A program made the translations under genes and the position numbers. From Chrysoperla carnea (Eukaryota; Arthropoda; Insecta; Neuroptera; Chrysopidae), in the NCBI RefSeq assembly GCF_905475395.1, contig NC_058337.1:131151960-131215959 (forward strand): 64,000 bases of DNA. Direction: 5' to 3'. Below are positions 1-64,000 of the stretch, in pieces. The notes under the pieces are model-generated. The model searched no databases and was not told the origin of the DNA. It worked only from the letters and a program-made list of their open reading frames with translations. The number at the start of each line of letters is the position of its first letter. Position 1 is the stretch's first letter.

Positions 1-115
1 AATTACCAATTTTTCTAACCAGCCGTTTTGGAAATATTCATACTAATATCCTTTTTTCCAAAGTTTCGCTACCCACTAGAAAAGGATGATTTCCCAGCTG
101 AAGGTAATTGAGAAA
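1..115. repeat. Interspersed repeat, family J (copy 1)
   Basis: This stretch shares order and wording with 28785-28905, including the block around CAGCCGTTTTGG followed by AATATCCTTTTT and an AGAAAAG-GATGATTT block. No ORF or terminal structure is visible, so it is probably a fragment of an older mobile element. Confidence 0.5.
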
Positions 116-148
116 CTGCCAGTATTTTAACGTAATCTAGATTAGATC

Positions 149-515
149 TGGTTATATTGGCTGTCCACTTACAGAAGGACACACTTAAGCTATAAAGCTT
201 ATTGTGATACCATATATATATATTTTACCACCTTTTCTGCTGATACTTTCATTTACCAGCTCCTCAATTATTTTGAGAGGCTGAGTGCACCTTCTTCATG
301 CATATGAACCAATTCCTAATATTTGATTTCTTTAGTAATAGCGTGTAATGATTTGAAAGGCAAGCTCGCCGGTGCCAACACTCACTCGAAAGCCAGGGCA
401 AGCCAATTGTGATACTCTTTATTGGTTTTACCACCGTTTTCGCTGATTATTTTTGCTCCTCATTTTTTGAGAGGCTGAGGACACCTTCTTCATGCATGTC
501 CAAAACAGAATAAGG
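149..515 (-). mobile_element. SINE-like body fragments (two partial copies)
   Basis: The segment near 149-300 (GGTTATATTGGCTGTCCAC, then AAGGACACACTTA, GTGATACCATAT and GAGGCTGAGTGCACC) matches the body of the fuller copy at 29565-29855, which has a tRNA-derived head on the minus strand. A second partial copy of the inner part recurs at about 405-500. Neither copy keeps the tRNA head. Confidence 0.55.
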
Positions 516-2164
516 CGAAGGGACATACTCTCGCGAAGTATTACATTTTAATGGCAGTAAAAATTTAATTTCGCAGTTGGTTTGGAAACATTTAGAAAGT
601 TGATTTAATGTAGCCCAGATCGTTTAAACATTTCAACACGATATTCTGAATAACAATTAAATTTACAATACCATTATAATTTGTAAATTATTTCGCTAAC
701 ATAGACAGAAACAAGCAGCAAAAACACAATATAATTGGCGTATTCCCAATAAACTAAATTTGTTTGTATGGTTTTTTAAAAATGAAAAATAAATGCGTAG
801 TATAAACAGACATAAGTTAACAAAATTATAATTTAATTCTTGATGTATAAAAGTTTAGTACGTCATCGCTAAACAGTATAGTTATGACGTCACATATTTA
901 TGCAATGACTGTTCGCTGTTTTTTCTCTTCTGTACGTAAGTAAGTCAAAAATTTTGTTTATCGTTATAATATAATATTATGGAAAATCTATTTTAGATGC
1001 TTTTTCAATTAAAAATAACTTAATAAATGTATTTTTAGTTTAATTAATAAAAATATTTACTTTTTGAATATTGGAAAATACAAAATATTTTTGTTTGAAA
1101 ATTTAAAAAAAATTAATGTTTAAAATATTTTTACTAAGAATTGACATTCTAATATAGATATTAGTAAATATTCATAATGCACTTGAATTTGAAAGTAAGA
1201 CAATTTATGAAAGGTTTGCGCAAAAATGTCAAAGAAATTGGATTTAGGCATACAAAAATCAGTCGACTGTGGGGGTAAAATCTAGGCGCTCTTGAAAATA
1301 CGTGGCTAAGGATTCATTTCCTGGCGATAGATGTCAGTCAATTATAATTAAAGGAGCAGTTAATTGACCAGACTATTGTAATATACAGATATGTTTCTGA
1401 CTTTTTGGTAATGTTTTGTTTTTGAAAAAGGAAGGTATTAGAATATGATCCATAAGTAAAACACAATCTTTACCTTCCAAACTTTTGATCTTGTACTTTG
1501 GCCTTGTTTTTACGCCCTTGAATACCAAAACTGTGTATTTGCAAGTTTACCTGTGCAAGGCAAAGATAGTCAAGGATAAAAATATATCATTAACGGAAAT
1601 TACAGAGATCAGAAAATTTTCTGAAGATACGAGACATGAAATGTAAATTACGACTAAGAAGATGCTCTGGATTCCTTTCCAATTTTCTAGCTAGAAATCT
1701 ATCTGGAGAATGATCAAGACGTCGTTATAAGTTCTATAGTGCATGAAATAAGAATGAATGTCTGGTACATTAAATGCTTACGTCAATTATTTATTTTTCC
1801 ATACATTTTTGAAGAGTTAAAAATAATTTATGAGAATTTAAAATATTTTAAATCTCTCCAAAAATATTTTCTTGATAAAAATTCTTCTATTTCATCAAAT
1901 TAATGACCTAATTATAAATAACACAACGAAAAAAGATTATAATAAAACATCACTTGTTAAAAGATACGCTAGGCGACATTTAAAAAAATTATATTTTTTT
2001 GAGATCTATAAAAAGAATAAAAATGGAAACCTCGTTGAAAAAAAGGCATTAATGGTACTAAATTTCCTATCAAAATTTTGTGTATAATTGGTATAAAAAA
2101 GGTAATTTTCATGATTCTTTAAGATTTGCGAAATAGTTAAATAAAGTAAATTATAAATACAATC
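516..2164. other. AT-rich intergenic DNA, no gene seen
   Basis: No coding region, RNA gene or terminal repeat could be supported. The 71-codon open frame at 1872-2087 starts with TTG, is Lys/Asn-rich, and looks like chance reading of AT-rich DNA. Confidence 0.5.
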
Positions 2165-2600
2165 TTAATCAGTGAAAACAAACGATTGACTGAGGTGATT
2201 GTTAAAATTCCATGTATAGGCAGTGTTGATTACGCATTCATGTTTTTGATAGGATAAACAAATAAACACATACATAATATATGCAACATTTTAAAATATG
2301 AATAATAGATACCTGTATATACACACTATATAATGTTCAAATCTAGTTTGCACCCTCACGGGTAAACAATGATGTTTACGAAAAAAGGTTTCACACAAAA
2401 GTTGTTTATTTTTTTATAAGAAACATATTTAAACTCTTGTTCTATCTCTAACGGTTTTCATAATTGGTCTTACGGATCCAAGATCTTGACCTATGTTGCT
2501 CCTTTACGAGCTCGACCTCCCAACCGGAAATGGATTTTATGAACACCTATAATTTGGGCTCGTAGCATCAATATTTTTAAGCGTTACAAACTTTTTAAGT
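2165..2600 (-). repeat. Interspersed repeat, family A (copy 1, truncated)
   Basis: The copy begins with the family's end motif (GTGAAAACAAACGATTGACTG) and runs to the AGCATCAATATTTTTAAGCG block, in the same orientation as 4502-5067 and 33978-34538. It is diverged and lacks the distal TATACCATGTATAT end. Confidence 0.7.
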
Positions 2601-2619
2601 GTTTTAATGTAGATCAGGG

Positions 2620-3070
2620 GCTGTAGCGGAAACGGCTCCAACGATTTTCATGCAAGTTAGTCCCAGGGGGTTTTTGGGACGAAAAAACGATCTAGCTATG
2701 TCTCATTTTTTAAAAAACGTCGTTTTATCTCGTAAACGTTAACCTCGAAAACGGTTACAACGATTTCCATGAAATATAGTATGTAAGGGGTTTCGGAGGC
2801 GAAAAATCGATCTAGCTAGGTTTCATTTTTTTTAAAAAGTTGTTTTATTTCGGAAACTTTAATCTTGAAAACCTCTGCAACGAGTTTCAAGAAATATGGT
2901 ATGCTGGAGATTTTGGAGGCGAAAAATCGATCTAAATAGGTTTCATTTTTAGAAAACGTCGTTTTATCTCGGAAACGGCTCGAACGATTTTTATGAAATT
3001 TAGTATGCAGGAGGTTTCGGGGGCGAAAAATCGATTTAGCTATTTTTCATTTTTAGAAAACGTTTTATCA
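2620..3070. repeat. Tandem array, about 4 units of 105-120 bp
   Basis: Four diverged units each carry an ACGGCTCCAACGATTTTCATG-like block, a GCGAAAAATCGATCTAGCTA block, and end in AAAACGTCGTTTTATCTC. A single related unit occurs inside the Helitron-like family C elements at 23062-23486 and 55283-55701, so the array probably arose by amplification inside such an element. Confidence 0.7.
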
Positions 3071-4501
3071 AACAAAGTTCGGTTACCCATGGTAGGTACT
3101 ACAATTTTATTTCGAGTATCGTGACATGAGACATGGACATAAGACATGAGACATGGAATCTTAAAGATAATTAATTATACACTATATAAATGACATACCA
3201 TGACAGTTCAAAATGAAAATTAGAGAAATATTTATACGTTAGAAATAATTATTAATAGACTTAAAAAATATCATAATTTATACAAAAAGACTTAACAAAA
3301 ATGTATTATTATAACAGTATAGATGCGATAATTATCTCTCTCTTAAGAATTAAGACACACATAGGTGCATACTTATTATTTTGCTTAGAAGTATTTTACT
3401 TCCATAATAATTGTATATTTATGATAAATATTTGGAGGAATTCCAATTGGGATTAGAGATTAATATAATGCTTAATTAAATTTTTAAGGAGATTAGCTTA
3501 AATTCAATAAACTAGGAAGTGTATTAGATATGTCAGACAATATTTTATTAAGTTGCTTACTATGTCGCTACTTACTGCTGAACTAATTAATCATCGAATT
3601 ATGTACAGTAAAATGAACTTAACCCGTCAGCACTCGTGTTATGAGCATTTTGTTCACGCTCGAGTAAAGACAACTGCGAATTCTTTCTACTCTTAATAGA
3701 TTTATTAACCTCTGGAAAAAAAGGGTACACAAGGTAGAAACATGCCGCTTTAATCGAGATGGTTGTTGGCGTTGGAGATGTATGATAAAACTAGTCGTTT
3801 ACAGATCACCATCTCTATTATTACTTGTTTAGAGCTATAATTATAAGGAAGAAACGCCGAAAGGGTAAAGAAAATATATATTTTTAATTGTTTTACACCG
3901 AATAGTTGGTAGTTTATGGCGAAAGTTATAAAAATTTTGCAAATAACTTATAAACTGCATTCTGAATATTTTGAAATGACCTTTGAAAACTTAGCAAGGG
4001 CAATATTTTGATTGAAACATTGAGTGGCTTCTTTCGTCCTTTGATTGAGAAACGAAGAAAGTGGAAATCAAGCCTGGCTTTGGTTGCTATTATTGGAGAG
4101 GGATTGGAAAGAATGGAGAATGTATCTCTCTTTTGCTGAGAGGCACAATAATTTCAACAAATTTAGGAACGAATAGGTTTATAGTGTTAAGCTTAATGAG
4201 GAATTAAAAGAATTGCTGTTACTTCAGGGAGTATAAAAATCCTTATTCGAGGTTTGCGATTATGTAATTGAGAGGGAATGGGAATAATATATGAATCTAT
4301 CTTTTACCGAGATAAATAAATTTCCATATGAGGACAATTGATACAAGTGGCGCATATTAGTTATTTAGAAGAATTTTTACTTATTACATTCCATTTTTAC
4401 TGGAAACAGGGAAGAAATGCAACGAATTTAGGAATAAATAGAGGTTATTGTGTTCCGCTAAAAGAGGAATTGATATAATTGGTGCTATTTGGAGAACTAA
4501 C
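3071..4501. other. Intergenic DNA with short tandem words
   Basis: A short iteration of GACATGAGACATGG lies near 3122-3158. The 4020-4500 part has weak internal direct repetition (GGAATGGGAATAATATATGAA-like, GAATTTAGGAA-like and AGAGGAATTG-like words). No gene is supported. Confidence 0.4.
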
Positions 4502-5067
4502 AAGTGAAATCAAACAATTGACTGAGTGAATTATTGAAATACCATGCATAGACAGTGTTGATTACTCTATCACATTACACATACATACATGTCACACATA
4601 CATAACTGATATGCTCATATAATACATACTATACAATTTACGCCTAATTTGCGCCGTCACGGGTAAACACTGATTTTTACGAAAAAATGTTTCAAACGAA
4701 AGTTGTTTATTTTTTGATAAGGAACATTTTTTTACATTTAAACCTTTGTTTAAATCTCTAACCGTTTGCAAGATGGATCCTATGGACCCAAGACCCAATT
4801 GACTTATGTTACTCATTTACGAACTCATCCTCACTTTTTACATACTGAGTACGCTGTTAAAATTTCAGCTTGATATCTTTTTTCGTTTTTGAATTATCGT
4901 GTTGAAAGACAGGCGGACAGACGGACAGACGACCGAAAATGGACTAATTAGGTGATTTTATAAACACCTTTACCAAAATTTTATTCATAGCATCAATTTT
5001 TTTAAGCGTTACAAACTTGGGACTAAACTTAGTATACCTTTTATATTACATATATGCATGGTATAAA
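4502..5067 (-). repeat. Interspersed repeat, family A (copy 2, near full length)
   Basis: The copy runs from GTGAAATCAAACAATTGACTG to the TATATTACATATATGCATGG end. It contains the shared internal blocks GTCACGGGTAAACA, GAAAGTTGTTTATTTTT, CTAACCGTTTGCAAG, AAATGGACTAATTAGGTG and AGCGTTACAAACTTGGGAC. No terminal inverted repeats and no ORF were seen, so this is a non-autonomous repeat of unknown class. Confidence 0.75.
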
Positions 5068-6292
5068 AATCTCGTTAAGTAGTTTAACATTAGTTAAATC
5101 ATTTTGGTCTACGGATTTTCCCAACTCCTTTTCCGAGTCAAAGCACCGATTTTTATGATTTTATTAAAATCATCCCAACAATTCTTAACATTTACATATT
5201 TTTGTCGCATAGACATGAAGGTCATGTGAATCTTTTAAACTACAATAAAATAACTTCTTTTTTTTTTGTATGATTTTATTTATGAAATAAGATGAAAAGT
5301 TATTAGGCGCCATTTAAATACTTTCACAAAACAACCTTTATGTTATTTGTAGTTATAACCTGAGCGCTATGTAATAATAATTATTTAGTAAAAAAAAATA
5401 ATGTATTTACAAAAAAACAACAATTCATTGTCTTGTTATTTTAAACAACAATTCTTACAAATATTGTTTAATTGTACAAGCATAAAATTAGATTAAACAT
5501 ATTGATAAAATAATATAACATGGGTCATTTATATGGGAAAGTTTAATCGTATTATTATTAAATCTTAATTGGTTTTATCAAAATTTAAGGTGATTAAATT
5601 TAATGGAGTACTGAGAATTACTGATTCATGGTTTATGGTTTGACTTTGAAACTTTTTTGAAAGTAGTACACAAAAGACGGCAAAGTTTTGGGTTTTACCC
5701 CTGCTGAGGTAGGCAGCCAACAGTACTGTGCATACTGTCCCGCGTTTTTAAAGTACTTTTTTGAAATCAGCGAAAGTCCTAGTACTGCCTTTTCCGCAAC
5801 TCCATTACGTCAAACTTGGATCTTTTTGCTGTGGAGCGGGAGGCGGCGTTTTTAACTTCGTTATTTGGGAAATAGTATCTGAAATCAAGTCGGGCGGTCA
5901 CCAAATGTCTTCAAAAAGTGGATTAGGAACCAGAGATGTTCCTATACTGACCAATTTTTGGACACAAAGTCCGAAAACATAAGCCTCACCATGATCCTCA
6001 CCGTGACAATATTTCTTAATTCGAAGAACAAGGTCTAGTGAGCACATGACGAAGTTAATACATCGCTTGATCCCAAAAATCAAAGTAGGCCATATAATTG
6101 CATCTTAACATATACACTTTTTTTGTATAAATACAGTAAAATCCCGATAACTTAAACCTCAATAATGACAAAAACTCTTTAGATTAATAAAAATTTTTGA
6201 TTCCTTCCCGTCAAAGTCTAAAACCATTTACTTTTTACATTTACAGCATCGGTATTTTGTACTCTGTTTATAGGAAATATGAGGCAAGGTTT
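5068..6292. other. Intergenic, with a locally GC-richer patch
   Basis: About 5640-6010 is richer in G+C than its surroundings and holds a 73-codon frame (TTG start) with no recognisable motif. It may be a remnant of a mobile element. No gene is supported. Confidence 0.35.
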
Positions 6293-6625
6293 ATTAATTT
6301 TAGTCCCAAGTTTGGACTAGGTGTAGGTGTGCATAAAATCACTTAACTAGTCCGTCTGCCTGTGAACACTAAAAAACAAAAAGAGATATCAAGCTGAAAT
6401 TTTTATACCTTTTTCAGAACGTAAAAGGTGAATTTGGGTTCAAATAAGCAACATAAGTCAATCGGGATTCGTATTACGGATCCGTACTGTCCGTGTCTCT
6501 ATGTACCCCGACATCTTGTAAGCCGTTAAAGGCAGAACAAAAGTTTAAATTTAACAAATGTTCCTAAAAAATAAACAACTTTTTTTTTGAAACATTTATT
6601 CGTAAACAATATTGTATTCTTGCAA
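6293..6625 (+). repeat. Interspersed repeat, family A (copy 3, partial)
   Basis: Plus-oriented and diverged: TTAGTCCCAAGTTTGGAC, ATAAAATCACTTAACTAGTC, AAGAGATATCAAGCTGAAAT, CATCTTGTAAGCCGTTA and AAATAAACAACTTTT follow in family A order. The distal third is missing. Confidence 0.65.
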
Positions 6626-7184
6626 AACTTTAGTATCCATTTTCTCCAAAACTATAAAAGATAGAGAGTTTAAAATTTGTAGGTAGCTTCAAATAGTGAG
6701 CTTAGTAGAAAAATTTCTAAAAACGAAAAACAAAATTTTAAAAAATACATTAGAAAACACTGATATTCAACACTGTTTATACAACTCAAATTATTTAACA
6801 TTTCCCTTAATTTTTAACTTATCGAGATTTTACTGCACTGCACTATTTAAAATACTGTTGTTACCATAGTTTCGAAATTCTATCTTTTATCTAGAATATC
6901 AAATATAACTGATCGATCTACATTAAATAAAGAAGTCACATATCCAAATACAGTCAATTAAACAAAGTTAAAAATAATTCTAGAAGTAATAATTATTAAT
7001 TTTCATTAATTTATTTTGATTGAGATGTATATGTTTTTGGTTTCTTATAAAAAATCGCGTTGACAGAAAATATATTGTATTACAAATAAACATCTTTTAG
7101 TCAAGTGATTACAAATAAATAAAAACTTTAATTTTCTAAGTGTTTGTGAAAACTGTGTTGGGAGAAAACCGAAACGAAGGAAAG

Positions 7185-7217
7185 ATGAACGAACTAAATG
7201 CTATGAATTTATTAAAA
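7185..7217 (+). CDS. Possible first coding exon, 11 codons (hypothetical)
   Basis: An ATG in a good insect start context (GGAAAG before it) opens the frame M-N-E-L-N-A-M-N-L-L-K. This frame ends exactly at a strong splice donor, GTAAGT, at 7218-7223. The combination resembles a short first coding exon whose downstream exons are not recognisable in the window. It could equally be chance, since no continuation exon with a matching phase was identified. A plus-strand transcript crossing 7217 would settle it. Confidence 0.2.
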
Positions 7218-8030
7218 GTAAGTAACAAAACAAAAATATAGAAAACGCTTTGCCAAATATTTTTTCTTAAAATGCTTTGTCATTTTTTTTTTTTTTTAAT
7301 TTTAAAAAAAGTCTTGCATCATACTTAAGTGAAGATTCGATGACCGAATTATTCTACTTAAAAACAAAAATCATTTTGTGTTAATTATGAAATCCGTGTG
7401 TATGAAAGGATGTAGGATTATTTATTTTCATCCCAACATCCGGACTTTCTTAACCCATTTATTATCAGAACAAATAAATAATCTATGTTCAATTTACATT
7501 GGTGTTGGAAAAACACCTGAATTCGACCCATTTGAACAACCTATTTTGCGAAATTACTCGCTCTAATAGACTGGATTTTGAGTGATTCCGAATTCACCAA
7601 TTCTGCATTTAAACAAAGTTGTAGGTAGATATTTAATTCTGACTTGCTATTGACATATCGTCCTACGAAATTGGAGGAAAATTATTTTGGTCGATTTTAA
7701 CCAACCGCCAAGTCAAACATAGGCGAGATTATAATTTCTCGAAAATGAATGAAATGAGAGACACTTGAATTATTCTTGAACTCTTAAATTGATGTTATCG
7801 TTGATTAAAATGAATGTTTTACACTGACAAAGTTTTGCGAGAATTATCTTGTGACGGCAGAGTGTAGAACTGGTCTGATTCAAATTGTAGTGGCAAAATT
7901 AAAATTTTATTTTTAAAGGTAAAAGCACCGCTGATGCCGGGTATCAGTTTGTTATCTAGTATAATGAGACTTGGAAAAGCATAGCATTTAATTATTAGGG
8001 CAATATTCTCTGGCATCTTAAAATCCTCTT

Positions 8031-8592
8031 TATACAGGGTGAACTATTATGGCAAATAGCTCGTTTTGCAGAGTTTGATCTGCCACATCATGTTCTGACA
8101 TCAGATTGGACCTAGCTCTCCACCTTCCTGTAATAGCCAATTTAGATGCCAAAAGTTGTCAAAGGCAATAGAGGACTTTCTGGACTGTGTCCATAGCTTT
8201 GGCCTGGAATTCTAGTTTCATTTGACCTTGATCTTGAAAATTTATCTTGCCTTAAAAGTTACTTAAAACAAACACGAATGATTTGTCTAGAAAATTTTTC
8301 TAAAGCTAGCGTACTTTCTTTCGATTAAATGCAATAATGACTTATTTGAATTATTTTTAAGTAGCATTTCCTCCGAAAGCTAACGTGTTTCGAAAAAATG
8401 TTTTAAATAAAAAATGTTTGTTATTTTATGAGAATCAACTCCTAACTACCTAACTATTTAAGGAACCCAAAGAACTAGGCCCATCTGAAGTCAGAAAAGA
8501 AAGAGTTTCCCATCAAACTCTATGTAATTGGTTTGGTTAACCAAAAAACGAGATATATTAGCCACAATAGATTAAAAAGGTCCACCCTGTAT
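8031..8592. mobile_element. Foldback element, family F (copy 1)
   Basis: The element begins TATACAGGGTG and ends CCACCCTGTAT, so its termini are inverted. Long inner inverted segments include TTTCGATTAAATGCAATAATGAC and CATTTCCTCCGAAAGCTAA. It is non-coding, about 560 bp, and homologous to 21771-22392 and part of 32440-32812. This is consistent with a non-autonomous cut-and-paste DNA transposon. Confidence 0.7.
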
Positions 8593-9003
8593 TATTGAGG
8601 TAAGGACAGCATTTTATGGCATATAGCAATTCCTGTATAGTAAGGAATTAATTAGTAAGAAAAATTGTCCTTGGAATTACCACATGTGAACTTAGCGAAA
8701 ACGTGTAGCATCGAAATAAATTGAGTAGGTGTTTATTTATTTTTTTTCATTAATTTTAGTTTGTCATTCATAAATAAGAATAAGCTTAATTTAAAACATC
8801 TATAATTTAATTATTCAATTGACGTCAAAAAAAAAACTTAAAAATAGGCTTTATAATAATTTATTTTTAAAAACCGAGTTAGGAAAGATGTGGCCTTTAC
8901 AAGCCAGATCGATAATTTCGTGATTAAAACAATTGTATTCATTTGCCAACCGAGATTACAGCTTTAATTTGTTAAAATATTGTTAAAATAATTTGCATTC
9001 TTG

Positions 9004-9660
9004 TTTTATGGTTAGGTTAGGTTAAGTTAGAGTGGCTGACCTGAGGTAGGTATGGTCTAAGTATGAACCATAGGGTTCGCGGTGATACCGCAAAAAAGGT
9101 TGGCCCATTCCCTGTTACTACTTCCTGAACTATTTGGAGCTGTTTAAGAACAGCAGAAGTGCTTGGACGTGAACGGACTTCAGGTCGGAGACATATCAAA
9201 GAAAGGCTGACTGAAGTAAGTCCACCTCCTCGTGGCAAGAGCTGGGTAGTGACAGCTCCTCCTCCTCATTGTGACAGCTCCTACAATAAGCATGATACAC
9301 TGTCGGGCCCTGGCGTTCAGCCTGCCTGTCACCTAGCCAGGTCTTCGGAATGCCCACGATTGTACTCAGACCATCTGTCTTGCAGTACCACAAGTACGTT
9401 TCTCCCTCCATCTAATATTGGCCTTTTTTAAAATATCCTCTTTAAGGAGCAATTTGCAGTTCGCAAATAGAACTCTCGTATTGATACTTGTACCCGGCAG
9501 CATTGTGCCAATTCTAGCAAGTTTGCCTGCTTCACTATTTCATGGAATGTCTCTGTGTCTAGTGCTTGTATTATAGCCAGCAAAAAATTTTCAATGTCAT
9601 CTTTACGCCTACGTGTAGCGACTCTGCCTCAACAGATCCACAAATATACTCCATTTTTAT
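9004..9660 (-). pseudogene. Non-LTR retrotransposon 3' end (RNase H tail), copy 1 of family 2
   Basis: On the minus strand a broken frame reads a stretch like N-S-E-A-G-K-L-A-R-I-G-T, the signature of the last RNase H helix (GNExADxLARxGT), near 9510-9540. A W-R-E-K-R stretch and then a Cys/His/Glu-rich C-terminal piece (C-R-S-C-H-N-E-E-E) follow. Several frame changes and stops show it is dead. The 3' end runs into AACCTAACCTAACC-type sequence. A second copy in opposite orientation lies at 13740-14165. Confidence 0.55.
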
Positions 9661-10555
9661 AAAAGGGTATACCCTATAGGTTTTAATTTCGATTTTCGAG
9701 TTGAATACAATAATTTCTTATCAAGAACTTTAAAAGTATTTTAAGTTCTATTTAAAAAAAAAAAAATTAATGTAAATGTTATTGCCAAAATTTTCTTTCC
9801 CAATACAAGAAAAATATTGTTATTGTATGAAAAAGTAGGTACTAAGTCGTAATCACAAATTTAAAAAAATATAATGGTCTGAAAGTGAAAATGAAATTTT
9901 AATATTTATACAGGTCTAGACGATAAATTATATTAACCGGTAAAAAAAAAACCTCAAGAAGCCAATAAAAACAGTGTTCCTTTATTACGTCAAAACAATA
10001 AATTGAGCATTTAATATTTATTTAACAGATAATAGATATATTGTGCTGTATTTGCCAAATTTTTGTTTGCGGATATCAATAATTTTATTGATAATTTAAT
10101 TTGGTCGAACAATTCATAACCTAAATGATAAATCGTGAATCTAGACAAAAAATAAAATCATAATATCAGTTTGTTATAATATTTTGTGATTTTTATTTAG
10201 CTGTTAGGAATAGTATACTTATACTTTTCTAGACCTTCTAATTTCAAACAATATATACAAGAACAATATAATATTTATAAAAAGTTTCTTAAATCGTACC
10301 AATACAGAATTGCTGAAAACGCACATTTAAATTTATGTCTATATTAAGCATACATATTATGTTTATTTAGATTTTGGATTCATTGTTTCTGCAAATTTCA
10401 AACAAATCAATGTAAATATTATCAAAGATAACACATGAGAACTGCAGGATATTTTGAATTAAATGTCGATTTTTCGCCAATTTTCTAGATCAATTTTGTA
10501 TTATATCGTCACCAAATTAGTAACGGGTAACATACACTATTTATAAGAGTAACTA
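9661..10555. other. AT-rich intergenic, nothing identified
   Basis: No coding frame, repeat family or terminal motif could be supported here. Confidence 0.4.
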
Positions 10556-10570
10556 CAATTAGCTAATAAT

Positions 10571-10635
10571 TCATACTGATGAAGACTACATGGTAGTCGA
10601 AATATTTATATAATACAAATATTTAGTATTTATAT
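10571..10635 (+). ncRNA. Hammerhead-ribozyme-like motif
   Basis: CTGATGA (10576-10582) is followed by a 6-bp stem, GACTAC / GTAGTC (10584-10589 and 10593-10598, ATG loop), and then GAAA (10599-10602). This is the order of a hammerhead core with stem II. A possible stem III is ATATTT (10602-10607) with AAATAT shortly after. One extra A lies between CTGATGA and stem II, and stem I pairing is weak, so activity is uncertain. Such cores are known in Penelope-like retroelements and some satellites; the nearby reverse-transcriptase body was not recognised. Confidence 0.4.
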
Positions 10636-10812
10636 AATAAACAAATTAAGGCCAGCAATCTTGTAGCATACTGTGTACCATTTCCCACATTCTTACCAAA
10701 TCGAATCAAACCTCTTGCCAAATCAGACTCCTGTCCACCTTCTAGAAACTACACTTATCCAATTAAAAAATGTATCTCTTCTTAAGATCTTCCTTTGTTT
10801 CTTATTTGTTAT

Positions 10813-11042
10813 TAACCCCCGAATAAAAAGAGGAGTGTTATAATTTTAACATATCTGTGTATCTGAGTATCTAATTGTGACATTTTAGCTCCTAAACGGA
10901 TGAACAATGTGTTATTTTTTCAATCTCTGAGGGTATTCTCGTAACTAACGCAGCTCCTGCGTTACGAATTTTTTGCTTATTTGAAAGGTAATTTGACCGA
11001 TCGCGAAACGAATCGATCAAACCTGATTTTATGTCGGGGGTT
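10813..11042. mobile_element. Short DNA element, family D (AACCCCCGA / TCGGGGGTT ends)
   Basis: The 5' end AACCCCCGAATAAAAAG and the 3' end TGTCGGGGGTTT are inverted with respect to each other. The inside reads TGACATTTTAGCTCCTAAACGGATGAAC, a word order shared with 26750-26960 and with the tandem pair at 55703-56400. No ORF is present. Confidence 0.55.
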
Positions 11043-11394
11043 TCTTTTGAATAAAAAGTAAGAATATATTATTATAAAAGACAATTTTCCTAGTTAGTTT
11101 CATCAAATTTAAAGTATCCTGAATATTATTCCAGGAACGAAATAACGGAAATAGATTAAAAACATTAACTGTGCTAATGAGCGTCATATAATAATCTAAG
11201 TAAACATCTTTAGATAATAATAAAAATAAAAAAATCACTAATATATTGAATTAAAACTGTTTATTTAAAAAACATAATAAAGCCATTTGTATTTTATAAA
11301 AGCATTCTCTTCCACAAATATGGCCTTCCTTATAAAAACATAACATGTATATATCGTGTACATTCGATATATTAGTTTTTCCATTCTTTCTCAT

Positions 11395-12035
11395 TTCATA
11401 ACAAACCGTGACGAATGTGACCCTTAGAGACCGGATCATAAACAACCTGGCGAGGCACAACAAAGTCAATATTACCTAGATACCCGGACACTCTGGTTGG
11501 AACGGTAATGAGAGAGCAGACAAGCTGGCCAAACTGGGAACCACCATGGCTCCCACTCAAAAAAAGCTTGCGAGGATGCCATAACAACAAGGTCTTAACA
11601 GATTAGGAGATAATCTGAAAAACCAACAATTAAAGGCATGGACCAGCTACGAGGGAGGGCGAATCGCCAAAAGCCTGTTGGGTGAAGCGAACTCGCTTGG
11701 TAACAGAGCCGAGGAGATCTTGAAACGAAACAGAGCTGATATTAGAGTCATCGTAGAGTTACTCACAGGGCATGATAACCTGAACAAGTTCCAACATCAG
11801 ATTGGAAAAAGACAATCTCCCGCGTGTGACAGATTCGGAGAAAATTCAGATCGATCCACTTTCTCTGTTACTGCCCGGCCATAGTCGAACCAGAAGAAAT
11901 TAGGAGACTCAGCGCTAGGAAAATTCTGGATTTCTTTACAAGGGTCTACTTGGCTAGGTGCTCTGAACCATTGCTTCAAGGCGCGATGCTCGAGCATGGC
12001 CCGCTAACCTCCATACCCATACCCATACCCAACCT
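11395..12035 (+). pseudogene. Non-LTR retrotransposon 3' end (RNase H and zinc-knuckle tail), copy 1 of family 1
   Basis: Near 11476-11552 one frame reads I-P-G-H-S-G-W-N-G-N-E-R-A-D-K-L-A-K-L-G-T, the RNase H C-terminal signature, with an upstream TAG where a Trp is expected. The next conserved block (11678-11884) holds L-L-T-G-H-D-N-L-N-K-F-Q-H and a C-x2-F (mutated from C-x2-C) knuckle. It ends with CGCTAACCTC and tandem CATACC units at about 12012-12032. The homologous copy at 16062-16595 keeps the knuckle intact. Confidence 0.7.
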
Positions 12036-12164
12036 AGATCAAAATCTACACCTAACTTGATGCCGCTAGAAAGTTTGGCCATTACTATTCTTCAAATAAG
12101 CCAATAATTGGAATCCATTTTTGGAATAATTTTTGAAAATCTTAAAACTTTGAAAATATTTAAC

Positions 12165-12635
12165 AAAATAAACCAAAAAAGTTTACTCGGTGGTTTTCGG
12201 GGTCGTTCATCACGATTCCGAAGCCAGTATTACGATATATTACCCCGCTCGGGGTAATTCGCCCCTCGCAGGTTACGAAACAGCAATATTCTGTAATTGT
12301 TCAACCAAATGGGCATGAAAAGTACACCCGAGGGTTTTAAGTGTCTCTAATCACATCATGAAGTCGGAATTCCAATCTACTAACGCCTCCTGGGGTAATT
12401 CACGCTCGCTGGTTCAAACCAGTAGAGAGTGCATGCGCTTCTGGTCCAAACATGTAAATATTCGACAAATGGACCAAAAAGGTATATTCAAGAGCTTTTG
12501 GGGCCACTGTTCACGATTCCGAAATCCAAATTTTGATATACTCTCCCCCTCTCCGTGCCCAAAACAGCAATATTATACAAATATTGAATAAAATGGGTAA
12601 AAAAAGTATACTCGGTAGTTTTTATGGCCGCATAC
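12165..12635. repeat. Diverged tandem array, about 150-bp units
   Basis: Words such as AAGTTTACTCGGTGGTTTT / AAAGTATACTCGGTAGTTTT, TCACGATTCCGAA and ACAGCAATATT recur at about 12180, 12310, 12480 and 12600. The block is locally GC-richer than its surroundings. It looks like an old satellite or minisatellite. Confidence 0.5.
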
Positions 12636-13739
12636 TTTTTTCAAATTAAATATTTGATCAGAACCATAAAATTTTCTTTGTTTTTGTCAATAACTTTCTC
12701 TCTTTGAATTCCATAGTTTGCTGTCATTTTTATTAAAATTTTTTTGCATACTTAATTAGACGATAAATTTGATGTTCACGTGTTCTCTCTTATAACCTTG
12801 CGTGTGTAGAAGCGTGCCTACTTTGCCTTATGGATATCCTCTTTTACTTCCTTCTCTTTTTACTTCCTACTTTTTGTGGATATTACTATGTCAGTATCGA
12901 TATGAACGCCACACTGATTTGATTGACGGAATAGTAATATTAGCAACAGTTATGGCGGATGAGTCAATGCAGTATGGGCGTCTGGCCCATATTGGTTGGA
13001 GATATCACAATACTTCTGGAGAATAGCTCTATTTAAAACAGTAACATTACTTATGCTAGCATAGATACTACAGTATCTATCTCTATATTATACCAGCATT
13101 GTAATTAACGCCATACATCTCTTACCATGTACTTAGTTTTAGACTTAGCATTTTCGTGATGAAAACAAGAATTTTCAATCAAAGAGTTCGTAATACACTT
13201 GGCTTGGTAGACTTGGTAGTAAGTAGTAGTATCTAATAGTAAAAACTCTTATCAACTTAAAAACACAACATCTGGTTTTATGCACTATAATGTTAAACAT
13301 AATGTCTAAATCCAAATATGGCAAATCAAAAAATAAGTACTTATGACAATGTTAGAATTCTAACATGGTTTAGTTGTTGTGTATATGTATAAAATCTTTT
13401 TATTTAATATTTATATAAAAGATAATATAATCGAAGAGAATTATTGGATTTTAATGTTTCTTATCATCATCACAGAGTTAGAGCTCAGCTACCGTTCAAT
13501 TTTATTTGTTTATCTTATATTATGTGTGGTGTAGGTATATCCATACATGTTGAATGCATTCATAGTACCTCTACTTCGGTCATCGATCGACACAGTCATA
13601 TGTGTTCATTTGATCCGTAGGAAAAATACCATTATTTGAAGGTTTTCCATTCTTACTTCCCATAGGGCGCAAGCATCAAAAGTTGTCGGGTAGTTCCGCT
13701 TGCGACATGCAAGCTGTTTTAAATGAGAATATCTGAAGA
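12636..13739. other. Intergenic, nothing identified
   Basis: The 74-codon frame at 12802-13026 starts TTG-like and has no recognisable motif. No repeat family was matched here. Confidence 0.35.
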
Positions 13740-14165
13740 AAAGTCAATATGAGATGGAAGGAGAAACGCACTTATGGTACTATAAGACGAATATGATCGG
13801 CGATAATCGTAGGCGCTTCGAAGATCTTATTTCGCTTCAAGGGGCCTCTATAAACAAATCATTGCAGCCATTTCCATAACCTAAGTCTACCAGTGCATCA
13901 CGATTAATGCGGGGGCTGTTGCAGTGTTGGGAAGGGGAATACGATGTCTTATCTTTTCTGTCACTATCCAGCTCTTGTCATAAGGACATAAACTCACTTG
14001 AGTCAGCCTTTCTTTGACGAGCTCTTCGATCTAAAGTCTGTTGACTTCAAATCAGTCTTGCTATTCTTAAACAGCTCCAAATTGTACATGTAGTAGTGAC
14101 CGGGGATGACCCTACCACTTTTCGGTATCACAACGGACACTATGGTCTAACTGTGACTTTAATCT
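13740..14165 (+). pseudogene. Non-LTR retrotransposon 3' end, copy 2 of family 2
   Basis: It aligns, in the opposite orientation, with 9004-9420. The shared words are GATGGAAGGAGAAACGCAC..TGGTACT, GAGTCAGCCTTTCTTTGA, TTCTTAAACAGCTCCAAAT and GGTATCACAACGGACACTATGGT. The frame is broken throughout. Confidence 0.55.
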
Positions 14166-16061
14166 AACTTAGCTTAACACATCTACACGTTTCAGAGTCG
14201 AGACAATGTGTTAACACTGCTTTTAGGTTGATGTTTGTGTACGCAGGTTTGTGCATCCATTTTTCCATTTCCGATTTCTCGAGAATGAAGGGTGTTAGCC
14301 CTTTTCGGATTTGCGCCAATCTTTTCCTTATAATATTAACATTTACCAAAAAAGATTAACAAAAGCAGTGCGTAACAATTATCTCAAATATCTAGTAGCC
14401 GCTAAAAGCTAATTTATATCTGAAAGAAATTTCGTGAGAATTATATATCCACTTTCGAATTTTTGCTCTGTATCCAGCTTAATTCTTGTCACATTTCAAC
14501 TCAATTTTGACCTATCATTTTTACAGAAAGAAGAGTATCATTCGCTGGTTAGGTTGAGTCCAAAATACAATATAGCTCTATTTTGAAGTTGGCTGACTCA
14601 CTTCTAGCCGTGATAGAAAGATTCGGTTTTCGGTATTCGACGCAGAATTTCTTGAACTATACGGGAAATTTGAAAAACTTTAATCTTTCAAACCACCCAA
14701 ATTTTCTTTTCTATAGATGCTAGAAAGATGGAGAAGTTTGCTTTTTGTGATCGCATCTTTTAAAACATGCTTGGTCCAGGGTATGGTTTGGCATTTTCTT
14801 AATGACATTTAGCAATAATTTACAATCGTCAATAGTTAAAAAATTCAACGTATGCTTAAGCTCAACTAATCAAAATGTCGCGACATGTGGTTGATATTCT
14901 AAGCTAAACAAACCATAAATTGGTGACATATTTTAAATTACTGCTTCACGAACCATAAACGTTCTTGTCTTTGAAAGCAAAACAATTACAATTTACGAAC
15001 TTTTTTTTTAAACTTTAAATAAGGAAAGACAAATTTATATTTAACATGAAACTTCATTGTACGGGAAAATTGTTTAAACATTTCATTTCTTTTGCATTAT
15101 TTGAACATAAGCCTATAATTTTTATATTATTTATAAAATATAATTGACATGAAACATGAAACATGATTCTATATTATATTTCTTTTTGTGTAATAGTAGT
15201 AACTTTGTAACTTTATTGGTAACTTTGTCGGCGAACTTTTATAAGTGTGAAACATTTTATGAAATAAAAATATTTTTATTATTAAATCAAAGATAAATAA
15301 ATAAATATAAAAATTAATTTACTTACTACCAAAATTGGGAAGAAAAGTTTTAACAATAATTATTGGTTATAAATTTATTGTAAATAATTATGGGTCATTA
15401 TATTTTTGGTGTATAGTTTAAAAAAGATGTGACGGAATTTAAGGTAGTACAAGCGCCAAGGCAATTTTAGAGTGTTGAAATTATTTTTAACTTATTTTCA
15501 ACTTTGATGATGAATTTTGTAAAAACTTCAAGAATGTAGACGAAAAATTAGAATAAAATTTTTCGATATTTATTTTTGTTTCCGAAACATCGAAAGCTAA
15601 ATAATTATACAAAATTTTCAATTTTGGATATTTTTAAAATTACTTCAGATATCGAAAAAGTTTATTCCTACTTTTCGTCTTATATTGTCAAGTTATAATA
15701 AAATTCACCATCAAAATTGAAAATATTTACTTTTTTAAATTTGTGTCCCCACTATCCTGCTCATACATCCTTAATTAATCGGGCACAACGTTTTTTATGT
15801 TTTCAATAATTTATTAAGGTTTTAACTTTAATTTCTAGGTTTTTTTTTTTAATTTCTACCGACTAGTTCTGGAAAAATCTATGAAAACATATCATCCATC
15901 CATCTACCGTTTTCCCATAAGACCAATGTTAAATATGCTTACTTTTGAAGTTATTTATTTATTTAAATAATCCGGAAACCCGAAGAAAAATTGTCTCATC
16001 CATACTTTTGGGATAGACCAATTGGCTCCGATTGTCCTCTTTTATCTATGCGCTAAATCTT
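14166..16061. other. AT-rich intergenic, no gene seen
   Basis: No coding frame or repeat termini were supported. Short GACATGAAACATG words near 15148 recall those at 3122. Otherwise this is plain AT-rich sequence. Confidence 0.4.
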
Positions 16062-16595
16062 CGTGATATGGTATGGTATGGTATGGTATGGAGGTTAGCG
16101 GGCCATGCTCGAGCATCGCGCCTCGAAGCAATGGTTCAGAGCACCTAGCCAAATAGACCCTTGTACTATATCCCCGCTACGCTTTTCAGTGGCTATTATA
16201 ACCAACTGATGTACTGAAACCCAGGATTTGCCTAGCGCTGAGTTTCCTAATTTCTTCTAGTTCGATTATGGCCGGACCAAACCATTTCCTTCGCTGCTGT
16301 ATGAGTGCCGGGCAGTAACAGAGAAAGTGGATCGATGTTTCTTCTGAATTTTCTCCGCATCTGTCACACGCGGGAGATTGTCTTTTTCCAATCTGATGTT
16401 GGAACTTGTTCAGGTTATCATGCACTGTGAGTAACTCTACGATGACTCTCATATCAGCTCTGTTTAGTTTCAAGATCTCCTCGTCTCTGTTACCGAGCGA
16501 ATTCCCTACACCCAACAGGCTTTTGGCGATTCGCCCTCCCTCGTAGCTTGTCCATGCCTTTAATTGTTGGTTTTTCAGATTATCTTCGTGATATT
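16062..16595 (-). pseudogene. Non-LTR retrotransposon 3' end, copy 2 of family 1
   Basis: A minus-strand frame (16186-16515) is open for 109 codons. It reads R-A-D-M-R-V-I-V-E-L-L-T, then a C-terminal zinc knuckle of the form C-D-R-C-x8-H-F-L-C-x-C-P followed by A-L-I-Q-Q-R-R-K-W-F-G-P. This is the standard end of an insect non-LTR ORF2. Downstream (lower coordinates) the element ends in GGTATGGTATGG units (16069-16092), the complement of the CATACC tail of the 11395-12035 copy. The RNase H and reverse-transcriptase parts are missing, so it is a 5'-truncated insertion. Confidence 0.75.
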
Positions 16596-17346
16596 ATATA
16601 AAAACAATTTTTTTTTACTGGTTTCTGCTTGATCACACGTAAATTTAATCCAATTTTAATGAACCAAATACGAAATTAAACTAAATTTAGAACAATTTTT
16701 CAAATTTTCGATTATATTTTACACATCGAATCAAATTTGGCTAAATTTTTCGATAAAAATCCATTTTTATACTTTGTATTGTCATAAAAATTCAAAAAAA
16801 ATGATTTTGCTGGCTGTTTCACTGTCTAATTTTAATAAAGCATGTCTATTCAATTGGAATCATATTTTTGGTTATATTAGATACCCTATTAAATTTGACT
16901 GACTTATCCAATTTCTGCTATTAACACAAAATTTTGAAGTTCACTCTGTAGTTGCATTTTCAATTATTGCAAAAAAATCTATAGAATATTATCTCGTAAA
17001 TAAAACTGTTTTGTGGTCAACAAAGCCATATTTGTGATCTCAACACCGATAATTACTCCTTTGTTTTGGATGGCATTAAAAGATATTACCTATACGTGAT
17101 TACAATCAACAAAATAATACCTATTTAAAAACAAATATTAAATATTGTCAAAAAAAAAAATGTGTTTGAAATAAAATGAGACAGGTTCACACTATTGAAG
17201 TGTAAAGCGTTACAGTTACATCATCGGGTAGCGATTAAAACCGCAATAGAAATGTTGACTTTGAAGTTTTATTATCACTTCAGGTGAAAAATTCTCTCTG
17301 GAAGGACAGAAAAGTGAAGTCGGTTTTTGAAAATCCATTCTCTTTT
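16596..17346. other. AT-rich intergenic, nothing identified
   Basis: No features were supported between the retrotransposon tail and the left terminal repeat of the next transposon. Confidence 0.4.
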
Positions 17347-17816
17347 TAGTCCATTGAAATGTTACAATTTTAGGGCCAAACTGAACATTTTTGGGGAGGA
17401 CGCGATTTTATTTGTGGAACATGTAGGGGGGGTCAATACAACCTTAACCCCAAGTTTGTGGGGTTGGCGCCCTTGTCCCCCGCCCGCCATCTTGAAAAAG
17501 GGGTGAAACATATTTTTAGCTGTATCTTGTAAACTATTGATTTCTTAAAAAATTTGTAAACGCATAATATGTAGCAAATCTTCGTGGCTACAATTTTGTT
17601 TATGTGACTTTTTGCGATAAACTTAAAATTTAAAAAGTTATGAGCAAAGAAGTGACAAAATTTTGTCAAAAATTTCTTTTTATGCTTATTAACTTTTTTT
17701 CCTGTCATTTTATCATAAAATTAGGTCAGAACAATATTATAGAGAATACGTTTATGAACATTTCCCCGCAAATATTATTAATTTTTGTTAATTTTTAACA
17801 TAGTTACAGCGCTCCA
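17347..17816. repeat. Left terminal inverted repeat of the 17.3-19.4 kb transposon
   Basis: Inverted and diverged copy of 18979-19434. It includes a C/G-rich block (GGCGCCCTTGTCCCCCGCCC) and the ACGTTTATGAACATTTCCCCGC block. Confidence 0.8.
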
Positions 17817-17871
17817 ATATCTTCTACTTAAACATATTATTAATAATATTTTAAAAGAGAATAGCAGCTAG

Positions 17872-18960
17872 CTATCCCATTCTACTCTTCTTCGATGGTC
17901 CAGGTTGTCGTTCAGATTCTCGAAGTTGTGGCTTAGATTCTCCAGGCTGTGGCTCAGATTGTAATTCAACATCGAATGTGAATGTTTGAGGAATGGCAGG
18001 AGTTAAAGTTGGAGTCATCGTTGGTAATTCTTCTTCCAATTCATTTTCTTCCATTAATTTTGTTAATTCCATAATATTGGTACACGTTTCTCCAGAGCAA
18101 TGGAGGCACACTGCGGAGCATTTGAGCCCTACTTTTCTGCAGCCGCACATGCTTCCACAGTTTCCTTTGCATCTGCAGAAAATTAATTTCATAAGTTCCG
18201 GGGGCGGTGGAGGCTTCGAACTTTGGACTGGCATCCAAATGTTTCCATGCTTTTTCCAGCCCCAATCTTCAGGATTATTGTATTTTCCAAGCCATGATTG
18301 GACCTGGTGATACACTCGGAGACTGTGGAAACGGGCTGCATCCTGTGTTGGCGGAAGCGATGATAAACTAAATGAATTTTTTGCTACTGTTTTGGAGAAT
18401 CGTTTGTATCTCATGGTGTCTAGAGAATCGTCCTTGTTTCCACCGTATAAAGAAACGAGAAAACGTTCGCCAACTACACTGAGCAAAGCCGGATCTACTT
18501 TATCATTGAGGAATAGCGCTGTACCACCTGCTAGTTCAGGATGTTTTTCAAGGATTTTTATGAATTTTAGTTTGCCCATATTATAGGCGGCTGATGTTGT
18601 GTCACATCCTGAAAAAGCATGGAGAAACAGTAAATTGTCTGCTATGATATCTCCATACATAAAGGCTGAAGGACTGTATAACTGGTCAGATGAACGGCCT
18701 TTTGAAGGTTTTAAATAGAAGATATTTGACCTTTTCCTCCCTAATGCCGTGAGCAACACAAGGATGTCGATGTCCTCTGCTACGATAGTTACTAAATCGC
18801 AAGATTGAAATGCAGCAAGTGCAGTAGAGACAATGACACTATCTGAATCTGCTTCAGCCTGGTCAATATTAAAACCCACCTCTGTCAGAGTACTCTTTAA
18901 TAGGTCTATGAAATTTGCATTGATTTGCATTTGTTGTTTTAGCTGAGTTATCATATGCAT
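17872..18960 (-). CDS. Transposon ORF: XPG/FEN1-like nuclease half plus CXC-type Cys-rich module
   Basis: An intact 362-residue frame with an ATG start (18958-18960); an in-frame stop lies a few codons upstream. Residues 36-40 read E-A-D-S-D, like the XPG-I acidic motif. Residues 62-70 read E-D-I-D-I-L-V-L-L, and 118-122 read G-C-D-T-T, where FEN1/XPG proteins have a G-x-D motif. Residues 262-294 hold a dense cysteine pattern (C-R-C-K-G-N-C..C-G-C-R-K-V-G-L-K-C-S) like tesmin/TSO1 CXC modules. The C-terminus is Pro/Glu-rich and ends in a basic S-K-K-S-R. The XPG-N half is absent, and the right inverted repeat begins only 19 bp upstream of the ATG. The protein is therefore probably a deletion derivative or only one exon. 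I infer a role in transposition, not a host function. Confidence 0.7.
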   Translation of the reverse strand: MHMITQLKQQMQINANFIDLLKSTLTEVGFNIDQAEADSDSVIVSTALAAFQSCDLVTIVAEDIDILVLLTALGRKRSNIFYLKPSKGRSSDQLYSPSAFMYGDIIADNLLFLHAFSGCDTTSAAYNMGKLKFIKILEKHPELAGGTALFLNDKVDPALLSVVGERFLVSLYGGNKDDSLDTMRYKRFSKTVAKNSFSLSSLPPTQDAARFHSLRVYHQVQSWLGKYNNPEDWGWKKHGNIWMPVQSSKPPPPPELMKLIFCRCKGNCGSMCGCRKVGLKCSAVCLHCSGETCTNIMELTKLMEENELEEELPTMTPTLTPAIPQTFTFDVELQSEPQPGESKPQLRESERQPGPSKKSRMG

Positions 18961-18978
18961 TGATAAACCCGGTCAACT

Positions 18979-19434
18979 TTGGAGCGCTGTAACTACGTTA
19001 AAAATTAAATAAATTAATAAAATTTGCGGGGAAATGTTCATAAACGTATTCTCTATAATAGTGCTCTGACCTAATTTTATGATAAAATGACAAGAAAAAA
19101 AGATATTAAACAAAAAAATTTTTGACAAAATTTTGTCACTTTTTTGCTCATAACTTTTTAATTTTAAGGTTATTGCAAAAAATTACAAAGACAAAATTGT
19201 AGCCACGACAATTTGCTACAAATTATGCCTTTACAAATTTTTGGAGAAATCAATAGTTTACAAGATACAGCTAAAAATATGTTTCCACCCCTTTTTTCAA
19301 GATGGCGGGCGGGGGACAAGGGCGCCAACCCCACAAACTTGGGGTTAAGGTTGTATCGACCCCCCCTACATGTTCCACAAATAAAATCGCGTCCTCCCAA
19401 AAATGTTCAGTCAATGTAACATTTCAATGGACTA
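18979..19434. repeat. Right terminal inverted repeat of the 17.3-19.4 kb transposon
   Basis: Inverted copy of 17347-17816, ending in GTAACATTTCAATGGACTA. Confidence 0.8.
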
Positions 19435-19554
19435 TTTTGAATCTAATCTGTTTAGTAATGTCATTGCACGGTATCACCATAGAGATTACATACAAAACTT
19501 TTTGCTAAAAGAAGATAGCAAAACAATCTTTGAATGTTTATAACGTCTTCGTTT

Positions 19555-20185
19555 TTTTAACCGACTTCAAACAAAAAAGGAGGAGGTTATCAATTCGTCT
19601 GTATTTTTTTTTTATGTTTGTTACCTCAGAACTTTTGAATGGGTGAACCGATTTTGATGATTCTTTATCTATTTGAAAGCTGATGCTTTCCGTGTGGTCC
19701 CATTTCATTTTGGTCGAGTTCTGACAACGGCATCCGTGAGAAAACCAAAAATGCCTTAAATTTTCATTAAGTATGCACGACAAGAAGACGAATAACTCAA
19801 TATCACACCAACCGATTTCGATGATTCTTTTTTAGTGACAAATTAGTTAATGTACTTCAAATTCTCTAAAAATCACAAAATAAAAAAAACTTTTAACAAA
19901 AAAAAAACCGACTTCAAAAGAAAATTTTTCCTAAAACATATTAATATGCACTAAAAAGGAAAAAAATAACGATAATATAATGTAGTTAAAATAATTGTTA
20001 TTTTTGGAGTCGGTGTCAGCCAAGTAAATATAGCAAACTGTTCTGTCAGAGTTGTTTCCTTGGCTGACACCGACTGCAAAAATAACAATAATTTTAACTA
20101 CAATATATTATCGTTATTTTTTTACTTTTTAGTGCATATTAATATGTTTTGGAAAAAATTTTCTTTTGAAGTCGGTTTTTTTTTA
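19555..20185 (+). mobile_element. Palindromic element, family B (copy 1)
   Basis: The copy begins TTTAACCGACTTCAAAC followed by GGAGGAGGTTATCAATTCG. It runs through a tail of about 330 bp and then a large palindrome whose arms meet at GGAGTCGGTGTCAGCCAAG (about 20009) and CTTGGCTGACACCGACT (about 20060). It ends GAAGTCGGTTTTTTTT. There is no ORF. Related copies lie at 22655, 26177, 41215, 46780 and 50782. Confidence 0.75.
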
Positions 20186-20997
20186 TCAATTTTAATTGCA
20201 CTTTCAAATTTTGCTATGGAATCAAGTCTAGTTTTACACATTTTTATGGGTAATATGGCAAATTTGACATCAAGCAACTACCGTATTGTCTATGACCGAG
20301 CTGACATTCATTAATCAAAGGATGTAGGACCAGGGCAATATCTTAAAGGATAAGGCTTGATTTTTTTTATTTGTAGATGAAATACATCTAAATCAACTAT
20401 CAAAGTTCAGGGGAAGGTTGTCACTGTGGTCTTTATTTTATTATTCGGAGATTCGTAGAAAAGCGTCCACGTAGAGTATTGGGTAGCCTTAACCATTGAT
20501 AGCTTATCGCTTTTCTTACAGAATTCTTGAATAAGGAATTACATGTTATGATATTGTTCCGGTAGAGGAAATATTATAAAATCATATTTATGATATTGAA
20601 ATGACGCGTTATCAATTCACAGGCCGTAACTTATCTTTCTAAAAGTTGCCAAAAAATGTTTACATTTAATGGTTGTTGTTTATGTTTACATTTTATTAAT
20701 GCAAAATACAGAAAAAATTTTTATGAAATTTGTTTTTTCTTTTGACAAAAATATGTTTTATTAGTCATAAATATTTTAAAATTTGTGTGTTTTCTTGAAA
20801 TTTTTATCGTTCCTAGTGAGATATTTATAACTGAGTAAATCTTATTTTTGTAAATTATTTTATGCAAGGGAAATTAATCAGCGAGTGATAAGTCTTTCCA
20901 AATATTTTGCTTAGTATATTCGTCCTTGACGAAAATGATGTAGCATACTTTTTTTTATGACACATTACAATTTGGAAAATGCATTTGGGAAATATTT
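20186..20997. other. Intergenic, nothing identified
   Basis: No gene or repeat terminus was supported between family B copy 1 and the next foldback element. Confidence 0.35.
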
Positions 20998-21384
20998 GGG
21001 GTATGGTTTCGTGACACTCTTACGAAACTTTGTGAGTGGCTTCATTTCAGTGTAACCTATTATACATTCATATAGTTAATCCAATAAATATTAGTTAAAT
21101 AAAATGCTCTTACTAGCCTACAAATTTCATGAGCCGTTTTCTCATGATGTCAGAGGTGACGCCAAACGACCCAATATTTTTGTGAGCCATTATTATTCTC
21201 TCTTATTAAATTCAATCATCTTGCACTTAAGAGAAAAGCAAATGGTTGTTCATATTTATTCAATAGGTCGTTTAATTGATATGTTTCCCGTCTTCTACAT
21301 TGATAAAACCCTAATTTCAAAGTTTTCGTAAATATAAACGTTGTAGATTACACTGAAATGAAGCTACTCACGAAATCATACCCC
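20998..21384. mobile_element. Foldback / MITE-like element
   Basis: The left arm GGGGTATGGTTTCGTGA..GAGTGGCTTCATTTCAGTGTAA (20998-21056) is inverted at TTACACTGAAATGAAGCTACTCACGAAATCATACCCC (21348-21384). The left arm has about 20 extra bases. A 75-codon ATG frame (21104-21331) lies between the arms. It has no motif I recognise and may be chance. Confidence 0.6.
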
Positions 21385-21770
21385 CTCTCTGTACTGTAGA
21401 CTATTATTATGAACTCATTTAAAATCTTTTAAGGTCGTTTATTTCCCAATTCTAATTTTTTTTCTAATGAAAATTATGAAATATATTCAAAGAAGACATT
21501 CATTCTAAAAATAATAAATTCCTATCGAATGAAAATTTTTATTTTTTATTGAGGACAGATCATGTTTCTAATTATATTATCAAATATTTTTTGTATACGT
21601 TGATAAAATATAACGGTGAAGTGCTATATAATAAATATTAAAATTTTCTCTTACAAATTATATTAAATGAAAAACTGTTTTTAATTACTTATAATAAAAT
21701 AATTTGTAAATATTTTTGGCAAAGTTTTCTATATAAATATTTGAATAATACTAAAGTTATATTTCATTAA

Positions 21771-22392
21771 TATACCGGGTGGAGCTAAAATTTAATCTAT
21801 AATCTATAATAGCTTGTTTTAAAGTTAACCAATAAAAAAATAACTTAAACAAAAGTTGCAGAGTTTGATGAAGGATATCATATATTCTGACAACAGATTG
21901 AACCTAGTTCTTGAGTTTCTTTAATAGGCAATTTAGAGCCTTAACGGTAAGAGATATAAAGAAAGAAAAAACCAATTATAATTTAAAGCATTTTTTCGAA
22001 AACAGTTAGCTTTCGGAGGAAATACGATCAAAAAATATGTCATTATTACATTTAATCGAAGGAAAATATGCTTAAAGTTTATCGATAATTGTAGGAACAA
22101 AGTTATATTGCCATTGACAACTTTTGGCTAAAGCATTTTTCCGTATTTAGCGAGTTTTCTTTCGATTAAATGCAATAATGACATATTTTGAAGTCGCATT
22201 TCCTCCGAAAGCTGACTTTTTTTTAGAATCTAAATTGGCTATTAAAGAAACCCGAAGAACTAAGTCCAATCTGATGTCAGAACATGATGTCTCCCATCAA
22301 ATTCTGTAACTTTAGTTTTAACTTTTGTTTTTGATTGATTAGCTCCAAAACGAGCTATCAGCTTTCATAGATTAAAATGATCCACCCTGTAT
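21771..22392. mobile_element. Foldback element, family F (copy 2)
   Basis: Termini TATACCGGGTGGA and TCCACCCTGTAT. Long internal inverted arms include AGCTTTCGGAGGAAAT (left) and ATTTCCTCCGAAAGCT (right), and ATGTCATTATTACATTTAATCG with its inverse. About 620 bp, non-coding. Confidence 0.75.
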
Positions 22393-22654
22393 TTCGTTAT
22401 TATAGTACAGCGGCCCAGGGAGGCTAGCTCCATATTCGTTATACTTTTCTCTCGATTTAAGCGTTTGGGCAAAGCGATCCACATTTGAAATCAGAAAATG
22501 AATATTCTAAGAATATTGATAATACTCTTAACGCGAAAATTAAAATGTGGTCGTTTGAGTAAAGCTTACCAAATTTTCACCGTTTATTACAACTTTCTTA
22601 TGCACTATTGAAAATGACTAATATGCCTATTAATCGACGTTAAAATATTTTTTA

Positions 22655-23715
22655 CCGACTTCGAACAAAAACGGAGGAGGTTATCAATTCGACTGTATTT
22701 TTTTTTATGTTTGTTACCTCAGAACTTTTGAATGGATGAACCTATTTTGATGATTCTTTATCTATTTGAAAGCTCGTGCTTCCCGTGTGGTCCCATTTCA
22801 TTTTAGTCCAATTCTGACAACGGCATCCATGAGAAAACCATAAAAATCTTAAAATTTGAATTAAGTATGCACGACAAGAAGACGAATAACTCAATATCAG
22901 GCCAACCGATTTCGATGATTCTTTTTTTAGTGACAAATTAGTTAGTGTACTTCAGATTCACTAAAAATCACAAAAGAAAAAAAACTTTTAACAAAAAGAA
23001 AACCGATTTCAAAAGAAAAACTTTTCCAAAACAAATTAATATGCATTAAAAAGTAAAAAAATCTTATATATTTAAACGAGCAATTCTTGTATATATATAT
23101 ATATATATATCAACGATCTTGGAAATGGCTCCAACGATTTTCATGAAAATGAGTATGCAGGGTTTTTTTGGGGCAAAAAGTCGATCTAGCAAGGTTTCAT
23201 TTTTAAAAAACGTCGTTTTATCCGTCTTTTCATGAAAAACTGAAACCGGCAATGCAAATTATAGCTCTTCCTGACATCTATTGGTGTATGTCGTAGTTAA
23301 TGAAATACAATGCAAATTATAACTCTTCCTGACATCTATTGGTGTATATCGTAGTTAATGAAATAAAATACATTACCGGGACATTCAAATTGGTATTTGT
23401 GTGGAGACATTTAAAACGGTCTTCTATTAGTGATAAAATTTGTGTCTTTTTAAGAATACCGAGCAAAGCTCGGTCATCCAGATATTAATTTATAATATAA
23501 TGTAGTTAAAATTATTGTTATTTTTAGAGTCGGTGTCAGCCAAGGAAACAACTCTGGCAGAACCGACACCGACTCCAAAAATAACAATAAATTTAACTGC
23601 ATTATATTATAAATTATTTTTTTACTTTTGAATGCATAATAATTTGTTTTGGAAAAGTTTTTCTTTTGAAGTCGGTTTTCTTTTTGTTAAAAGATTTTTT
23701 TATTTCTTTATGTAA
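22655..23715 (+). mobile_element. Palindromic element, family B (copy 2), split by a family C insertion
   Basis: The copy has the same order as copy 1: ACCGACTTCGAAC, GGAGGAGGTTATCAATTCG, the long tail, and the palindrome meeting at GGTGTCAGCCAAGG. Its left palindrome arm is interrupted at 23062 by an insertion of about 425 bp and resumes at about 23487 with TTTATAATATAATGTAGTT. Confidence 0.75.
23062..23486 (+). mobile_element. Helitron-like element, family C (copy 1), nested
   Basis: Starts TCTTATATATTTAAACGAGC directly after a host A. It contains an AT-dinucleotide run, one unit related to the 2620-3070 array, and a 58-bp direct duplication (CTCTTCCTGACATCTATTGG). It ends with the hairpin ACCGAGC-AAA-GCTCGGT plus about 12 bases. 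A TC start, a subterminal hairpin and no inverted repeats fit a rolling-circle transposon, although the last bases are not the canonical CTRR. Confidence 0.7.
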
Positions 23716-25179
23716 TCAATGATAAAATGCAAGGTTGATTTTAAAAAGTTTGTCTCAAAATAACATTGATAAAATACTTTTAAATTCATTATTAAATTTT
23801 CTAATCGACAACAAGTTCACGGCCTCCAAATTAACGAATGGCTATAAATATAAAATAGTTTTAATATGTTGCACTTTTAAACAAAGTCTATCGGACTCTG
23901 ATTTATATATGTTTAATTAAAATTTTTAAGTAATGAATTTATTGAATATTTTCATTGTCAAAAAAGTATGAGAGTATCTCATGCATAAAAGGTTTCGTGC
24001 CAAATATAAAATGCAGATTTTTATTATAAAAAATGAATAATTGACAGGTGTTTTCCAAAGTTTTTGACACGTAAATATTAGTTTTAATTATTTTTAATCG
24101 CAATGCAACCATGACATTTTTTTTGTATGATTTTTAGCAAATTTTATCTATGTATTATGAAACATTATGTATATGAAAATCCCAATTGAAAAAGCATTTA
24201 ATGCTTTGATAGGCAGTAGAGAAAGTGTAACCTCGAAAGTATGAATCGAATTCCGATAAGGTGATTTTTATACATTCCTAAATTTTTCCAACAAATAATA
24301 TCTTATAGTTCCTGCGAAAATTTTATAAGGTCCATTCTATGCCAAATTTTCAATAAAGCAGTGTATTCTGAACAGAAAAACTCCCAGTAAAATTTTGAAA
24401 ACCATAATCAAACAATGGATTAAAGAAAGTTTAAAACAATTTCAAAAAAAAAAAATGGGCTGTCTTAGTTTTGGCACGTAAACAGAATGACAAAACTGAT
24501 TATAAAATCACGGATTTTTTTGAGATAAGAGGAATTAAATTTAAAAAATAGTCAAGAACTCAAAAACAGGTCTTTGAGAATGTATTAAATTATTTGGAAA
24601 TGTAAATTTTGGGCATTTCTATTTTCGTAAAACTGGTACAGTAGCGGTTAAATCTACGAAAAAGCTTTTATTTGAAGTTTCCTAAATGGTACCGATACAT
24701 AGTTACTTATATCACATACAAATTATGGTTATTTAGAGTTCTTTATGTATAATTCTGGAGTGCCAAATATTAATTAAAATTGAATATAAATAAAATATAA
24801 AACACGTCTTTGGGAATGCATATCTAGCATAATAATCGCTTCAGGAGAAAAGTCGGTGTAAGGTTTCTAACTTATTTGTAATTACTTATTTAAAAATTCT
24901 TCAAGGTTAAGATGAGTGGAAAAGAAAATTTCTCTTGCTTCTAGTTTATATTTCCAAGAAAATCTAATCCATAAAATTTTGAAAAAAAGGTGAGTTAAAA
25001 GGAATAGTTTTAGAATAAAATAAATTTAAAAAAAAATGTAGATATTTTTTTTCGTTTTCGCGATATTAATTTTGATGCAAATTGGTCAAAATTGGGAACA
25101 CAGGCATACTTATCTCGTGTTTTATACGGTCAAAATTTCTGAAATTTTGGGATCTAATAGTAAGCCCTTTTAAATTTTT
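23716..25179. other. AT-rich intergenic, no gene seen
   Basis: Only short AT-rich chance frames are present. No repeat family or RNA gene was recognised. Confidence 0.4.
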
Positions 25180-25705
25180 ATACCATGTATATATGTAATA
25201 TATATCAAAGTATACTAAGTTTAGTCCCAAGTTTGTAACGCTTACAAATATTGATACTACCAACAAAATTTTAGTATAGGTGTTCATAAAATCACCTAAT
25301 TAGTCCATTTCCGGTTGTCCGCCCGTACGTCCGTTTGTCAACACGATAACTCAAAAACGAAAAAAGATAGCTGAAATTTTTAGCGAACTCAGGACGTAAA
25401 AAGTGAGGTCGAGTTCGTAAATGAGCAATATATGTCAATTGCGTCTTGGATCCATAGGACCCATCTTGTAAACCGTTAGAGATGGAACAAAAGTTTAAAA
25501 AATATTCCTTATATAAAAATAAACAACTTTTGTTTGAAACATTTTTTCGTAAGCATCACTGTTTACCCGTCAGAGCGCAAATTAGGCGCAAATTATATAG
25601 TATGTTTTATATGGGAATATATCTATGAGTAACGTGACAGAATTATCAACACTGTCTATACATTGTATTTCAATAATTAACTCAGTCGATTGTTTGTTTT
25701 TATTT
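25180..25705 (+). repeat. Interspersed repeat, family A (copy 4, near full length)
   Basis: Runs from ATACCATGTATATATGTAAT through AAGTTTAGTCCCAAGTTTG, GGTGTTCATAAAATCACC and CATCTTGTAAACCGTTAGAG to CTCAGTCGATTGTTTG. It is the most complete plus-oriented copy together with 54615-55112. Confidence 0.75.
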
Positions 25706-26176
25706 GTTCAATTTAATTTCACGTTAAATTTTGTGGCAAAAACATTTTCCATAGCTTTAGCAATAAGAACTGCAAATACTATGCTGGAAATATCTTAAAT
25801 GTTGGGCCCTCTATTATTACATCAAACTTGGATTAAAGTGCGCTTCAAAAAAATACGGAAAAAATGAATATATTGGAGGTTGTATGATAATAACATTTAA
25901 ATCATGTTTGATCAAAAAAAGAACATTTTATTTTCCGCGTGGGTTTCGTTTATTTATTTTTTTTTCCTTCTTATTAATAAATTTGCATTATTTAATCCAA
26001 ATATGGAATAATTTCAATTGATATAAATAATAATAATATTATTGTGGAATGAAATTTTTTAATAAAAAGGTTACTAATTTTAATTATTACTATTTTTGTA
26101 TTCTGCACAAGACTCAACGAGAGTGATTTTTTATTTATTTTTGTCTCCTGCTGTTAAGAAATGGAATATATTCGAT

Positions 26177-26605
26177 TTTTAACCGACTTCAAACAAAAAC
26201 GGAGGAGGTTCTCAATTCGTATGTATTTTTTTTTTATGTTTGTTACCTCAGAACTTTTGACTGGATGAACCGATTTTGATGATTCTTTATCTGTTTGAAA
26301 GCTGATGATTCTTTATCTTCCCGTTTGGTCCCATTTCATTTTGGTCGAGTTCTGACAACGGCATCCATGAGAAAACCATAAAACTCTTAAATTTACATTA
26401 AGTATGCACGACAAGAGGACGATTAACTCAATATCACTTCGATGATTCTTTTTTAGTGAAAAATTAGTTAGTGTACTTCAGATTCACTAAAATAATTTTA
26501 ACTACATTATATTATCGTTATTTTTTTAATTTTTAGTGCATTTTAATTTATTTTAGAAAAGTATTTCTTTTGAAGTCGGTTTTCTTTTTGTTAAAAGTTT
26601 TTTTT
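26177..26605 (+). mobile_element. Palindromic element, family B (copy 3, palindrome deleted)
   Basis: The tail is present (ACCGACTTCAAAC, GGAGGAGGTTCTCAATTCG). The left palindrome arm and centre are missing, so it jumps from the ATTCACTAAAAT block to AATTTTAACTACATTATATTATCG and the right arm. Confidence 0.7.
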
Positions 26606-26749
26606 ATTTTTTTAAATTTTTAAACGTATATGATTTTTTTTTATCTGTCAACACTTGTGGCGCCAGATTTGTATAATTTGTAGTAAATATTCATAATATA
26701 TGGGTTACTAGAAAAATAAGCAAAATGGAAAAAGATTATAGATATTGCT

Positions 26750-27205
26750 CCGTAGTCACGTAGTTCATTATTTTTAGAAAAGAGGTGTTCTAAGTTTGAT
26801 CGCTATGTGTGTGTGTGTCTGTCGGTCTGTGGCATCGTAACCCCTAAAGGTCGAACCGACTTAATTGAAAACAGTGTCTAGAACTCGAATAGCCTAATTG
26901 GAAAGGCGCTTGACATGAATCCAAGAAGTCCGGGTTCGAGTCCTGGTTTGAGTGTATTTTTTTTTAAATTCTCTTTAATTAAGATTATTAGACAAGAAAT
27001 TTGTCAATATTTAGTTTACGCCTGTATGTAACATATTATATCAAAATATAGTCGAATAGACCATGATGTAAATATCGTGTGCATGATAAAATGTAAACAA
27101 CAACAATAAGTAATAATTGAAAACATTTTATAGCTAAGTTTCCAAAAATCGATTTACAAGGAATAAATCGCAATTATCGAGGGTTTTTTAAATTTCACTT
27201 GTATT
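26750..27205 (+). repeat. Family D related repeat with embedded tRNA-like sequence
   Basis: AGAGGTGTTCTAAGTTTGATCGCTATGTGTGTGTG, a TCTGTCGGTCTGTGGCATCGTA block and the distal AATTTCACTTGTATTCATTT match the family D tandem at 55703-56400. The middle is replaced by a tRNA-like segment. Confidence 0.5.
26883..26953 (+). tRNA. tRNA-like cloverleaf, probably a pseudogene or SINE head
   Basis: The 71 bases fold as a tRNA. The acceptor stem is ACTCGAA/TTTGAGT (7 bp, one G-T), the D arm GCC/GGC, the anticodon stem CTTG/CAAG, and the T arm CCGGG-TTCGAGT-CCTGG with a good B box. A T9 run follows within a few bases, like a Pol III terminator. The base where U33 is expected is A and the anticodon stem closes poorly. 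I therefore favour a tRNA pseudogene or tRNA-derived repeat over a working gene. Confidence 0.4.
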
Positions 27206-28194
27206 CATTTACATCTGAAAGGTAAAGAAATACCACTTGGGCAAAAGCACCACTCGGTACCATATAACTTTCTATCTAGAGAGTGAACTAATTAATCCAA
27301 AATTTTCATCAAAATGGGTTCTATAGGTCAAAATTTAGAGTTTTCGTCTTTTTTCTCCTCGCATACTGGAGTAGTTAGTATTTTAAAAATTAGATCCAAT
27401 TAGATCCAAACTTTAATTAAGTTTATCTCCAGATAGAGGAGGCCAATCGACTTCAAATTTTGATGGCAATTGCATTATCATATCAATACTAAATATAAAA
27501 TGCTGACAGTATGCTCATAGCACGATAACTACCTTAAATCTTACGTTTAAATAAACATATAATTTATTTGGAGATCAAAAAGTAGGTTTTGGTAATAAAC
27601 ATCAATTATAATCTTACTGACTTTGACGTTTAAAAATTGTATGCAAGCTAGTAAACAAAAACACAAATAATCATTCAAGTTCCTTGATTATCAATAAATT
27701 CTTCACTCGAGAACGTATCAATATTTTACCTGAATAAAATAGTAAAATTTACCTACGATCAATTTTGATTAATTCTTATAAATATAATTTTGTTTTTAGT
27801 AGAGACATGCCTCGATTTGTAGCCTGCAATGACTCATTGTAATAGTTTTATGTAAGACTTGAATGAATTCTGTTTTTTTAAATCAAGTAATAATATTTCC
27901 TTCATATTAAGAATATTTTGTATAACAAAAAGTTATTATTAAAAGAGTTCTTCTGTTCTTTTTAACGTGGTATATAGTACACCAAGTGTTAAGCAGAGAA
28001 AGAAGCTCTTATTACGGTGAAATAGCTCTATCTTTTTCTGCATTCATTTAATGTACTACATGGAGCTAAAAAGAACATGTAGATGTGAGGACAGAGTGAT
28101 TCAAGTTATAACAGAGGGACTTCATAAAATAATAGACAACGTTAAAATAATGACAATTTCTCAATACTTTCTAAATACAAGGTCTTGAAATACC
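27206..28194. other. Intergenic, nothing identified
   Basis: No repeat or gene was supported. Confidence 0.35.
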
Positions 28195-28330
28195 ATTTGT
28201 TTTCGCATAAGAACTCCATGATAAATTTTCTTTGATAGAAAGAGAAACATACCAATCTTTGATGGCTTTTATCTTGATTATTTTTATTGTTATTCGAAAA
28301 ATATTGTTATATTTACGAGCTTTTATTAAA
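28195..28330 (-). repeat. Interspersed repeat, family L (copy 1)
   Basis: Inverted copy of 36140-36285. The shared core is TTTGATGGCTTTTATCTTG and TTTTATTGTTATTCGAA. Confidence 0.55.
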
Positions 28331-28784
28331 GCAAACAAAAAATCTTTATTGCCAAAACCATTTCTTAGAAAAATTGGAAATTTGGCAGTTTAAGCTAGGA
28401 ATACTTCATGGTTTAAGGCCTATGGTGATAAATTACGAAAACCGGCGGTAGAGATATGAGTGTAGTATCATCACCCTGCTCCACTGGCTTTATTGCAAAT
28501 ACAATATCGTTTTGCATTGACTTATGCTTGGAGCATTGTGTTTTAAAGAACCCCTGATCAGTGTAAATGGGAAATGGCTTTCGGTTAAATGTCATCAGTT
28601 GTGAGATTGCATATGATTTATCACATTTTAAAATTAAATGAAAATTACATACTTTGACATGGAATATCTCGAAAACACATTGGCGAGGTTTGTGCCCATT
28701 AAGACATTTCTTTAGAATCTCAAGAAGAATAATGTCCTGAGTCCTCGTGACATTTGACCGAAAGAATTTCCTATATACAGTGGT

Positions 28785-28905
28785 CAGGGGTCCTTTCCAT
28801 TTTATCTAAGCAGCCGTTTTGGCAATATTTGTAAAAATATCCTTTTTCTTCCATAATTCCAACACCCTTATATACCTAGGAAAAGACGATTTATCGACTA
28901 TTGGT
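28785..28905. repeat. Interspersed repeat, family J (copy 2)
   Basis: Homologous to 1-115: CAGCCGTTTTGGCAATATT, AATATCCTTTTTCTTCCA and GAAAAGACGATTTA. Confidence 0.5.
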
Positions 28906-29564
28906 GTGTTGAGGTTACGTTATCTATCATTTGATAAAACACGACTGTTATAACTTGGAACATTCTGTATATGTTATATTATATAGTTGCCACCAAATTA
29001 CCTGTTTAAAAAAAGTATACCATTTAAGGAAAATTACTTCATCAAGACATACATAATGAACGTTTTGCTTGAGAAAAAAAATACAGTAAGGTCAAAAGTA
29101 TCTTTAAATCACGTACAACTTACAAAAACGTTACAAAAACAAAATATAAATAAACAAAAACTTACCGCCTACTGGATCAGACTCGTCAACGTGAATCATG
29201 ATGGCTTAGGCGCCACTATTTCAGTATGACCTTCCTGTCAACAGAACAGAAAAACAGGTTTCAAAAAAATTTCACATAAAGTACTTATAATATCAATGAT
29301 ATATATTAAATTAAAAAAAAAATTAATTAAAAGCTTATAGTTAGGCATTAATTTACTCTACTTTCAATAAATTTGATATATGTGTCACAAAATATGGTTG
29401 GCTGTTCCAAGGACGTTCCAAAAAAATCAAGTTTTCTTAGGATTACCTTTAAATCGTGAATATGCATTCTCATTAATGCCCTTTATAAGTAGGTAAATTT
29501 TTGAATACCCCTTATAGTGTTAAAGAACCTCGCAAGAGGCTTTCTTTGAAACTTTTCCTAGGTT

Positions 29565-29855
29565 AAGTTAGGTTATATTGACTGTCCACGAAGGACACAC
29601 TTAGGCTATAGAGCCCAATGTGATACCATATATGTGTTTTACCACCTTTCCGCTGATAGTTTCATTTATCAGCTCCTTAATTTCAGGGGCTGAGTGCACC
29701 TCCTTCATGCATATACCATGCACTCACTACACCAGCCCATCACAACTATTAATCAAATTAATTTTGTTGCGACGGCGGGAATCGAACCCGCTACCCTAAG
29801 CATACCGCGGACGGAATTGGTTACGCCTTAACCAACTGAGCTAATAGAGCGATAA
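29565..29855 (-). mobile_element. SINE with tRNA-derived head
   Basis: On the minus strand the head (29851 to 29769) carries an A box, TAGCTCAGTTGG, and a B box, GGTTCGATTCC, inside a perfect GCGGG/CCCGC T stem. The acceptor ends do not pair. The body continues through GGTGCACTCAGCC and TATGGTATCACATT to a 3' side ending near AACCTAACTTAACC. Body fragments recur at 149-515. This architecture is that of a Pol III-driven SINE. Confidence 0.7.
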
Positions 29856-29864
29856 ACTTTCCCT

Positions 29865-30235
29865 AACCCACCCTAAAATGTTATTTGGATCATTCTGATC
29901 AAAAGCTCTCACGACCACAAAAATTTTTAACAAAAGTTTTTTTCAAGCTAAGGGCAATCAAAGATGCGAATATATTATAGTTTTAGTATATAACTAGAAA
30001 AATAGTTTTCTGTAAAACTTTTTCAAACCATCTCCAAAATGTTTTTCGCATCGTTGGGATCAAAAGCTGTCACGGCCAGAAAATTTGTAATCTGGAAGTT
30101 TTCGAGCCAAGGACTTTATAACTATAATGTCTGTGTAGCTTTGATCGCCGGTAGCTTGAAAATTACTCATTAAAAATTTTTGTGTCCGTGAGAGCTTTTG
30201 ATCAGAATGTTCCAAAGAATATTTTAGGGTGGGTT
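29865..30235. mobile_element. Foldback element, about 85-bp arms
   Basis: AACCCACCCTAAAATGTTAT (29865) is inverted at ATATTTTAGGGTGGGTT (ends 30235). The arms continue through GATCAAAAGCTCTCACG and CGTGAGAGCTTTTGATC. A third, direct relative (GATCAAAAGCTGTCACGGCC) lies in the middle near 30059. It abuts the SINE at 29565-29855. Confidence 0.65.
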
Positions 30236-30713
30236 AGAAGCAGTTTCACAGAAAGACATTATCTTATCAAATCTTGCGGGGTTCTTTATAGAATTGAGCT
30301 GTTAAAGTTTGCGTTTTTAACGAATAAAATAAATCCTCTATAAGTGTTTGAAGTGTTTTTAAAGGTTTGTTTTAATTTATAACAAGCCTAAATTTCTTAA
30401 GATTAATTTAGAAAACGTAATATTTATAATCTCAATAGTTAAAAGTCGAACTTTATACAGTGTTTCGCTTTTAAAATGATACAATATCGATTTGAAATTT
30501 TCGCACAGTTATACAGAGTGATGAGTCACATTTTTTAAGATACTTAACCGAAATCAGAACTTGAAGTATTCTTTGCAACTTTTTCAAATAGTTTTTTTTA
30601 AATATTTAACCATCTCTGACGGCTAGGCAAAATATTAAGAATCGGCCCTATTTGTCGATTTGTAGTAGGTAGAAGTTTAAAGTTCTGATTTCGATTAGGT
30701 ATCTTAAAAAATG

Positions 30714-30997
30714 TAACCTATCACCTTGGTTGGCTATGCAAAATTTCAATTCGATATTCCTATAAATAAAGAAAATATGATAATGTCTTCATCTTAAATA
30801 CGACCCACTATAGACTATACGATTATATGTATGCTTCTAGATTGGCAAACCTATCTAACCTATCACCTTGGTTGGCTATGCAAAATTTCAATTCGATATT
30901 CCTATAAATAAAGAAAATATGATAATGTCTTCATCTTAAATACGACCCACTATAGACTATACGATTATATGTATGCTTCTAGATTGGCAACCCTATA
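30714..30997 (+). repeat. 142-bp tandem duplication
   Basis: The unit starting TAACCTATCACCTTGG is repeated almost without change (30714-30855 and 30856-30997), so the duplication is recent. The flanking 30630-30713 part is related to 46085-46215. Confidence 0.8.
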
Positions 30998-31413
30998 ATT
31001 TAGGTGTAAATATAATGATGATTATTATTATTATTATATTAATACGTTACATATTACAAATGAATGTAATATTAAATACTTTTGCAAAACTTAAGTAATC
31101 ATATATCGCTGCTGTAATATAATATTTATTTTATATTTTTATATTTTATTGAGAGCTATAACTCTTAACATTTACATATTGTTGCTTGCTACTGTGTTTT
31201 ATAATAATAAAAAAAATAAAAATACAATCTGTCATAAATAACATATTTATATTAATAACCTAATAATAATATCTAACATTTTTTCGTGGTTTTAGAGTAA
31301 AGTTATATAATATTAACTAAAACCGTGACCTCCTTATATGAATAAAATATGAAACTTATGATATCATAAAACAATTTATTAATTTTTGCAAATAATTATT
31401 ATATTCTATTAAT
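30998..31413. other. AT-rich spacer with ATT microsatellite
   Basis: An (ATT)n run lies near 31019-31040. Nothing else was seen. Confidence 0.4.
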
Positions 31414-31552
31414 ATACAGGATGAATCAAACAAAAGTCATTATACACGATCGTATCTAATCGAATATAGTCCGAATAAAATAAGTAATGTCAAATCGCAA
31501 ATAAATTTAACATGACATTTTTAAAATGAAGACTTTTGATTCATCCTACATA
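31414..31552. mobile_element. MITE, about 139 bp
   Basis: TACAGGATGAATCAAACAAA at the left is inverted at GACTTTTGATTCATCCTACA at the right. Non-coding interior. Confidence 0.6.
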
Positions 31553-32439
31553 TTCGTTGTGTGCGTAGTCATGGTAGGGACAATAAAATCGATGCCAGCG
31601 CTTGCAGTGAAAAATTTGGGCGATAAATGACGCTGTTATGACTAATTTGCAGTTCTTTACATGTTGATCTTATAGAAAATGTTAAATTAAAATTATTGAA
31701 AAACATTAATTAATTAAACTTGCATTAAAAATTGTGAAAATAAAAATCAAATTGCACAAATATTATTTTTCAATTGTAAATTATCATAATTATTTATTTA
31801 AATTTGTGAGACAATAATATTAAATTTTCAATGTAAGTGATAAATGCAATCCATACAATTATATATGCATCCATACAATTCTATAATTAAAGTAATGTAT
31901 CGTTACCATGGAAACGCCTCCAATAAAACTCACGCACGGTGCGAATAGCGTGCTTGGGAACAAGTACAAAGATGTAAATTTTTTTAGCCATACTTGAGTT
32001 TTATAACACTTTTGTAACTTTTGTACACGAAAAAATGAAAATGCACAACAAAAAATTCGAAATTGAATTATTTTTCTTTGTAATTGTCAATTAGTTTTTT
32101 TTTAATAATCTATTTATTTTAAATTTCAAAACAATAAAAATCACCTAAAGTAGTAATAATCCAAGTACAACTTATTTGTGAAAATTGAAAATTTTTTTTA
32201 TTTTCGCCATTAGAATATTTGTATAATATATTGGTATTGTCAATTTTTTTTCGATTTATTGAAATATTTAAAAATATAAATATAAGTAATATTATTGTTT
32301 GTTATTCAGATAAAATTACCTCATTCGTTGTGGTCGAGATTTTCAAGCATATATTATATTATCACTCATGGTAGACCAGTCGCCACAAGACGAAATATAT
32401 CACTAAATAAGTGTTTCATTACTTCATAAAAAAAAAATT
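31553..32439. other. AT-rich intergenic, nothing identified
   Basis: No features were supported. Confidence 0.35.
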
Positions 32440-32812
32440 GGATCCAATTTCTAGGGTAAAATTTGAATGAAATTGATCTACAATTATCGATAAACTTTAT
32501 TAGTATTTTCTTTCGATTAAATGCAAAAATGACATAATTTTAAGTCGCATTTTCTCCGAACGCTAAAGTGATTTTAGTTTTTATTTTATGAGGAAAAATT
32601 TCCTAATTTTTAAAGTGTTATTCTATCCCTTACCTTTTAGAACCTAAATTGGCTATTAAAGCAACCCGGAGAATTAGATTCCGTTTGATTTCAGAACCTA
32701 ATGTCCCCAATCAAACTCTACAACTTTTATTTAAGTTATTTTTGAATTCGTTAATTAGAAAACGAGCAAGCTATTAGGCAAATAGATTAAAACGGTCGAG
32801 CCTGTATATAAA
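32440..32812. mobile_element. Foldback element, family F (copy 3, partial)
   Basis: Shares TTTCGATTAAATGCAAAAATGAC, TTTTCTCCGAACGCTAA and AAATTGGCTATTAAAG with the other family F copies. It ends GAGCCTGTATA. The left terminus is not clear. Confidence 0.55.
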
Positions 32813-32844
32813 AAAAGCTAAAATAAATAATAGGTTAAAAAAAA

Positions 32845-33110
32845 TAAAAAACACGCTTTTTTGACTAATTGTAAGCTAAACTAAAATTTAGAAAATAATT
32901 ACATTAAATTCAAAAAAATCATTTTATCGTAAAAAAGCGTGGGGTGCTAAATTTCAGTTATTATAAATATTTTATAGACAGATATTAGTACAAGTAAAGT
33001 TATTTTAAAATATCTTTAAAGGCACCCCACGCTTTTTTACGATAAAATAATTTTTTGTCTTTTAAGAAATAATTTTCTACCTTTTAAAAGCGTGATTTTT
33101 AATTTTTTAG
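32845..33110. repeat. Palindromic repeat with GCGTGGGGTGC arms
   Basis: ATTTTATCGTAAAAAAGCG plus TGGGGTGC (32922-32949) is followed about 70 bp later by its exact inverse (33022-33049). Outer AACACGC and AAAGCGTGATTTT words are also inverted. Non-coding, probably a foldback element. Confidence 0.6.
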
Positions 33111-33977
33111 ACTTTTATTTTTTTATCAAAAATTCAGTATAAAATATGGTGGAAGCGCAAATAAAATCCTGATCAGGATAATCAAATAAACTTATTAAAT
33201 TATTGTATGGTCATCGGTTTTTAATAAGTGTGTGAAATTTCGAGTTAATCCGACATTTTGAAAGGGGTCAAAATCATGTTCAAAGTTTTCGTTACATACT
33301 AACATACTAACATACGTATGAAGCTAAAAAAAACGAGTTAAAAAAAGCTTGTATGATCGGAAATATAAAATATCAAACGTAACGCAGCGCGAATAAACTA
33401 TAACAAAGTTATAAAATAAAAATAAAAATTCAAAAAGAAATGAAATTAAAATAAACTTGAGTAATATTATACATTAATTACACAATTAAAATTTTCTTTA
33501 AATAGTGTCTAATTATAAACATTTATTGTTATTATTAAATACATATATTTATTTATTTTTAAAAATGGTATGCAATTAAAATTAAAATATTTGTATTCAT
33601 TTGTATATAATTTATGTAGGAGGATTTCCGGTATGATCAATTCATTCACACAATAAATATTCATCATAAAAATAATATTATTAAGACACAAAATATTGTA
33701 TGTTTGTCCAAAAATATAATTGATTTTTGAATGAATTCTTTGAAAAAAAGATGGTGTCATCTTCGGTGAAATAATATTTTAAATTGAATTTATTATGAAA
33801 TTCTTTGAACTTTTTTTTAAAATTAGTAATATTTTTGAGGCGATTGGCCTATTTGTAATATCATAGCTCCCAAACGGATTAACGGATTATCGATTTCATC
33901 ACAGATTATTTTGAAAGCAGATTAAATTGTCTCATATACATACTTTTGAAGATAAAAGCCCAAATTTAATTGAAAAC
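33111..33977. other. AT-rich intergenic, nothing identified
   Basis: The 83-codon minus frame at 33509-33760 is Ile/Asn/Tyr-rich without a motif. I treat it as chance. Confidence 0.35.
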
Positions 33978-34538
33978 AAGTGAAAACAAACAATTGACTG
34001 AGTTAATTGTTGAAATACCATGCATGGTCAGTGTTGATTTCTTTATCACATTACACATACAAACATGTGACACATACATAACTGATAATCAAGTATAGTA
34101 CATATTATAAAATTTCCGCCTAATTGGCGCCCTCACGGGTAAACAGTGATGCTTACGAAAAAATGTTTCAAACAAAAGTTGTTAAATTTTTGATAAGGAA
34201 CATTTTTTATATTTAAACTTTTGTTCTATCTCTAACGGTTTACAAGATGGGTCCTACGGACCCAAGACCCAATTGACCTATGATGCTCATTTACGAACTT
34301 GACCTCACTTTTTACGTCCTGAGTACGCTGTAAAAATTTCATCTCGATAACTTTTTTCGTTTTTGAGTTATCGTGTCCACAGACGGACGGACGGACGGAC
34401 AACCGGAAATGGACTAATTAGGTGATTTTATGAACACCTATGACAAAATTTTTTTCCTAGCATCATTATTTTTAAGCGTTACAAACTTGGAACTAAACTT
34501 AATATACTATGTATATTTCATATATACATGGTATAAAA
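33978..34538 (-). repeat. Interspersed repeat, family A (copy 5, near full length)
   Basis: Runs from AAGTGAAAACAAACAATTGAC to the TATATTTCATATATACATGG end, collinear with 4502-5067. It contains GACGGACGGACGGACGGAC, the variable number of GACG words that differs between copies. Confidence 0.75.
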
Positions 34539-34623
34539 ATTGGTTATTAAAGTTATAGGTTTTAAATTTTTTTTAAAGATTTGAGGATTCTAGACCTTTA
34601 CTCTCACAGCACCTGGTAAATTA

Positions 34624-34834
34624 TATACAGGGTGTTTCGTGACTCGAAAGATATAACATAAGAGCATATTCTTTGGACAATTTTAAGTCGTAATAATCTT
34701 TGGAGGAATAATAGAGCACATAACTCCTTAACTATTGGGGTTTGAACAAAAGTATACAAGACACTTCCGACTTAAAATTGTCTAAAGAACACGCTCTTAA
34801 CCTATGTCCATCGAGTCACTGAACACCCTGTATA
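34624..34834. mobile_element. MITE, about 210 bp, with about 65-bp inverted repeats
   Basis: TATACAGGGTGTTTCGTGAC at the left is inverted at GTCACTGAACACCCTGTATA at the right. The match continues inward through GACAATTTTAAGTCG and CGACTTAAAATTGTC. A TA target duplication is plausible. Only the central 70 bp or so is unique. Confidence 0.75.
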
Positions 34835-36139
34835 AAAATTGTCAAAAACAAGAATCATTTAAAGTTAAATAATAGCGTTAACAAATGGACCCTCCTTGCG
34901 AGCTTTTGTCGTCCAAAAATCGTTGATGATTACGCTGAAAATTTCCCGTAGTAAATCATTTTCAATGCTAAGTAGAAATAACTTTGATAGATAGGTTTTG
35001 TTCTTTTGTAGTTTGAAACCTATTTTTTATAATTTTAAATTTTTGAAAATGACCGCTCTTCAGTGAAATTTGATACAATCAAAACCAATTAAATATTCAG
35101 TGCAAATTCAATGTTTGAGAATCATGTTTGTACAAAAAAAAACTGTAAGACAACAGCGAAAAAAACTTATATATCAAAGGAAAAGTTGTTTACTAGTTTT
35201 TGCTCGTCGAAATTGGGACTCCAGTAAATCCGGGCCATTGGATGACAGATTATTAAGCATTTGGACTATATTTTAAGACAGAACTACCTTAAATATAGTA
35301 AAAAATTAATAATAATAAAACATCTGATGACAAATAATTAAAATATGTAAATTTTGTCTAATAAAACAAAGAAAATGAAATTACTAAGTAAATATTGATT
35401 CATCAATAACTTATTAGCTAGCTTGTGTGTGGTATGGCATGTGCTATTATTGCTCTGCTACGAATAAGTATACGTATTTTTAAACTAAACGCATTATGTC
35501 AGTTAAAACGAAATAACCGAATTTAACCATTGGGGAATTTTAATCACTTCATGTTGTTTACCTGATCAAACAATAGGGAATATGTATTAATTTTTGATGT
35601 GAAACATCTATAGCCGTACGTAAAACCGATTTCTGGCGTCGCCACGCTATATGATAGTTTAAACATACAGTCCATATGCAGTAGTGTGTAGACAGTAGTA
35701 GTAGCTATATGATGGTATATGTATACAGTCTATATGCAGTAGTGTGTACAATAGATGCTGTATTTATTAGATATCTTGATTATGTTATGTCCAATACTTT
35801 TGTAACATACTTCAGTTACCATCGACCAATTGTCACAGTAATACCGTCCTCAGAGGCAACATCGAATATAACTATTACCGAAGTCACTGATTAAACGAAT
35901 TAAGTAGTCACGATTCGAAATAAATTCGTAAATTCTTGTATTTAATGAAAATAAATGTTTATTCAATGAATAGTCATCGTTATCTGGAAAAAAAATCGTA
36001 ATATTTTATTTTATCATTATGACATATTTAGTTCCTATCACATTCTGTTCTTTTCTGCATATTACTTTTACAAAATAATGTCGATGTTTCTTCACATCTG
36101 CCAGGCTTCCCGTGACGGCTCACATTATTTTTTTTTTTT
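34835..36139. other. Intergenic, small local duplication only
   Basis: At 35640-35755 a segment of about 60 bp (CATATGCAGTAGTGTGTA / TATATGCAGTAGTGTGTA) is duplicated. No gene is supported. Confidence 0.4.
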
Positions 36140-36285
36140 TTGCTTTTATAAAAGCTCATTTATGTCACCAGCAGCAGAGAAAATTTATATTTCGAATAAC
36201 AATAAAAACAACCAAGATAAAAGCCATCAAAGATTTGTTTGTACCTCTTTCTTGCAAAACAGAATTTAACATGGAGTTCTTATGG
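36140..36285 (+). repeat. Interspersed repeat, family L (copy 2)
   Basis: Inverted relative of 28195-28330: TTCGAATAACAATAAAAAC, AAGATAAAAGCCATCAAAG and ATGGAGTTCTTATG. Confidence 0.55.
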
Positions 36286-37019
36286 TAAACATTATGACGT
36301 CAAATACTATGTTTGATGTCTCTAATTAGTAGCTTAAAATACATATATCAATCGTATTTCTTTGCCAATTTTAAATTTTACTTTGTGTCATCTCTTTTAC
36401 GGCATTTTCATATCTTTTTAAAAATCGCATGAATATACCCTATTCTGGTAGTTTGGTATATGGGCAATCGAACATCATTAACAGGCGATAACACACCTAA
36501 AAAAACCATTGATTCTGGCGTAAGCGTTTAGGGGCCATTCATCAATTACGTAAGCCTTTTTTAATGATTAGTTCAAATCTAAATCAGAAGCAATTTCATT
36601 CGTAAACGACATCATAATATAATTACATACAAAGTATCTGAATTTTGTTTTAATATAAATTGTATTGTTACATTGTGGTCAAAAATTTATTGAATAATAC
36701 AATTCGTGTATTTCGCACAACACATGTATAATGTATAAGAAAAATAACATATTATTATATTAATAAATGCATTATTATATTTATTCTCTGTTTAATTTGG
36801 TTGGCCATCAATCTAACATTACAACAATATCATAATATTAATTTTCAAAAAAAATATATTTCCGTCATAACATAATATACTGCTTCAAACTTCTAAATAC
36901 AGTATTTTATTAATTATATATATTAAATATTATTTATATTGTTCAAATAAATTCATATTGAAGCATATATAAGGTAAGACGGTATTTGGTATTTGGAACA
37001 AGTGAGTTTACTAACAAAT
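36286..37019. other. AT-rich intergenic, nothing identified
   Basis: No features were supported. Confidence 0.35.
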
Positions 37020-37960
37020 TTGATCCATTATGTCATAATTTTCAAATTTGAGATTAATCTAGCTATAATAGGTTTCAGGAATGTGGTCCCGGAATTAAGC
37101 ACATGTGTGATACCTAGCGAAAAGCTAAAATTCCAGCTGAAAAGAATGACCCAAAATTAGTGGGTTTCAACAAAAAGTTCAATAAGATCGGATCATATTT
37201 GCCTGTGTTATCAAAAAAATCGAATTTTTTAACTTCATGACGTCATCAGAATCCAAAATATTTAATTTTGCTCTATCAGATCCAATTTTGATAAACCAAG
37301 TATGTAATCCTACTAAATTTAGGTCAAATTTTTCAAATTTGGGATCAAACTTACTCTAGCTATAATAGGTTTCAAGAATTTAGAGTCCTGGTATCGGAAA
37401 TTAGCACATGTGTGATAGCTAGCGAATAACTGACATCACAGCCGAAAAGAATAACCCAAAAATAGTGGGTTTCAAAAAAAATTCCAATAAGATCGGATCA
37501 AATTTGCCTGTGTTATCAAAAAAATCGAATTTATATACCGAAATTATATATTTTTTAACTGTTGGGTTGGGTTGGGTTTAAAACAAAAAATTTAATTTTG
37601 CTCTATCACATCCAAAATTTATCCAATTTTAATAAATCAAGTATGTAATCCTACTAAATTTGGGTCATACTTTTCAAATTTGTGGTCAAAATTAATCTAG
37701 CTATAAAATATTTCAAGAATGTGGAGTCCTCGTCCCGGAATTAAGCACATAAGTGATAGTTAGCAAAAAACTGACATAAAAGCTGAAAAGTTCGAGCCAA
37801 AATTAGTGGGTTTCAAAAAAATTCCAATAAAATCGGATGCTTGTGTTATCAAAAAAATCAAATTTTTTAACTTTATGACGTCATCAGGATCAAAAAATTT
37901 AATTTTGCTCTATCACATCCAAATTTTATCATAAATTTATCATAAAACGCGCTTATATGA
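37020..37960 (+). repeat. Tandem array, 3 units of about 306-332 bp
   Basis: The phrase TGTTATCAAAAAAATCGAA recurs at about 37205, 37511 and 37843, and AATCTAGCTATAATAGG, GCACATGTGTGATA and CCAATAAGATCGGATCA recur with it. Two units keep the palindrome ATGACGTCAT (CRE/ATF-like). In the second the region is replaced by GGGTTGGGTTGGGTT. It resembles a short satellite block. Confidence 0.75.
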
Positions 37961-39867
37961 TATAAAACATAATAATATAATATTTTTAAAGTTACGGTGG
38001 GAATTCATATCTAAATAAGTAATAAATTATTTTATTTTTTAAATAATGCATATAAAAATGCATGCAATATTTTTAATTAAAATGAATTATATTATTTTTT
38101 ATTGCCGAAAAAAAAATTTTTGTTCATAAATTTTTATTATATTTTATTATTTTTATTAGGCACAGTTTATGATAAAAATTTTAACAGACATCATACATAC
38201 ATAGGTACTTTTAAAATATATGAATAATAATTTTACTTATTTAAACATTTTTTTCATATTTTGATTCAATTTTTGTTGTGTCTTTATATTTTTATAATAA
38301 TCAATAATTTTTTTTAATGTTATAGAAATTCATAAACTGTAAATATTAGTTTTACAGGAAAAATGATCAGAAATAAATGATTTTTTTAAATGATTTTCTA
38401 TAACTTTATTAAATAAAAAATTCTATATTTTGCATACTTGGTTGGATCTACTTGGAAGTATCGTAATTTCGAGCAGGTCATCTAGTTTGTTATGAATATA
38501 AAATATAACCAACAAGGCAGGATTAATAAAAATAAATATTATTACAAAAAGAAAAGAATAATAAATAATGAAAAAAGAAAACAATTTTTTTTTTCAAAAC
38601 ACCAACAATACAAAAATGTTTATAAAAAAAAAAAATTTTTTTTGGCAAATTATCAAAACGATAAAAAAAAACAATTTGAAACATATTAATATTTTAATTA
38701 AATATTTAAATAAAAACAAAAAATATAAAAAAAAGTGTGTATATATTAGTAGCTTAGTTCCGTTGGATAATACAGGGACGGTTGCGGTCGTAAAAATTTG
38801 TATTTATCAAGCATCGAGAAAACTGTGAGAAATTGATATAATTATTATTATTATTTTTTTTTTTTGGGAAAATATTTCTTAACTTGTCAGTTTCGAGGTC
38901 GATTAATTTTTTATTTAAATATAGGTGGGTTGCAGAGTTAGCAAATAATAGAATCAATATCAAAAAAATATACAAAAAAAAAAGTAAGTAAATAATTCTA
39001 TCAATAATTTTCCTTGAGAACAATTATGTTTAGAAATCGTCGGCAATAAATCAATTTTTATTTCTTTAAAATTATTGTGCATTTTTTTCAAAAAATTTGT
39101 CCGCACTAACTAAAACCCATACATATTAACTCTCTCTCTGCCAAGTAGATAAGGTCCTGATTTGATAACATTTTCTTTCATAGGGCATATATATGGCGTG
39201 GCAGATCTTTCGAGATAGATGAGAGAGCGGTTGGAAATAAGGGGGGGGGGCGTGTTTGGAAATAAAATAAGTAAAAATTGAGAGTTTTTTCCCCCTTAAC
39301 AAATAAGCTAAAGTGAGCCTATCTTTTTTCTGTATGTCAGTAATGACGTGACCATAGCCATAGAAAATGGAGTGAATTCTCGATCAAGCTTTCAGATGAA
39401 GATTAGCAAAAGAAAAAAATGTTCCGCGTTCCTTATGTGCTCAAGGCCTCGAAGAGGTTAAATACGGCCCTGCCTGAAGATACCCAACGCAGCGTAATAA
39501 AACAAATGCGAACATTCAAAACACTTTTGATACACATTTCAAGGTGTTATTTCAATAGCAACAATTTATTATTTATTTTTTTAAATTGTTTATATTATAT
39601 TATTTTTTTTAACATAAATATTAAAAAATTTAATATTTAACTTCCATATTCTGAACAAAAATATTATGAATAATTATACTTTTGTATTTTAAAAAATATT
39701 TAAAATAATAGCAGAAAAAATAAATAATTCATATTTTTTTCCTATAAATTCTACTTTTTCAGTAGCCAATTACACTCTTGGAATAAGCTCTTCATGTGAA
39801 TGCAATTCTTATGGTGGATACATTCAATTTTCCAGATTATGAAAATATCTCTCCACAACTGCCTAAA
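37961..39867. other. AT-rich intergenic with A-rich low-complexity block
   Basis: 38500-38740 is extremely A-rich, giving Lys/Asn-only chance frames. A G11 run lies at 39240-39251. CGAGCAGGTCATCTAGTT near 38473 resembles a Helitron 3' end without a clear hairpin. The patch at 39420-39490 is GC-richer and unidentified. Confidence 0.4.
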
Positions 39868-40115
39868 AGGTATACTAAGTTTAGTCCCAAGTTTGTAACG
39901 CTTCAAAATATTGATGCTACAAACAAAATTTTGATATGGGTGCTCATAAAATCACTTAAAGACTTCATTTCCGCTTTCCGTTCATCTGTCTATCTGTCCT
40001 TCTATCTGTGGACACGATAACTCAAAAATGAAAAGAGATATCAAGCTGAAAATAGCATGGAGAGATCCGTCTTGTTAGAGATAGAACAAAAGTTTAAATG
40101 ATGTTCCTAGTTATG
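39868..40115 (+). repeat. Interspersed repeat, family A (copy 6, partial)
   Basis: GGTATACTAAGTTTAGTCCC, AACGCTTCAAAATATTGATG, ATAAAATCACTTAAAG and AAAAGAGATATCAAGCTG are in family order. The rest is lost after AGAACAAAAGTTTAAATG. Confidence 0.65.
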
Positions 40116-41214
40116 CATTATCCTAGTCATGAAACATACAAAGATATAAGCTGAAAATTTCGATTCGAGTTTTCGGAACAATTACAATAAAATCCCTGTA
40201 CATAATAGTGAAAAATTCGAATAAATTTCACTGTTTTCCTATAACATTTTCAAAAAACCAAGCAAAATATCGTATGCTTAATATTTTTATACTTTAATTA
40301 GCAGTTTTCCACCTGATTCCCTAGGCAATTCCCCTACAATTCTTTAGCATTCATTTCCCTTGTTCTCATAATTTTTTTAAAATAAAATACAGCTCATGTT
40401 ACTCGCTGATACTGTAACTTTAATAATGGTGAAAAAAATTTTAAAATCCATCCAGTAGTTTTTTGAAGTTATCCATTACAAGAAAAAAAAGTCATTTTAG
40501 TGTAGATAAAATAATTACTTAGAAAAATAAATACTCTAATTACATAATTTGTTTAAAATCCGAATATATTTTGATATTTTGCTATTATAATTTTTAAACG
40601 AAGCAAAATATCATGAACCTCTGATTCATGAATGAGGTATTCGGTAGTTGAGAAATGAGAAAGCCACTTATCCTAATCATGTTAATGCCAAAACCATTAA
40701 TAAAAATTAATAAATGAGAGACATATTTAACAATAATCAAAAATTTAATTAGTTCAACAGAATTTTGTTTTAAAATCGAAAAGTTTCAGTAAAATAAATT
40801 ATTAAATTATTTGGCAAATTTGCAAAATTTCAGTAAATTATTAGAAAATCTAATCACTATAGTGATAAGTAATATAAAAATTGTTAATTCGTACATTCGT
40901 ACAAGCGAAAACAAAATAGCTAAAAGAAATATATTTTATTCACAAAAAAAAAAAGAAAAAAATAATAATAATAATATTAATAAAAAAAAAAATAGGTAAT
41001 TAAAGTTCCAAAAAACTTTTCCCATAAAAATTGATCTATTTTAAAATAGTGGCAGAATTCATTCAGCCTCGAGACCCTTATTAATATATTTCCCAAAAAA
41101 AAATCAAACAAGAGTGATAAACGATTTTTAAAATTTATTCTGAAATCTGACAGTATAGAGAAAATAGTTTTTATTTTACCCGCAATATATTAGCTCCGCT
41201 TTACAAATAATAAT
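40116..41214. other. AT-rich intergenic, nothing identified
   Basis: No features were supported. Confidence 0.35.
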
Positions 41215-41850
41215 AAAAAAAAACTTTTAACAAAAAGAAAACCGAGTCCAAAAGAAAAATTTTTCAAAAAAAATTAAAATGCACTAAAAAGTAAACAAAT
41301 AATGATAATATAATGGAGTTAAAATTATTGTTATTTTTGGAGTCGGTGACAGCCAAGGAAACAACTCTGACAGAACAGTTTGCTATATTAGCTTGGCTGA
41401 CACCGACTCCAAAAATAACAATAATTTTAACTCCATTATATTATCATTATTTGTTTACTTTTTAGTGCATTTTAATTTGTTTTGGAAAAATTTTTCTTTT
41501 GAAGTCGGTTTTCTTTTTGTTAAAAGTTTTTTTTTATTTTGTGATTTTTAGTGAATCTGAAGTACACTAACTAATTTTTCACTAAAAAAGAATCATCGAA
41601 GTGATATTGAGTTATTCGTCCTCTTGTCGTGCATACTTGTAAATTTAAGACTTTTATGATTTTCTAATGGATGCCGTTGTCAGAACTAGACCAAAATGAA
41701 ATGGGACCAAACGGGAAGCACCAGCTTTCAGAACAACATAAAGAATCATCAAAATCGGTTCACCCAGTCAAAAGTTCTGAGGTAGCAAACATTAAAAAAA
41801 AATACAGTCGAATTGATAACCTCCTCCGTTTTTGTTTGAAGTCGGTTAAA
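41215..41850 (-). mobile_element. Palindromic element, family B (copy 4)
   Basis: The palindrome comes first (arms meet near GGTGACAGCCAAGG at about 41345 and CTTGGCTGACACCGACT at about 41392). The tail follows, ending CTCCGTTTTTGTTTGAAGTC. Reverse orientation relative to copy 1. The arms are nearly intact, which makes this one of the best copies for the full hairpin. Confidence 0.75.
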
Positions 41851-43234
41851 AAGGGGTAAACTCGAAAAACAATTATCCATTTTAAATTTCTACATGCACA
41901 TAAAAAAATATCAGAATTTAACGTTAATAATAACAAAATTTCTATTTTATTTTACTAATTAATTATTTACTGTATAAATGACATTATCTGTTTGAAATAC
42001 AAAATAATAAATATATTTAAAAAAAAATAAAAAATAAAATAATGATAAATAGATTTTAGATATTTATAAAAAGTGATAACTTATAGAGTTCACCAAAAAA
42101 TAATTCATTTATATTGAAAAAAGAAAAAATTTACTTGTATTTTGACAAAAATAATTCAACAATCAACGTATCACAACGTTTCGTGTTATTTATGAAACTT
42201 TTTCAAGCTCTTAACATGTCTACCACATTAAACGTTATAAAAAAAAAAAAATAATAAAAAGCAAAAATGTGTAAATATACAAAAATTGATATAAAAAAAT
42301 TTAATTTATTTTTTAATTTTCAAACATTCTTTCATGATTTAATAATTCTTATAATAATTTTTCAAATATCAAAATGATAATAAAAATTTTTCTATTTTTT
42401 ATGTAAATTTTTTTAAATTATAAAATATAAACAATATAAAAGTTAAACAATTCAAAAATATTCCTTCTAGAAACTATGATTTATGTTGTATTTTTTAAAA
42501 TTAATTAAAACTTACATTAACAAACAAACAAAAATTCTGAAAAGAGAATAGAAACAATCAAAAATTCTTCCAAACACTTATTTCGTAGAAAAATTCACTT
42601 AAAAATTTTTTTGTAAATAAAATCACGAAAAACTATATAAAATTTATAAAAACGAGTAACGCGACGCGATGTAATTGTTTTTTTTTCTCTCCCAAGCACA
42701 ACAACGAACGCGATTTATAATTAGTATTTATAAATTTATAAAAATATAATTTTTTTTATTATTATTTTAAGAAAATAAGAACAGTTCTTTTCAGAAGAAC
42801 TGTCTTGATCATACTGAAATAAATATTGAATGTAGTTATTTTACAACAGAGAGAGTAAAGTAACTCTGATGTGAAGTTTACAATAATACTTGAACGCGTA
42901 CGTACTGTAATTTTATTTGTTACTTTTAACAAACAGTTGATGAAGCTAACTATAGCTACATAGCTACAGGTTTAATGGCTAGAAGTTGTTAGCTAAAGTA
43001 TTATTATTATTATTATTATTGGCAACTGAATATACTTTTACAATAATATTGTTAGAAGTTGTGTGTTGTGCATTGTTATTAAGTTGTTTGTCTAGAGAAC
43101 TTCTGTGAAGCTAACACTTCTCATACTACCTAAATAAAAACAACTTAAAATAAACAATCGACGGAGTTAATTGTTGAAATAACCTGTAACGACATTGTCG
43201 AACTACTGACCTTGTATCCCTATTCCTATCTCTA
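41851..43234. other. AT-rich intergenic, nothing identified
   Basis: Very AT-rich, with an (ATT)n run near 43001-43020. No gene is supported. Confidence 0.35.
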
Positions 43235-43715
43235 TCTCTATATATTATAAATGCGAAAGTAAGCATGTTTGTTTGTTTGTTTGTTACGCTTTCACGCTAA
43301 AACTAGCGAATGGTTTTTTATAAAACTGTACAGCAATGTAGCTCATACTTCAGAACAACACATGAGATATAATTTATAAAGATATATTAATAACAAAAAC
43401 AAAAATTTAAAAATTAATTTAATTTGACATTACCACACATTACAGATTTCTGTAAAAGTAGTCATTTGACATTACCATAAATTACAGATTTCTGTAAAAA
43501 TAGTCAATATAAAATATTTCACGTCCATCTTTTCTGATATAATCAATGAATAATTACGACTACTAAACATTTAAAAAAATAGAAAACCATACATATGTTT
43601 AACCTGTGTAAAACAATCCTTATCATTATTTCGAATAATAGAAAGAGGATAAGCGAGAGCAATCTTTATCGATCTTTACTTTTAAACCCAGTGAAGCGGG
43701 TGGGTAACACTCTAG
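43235..43715 (+). mobile_element. Helitron-like non-autonomous element
   Basis: Starts TCTCTATATATTATAAATGCG after a host A, followed by AAAGTAAGCATGTTTGTTTG and TTACGCTTTCACGC. It ends with a CCC..GGG hairpin and CTAG (43712-43715) before a host T. A TC start, subterminal hairpin and CTAG end inserted between A and T are the Helitron signature. A second, 3'-truncated start (TTTTAAATGTGGAAGTAAGG, TTACGCTTTCACTT) begins directly after it and fades by about 43870. Confidence 0.7.
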
Positions 43716-43870
43716 TATATTTTAAATGTGGAAGTAAGGTTGTTTGTTACGCTTTCACTTAAAAACTACTGAGTGGATTTGAATGAAACTTGACAATAAT
43801 TTAGCTCATACGTCAGAATAACACATGAGCTATAAATTATAAAGATATAGTTGGATAAATCTAGCGGATT
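43716..43870 (+). mobile_element. Second, truncated Helitron 5' part directly downstream
   Basis: Collinear with the first 150 bp or so of the 43235-43715 element: GTTTGTTACGCTTTCAC, AAAACTACTGAGTGGATTT, TAGCTCATACGTCAGAATAACACATGAG. It is not followed by an obvious 3' end. Confidence 0.6.
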
Positions 43871-43944
43871 TTGATATTAAATTCGATAAATTTTTGCAAA
43901 TGGCTAATTTATTTTTAATGGGTTGTTTTGTTGTAAAAAATACA

Positions 43945-44162
43945 AAAAATGAGTTTTCCATTTCGATCGTTTCTTGATCCACGCGACCTTTTGCATGCAG
44001 CTTTATCTCTACAATGTTTTCTTTGTTGACGTTTTCTTGAATATCTCTGCTTCTATTGATCGGATTGTGGCGAATAAAAATTTGTTTGTTAAGAATTTGT
44101 GCATCGACCTGGCCTGCTATCGAAGGATTGCTCAAAATAACATCAAAATCGCAAGAAAACCG
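43945..44162 (-). CDS. Unidentified coding-like fragment, possible captured exon
   Basis: On the minus strand, after an AG at 44164-44163 (GAGTTAACAG), a frame of about 70 codons has mixed amino-acid composition and codon use. It reads R-F-S-C-D-F-D-V-I-L-S-N-P-S-I-A-G-Q-V-D-A, then N-V-N-K-E-N-I-V-E-I-K-L-H-A-K-G-R-V-D. This is unlike the Lys/Asn/Ile frames typical of this AT-rich DNA. No ATG opens it. The frame stays open to 43830, but the last part is low-complexity. I recognise no family. It lies beside Helitron fragments, so a captured exon or a transposon-protein remnant are both possible. Confidence 0.25.
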
Positions 44163-44164
44163 CT

Positions 44165-45711
44165 GTTAACTCATATTTTCCACTTTTTCTGATAAATTTT
44201 TGAATAATGAAGGAATTGAGTTGAAATTCTAGAAATAGATGTAATTTATGATCAAAAATAAGGGTGACCCGATATATAACCACAATTTTGAGAAAAACGA
44301 ATCTGTCTAAAAAATTTCAGCAGGCCGTATAGTTCAGACAAATCCTCCGATTTTTCGAACTTACGTTCTAGCCTAATTTGTTTATCTCACGGGTAAATAA
44401 ACTAATTTACTTTAACTCCCGAACTATATTGAGAAAAATCCATAAAATTTAATAATTAATAATAAATGTTGTCACTGACGACAGTAATCTTCACACTGGA
44501 AGTCATTGTTACACAAAAAAAAAAATTAAATAAAAAAAGCTTGTGAATAATGTAAATAAAATAATTGCTCTCCTAGAACTATCGTTTAGTCCAGCTATTA
44601 GTATGCTGAAAGTAGCAACTGATTATCTATAAATTCACATTAATATTTTTATGGTTTTCTAGAATTAGTATAGTTAATAAACCGGAATGCATTGAAAAAG
44701 AAACCGGAAACTAACCGATTTTAATGAAACTTTTTGTATTGTGTTTATAAGTCCTAGCTAATTACAAATAGTTTGATAACGTGATTATTGAATGATATTT
44801 GTGAGTGAAATAATCTATATTAGAGCAGAGAAATAATCTAAATAATTCAATTCATTTTAACTAATTTCACCATACTTCTCTCACAAGCTTTTTTAATTTA
44901 CTGAGTACGACTTATATTAAACTAACGAAAATACACGAACAGGTCCGAAAATTTCCGATGTTAAAATTTTTTTGTTTACACTTTTACTCTCATAATGAGA
45001 AAAATTCTCACAATTTATAAAGAACTTATATACACTTTTAAAACTGTAGATAGGTTTAAAAATTCATAATTCGAAAATAAATAAAATTATATGAAGATAG
45101 AAAAAGTTACAACCACATATACCATTTGAAAAATAAAAGTTATTTATGTTTTAAATCAAGCGTGAGTAAAATGCTCATAACGCGAATGCTGGGTTAATAA
45201 GCATAATGAAAAATAGAATTTTCTTTCACTAAGCTTATAGTTAAAAAAATCTCATATATAAACTCATACATGATAATTTGGAGTGTTTTAATGAATTCAT
45301 TACGATACTAGTGCGTTAATGGATGCATTAAGGCCCCTACCCCACTCCTAGTGCGTTAATGAATTATTTTTCCCACGCATACTGAGTGATAAAAGTATTT
45401 CTTATCTCACTGGCGTAGGTAAAGAAAGCTTTTTGTATTTCACTATTTTCAGTATACTAAATCAATAAATACTATAAACAAAGTGTTATATTATAGATAG
45501 TATAGTGGTCAGATATTATTTTGAGATAGAATTAATCGAAACATCGAAAAACAAGTTTTATTTTCATAAAACAACAGACAATTATATGTATCATAATAAT
45601 GATCTTGTTATGATTATTACTTTTTCACATCTGTATACAGCAGTCTTTCTCAAAGAGTGTGATAACGCCCCGTTGTGAGTACTAGAAGCCTACAGAGTGC
45701 AATCATGCTAA
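44165..45711. other. AT-rich intergenic, nothing identified
   Basis: No features were supported. Confidence 0.35.
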
Positions 45712-46010
45712 TTATACCTTGTATTTATGTAATATATATCAAGGTATACTAAGTTTAGTCTCAAGTTTGTAACGCTTAAAAATATTGACGCTACGAACAA
45801 AAGTTTGGTATCGATGGCGTGCTAAGGACGTAAAAAGTGAGGCTTGTCATTCGGGTGTTACGTCCGTAGGATCTGTCTTTTAAGCCGTTAGAACAAAAGA
45901 TAGAACAAAAGCTTAAACATAAAAAATGTTCCTTATAAAAAAAATAAACAACTTTTGATTCAAACAATTTTTCGTAAACGCCACTGATTACCCGTGAGGG
46001 TAAATTTGGA
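45712..46010 (+). repeat. Interspersed repeat, family A (copy 7, internally deleted)
   Basis: TACCTTGTATTTATGTAATA, AAGGTATACTAAGTTTAGTC, AACGCTTAAAAATATTGACG, then a jump to AAGGACGTAAAAAGTGAGG. It ends in the TTTTCGTAAACGCCACTG and ACCCGTGAGGG blocks. Confidence 0.65.
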
Positions 46011-46084
46011 CAAAACTTTGGTGTCCATTTTTTCCGAAACTATAAAAGGTAGAGTGAATAAATGGCGGCCGAAAGGCGGCATAG

Positions 46085-46230
46085 ACTTCTGACGCTATGC
46101 AAAATACTAATAATCGGCCCTAATTGTCAGTTTGTAATTGGCTGAGTTTAAAGTCAGATTTTGGTTTAGTATCTTGTGACCTATTTCAAATTTATATTCC
46201 TATAAATAACGAAAATATAAAAATATTTAT
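46085..46230 (+). repeat. Repeat shared with 30630-30790
   Basis: ATGCAAAATACTAATAATCGGCCC, AAAGTCAGATTTTGGTTTAG and ATTCCTATAAATAACGAAAA match the 30.7-kb repeat region in order. Confidence 0.5.
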
Positions 46231-46779
46231 ATTCCTTTAAACGAAATTCTTGCAGGAGCCAATTAGTTTATTATACTATTTGTATATAGAGGTTCGTATG
46301 CGTATATGGCACCATACTTTTTTTAATCATAAATAAATCATAGCACATCATGGGAATGGCATGATGTTTTTTTTTTAAATGTGACATTATTACTTTATAA
46401 TTATTTTATCGTAAAACTAATTAATACAATTTCTTTATTGTCGTAATAAAAATAAAAAAAAGTCGTAAGCAGCCGGGCCCTCCGTTACTAAAGCAATATT
46501 TACCCCTCAATTTTAATATATCTTACTGTTATGCTTTTTATTGAAATGAAAATTTTTTGTTATAAAAACCGTTTCAAAAAATATGATTTTGATCAAATTT
46601 TTACTTTTGTTTCAAATTTATGTGTACTTATAAATAAGTCAAAGTCCCTCATATGCATGGTACTTTTAATTGATTTTGCTATCTCAACACATTATACCAC
46701 GCTATATATCTAAGGACGCGCACACGTGACCATAAGTGACTATTGAGACAACATTTGTACTATCAAAAAGGATTATACA

Positions 46780-47420
46780 ATAAAAAACTTTTAACAAAAA
46801 GAAAACCAACTTCAAAAGAAACACTTTTCCAAAACAAATGAATATGCACTGAAAAGTAAAAAAATAACGATAATATAATGCAGTTTAAATTATTGTTATT
46901 TTTGGAGTCGGTGTCAGCCAAGGAAACAACTCTGGCAGAACAGTTTGCTACATTAGCTTGGCTGACACCGACTCCAAAAATAAAAAAAATTTTAACTGCA
47001 TTATATAATATCGTTATTTTTTTACTTTTTAGTGCATTTTCATTTGTTTTGGAAAAGTGTTTCTTTTGAAGTCGGTTTTCTTTTTGTTAAAAGTTTTTTT
47101 ATTTTGAGATTTTTAGTGAATCTGAAGTACACGTACACTAACTAATTTATCACTAAAAAAGAATCATAAAAATCGGTTGGTGTGATATTGAGTTATTCGT
47201 TCTCATACTTAATGCAAATTTAAGACTTTTATAGTTTTCTCATGGATGACGTTGTCAGAACTCAACTAAAATGAAATGGGACCACACGTGAAGCACCAGC
47301 TTTCAAATAGATAAAGAATCATCAAAATCGGTTCACCCAGTCAAAAGTTCTGAGGTAACAAACATAAAAAAATACATACGAATTGAGAACCTCCTTTTTA
47401 TGGTTTGAAGTCGGTTAAAA
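46780..47420 (-). mobile_element. Palindromic element, family B (copy 5)
   Basis: AACTTTTAACAAAAAGAAAACC, the left arm, the centre GGTGTCAGCCAAGG..CTTGGCTGACACC (about 46908-46970), the right arm, then the tail ending GGTTTGAAGTCGGTTAAA. It lies about 200 bp from the 3' end of the astacin gene. Confidence 0.75.
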
Positions 47421-47570
47421 ATTCAGCTTATTCCGTTAGATTCCGAGTTGATATCCTAATATGATTGAAGTGTAACTTCAATTAGGTACTGACAACCTAC
47501 AATAGTATGTGTTAGGATAATTCATAAAAAAACTCTTTCCAAGCATGCGCTCAATCGGTTTTTTAAAATT

Positions 47571-47576
47571 TTTATT
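47571..47576 (-). terminator. Polyadenylation signal of the astacin gene
   Basis: AATAAA on the minus strand, about 43 bases past the stop codon. Confidence 0.5.
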
Positions 47577-47618
47577 AATACTTTTGTTGATATTAAACAT
47601 TTTTTAAACTTTCCGCAT

Positions 47619-47848
47619 TCAATTTCTCGGAGACCAATTCGAATCACAACCATACATTCGATTCAGTTTTATTATATCCTTAGTACTAAATCCAGCACGT
47701 TGTCCAATATAATTTGGTGCGATAATAGTTTTTTTAGAATTGTTTGTGAAAGCAAATGCATTATAATGCATTAGGCTACGATAATCGTAGCCCGCACCGA
47801 AATCATTATAAACTTCCGGTGAGTACTTGACAAAGTTAATTGTAGCTT
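47619..47848 (-). CDS. Astacin exon 5 (Met-turn and C-terminus)
   Basis: Starts after GTTTTTAG. Encodes Y-D-Y-R-S-L-M-H-Y and the C-terminal G-Q-R-A-G-F-S..M-Y-G-C, with the stop TGA at 47621-47619. Confidence 0.9.
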
Positions 47849-50454
47849 CTAAAAACAAAATTTAATAGTTCACAGTACGTATTACTGATAGTTTTTATTG
47901 ATTAAAGCCTTTGCTGAAATTTTTCGGATGAAATGAACCACCTGGAATTTTGTTGAAAAAGATGTTTTTAAATTATATAGGGTTTATGATTTACAAAGTC
48001 AAACAATATTTAAGGCACAAAAATATTTGACGCATGTGCAGAACGCGTGAGCAAATCTCTCATCACGCGACTATAGATAATCGAATGCTGGCGGGTAAAA
48101 TTAAGCTAGTTTCCTTAAATTCTGCCTGGAGCGTTGTTACTGTTTCAAACCTACCTCTGTCAATATTTTCGGTTCTAATTTGAATATAAGAATCTCGATT
48201 AGGATCGCCATGCTCATGTAAAAATCCTAAAATATGTAAAAACTCATGAATTATAGAACCTTGTCTCATACATCCTTTTCCTATAACATGCGGCTGTAAA
48301 TTTGTTTGCTGTTCTCCACCTTCTCTGCCTACAGACGAATAACAACCATCATCGTTAGCCTAAAAACATAAGATTTTAGGTTTTTCATGTTTCAATCGTT
48401 TTTCCAATATTTATACAGATTTTTACCGTAATGGCAATGTAATCTCTATCCCCTGGTTTATAAGATCGAACTGTGATACAAGTTTTCTTCTGGAATTGTT
48501 TTAATGCGGATTTAATGAGACGTTTTTGTTTCTTAGCTAGAATTGATACAGATGGTAAAATAATAATAGTTCTACGACGGAAGACTTTTCAAAGTAATTC
48601 CATGTCCACGTTTTGGAAATCAATGGAGTAAACAAGATGGATCCAACACTTTTGAAAAATTCGAAAAAAACGCAAAAAAAAATTTTTGTTTTGGAATTTG
48701 ACTCGGTGGATGGGGTAATTTTGGTCCAAAAACTATAAAAATCAGGTTAATTTAATGATTGGATGCAGAGTTTATGTCGAGATATCGCAATATTTGGATC
48801 GATTTTTGTTCCTATCTCATAAACTATTTGACCAGTCATCAAATGAATTTCCGATTTTTGTAATTTTTGGGTCAAAATTACCTAATATACTGAGTTTTAT
48901 CGAAATTGGAGATTAAAAATTTTTTTCGATTTTTTGCAATTTTTTTAAGGGTCCTTTGAAAAAATCGAGAAAACCGCAAAAAACTTTTTGCTTTGGAATT
49001 TGATGAAACTCGGTAGATGGGGTAATTTTGATCTAAAAAGCATGAAAATCAGGTTAATTTAATGATTGGATGCAGAGTTTCTGAGATATCGCAATATTTG
49101 GATCGATTTTAGTCTGTATCTCAAAAACTATTCAACTAGCCATCAAATGCATCCGATTTTTGTACTTTTTGGGTCAAAATTACCTTATATTCCGATTTTT
49201 ATCGAAATTGGAGATTACAAAAATTTCTCGATTTTTTGCAATTTTTTTAAGGGGTATCCCTTTAAAAAAATCGAAAAAACCACAAAAAAATGTTTGTTTT
49301 TTAATTTGATGAAACTCGGTGGGTGGTGGTAATTTTGATGCAAAAACAATAAAAATCAGGTTAATTGAATGATTGGATGCAGAGTTTCTGAGATATCGCA
49401 ATATTTTGATCCATTTTAGTCCGTATCTCAAAAACTATTGTACCAGTCATCAAATGCACCCAATTTTTGTAATTTTTGTGTCAAAAATACCTTATAAACT
49501 GAGTTTTATCGAAATTGCAGATAAAATAAATTTCTCGATTTTTTGCATTTTTAAGGGCCCTTTGAAAAAATCGAAAAAACCGCAAAAAAATTTTTGTTTT
49601 GGAATTTGATGAAACTTGGTGGATGGGGTAATTTTGATCCAAAAAGTATGAAAATCAGGTAAATTTAATGATTTGACCTATAGAAAATTACAATGTCAGC
49701 GTGAATAATGTGATAGTCTTTGTTTTTAAAGGAGAAATTGCTCAGCAAAGCGAGCGGATATCTTCTAGTATTTCATAAAATATTAGTATTTAAGAAATTT
49801 AAAATTTATTTAAAAGATTCTTAAAGAGGAGGCAATTAATTCTACTATCCTCAACTTAGAATAAACTTGTTTTTAAAATTTAATATAAAAACTTACTATA
49901 TTTTCCACCATCACGAAACATATATGGTACAGTTCGATTTGGCCATATTTTATTTCTATTATTTCTTGATTTAGCACGTGGCGTTAAAATGATATCCCCT
50001 TCAAATTGACCGCTTAATTGCCAAGCTGGTTGCATTCTTTCAAAAGTAAGATGTTTGAGATTCAACACTAAAGAAAGTGTTTGAGTTATTAAAATATTAC
50101 TTAATTTAATATATTTTTACTCCCGTACTAAAGCTCATTATTCTAGATCAGGGCTCAAAGGTCTTGATCATTTACTTCCAGCCTTAGTCTTGGTCTTCAC
50201 AAGTAAGTTTATGTTTATGATTGTCATATTTCAAAAAAGCATGATAAGCAAATGGGTTTGTTTTGGTCCATATACTGATATTGATTCATCAATAATTGCA
50301 GCATTTTATATAAAAAAAAATTTATATTTCCATACTTACTTTGCTGGTTGCTTAGAGGTTTCTTATGCCTATTAAATTCGTAGGCATGATTGTGATGGAT
50401 TAATGATAAATTGATACAAGATACAACAATAATAATACGAATTAAGAGCTTCAT
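47619..50454 (-). CDS. Astacin-type (M12A) secreted zinc metalloprotease, five exons
   Basis: Joined exons 50454-50340, 50067-49897, 48536-48427, 48359-48155 and 47848-47619 give 831 nt, a 276-residue protein. All introns are GT-AG and phases match. Residues 1-22 or so form a signal peptide (M-K-L-L-I-R-I-I-I-V-V). F-E-G-D at 60-63 carries the prodomain aspartate that holds the zinc in the zymogen. The catalytic domain follows W-P-N-R-T-V-P-Y. The zinc site is HEFLHILGFLHEH at 170-182 (His170, Glu171, His174, His180). The Met-turn is S-L-M-H-Y (Met227, Tyr229). The four disulfide cysteines of the family are present (115, 138, 162, 268). No CUB or EGF domain follows, so it is a minimal astacin, probably a secreted digestive or tissue-remodelling protease. 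The ATG was chosen because it opens the signal peptide; a TTTTTTAG just upstream could be a 5'-UTR acceptor. An AATAAA lies at 47571-47576. Confidence 0.88.
48155..48359 (-). CDS. Astacin exon 4 (zinc-binding motif)
   Basis: Encodes G-C-Y-S-S-V-G-R-E-G-G, K-G-C-M-R-Q-G and HEFLHILGFLHEH. The acceptor is TTTTTAG, the donor GTAGGT, and one base carries over to exon 5. Confidence 0.9.
48427..48536 (-). CDS. Astacin exon 3
   Basis: The acceptor CAATTCTAG precedes it. It encodes residues 97-132, including F-Q-K-K-T-C-I and D-R-D-Y-I-A-I-T. The donor is GTAAAA. Its intron to exon 4 is only 67 bp. Confidence 0.85.
48645..49680. repeat. Tandem array of about 300-bp units inside astacin intron 2
   Basis: TTGGAATTTGATGAAACTCG-like starts fall at about 48691, 48993, 49299 and 49599 (periods about 302, 306, 300). 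Each unit carries GATTGGATGCAGAGTTT, GATATCGCAATATTTGGATC and ATCAAATGCATCCGATTTTTG. The repeat-spanning ORFs seen here (for example 49066-49332) are products of the repetition. Confidence 0.8.
49690..49768 (+). mobile_element. Helitron-type 3' terminus in astacin intron 2
   Basis: The hairpin GCTC..GAGC (49740-49755) is followed by GGATATCTT and CTAG (49765-49768), and then a host T. It lies immediately 3' of the tandem array. The array plus this end may be one Helitron; the 5' TC end (perhaps near 48560) is not certain. Confidence 0.6.
49897..50067 (-). CDS. Astacin exon 2 (prodomain, start of catalytic domain)
   Basis: The acceptor TTTCTTTAG precedes it, and the split codon A|TG gives Met39. 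It contains F-E-G-D-I and W-P-N-R-T-V-P-Y. The donor is GTAAGT. Confidence 0.85.
50340..50454 (-). CDS. Astacin exon 1 (signal peptide)
   Basis: Encodes residues 1-38 plus one base. The donor GTAAGT follows at 50339-50334. Confidence 0.8.
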
Positions 50455-50781
50455 TTTCACGAAAATTCTAAAAAACAAATTTATAATCTTGGATATTCAA
50501 AAAATTTGATAAAAAATGTTGCAAGTAGTGAGTGCAATTAGGTAATATTGTTTTATTTTCTACTCTTTCTAAAGCACTCTACAGTGGATACAACTTTTAA
50601 CGGTCGGTATTTTCGGATTAAGTAAAATAAACCATTCATTGGTAAAATTAATTTCAACAATCTGCTTTTTTGAATACTAAAAACAGTAGGCGAACGTAAG
50701 AGCTGTTTTTTAGCCCATGCGTTATGTCTTTCAACCGCTTAAAATTTCGCTACCACCTCTGAAGTATGACCTACCAAACAA

Positions 50782-50900
50782 AAAAAGAATCATCAAAATC
50801 AATTCATAATTGACGGAATACTCGCGTAACAAACATACAAAAAAGTACATACGATTTGATAAAATCCTCTTTTTTTACTATTTTGATGTCGGTTTAAAAG
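50782..50900 (-). mobile_element. Family B tail fragment (copy 6)
   Basis: AAAAAGAATCATCAAAATC, CGTAACAAACATACAAAAAA and AAATCCTCTTTTTTTAC..GTCGGTTTAAAA follow the order of the outer tail of family B. The palindrome is absent. Confidence 0.6.
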
Positions 50901-51827
50901 GCAATCACTCAATCTCAATTTGTAAAATAAAATCAAAATCACTCAATTTGTATAATAAAATTTTCTATTCTGCATTTCGAGGTGAAAATAATAGCTATCT
51001 ATTAGAAAATAAAAATTTTTCTAAAACCAAAATTTATTTAACATAAATCGAATGTTTACAGCTAAGCATTACTGCACTAATTAATTTTATTTGTCATTTT
51101 CTGTTCAAGGTAGTTAATTAAAAAGAAAAAATTGAGAAATGGGTCCCAAAAATTAAGAAATCTAAACAATTATTGTAATTTTGATAAACAGGTTGAACAA
51201 TAGAAACATGTGTTCGAGATATCATGCCTAGGCTATCAATCAATATTCATTTCAATGCCATTCTCTTGTACTTGGCCAGATCGACATATTTATATTTTTA
51301 ATTCCGTATTAACGAAAAAACATTACATGTTTTAAAAAATGTCAGGCATCAAAAATTCTTTAGAAATAAAGAGAATATGGTATCCGGAAATAGAGTACTT
51401 CTGTCCCTCTTTATGGGTGTAAATCAAAAATTCACAAGTTTGCATAGATATGTTTTTGTTGATTACACTCGGACAAACATTTTCCACCAGCTCCCATAAA
51501 AATCTACTGGCACGGATGGTTTTTTCCTTGTGGTAAATGGGCGTTGTTCCGATTGATTTTTATTTACCTATCATAAAAATTTAATTACCCTGCGACTTTA
51601 GTTTGGGACTCTACATATAAAAATCCGAATTGAAGTTTTTTATTGTCTTTCATGTGAAGTTTCAGTATTCGCTTCGGCATAGTTTTGTCTATTTTTTGAC
51701 AATCGGTAATCCAAGGAGAATTTGGGGATACGGGAAACACCTACTTTGAAATAAAGACAAAATCTTCAATTAAAATAATTTTTATTGTCTAAAAATTAAT
51801 AAAACGAACAAACTATAACTAGAAAAT
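50901..51827. other. Intergenic between astacin genes, nothing identified
   Basis: No further astacin exon was recognised here on either strand. Confidence 0.4.
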
Positions 51828-51946
51828 TTGCAAATTCAGTGGCCAATTTGAAGGTGATATTATATTATTTTAACATTAAATACACATTGATTGTGTATTT
51901 AATGTTGAAATAATATCAACTTTAAATTGGCCACTGAATTTCCAAA
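51828..51946. ncRNA. Near-perfect hairpin, about 58-bp arms with 4-base loop
   Basis: The left arm (51828-51886, with ATTCAGTGGCCAATTTGAAG and ACATTAAATACACA) and right arm (51891-51946, TGTGTATTTAATGT and AAATTGGCCACTGAAT) are inverted, separated by TTGA. A transcript of either strand would form a long dsRNA hairpin. It lies 57 bp beyond the stop codon of the second astacin exon. It could be a hairpin-siRNA or miRNA-like locus or simply a solo palindromic MITE. Confidence 0.5.
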
Positions 51947-52002
51947 TGAACAACTTGCTTATTTCTTAACCAGCTAACATTTATTGTAAGACAGATATTT
52001 AG

Positions 52003-52227
52003 TTAGTTATTTTCTGGGTTCCAACTTGGATCACATCCATACATTCGATTTAATTTTAAAATATCCAATTTGCTAAAGCCAACTCGTTGTCCAATCTGTT
52101 GTGGTGCGCTGATCGTTACATTCGTATTGTTGGAAAATGCGACTTGATTATAATGCAGTACACTACCATAATCGTAGGGTAATCCAAAATGGGAAAAAGC
52201 ATTTGCATCATATTTTCTACTAAAATT
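52003..52227 (-). pseudogene. Orphan last exon of a second astacin, Met-turn altered
   Basis: The frame reads N-F-S-R-K-Y-D-A-N-A-F-S-H-F-G-L-P-Y-D-Y, then G-S-V-L-H-Y and S-N-N-T-N-V-T, G-Q-R-V-G-F-S, K-L-N-R-M-Y-G-C and W-N-P-E-N-N, stop TAA (52005-52003). It aligns along its length with exon 5 of the gene at 47619-50454. The conserved Met of the Met-turn is Leu (codon CTG). A possible acceptor TTAGTAG ends at 52228, but the phase differs from exon 5 of the neighbour, and an in-frame TAG lies directly upstream. No zinc-site exon was found up to the zinc-finger gene. I infer a duplicated, probably dead copy, though the remaining frame is clean. Confidence 0.65.
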
Positions 52228-52781
52228 CTACTAATTGATATAATTAGGAAATCAAAACATATAGTTTTTAAAATAACAAAACTTATGATTTTAATGATCA
52301 AAGATAATTTCCTATAATACGTAATAATTATGCAAGATTTCGACTTAGATTGTTCTTACAGTTCTGGATGTGGTAAGTGGGCTTGAAAGGAGACTCCGAT
52401 AACTTAAGTCACCCGCGATCTAAACAAATTTGTACGAGATCCAAATTTGTGGAAGTACTCTACGAAATTTTTAAGATGTCATGACTCATGACACCGAATT
52501 TCACTTGTGAATAAATTGACTTAAATTTATTTAAAATATGTAATATCACGTAGCCCTTACCATAAAAGTTACGTATCGAAATTTGAATTTTGATGTTTAG
52601 TAATATCCAGAGACTATATCAGTAAACTAATTTAGTTTGCCGTACATTCATAGATGGCATTAAATTTCAACCGATAAAAATTAGCATTAAGTTTCCGTTC
52701 TTCTTTACCGATATATTCTCTGCAACGAGTTGTCTCTAGTATAGTGAACTGTCATAATTTGAGTGAACCGAATATAAAAAA
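52228..52781. other. Spacer upstream of the zinc-finger gene
   Basis: No exon was recognised. It should hold the zinc-finger gene's promoter and 5' UTR (GAGTTGTCTCTAGTATAGTG near 52728), but I see no clear TATA box. Confidence 0.4.
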
Positions 52782-54419
52782 ATGGAAAATAATTTATTTA
52801 ATGATGTAAATAATCATCTTTTAATCGATGAAGAAAACTTAAAAAAAGAATTTCATAGTGAACTTATTATTATTAAAAATGAAATATTTAATGAAAGTGA
52901 TTCAATGGAACATGTATCAATTAAAGAAGAAAATAATAAAACGGAGGATCATGAAGCAATTAAAAAGGAAATACTAGAAGAAAATGTTACAACAAAACAC
53001 GAAGTGGTTGATTTAAATGAAGGGTTTTCAATAGATAAATATCAAGAAATTAAACTTGAACATCAATTAAATACAGAATTTATAAAGGATGAAATATCTG
53101 ATGAAAATGATTTAAAACATCAAACAATTCAACATGAAGAAAAGAACATTTCATGTGACGTTAGTGATAAAAAATTTGCTGATCAATGTAGTTTAATTGT
53201 GCATAAAAAAATTCATAGTGAAGAAAAACCATTTTCTTGTGAAGTTTGTGATAAATCATATACTCAGCGAATCAGTTTAGAAGCACATAAACGGACTCAT
53301 ACTGGAGAAAATCTTTTTTCTTGTGAAGTTTGTGATAAATCATTTACTCAGCGAATCAATTTAGAAGCACATCAACGGACCCATTCTGGAGAAAAGCCTT
53401 TTTCTTGTGAAGTTTGCGATAAATCATTTACTCATCAAAACGGTTTAAAGTATCATAAACGGACTCATACTGGAATAAAACCTTTTCCTTGTGACGTTTG
53501 TGATAAATCATTTGCTGAGCGAATCAATTTAGAAGCACATAAACGGACACATACTGGAGAAAAACCATTTTCTTGTGAAATTTGTAATAAATTATTTACT
53601 CATCGAAACAATTTAAAAAGACATGAACGCACTCATACTGGAGAAAAACCTTTTACTTGTGAAGTCTGCGATAAATCATTCACTCATCAAAATGGTTTAA
53701 AAAATCATAAACTGGCTCATACTGGAGAAAAACCTTTTTCTTGTGAAGTTTGTGATAAATCATTTACTCAGCGAGTCAATTTAGAAGCACATAAACGGAC
53801 TCATACTGGAGAAAAACCATTTTCTTGTCAAGTTTGTGATAAATCATTTACTCATCGAAAGAATTTAGAAAGGCATAAACGAACTCATACTGGAGAAAAA
53901 CCATTTTTCTGTCAAATTTGTGATAAATCATTTACTCGACAAGAGGGTTTAAATGATCATCAACGGACTCATACTGGAGAAAAACCGTTTTCCTGTGAAG
54001 TTTGTGATAAATCATTTACTCAGCGAATCAATTTAGAAGCTCACAAACGGACTCATACCGGAGACAAACCTTTTCCTTGTGATTTTTGTGATAAATCATT
54101 TACTCAGCGAATCAATTTAGAAGCACATAAACGGACTCATACTGGAGAAAAACCTTTTTCATGTGACCTTTGTGATAAATCATTTGCACGTCAAGAGAGT
54201 TTAGATGGTCATAAACGGACTCATACTGGGGAAAAACCTTTCTCTTGTGAAGTTTGTGATAAATCATTTACTCTTCGAACCAATTTAGAAAGGCATACAC
54301 GGACTCATACTGGAGAAAAACCTTTTATCTGTCAAATTTGTGATAAATCATTTACTCGTCAATATGGTTTAGATATTCATAAACGGACTCATACTGAAGA
54401 AAAACCTTTTATTTTATGA
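52782..54419 (+). CDS. C2H2 zinc-finger protein, 14 intact fingers, single exon
   Basis: A 545-residue protein. The ATG is in a strong context (AAAAAA before it, G after). Residues 1-120 are acidic with no ZAD or BTB domain. They carry six hydrophobic-K-x-E sites (20-23, 31-34, 47-50, 60-63, 90-93, 101-104), the SUMO-attachment consensus. Residues 123-145 are a degenerate finger whose second Cys is Ser128. From 151 on, 14 fingers of exactly 28 residues run to 542 with TGEKP-type linkers. Base-contacting positions (-1, 2, 3, 6) fall into classes: Q/E-I-N-A (fingers 1, 2, 4, 7, 10, 11), H-N-G (3, 6), H-x-N-R and relatives (5, 8, 13), and R-x-G/S (9, 12, 14). This suggests duplication of a short block. 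It is probably a nuclear sequence-specific DNA-binding protein; its target is unknown. A homologous fifteenth finger after the stop is decayed. Confidence 0.88.
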   Translation: MENNLFNDVNNHLLIDEENLKKEFHSELIIIKNEIFNESDSMEHVSIKEENNKTEDHEAIKKEILEENVTTKHEVVDLNEGFSIDKYQEIKLEHQLNTEFIKDEISDENDLKHQTIQHEEKNISCDVSDKKFADQCSLIVHKKIHSEEKPFSCEVCDKSYTQRISLEAHKRTHTGENLFSCEVCDKSFTQRINLEAHQRTHSGEKPFSCEVCDKSFTHQNGLKYHKRTHTGIKPFPCDVCDKSFAERINLEAHKRTHTGEKPFSCEICNKLFTHRNNLKRHERTHTGEKPFTCEVCDKSFTHQNGLKNHKLAHTGEKPFSCEVCDKSFTQRVNLEAHKRTHTGEKPFSCQVCDKSFTHRKNLERHKRTHTGEKPFFCQICDKSFTRQEGLNDHQRTHTGEKPFSCEVCDKSFTQRINLEAHKRTHTGDKPFPCDFCDKSFTQRINLEAHKRTHTGEKPFSCDLCDKSFARQESLDGHKRTHTGEKPFSCEVCDKSFTLRTNLERHTRTHTGEKPFICQICDKSFTRQYGLDIHKRTHTEEKPFIL

Positions 54420-54497
54420 AGTTTATGATAAATCATTTACTCAGCGAAGAAGTTTAATTTATCATAAACAAACTCATAACAGAAAAATTTTGTGTTA
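54420..54497 (+). pseudogene. Decayed, out-of-frame zinc finger after the stop
   Basis: Directly after the TGA the DNA still spells a finger in another frame: E-V-Y-D-K-S-F-T-Q-R-R-S-L-I-Y-H-K-Q-T-H. Both zinc cysteines have become Tyr (TGT to TAT), and the frame is shifted relative to the CDS. The ancestral protein was probably one finger longer. Confidence 0.75.
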
Positions 54498-54576
54498 AAT
54501 TTTTTTTTTTAAATAATTAATTGCGCTATTTTATATGAAAATGTTGGGATATGGTGTAGAAATTTGTATTAAAACA

Positions 54577-54607
54577 AATAAATTAACTAATTTTACTTTA
54601 TAATAAA
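54577..54607 (+). terminator. Polyadenylation signals of the zinc-finger gene
   Basis: AATAAA occurs at 54577-54582 and again at 54602-54607, about 160-190 bases past the stop. Confidence 0.5.
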
Positions 54608-54614
54608 CTTATTA

Positions 54615-55112
54615 TACCATGTATATGAAATATACAGAGTATATTAAGTTTAGTCCCAAGTTTGTAACGCTTATAAATATTGATGCTATGAACAAAATTT
54701 TTGTTTAGGTGTTCATAGAATCACCTAATTAGTCCATTTCCGTATGTCTGTCTGTCCGTCTGTCATCACGATTACTCAAAAACGAAAAGAGATATCAAGC
54801 TGAAATTTTTATAGTATGCTTAAAACGTAAAAAGTGAGGTCGAGTTCGTAAATGAGCAACATAGGTCAATTGGGTCTTGGGTCAGTAGGTCCCATCTTGT
54901 AAACCGTTAGAGATGGAACAAATGTTTAAATGTAAAAAATGTTCCTTATAAAAAAATAAACAACTTTTGTGCGAAACATTTTCTTGTAAACATTACTGTT
55001 TACCCACGAGGGCGCTAATTAGGTGAAAATTTTGTAGTATGTATTAATATGGGAATATCAGTTATGTGTGTGTGTCAACAATAAACTCAGTCAATTGTTT
55101 GTTTTCACTAGT
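54615..55112 (+). repeat. Interspersed repeat, family A (copy 8, near full length)
   Basis: Begins ATACCATGTATATGAAATAT and ends CTCAGTCAATTGTTTG. It includes AGTTTAGTCCCAAGTTTG, ATCACCTAATTAGTCC, CATCTTGTAAACCGTTAG and GTTTACCCACGAGGGCGC. It lies directly after the zinc-finger poly(A) signals. Confidence 0.75.
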
Positions 55113-55282
55113 TTGATTTAAATTTAATTCAATACGAGATATCAGGGCTTACAAAGTTTCCTCAAAATAAAGTTTTTAAACTAACATCGAGGGTTGAATT
55201 GTTATTCAATTTATGCAACCCCAAGATAGTTTTCTATCTAAATTATTTTAAAAAGGTTTAAGTGATTATGCACATTATCTTA

Positions 55283-55701
55283 TCTTATATATTTAAACGA
55301 GCAATCCTTGTATATATATATATATCAACGATCTTGGAAATGGCTCCAACGATTTTCATGAAAATGAGTATGTAGGGGTTTTTTGGGGCGATAAGTCGAT
55401 CTAACAAGGTTTCATTTTAAAAAAAACGTCGTTTTATTCGTTTTTTCATGAAAAACTGAAACATACATCGCAAAATATGACTCTTCCTGACATCTTTTGG
55501 TGTATATCGTAGTTAATGAAATACAATGCAAATTATAACTCTTCCTGACATCTATTGGTGTATATCGTAGTTAATGAAATAAAATACATTACCGGGACAT
55601 TCAAATTGGTATTTGTGTGGAGACATTTAAAACGGTCTTCTATTAGTGATAAAATTTGTGTCTTTTTAAGAATACCGAGCAAAGCTCGGTCATCCAGATA
55701 T
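55283..55701 (+). mobile_element. Helitron-like element, family C (copy 2)
   Basis: Starts TCTTATATATTTAAACGAGC after an A and ends ACCGAGC-AAA-GCTCGGT then CATCCAGATATT. It is collinear with 23062-23486, including the 58-bp direct duplication and the AT run. The two copies define the same ends. Confidence 0.75.
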
Positions 55702-55702
55702 T

Positions 55703-56400
55703 TAATCCCTAAACCAAAAAAAAGGGTAAGTATTGATAGTTTGACCGATATGCGTCTGTCTGTCTGCCTGCGGCATCGTAGCGCATAAGCGGATGAACCG
55801 AATTTGAACTTTTTTGTTTTGTTTGAATGATATTTTAATGGAGAGTGTTTTTAGCTATGTTTCAAATGTGAGTTTAGGGCTCCGTACCCAGAGCAACTAA
55901 AAAATAAGCGATGATCCACAAGATCGATCCAGTTTGGAGAAGGCTGTAAGAAAAAAGGTAATTTAATGAAGAGTGTCGTCTTAGATATGTTTCAAGTTCA
56001 AATTTAGGATTCTGAATCCGAAAAATTTGTCGGGGTTTTTTAAATTTTGTAATTTTCATTTGTTTTTATAATATTAATCCTGCATATGTTTAACCCCCGA
56101 ACTAAAAAAAGGGGGTGTTATAAGCCTGGCCGCTATGTGTGTGTGTGTGTCTATCTGTTTTGTTTGAAAGGCAATTTTATGGAGAGTGTTCTTAGCTAAG
56201 TTCCAAGTGCGAGTTTAGGGCTCCGAAAAAACTAAAAAATTATCGATGACCTTCAAAATCGGCTCAGTTTGGAAAAGGCTTTAAGGAAAAAGGTAATTTA
56301 ATGGAGAGTGTTTTCAGATAGGTTTGAAGTCAAGTTTAGGGTTCCGTACTCCAAAATTTGTCGGTGTTTTTTAAAATTTTGAAAATTTCACTTGTATTTG
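55703..56400 (+). repeat. Family D element in two tandem copies
   Basis: Copy one starts at TAATCCCTAAACC (55703) and copy two at TTAACCCCCGAACT (56090). Both carry GGAGAGTGTT..TAGCTA, GAGTTTAGGGCTCCG, CAGTTTGGA and TTTGTCGG..GTTTTTTAAA in the same order. Confidence 0.65.
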
Positions 56401-56812
56401 CAACGAATACTCAGACGATTAGTGTCAGTATGAGGTAATAGTTTTATTTAGTAATAATATTTGACCTAATTATAATATTTATGTTTTATACATTCTATTC
56501 ATAATTATTACATTTCAAAGTTTAACCACTTTATTTGACCAAGAAACGGAACTTTAAAAAAAACGTTATATCAGGATTTTATTTCTACCTCTATATGACG
56601 GACGACACTTTTGTACGAAACCTTTTTATTAAATGGATCATTTACAAGAAAAAATGTCTGCACAATGAAAATGGATCACTCTGTATATTCACTGTTGATT
56701 AATAACGTACTATAGAATTCAGATATTCTTTTAAATACATCGCTCTAGTGGCCATTTAACCTTAAGGTACAATATAAAAGGATAAAAAGAAAAAAAATAA
56801 GTGGGTACTTAC

Positions 56813-57200
56813 CTTAATGCAGAACAATTCCAAGAAAAATCCAAAAATTTAGGACACACATAAAACCATAACTAAAATTTCCCAAAATTACACAAAAACA
56901 AATTAATAATTATGGATTAGTTAAAATCAAAATTTATCAAATTAATAGAATTAATTCACTGACAATTTTCACAACGAAAACACATCAATAACGCGAAAGT
57001 ATTTCTTAAAAGTAAAACCTAAGTTGTTTAAAAATATGCAAATTACATTATTAAATCGTAAGACAGTTTTATCCGTGTTTTGAAATCAACATGCATGTTT
57101 TACATGAGGCCAAATTTAGATCAACGACGCGACGTCCACCATGACGCGGCACGGCGCCCAATCTTTAAGAATTAACTGTGATCACGTGGGCTATAAACAT
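56813..57200 (-). other. CpG-rich patch and minus-strand splice donor (possible 5' exon)
   Basis: CTGCATTAAG|GTAAGTAC reads as a strong splice donor on the minus strand, with the exon end at 56813. About 300 bp upstream (57115-57160) is a patch unusually rich in CpG for this window (ACGACGCGACGTCC, GACGCGGCACGGCGCC), with a CACGTG box at 57185-57190. This could be a promoter with an untranslated first exon of a minus-strand transcript. No downstream exon is identified. Confidence 0.25.
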
Positions 57201-57263
57201 AGTTATTTCATTTTTTATATAGAATTTATTACTTTACGAACACTGATTTAGAATTATTCTCTA

Positions 57264-57500
57264 CTAGCCGTACTCCGCCACACTTCGCTGTGAGACATTA
57301 TGGTTGCATGGAAATAGATGAAAGGGATCTAGTAAATTTTCTGAAATTGGATAAACCCCCGATAAAATAGTTTACAACATTTAAAAATCTGAAGAAAAAA
57401 ACCTTCATTGGGAGTTACACCACTCCGAAGATATTCGTCTCGAAACGATTTATAGAATTTTAATTTAGAATTCCAAAATGCATCGAATGAACTAGAATTG
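57264..57500 (-). mobile_element. Helitron-type 3' end on the minus strand
   Basis: Read on the minus strand the sequence ends CACAGCGAAGTGTGGCGGAG, then TACGG and CTAG (57267-57264) followed by a host T: hairpin, short spacer, CTAG. The 5' extent is not defined; the right limit given is a guess. Confidence 0.45.
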
Positions 57501-57567
57501 GGTGAAAATATTGAAAATTAGATTGCTACTGCTAAATTTTCAAATGTCATGATTTTTAAACGATGTA

Positions 57568-57612
57568 TACAGGGTGTTCTATAATTGACTGCAACAATTA
57601 TAGAACACTCTA
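57568..57612. repeat. Short hairpin with TACAGGGTGTTCTATAATTG arm
   Basis: CAGGGTGTTCTATAATTG and CAATTATAGAACACTCT are inverted around a few bases. It resembles a MITE reduced to its termini. Confidence 0.55.
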
Positions 57613-57859
57613 CCAAATTTGGATCTGAGGCCTATAAATTTACGAGATAATTAACCTAATCTTATATTAATCAATTAATAAAAAATACACTCATGAAAAT
57701 AAAATTCATCCAATAAAACACTACTTAAACAGAGGGTGTGTTTTATCATAGTGTGAAGGAGTGATCTAAATGCGAAATTCAACCATATACAACCATAAAA
57801 AATAAAAACATAATAAAATAAAAAAATTTTAATAAAAATTTATAAAAACATGGGCGGTT

Positions 57860-58490
57860 TCAATGTATGTAAGCGTTTCTTTTATTTAAGATAAACCTTA
57901 GAAAGGCGACCACCGGCTTAATTTTTTCAGGCTCAGAGACGTTTAATACATCTTCGTTTAGTACATTTTAAACTTATTAATATCCTGCTTTTCTTTTCCT
58001 TCTACCCCCGGACAGTCTTCTATCAAATGCTTCACACTCTCTGCTGCATTACACAAAACGCAAACTCTTACTCCATTAACTTTCACGCTATTCCATCTAA
58101 AACCATACATTCGAAAACTAGCAATCACATATCTTTCATTTCTCTCACATTTACTTAAATATTTGGCACCTTGAACGTAGTGGTCTAGCATAGCAAACAT
58201 GCTCAGAGTCTCTTTGCTCCTGATATCTTCCAGATTTCCAGTCAGAGCAATCTAGTTTACCACTCGTTTAACAGATGCTTTGTCATCCATTTCAATCACA
58301 CCATTTAATCCTCTTTCGTTCAATAACTCATTCAGCACACTCATTGTTCTGTCATTTATACATGTTATTTGCAACCTTTTATCAGAGTTAATTATTCTAT
58401 TACGATAATTGATAGCTTTTTGAATGCAGAGATATTCAACGTTCCTAACTCCAAGCTCAAGATTAACTGCAGAGTTTGGCGTAGATTTAG
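57860..58490 (-). pseudogene. Non-LTR retrotransposon ORF2 C-terminus, family 3
   Basis: The minus-strand frame reads N-L-E-L-G-V-R-N-V-E-Y near 58455, M-D-D-K-A-S-V-K-R-V-V-N then a TAG at about 58250. It continues to the zinc-knuckle ending C-V-L-C-N-A-A-E-S-V-K-H-L-I-E-D-C-P (about 58070-58010). A frameshift near 57960 precedes the original end (about 57860, N-K-R-N-A-Y-I-H then stop). It is a dead 5'-truncated copy, distinct in sequence from families 1 and 2. Confidence 0.65.
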
Positions 58491-58782
58491 ATACACAGTG
58501 TTTTTATAAGTACCTACCTTCCGAGAAATTTGGTCTAATAGTTTAAAGCCAATTTTCACTTAAATTCAGCCTTTGATGGATTTACAGTCGTACTGCAGAT
58601 AATAGGTATCAGGCATATAGGATCAAGCATTGAATTTGACAGCCGCTCAAAGTCGACTGGAAATTGGAGACGCTTTTTTAAAATCACGTCTATCGTTAAA
58701 CTTTTTAGACGGGTGACAAAATTCTTTAAGTATCACATAATTATAAGAAAATAAAACAAAATTTGAAATGTAAATTAAAAGT

Positions 58783-58788
58783 TTTATT
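58783..58788 (-). terminator. Polyadenylation signal, GGCT copy 1
   Basis: AATAAA on the minus strand about 70 bases past the stop. The whole 3' flank, to AAAATAAAACAAAATTTG at about 58749, is shared with the other two copies. Confidence 0.5.
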
Positions 58789-58855
58789 AAAAAATAAATA
58801 TTATTTCGTTTACAAATCAATAATTAAAATCAAACTCGTCACAAAATGTTCTAAA

Positions 58856-59386
58856 TCAATCATTCTTTTTTAAAGCCTCAATCAGATTTTTTTCACCTTC
58901 ACCAGGAACACTTGGTATTTTTCTCAATTTTTCAACATAATCATTTGGTATTCCAGACTCAACAGCACCGTCTATAATACAATTTTTATATAATTCCGAA
59001 GGTCTTCTGTCCAATGGTAACGATTCCCCTTCGTTTAACATTTTTGGATTAACTGTTTGTTGATAAGTTTTACAAGTAATTGAATTGCCTTCAGGCGTTT
59101 CAATAGTTGCATCAAATCGGAAATACATATTTTCATGAACACCTTCTTGATGATCTAAAGATGCTAAATGAATATCGTCAAGTTCCCAAATTGCACCCCA
59201 AACTGTATGGCCCGGTGTTGGAACAATTGTTGCGGCGGCACCTTTCCATCGACTTGAATAATTAATAAAATCTAAACGATAATCTTTTAGTTTTCCAACA
59301 CCCTTACGCACAGCTGAAGGATTTTTCAAATGTATACGTTTACTTAACAAATTACTGCCGTAAGCAAAATATAAAAATTTACCCAT
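58856..59386 (-). CDS. Gamma-glutamylcyclotransferase-like protein, copy 1
   Basis: A 176-residue single-exon protein of the GGCT fold. The family enzyme converts gamma-glutamyl-amino acids (from glutathione) to 5-oxoproline and free amino acid in the cytosol. The N-terminal F-L-Y-F-A-Y-G-S-N-L-L (residues 4-14) holds the Y-G-S-N substrate loop, and Glu81 in L-D-H-Q-E-G-V corresponds to the catalytic acid. V-W-G-A-I-W-E-L (62-69) is also conserved. Length fits the family, with no signal peptide or membrane segment. The ATG gives the expected start just before the first beta strand. It is the most downstream of three tandem minus-strand paralogues, close to copy 3 in sequence. A TATA motif and a GATA site lie about 65 and 90 bases upstream. 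No introns: either an ancestral intronless gene or a duplicated retrocopy. Confidence 0.9.
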   Translation of the reverse strand: MGKFLYFAYGSNLLSKRIHLKNPSAVRKGVGKLKDYRLDFINYSSRWKGAAATIVPTPGHTVWGAIWELDDIHLASLDHQEGVHENMYFRFDATIETPEGNSITCKTYQQTVNPKMLNEGESLPLDRRPSELYKNCIIDGAVESGIPNDYVEKLRKIPSVPGEGEKNLIEALKKND

Positions 59387-59450
59387 GTTTACTGATGAAA
59401 TTCAAAATTGTTGTAAAAGTGAATACTATTTTTTTTAAGTTATAAAATGG

Positions 59451-59481
59451 CTTTATATATTCTTGATTTAATTCTTATCTT
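59451..59481 (-). promoter_or_regulatory. TATA box and GATA site, GGCT copy 1
   Basis: ATATATAAAG (59460-59451) and AGATAAG (59480-59474) on the minus strand, 65 and about 90 bases upstream of the ATG. Both are conserved in all three paralogues. Confidence 0.55.
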
Positions 59482-59654
59482 ATTTTGAAGGAAATATGTA
59501 TTTACACGCTAACGTCTAAATCAATTTTCTAAATTGTTATTTGTATAGATGTACCCTCCAAATATCCGCGCACTGTTATACTCCTTAATTTTTATACACC
59601 CCAAATACACAGATAAAAAATTTAGCAAACCACATTAAGTTATTATGTGTTAAA

Positions 59655-60955
59655 ATTTGGGGCACCATTTACCGAAAAACATAGTTTAGGGTCGGTAAAA
59701 AATAAATGGAATCGATACGATTAATTGTTATTCATATGCAAATACACCTTTGTCTATCCATATACGCAATATTTCTCCGAAATTTTAGCCGGACTCCTTT
59801 ATATATATACATACATATACCACATTGAGTTTAGACATAAAAATAGATAAATTTGCGCCTTTTATTTGATTCATTACTGACTGTTTGTTTTGCGCCTTAA
59901 ATTCTGTTGCACTTTTGGCGCGTGCATGCATTGCCATCGCTCCAGTTACAACCCTGGACTTCGAAATCCCTCGGAATTTACAATTTGTTCAAGTTAAAAA
60001 TTTTAACATTAACGTGTAAATGCATACTTTCTTCATTTCCTTCTAGAATAGGATAAGAATATCTTTAATTCAAACCACTTCCTTCAATAACACGGGAAAA
60101 ATAATATAAGAAACTATCTAATAGAAATTCCAGAAATAGATAAAGACTTAAATTTTATCAATATATTTATGTATCTTACCTACTAACAAAACCACAAGCG
60201 TGGCAAAGGATTATTTTCTAAGGAACAGATAACAGTAAAAGAAATTTAGTACCTTTCGAGTAACAATCATTTATAAAGAACAACTATGTTATTAAAAGCG
60301 TTCATCTAATATCTATCAGTTATAAATAAGAGTGAGATTTTAATTGAACTTGAAAACATTTTTAATTTCAATTAAATTAAAATATAATTTTTAATGACAT
60401 TATTGAATATATTGACATTCAAATCCGAAATAAGTGAAAATATGTATATCTACCATTTTTCGATTAGTATAGGCAATATATATTACATCATTGTAAACTT
60501 GTTGCATGGATCTACACGCTTTGTAGCTGAGATGTCTGCCGAAATGCACTGTTACTGGGCAAGGAAAAAATGTTATCTGTATCACAATTAGACATAGATA
60601 CTTGGAGTTGTTAATAATCAATTCGAAAAATTCAATTTTATGGCTCAATTTTTATTCAAATTATAGCGAATTGTTATTAGCTGTTTAAATTGGACGATTG
60701 TTTTTATTTACATAAATTTTGAACTGAAATAACTTATTATACTTGGAAATTTTTCATTATTATCGCTTTTGATATCTAATTACATTAATTATTTGAATCT
60801 TATCTATCTCAAGGATATTGGTACAGCAAGTAATTTTCAAGCAATATAGTTAATAAGTAATGTTTGATAATTTGATTTTTGAAGTTATGACTAACTTTAG
60901 TCGTGCCACCGTACATACCTCGACTAAATTCGATTTGGTTTATTGTCTACCACTT
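59655..60955. other. Spacer between GGCT copies 1 and 2
   Basis: Upstream homology with copy 3 extends only to about 59565. The rest shows no gene or repeat terminus. The two overlapping antisense frames near 60394-60648 have no motif. Confidence 0.4.
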
Positions 60956-61092
60956 TACAATTTTAAGAAAATAAAACAAAATTTAGAATGTAATTTAAAT
61001 TTTTAATTAAAATTTAAAATGTACATATAGGTATATATTATTTCGTTAACAAATCAGTAATTAAAATTAAACTCATCACAAAATATTCTAAA

Positions 61093-61644
61093 TTAATCAT
61101 TTTTTCTAAAGAGCTCGTTTAGATTTAATTCACCTTTAACGGGAACACTTGGTATTTTTCTCAATTTTTCGATATAATCATTTGGTAATCCAGACTCAAT
61201 AGCACCTTCTAGAATAACACTTTTATAGAATTCCGACGGTTTTCTGTCTAATGGTAACGATTCCCCTTCGTTTAACATTTCTGGATTTTCTGTTTGTTGA
61301 TAAGTTTTACATGTAATTAAATTACCTTCAGTCGTTTCAATATTTACATCAAATCGGGAATACATATTCTGAAGGACACCATTCATATCTTCGTGGACAC
61401 CTTCTTCACGATCTAAAGATGCTAAAAGACTATCGTCAAGTTCCCAAATTGCACCCCAAACTGTATGGCCGGGTGTTGGAACAATTGTTGCACCGGCACC
61501 TTTCCAGCGATTTGAATAATGTCCAAAATCTAAACGATAATCTTTTAGTTTTCCAACACATTTACGCACAGCTGATGGATTTGTAAAATGTATACGTTTA
61601 CTTAATAAATTACTAGCGTAAGCAAAATATAACAATTTTCCCAT
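61093..61644 (-). CDS. Gamma-glutamylcyclotransferase-like protein, copy 2 (divergent)
   Basis: A 183-residue single-exon paralogue. Glu81 is kept in L-D-R-E-E-G-V, but the substrate-loop motif reads Y-A-S-N-L-L: Gly10 is Ala, at a position that is Gly in the other two copies. Seven extra residues at 86-92 (D-M-N-G-V-L-Q) come from an imperfect 21-base tandem duplication (GGTGTC at 61401-61396 and 61380-61375 on the minus strand). Other changes include H-F-T-N for H-L-K-N near residue 20. The frame is intact, so it may be expressed. These changes near the active-site loop suggest altered or lost activity. Its poly(A) region has lost the AATAAA of the sister copies. The upstream flank is split by a MITE at 61758-62082. 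Confidence 0.87.
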   Translation of the reverse strand: MGKLLYFAYASNLLSKRIHFTNPSAVRKCVGKLKDYRLDFGHYSNRWKGAGATIVPTPGHTVWGAIWELDDSLLASLDREEGVHEDMNGVLQNMYSRFDVNIETTEGNLITCKTYQQTENPEMLNEGESLPLDRKPSEFYKSVILEGAIESGLPNDYIEKLRKIPSVPVKGELNLNELFRKND

Positions 61645-61706
61645 ATTTGAAGTGATTCAATTCAAAATTGATGTAAAATTGAATTATATTTTTAACTTGT
61701 CAAATC

Positions 61707-61739
61707 GCTTTATATATGCTCGATTTTATATTCTTATCT
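61707..61739 (-). promoter_or_regulatory. TATA box and GATA site, GGCT copy 2
   Basis: ATATATAAAGC (61717-61707) and AGATAAG (61739-61733) on the minus strand, at nearly the same distances from the ATG as in copies 1 and 3. Confidence 0.55.
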
Positions 61740-61757
61740 TACTTTTTTGGACGAGAA

Positions 61758-62082
61758 TATACAGAATGTTCGATTTACATTTAGGCATATAAATACTACG
61801 AGTATGACAGAGTACATGCGTTAAGCAATGCATTTAAGTAAGAGGTATTATAGGTATTATATGATATTGCAAAAGAGACTTGTATCGTGGCTTATCTGTG
61901 TAGTTCATCTATTCAACTATGAAACTCCCAGTCTACAAGCGTCTTAATACAACTATCTCAACGCATATCGAAGCTTCAACACATGTATATATTACCTCTC
62001 CCTTAGATGCATTGCTTAACGCATGTATTCTGTCATACTCGTGATATTTACATGCCTAAATGTAAATCGAACATTTTGTATA
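61758..62082. mobile_element. MITE with about 90-bp inverted repeats, inserted upstream of GGCT copy 2
   Basis: TATACAGAATGTTCGATTTAC at the left is inverted at GTAAATCGAACATTTTGTATA at the right. The arms continue through CGAGTATGACAGAGTACATGC and its inverse. The sequence after it (TATTTACACGCTAA) matches the upstream flank of copy 1 (from about 59498), so the element interrupts duplicated DNA. A TA target duplication fits. Confidence 0.75.
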
Positions 62083-62282
62083 TTTACACGCTAAAAAAAA
62101 TGTTATAGTTATTTTTATTGACTTGAGAGAGAGGGCATCTCCATATGATGGAGATTGATAAATGATTCTATAATTATTACCATTATTTATAAAGAATGAT
62201 TTTTTTAAAAGTTGTATTGGCACGATCCAGGAGAGGGGGGAGAAAGAAAATAAAACAAAATTTGGAATGTAAATTTAAATTT

Positions 62283-62288
62283 TTTATT
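62283..62288 (-). terminator. Polyadenylation signal, GGCT copy 3
   Basis: AATAAA on the minus strand, at a position matching copy 1. In copy 2 the aligned bases read AATTAAA. Confidence 0.5.
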
Positions 62289-62361
62289 AAAAAATATATA
62301 TATTTATTATTTCGTTAACAAATCAATAATTAAAATCAAACTCATCACAAAATATTTTAAA

Positions 62362-62892
62362 TTAATTACTCTTTTCTAAAGCTTCGATTAGATTTAATTC
62401 ACCTTTAACAGGAACACTTGGTATTTTTCTCAATTGTTCAATATAATCATTTGGTAATCCAGACTCAACAGCACCTTCTAGAATAACACTTTTATACAAT
62501 TCTGATGGTCTTCTGTCCAATGGTAATGATTCCCCTTCGTTTAACAATTCTGGACTTTCTGTTTGTTGATAAGTTTTACATGTAATTAAATTACCTTCAG
62601 TCGTTTCAATATTCGCATCAAATCGGAAATACATATTCTGATGGACACCTTCTTGATGATCTAAAGATGCTAAATGACTATCGTCAAGTTCCCAAATTGC
62701 ACCCCAAACTGTATGGCCCGGTGTTGGAACAATTGTTGCGGCGGCACCTTTCCATCGATTTGAATAATGCATAAAATCTAAACGATAATCTTTTAGTTTT
62801 CCAACACATTTACGCACAGCTGATGGATTTTTTAAATGTATACGTTTACTTAATAGATTACTGCCGTAGGCAAAATATAAAAATTTACCCAT
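62362..62892 (-). CDS. Gamma-glutamylcyclotransferase-like protein, copy 3
   Basis: A 176-residue single-exon protein. It has the canonical F-A-Y-G-S-N-L-L loop (residues 7-14) and catalytic-type Glu81 in L-D-H-Q-E-G-V. It differs from copy 1 mainly at scattered surface positions (for example M-H-Y-S-N-R for I-N-Y-S-S-R at 41-46) and in the C-terminal tail (V-K-G-E-L-N-L-I-E-A-L). It shares C-terminal words with copy 2 (V-P-V-K-G-E-L-N-L), so copies 2 and 3 may be the younger pair or may have exchanged sequence by conversion. It is the most upstream gene of the minus-strand array. The predicted role is cytosolic gamma-glutamyl peptide turnover. Confidence 0.9.
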   Translation of the reverse strand: MGKFLYFAYGSNLLSKRIHLKNPSAVRKCVGKLKDYRLDFMHYSNRWKGAAATIVPTPGHTVWGAIWELDDSHLASLDHQEGVHQNMYFRFDANIETTEGNLITCKTYQQTESPELLNEGESLPLDRRPSELYKSVILEGAVESGLPNDYIEQLRKIPSVPVKGELNLIEALEKSN

Positions 62893-62953
62893 GTTTACTG
62901 ATTAAATTCAAAATTGATGTAAAATTGAATTACTTTTTTTAAGTTGTCAAATC

Positions 62954-62984
62954 GCTTTATATATTCTCGATTTAATTCTTATCT
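62954..62984 (-). promoter_or_regulatory. TATA box and GATA site, GGCT copy 3
   Basis: ATATATAAAGC (62964-62954) and AGATAAG (62984-62978) on the minus strand, about 63 and 90 bases before the ATG. Confidence 0.55.
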
Positions 62985-63199
62985 TATTTATTTTGACAGA
63001 AATATGTATTTACATGCTAACGTATTATACAAATCTAAATTGCTATTTGTATTGATGTCATGGAGATTGATTGATAAATGCACCTTTTTTACTGTGATCG
63101 AAATAAAAATCGATATCGGGGTTTCAACGGAAATACACGTTTTGAGGGTCCCTGATTCCAAAAAACTGGTTTTTCAATAATGTTGTGTCCGTCGGTATG

Positions 63200-63630
63200 T
63201 CGTATGTCTGTTACAAAGCTGGAGCCTTCAATTTTCAACAGATTTTTCTCAAACTCGTTACATAGGTTCAATTTGGTCATAATTCTAGACGATTTTTTCA
63301 TTCTTTCCCTAGGCCTTTTTTTAAGGGTACTTCCCTCTAGGCCAAAACGGCTTTCTCAAAAACGGCTCTAACGATTTCGATTAAACTGGGCACAAGGCTA
63401 GACCTTAAGGTGTTCCTAGAATTGGTATAACCCACATATCCGGGAAAATTCGAGAAGGCCCACACCCTAGGGAAAACCTTTTTTTGGGGTTTTCTCAAAA
63501 ATGGCTCTAACGATTTCGATTAAACTTGACACAAGGCTAGACCTTAAGGTGTTCCTAGGATTAGTATAGGCTACATATCCAGGAAAATTCGAGAAGGACC
63601 ACACCCTAGTGAAAACCTTTCCAAATACAA
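63200..63630 (+). repeat. Tandem repeat, 139-bp unit
   Basis: Two close units start TTTCTCAAAAACGGCTCTAACG at 63352 and TTTCTCAAAAATGGCTCTAACG at 63491. Both contain CACAAGGCTAGACCTTAAGG and AAAATTCGAGAAGGCCCACACC. A third, diverged unit precedes them from about 63200 (TTTCTCAAACTCGTTAC). No gene is visible from here to the window end. Confidence 0.75.
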
Positions 63631-64000
63631 GGAAATGGGATTTTCTAGGGAGAGGTTGATGGGACAACAGTGAAACTTCTTATCAGGGTTTATATCAACA
63701 AGGTCCTAGGTTTGATATAACTCCCCTCTGGAACCCCTTCCCCTGCAGCCGGGGAGCTGGAGGGGATGAAATCGTCAAAAGTGGTTAAATCACCCCTACC
63801 CAAAATTGATCAAATATTATTTAAAATGTCTTTTTAAGTAACTTTTGTAACTTGGTAATCTTTGCTTAACCTCACCCTTACCAAACTACATCCTTCTAAA
63901 TATTATATTAAATCCAATAAATAAATGTTTTTAAATAATTCTTACAATTGGCTGCTTTCAATAAAAATATTACAAGAATAATACATCAATTTTATAATAT

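Follow-up and report, generated by a model that had tools for sequence, protein, structure and literature searches.

In the stretch of DNA analysed here (64,000 nt, hereafter the window), we identified a 2,088-bp unit at positions 17347–19434, bounded by inverted arms, which we interpret, with a probability of about 0.68, as a non-autonomous derivative, shortened by an internal deletion, of a cut-and-paste DNA transposon of the AcademX-like kind. The element was filed as a probable derivative of AcademX, not as an autonomous member, because no Academ-type DDE transposase was found in the ORF and a non-autonomous copy need not carry one. It is an ordinary kind of transposon leftover, notable chiefly for its unbroken reading frame.

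The initial annotation had described inverted repeats of about 460 bp at both ends, and these were confirmed. The left terminal inverted repeat occupies 17347..17817 (plus strand, 471 bp, downstream of the ORF) and the right one 18979..19434 (minus strand, 456 bp, upstream of the ORF, with no frame reading into it). In an end-to-end alignment, the two arms were reverse-complementary at 431 of 454 aligned columns, leaving 23 mismatches, together with 10 indel events amounting to 19 gap positions, and the outermost 20 bases matched perfectly. The element ends, 17347 and 19434, were set at the points where this complementarity stops. Immediately outside them lies the 4-mer TTTT on both the left (17343..17346) and the right (19435..19438), forming a candidate target-site duplication. 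The chance of any matching flanking 4-mer was 0.008 at the local composition, and the frequency of TTTT itself was 0.028; the duplication is suggestive, being a single case of a low-complexity string, and this weighs against our interpretation.

The distribution of differences along the arms gave two opposing signals. Mismatches numbered 1 in 150 outer aligned bases versus 22 in 304 inner ones (Fisher P 0.0012, with a dividing line picked after the arm pieces had been inspected), and this scarcity in the outer arms fits functional termini. The indels did not share the mismatch trend, six of the ten events falling in the outer 163 alignment columns and four in the inner part, a distribution that counts against a simple constraint on the termini. 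These data also bear on whether the arms are merely unrelated flanking duplications, left where a host gene or a degenerate gene was caught up in a palindromic rearrangement. We consider this very improbable: the complementarity ends sharply on both sides with the matching 4-mer outside, and the mismatches are distributed as expected for functional termini. What such a rearrangement has in its favour is that no second arm copy proves mobility. A search of the window with the arms (E up to 1e-3) detected no second copy of the element, and the one row beyond the arms themselves was a 40-bp match at an internal palindrome, 17822–17861. Likewise, no second copy of the ORF protein was detected in the window, the sole other tblastn row having an E value of 9.6. 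The description of the unit as a DNA transposon with long inverted repeats and one intact frame is supported, albeit by a single copy.

That frame agrees with the annotated one. It comprises 362 codons plus stop on the minus strand (17872..18960, read from 18960 to 17872), is open from 18972 and contains an XPG-I-like part followed by a CXC-like cysteine segment. The ATG lies 18 bp from the right arm and the stop 54 bp from the left arm; the open frame is immediately preceded by an in-frame stop codon. The longest stop-free run in the element interior was 366 codons, whereas 500 interiors simulated with a second-order Markov model averaged 99 codons and never exceeded 216, and the GC content at codon positions 1, 2 and 3 was 48, 41 and 35%. 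Since the 366-codon run exceeds that of all simulated interiors and the GC content falls from 48 to 35%, we take the frame to be real and not a product of chance. No further ATG-started ORF longer than 105 aa was found within the element.

The acidic motifs claimed for the ORF protein are all present, with EADSD at residue 36, EDIDI at residue 62 and GCDTT at residue 118, and the residues E36, D38, D63, D65 and D120 succeed one another as in the latter half of the FEN1/XPG site. Based on motif order and spacing and on a weak profile match, the part resembling the latter half of XPG/FEN-like nucleases was placed at residues 16–145 (18526..18915, minus strand), with approximate limits. The order and approximate spacing of the E-A-D/E, D-x-D and G-C/S-D motifs are shared with FEN1, XPG, EXO1 and GEN1; in contrast to these proteins, however, the ORF protein lacks the N-terminal half, has a gap of 23 residues between the first and second motifs where the four tested segments have 17, continues into a segment rich in cysteines and then a C-terminal tail, and is very weakly similar overall. 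Human FEN1 binds metal through D34, D86, E158, E160, D179, D181 and D233; the last five of these seven acidic residues have counterparts in the ORF protein, and the first two have none. Both of these N-terminal aspartates of FEN1, as well as the first strand of its fold, belong to the region preceding E158. In the ORF protein only 35 residues precede E36, and the region corresponding to the first two aspartates of FEN1 would fall before the ORF start. The nuclease described as intact in the initial annotation is consequently intact in its reading frame but incomplete as a domain.

To gauge this resemblance, we used shuffled versions of the ORF protein. A motif pattern common to all four tested FEN-family segments occurred in 2 of 200,000 shuffles, a figure that is not independent of the data because the pattern was widened after its first version had failed. 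That first version matched the ORF protein (1 of 200,000 shuffles) but failed on all four FEN-family segments and was discarded. In hmmsearch with a profile built from four sequences (FEN1, EXO1, XPG and GEN1), the ORF protein scored 7.9 bits (E 0.18 among 1,001 sequences, 467 of which were reported), whereas the highest-scoring of 1,000 shuffles reached 7.5 bits. Alignment to the FEN-family segments by hhalign gave a P value of 0.0031 and a probability of 10% for a 36-column region around the GCD motif, with a score reached by none of 200 shuffles. Both profile matches span only residues 107–142, around this motif.

The comparison with XPG/PIN and CXC profiles proposed in the initial annotation came back negative. 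Pfam returned no significant XPG, PIN, CXC or transposase model for the whole protein, three sub-segments or the cysteine segment; the one row obtained, Myticin-prepro (E 0.55; 10.9 bits, where the cut-off is 28.5), is not relevant. Nothing relevant was found for the whole ORF protein in NCBIfam and PHROGs, and PDB searches by sequence gave no match for the whole protein (E up to 1) or its nuclease part (E up to 10). AlphaFold2 models built without an alignment had a mean pLDDT of 36.4 for the whole protein and 41.3 for residues 1–147, too low for a fold search. This lack of a significant model or solved-structure match counts against our interpretation as well. On motif order, motif spacing and the weak profile scores, the XPG-like reading is retained, with no significant library match behind it; the kinship appears to be at the level of motifs and is suggestive, not proven.

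The second part of the ORF protein is a segment of nine cysteines at residues 262–295 (18076..18177, minus strand), located at positions 262, 264, 268, 272, 274, 281, 285, 288 and 293; two other cysteines lie at 54 and 119. Their spacing over residues 262–293, C-x-C-x3-C-x3-C-x-C-x6-C-x3-C-x2-C-x4-C, resembles that of the CXC unit (tesmin/TSO1-like), with the same number of cysteines, C-x-C repeats and similar intervals. The ORF protein differs in having one unit only and in being recognized by neither Pfam nor PDB sequences. No Pfam match to the cysteine segment was listed at E up to 10, a negative result limited by the HMMER filters, which remove most matches above about E 0.1, and the PDB search by sequence gave one unrelated row (E 1.3). 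What supports the CXC reading is the number and spacing of the cysteines.

The initial annotation had also stated that no transposase domain is visible. In agreement with this, neither Pfam nor NCBIfam detected an Academ-type DDE transposase domain in the ORF, and the three frames of the upstream arm, judged by eye, contained no continuation of the ORF, no missing nuclease half and no transposase. The nuclease domain appears to be cut midway, the outcome expected of a deletion, because only 35 residues of the ORF precede E36 and the open frame follows directly on an in-frame stop and is not continued by the arm frames. The 18-bp stretch between the inner end of the right arm and the ORF start (18961..18978, minus strand) is the presumed deletion junction, as judged from the arm boundary; the inner edge of the right arm may itself be this junction, the cut lying within 18 bp of that edge.

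The nuclease of AcademX elements is of the XPG type, and XPG nucleases are linked to Academ. The combination of a 4-bp TTTT duplication and an XPG-like remnant fits AcademX. In the excerpts of PMC10045372 available, target duplications are 3 or 4 bp for AcademX and 9 or 10 bp for AcademH and are tied to the encoded nuclease or helicase, with no mention of the XPG type. The element resembles AcademX in its inverted termini, in a putative nuclease-type accessory domain and, by the duplication lengths in those excerpts, in a 4-bp candidate target duplication, but differs in being about 2.1 kb long and in having neither a recognizable transposase region nor the first nuclease half. The literature searched did not describe how the domains of AcademX proteins are arranged and contained no text pairing the whole words 'XPG' and 'Academ', and the motif strings were likewise unmatched.

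A non-autonomous deletion derivative of another superfamily with an XPG-like accessory domain is an alternative that we consider unlikely; long-arm elements occur in several superfamilies, such as MuDR-like or P-like. A DDE half or related termini would be needed to fix the superfamily, and long arms are described in the available portions of papers on Mutator-like elements (PMC3310237) and on Galileo (PMC4168063). Accessory nucleases occur elsewhere, for example in Kolobok lineages, but those named in the part of PMC9587614 available are of other types, and the 4-bp duplication fits AcademX in the excerpted PMC10045372. Galileo and other P-superfamily derivatives resemble the present element in their structurally variable inverted repeats, a mechanistic parallel only, but belong to another transposase superfamily; according to excerpts of PMC4168063, defective copies arose there when gap repair was aborted or switched templates.

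Returning to the AcademX-like interpretation, we propose that the parent was an element of several kilobases whose large protein would have consisted of a DDE transposase, then an XPG-type nuclease and then a cysteine segment. Presumably, the parents of such elements carry the nuclease and cysteine segment at the C-terminus, and large uncharacterized aphid and cnidarian proteins show the same arrangement at their C-terminal ends. Faulty repair after excision may have removed everything from the inward-facing end of the 5′ arm to a point midway through the nuclease domain. The remaining unit would then be recognized by its arms and moved in trans by a full-length partner at another genomic site, whose transposase would bind and cut the arms, and the unit would reinsert with a short duplication. 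The truncated protein probably does no more than bind or interfere, and a nuclease activity of its own is unlikely because the first aspartates of the site are absent.

Shortening of this kind has precedents. The element measures 2.1 kb, whereas autonomous Academ elements curated from bivalves have an average length of 5,565 bp in the excerpted text of PMC10294476. Deleted and truncated Academ copies, none full-length, are reported for an aphid in the portion of PMC9783078 available, and 42 'FLC', presumably full-length copies, are listed among 1,097 Academ copies of a whitefly in that of PMC9143410. As far as these excerpts go, shortened Academ copies are not unusual.

The unbroken frame would mean either that the deletion is recent or that the fragment has been kept. 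If the arm differences had arisen neutrally in this copy, about 12 indels and 1.4 stops would be expected in the ORF; the probability of an intact ORF under neutral decay at the arm rate is about 8e-5 (0.24 with substitutions only), an estimate that assumes equal mutation in the ORF and in the arms, which are A/T-rich and may differ. This low probability suggests that the arms probably diverged in a lineage with a protected ORF, such as a coding parent. Earlier divergence of the arms in a coding lineage, followed by a fairly recent deletion, is the more natural reading; selection on the short ORF would explain the intact frame too.

The initial annotation had raised the alternative of a new architecture in which the nuclease half travels alone. 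In the form considered here, a stand-alone nuclease half with a CXC module would serve as an accessory or competitor of an external transposase, with its frame under selection. The frame is intact and coding-like, the arm divergence argues against its plain decay, and the ORF forms a tidy cassette in its close fit between the arms; however, the protein begins mid-domain, without the N-terminal aspartates of the FEN/XPG site, the element is known from one copy and no relatives appeared in the prokaryotic and viral collections searched. We regard this alternative as improbable, with little positive evidence, and of the two possibilities offered in the initial annotation, the Academ-like deletion derivative fits best. 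Internally deleted P elements encoding repressors offer a parallel for a further idea, namely, a compact transposon family whose transposase-less nuclease-half/CXC protein is kept because it assists or represses full-length Academ elements in trans, to which we attach very little credence. If the fragment were conserved in many copies, the element would be an example of selection preserving part of a protein in a transposon that has suffered a deletion, with a bearing on transposon self-regulation. For annotation, its probable ends and the retained C-terminal coding segment could be used as probes for the full-length parent in the host genome.

Neither a parent nor a second copy was found in the window or in the prokaryotic and viral collections, a further point against the proposed AcademX-like origin. 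No relative was detected by tblastn of the ORF protein against phages and plasmids. In viral contigs, peptide patterns matched seven stretches, none of them a relative, four further patterns matched nothing, and one loose pattern matched at least 120 stretches, among which the 120 listed gave a best tblastn E value of 1.5 with the ORF protein, as expected by chance. A pattern modelled on a motif of the putative transposase half had no match in viral contigs, nor had two degenerate patterns in prokaryotic genome contigs. As a control, the viral four-pattern set, the loose pattern and the genome-contig patterns all match the window itself. Exact patterns miss divergent relatives and the collections are prokaryotic and viral, and these results therefore carry little weight for eukaryotic relatives.

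Several other repeats and genes were observed in the window. A dispersed repeat lies at 19554–20190, with copies near 22648, 26176, 41583–41852 and 47154–47421 that are 88–92% identical over some 280 bp to 19554–19834, and a fifth place, 50762–50899, that is 74% identical; the repeat has an internal palindrome at 19899–20184 with 130-nt arms (95%). An insertion of the element into a copy of this repeat was considered and rejected, as the repeat match starts 119 bp to its right, and the joined flanks of the element had no other match in the rest of the window at E up to 0.01. A 25-nt stretch to the left of the element (17315–17339) resembles the far end of the repeat (20167–20191, 80%) and was taken as minor. 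A probable retrotransposon tail at 16186–16593 (minus strand) and 11608–11850, with a zf-RVT-like match at E 0.006 that is below the Pfam cut-off, is partially duplicated in inverted orientation (96%) at a distance of 4.5 kb. Tandem repeats include a 307-bp unit at 48651–49673 (3.4 copies, 85% matches) and a possibly recent 142-bp unit at 30714–30996 (two copies, 99% matches). A 550-codon ORF at 52767–54419 (plus strand) contains 14 C2H2 zinc-finger matches in an 84-bp repeat array. The repeats, this long zinc-finger ORF and the retrotransposon tail point to a eukaryotic host, probably an animal. Three neighbouring gamma-glutamyl cyclotransferase-like ORFs (GGACT/AIG2_2) on the minus strand, at 58856–59401, 61093–61656 and 62362–62901, are repeat copies with 86–91% DNA similarity, and a tRNA-Ser (TGA) gene is located at 26883–26954 on the plus strand.
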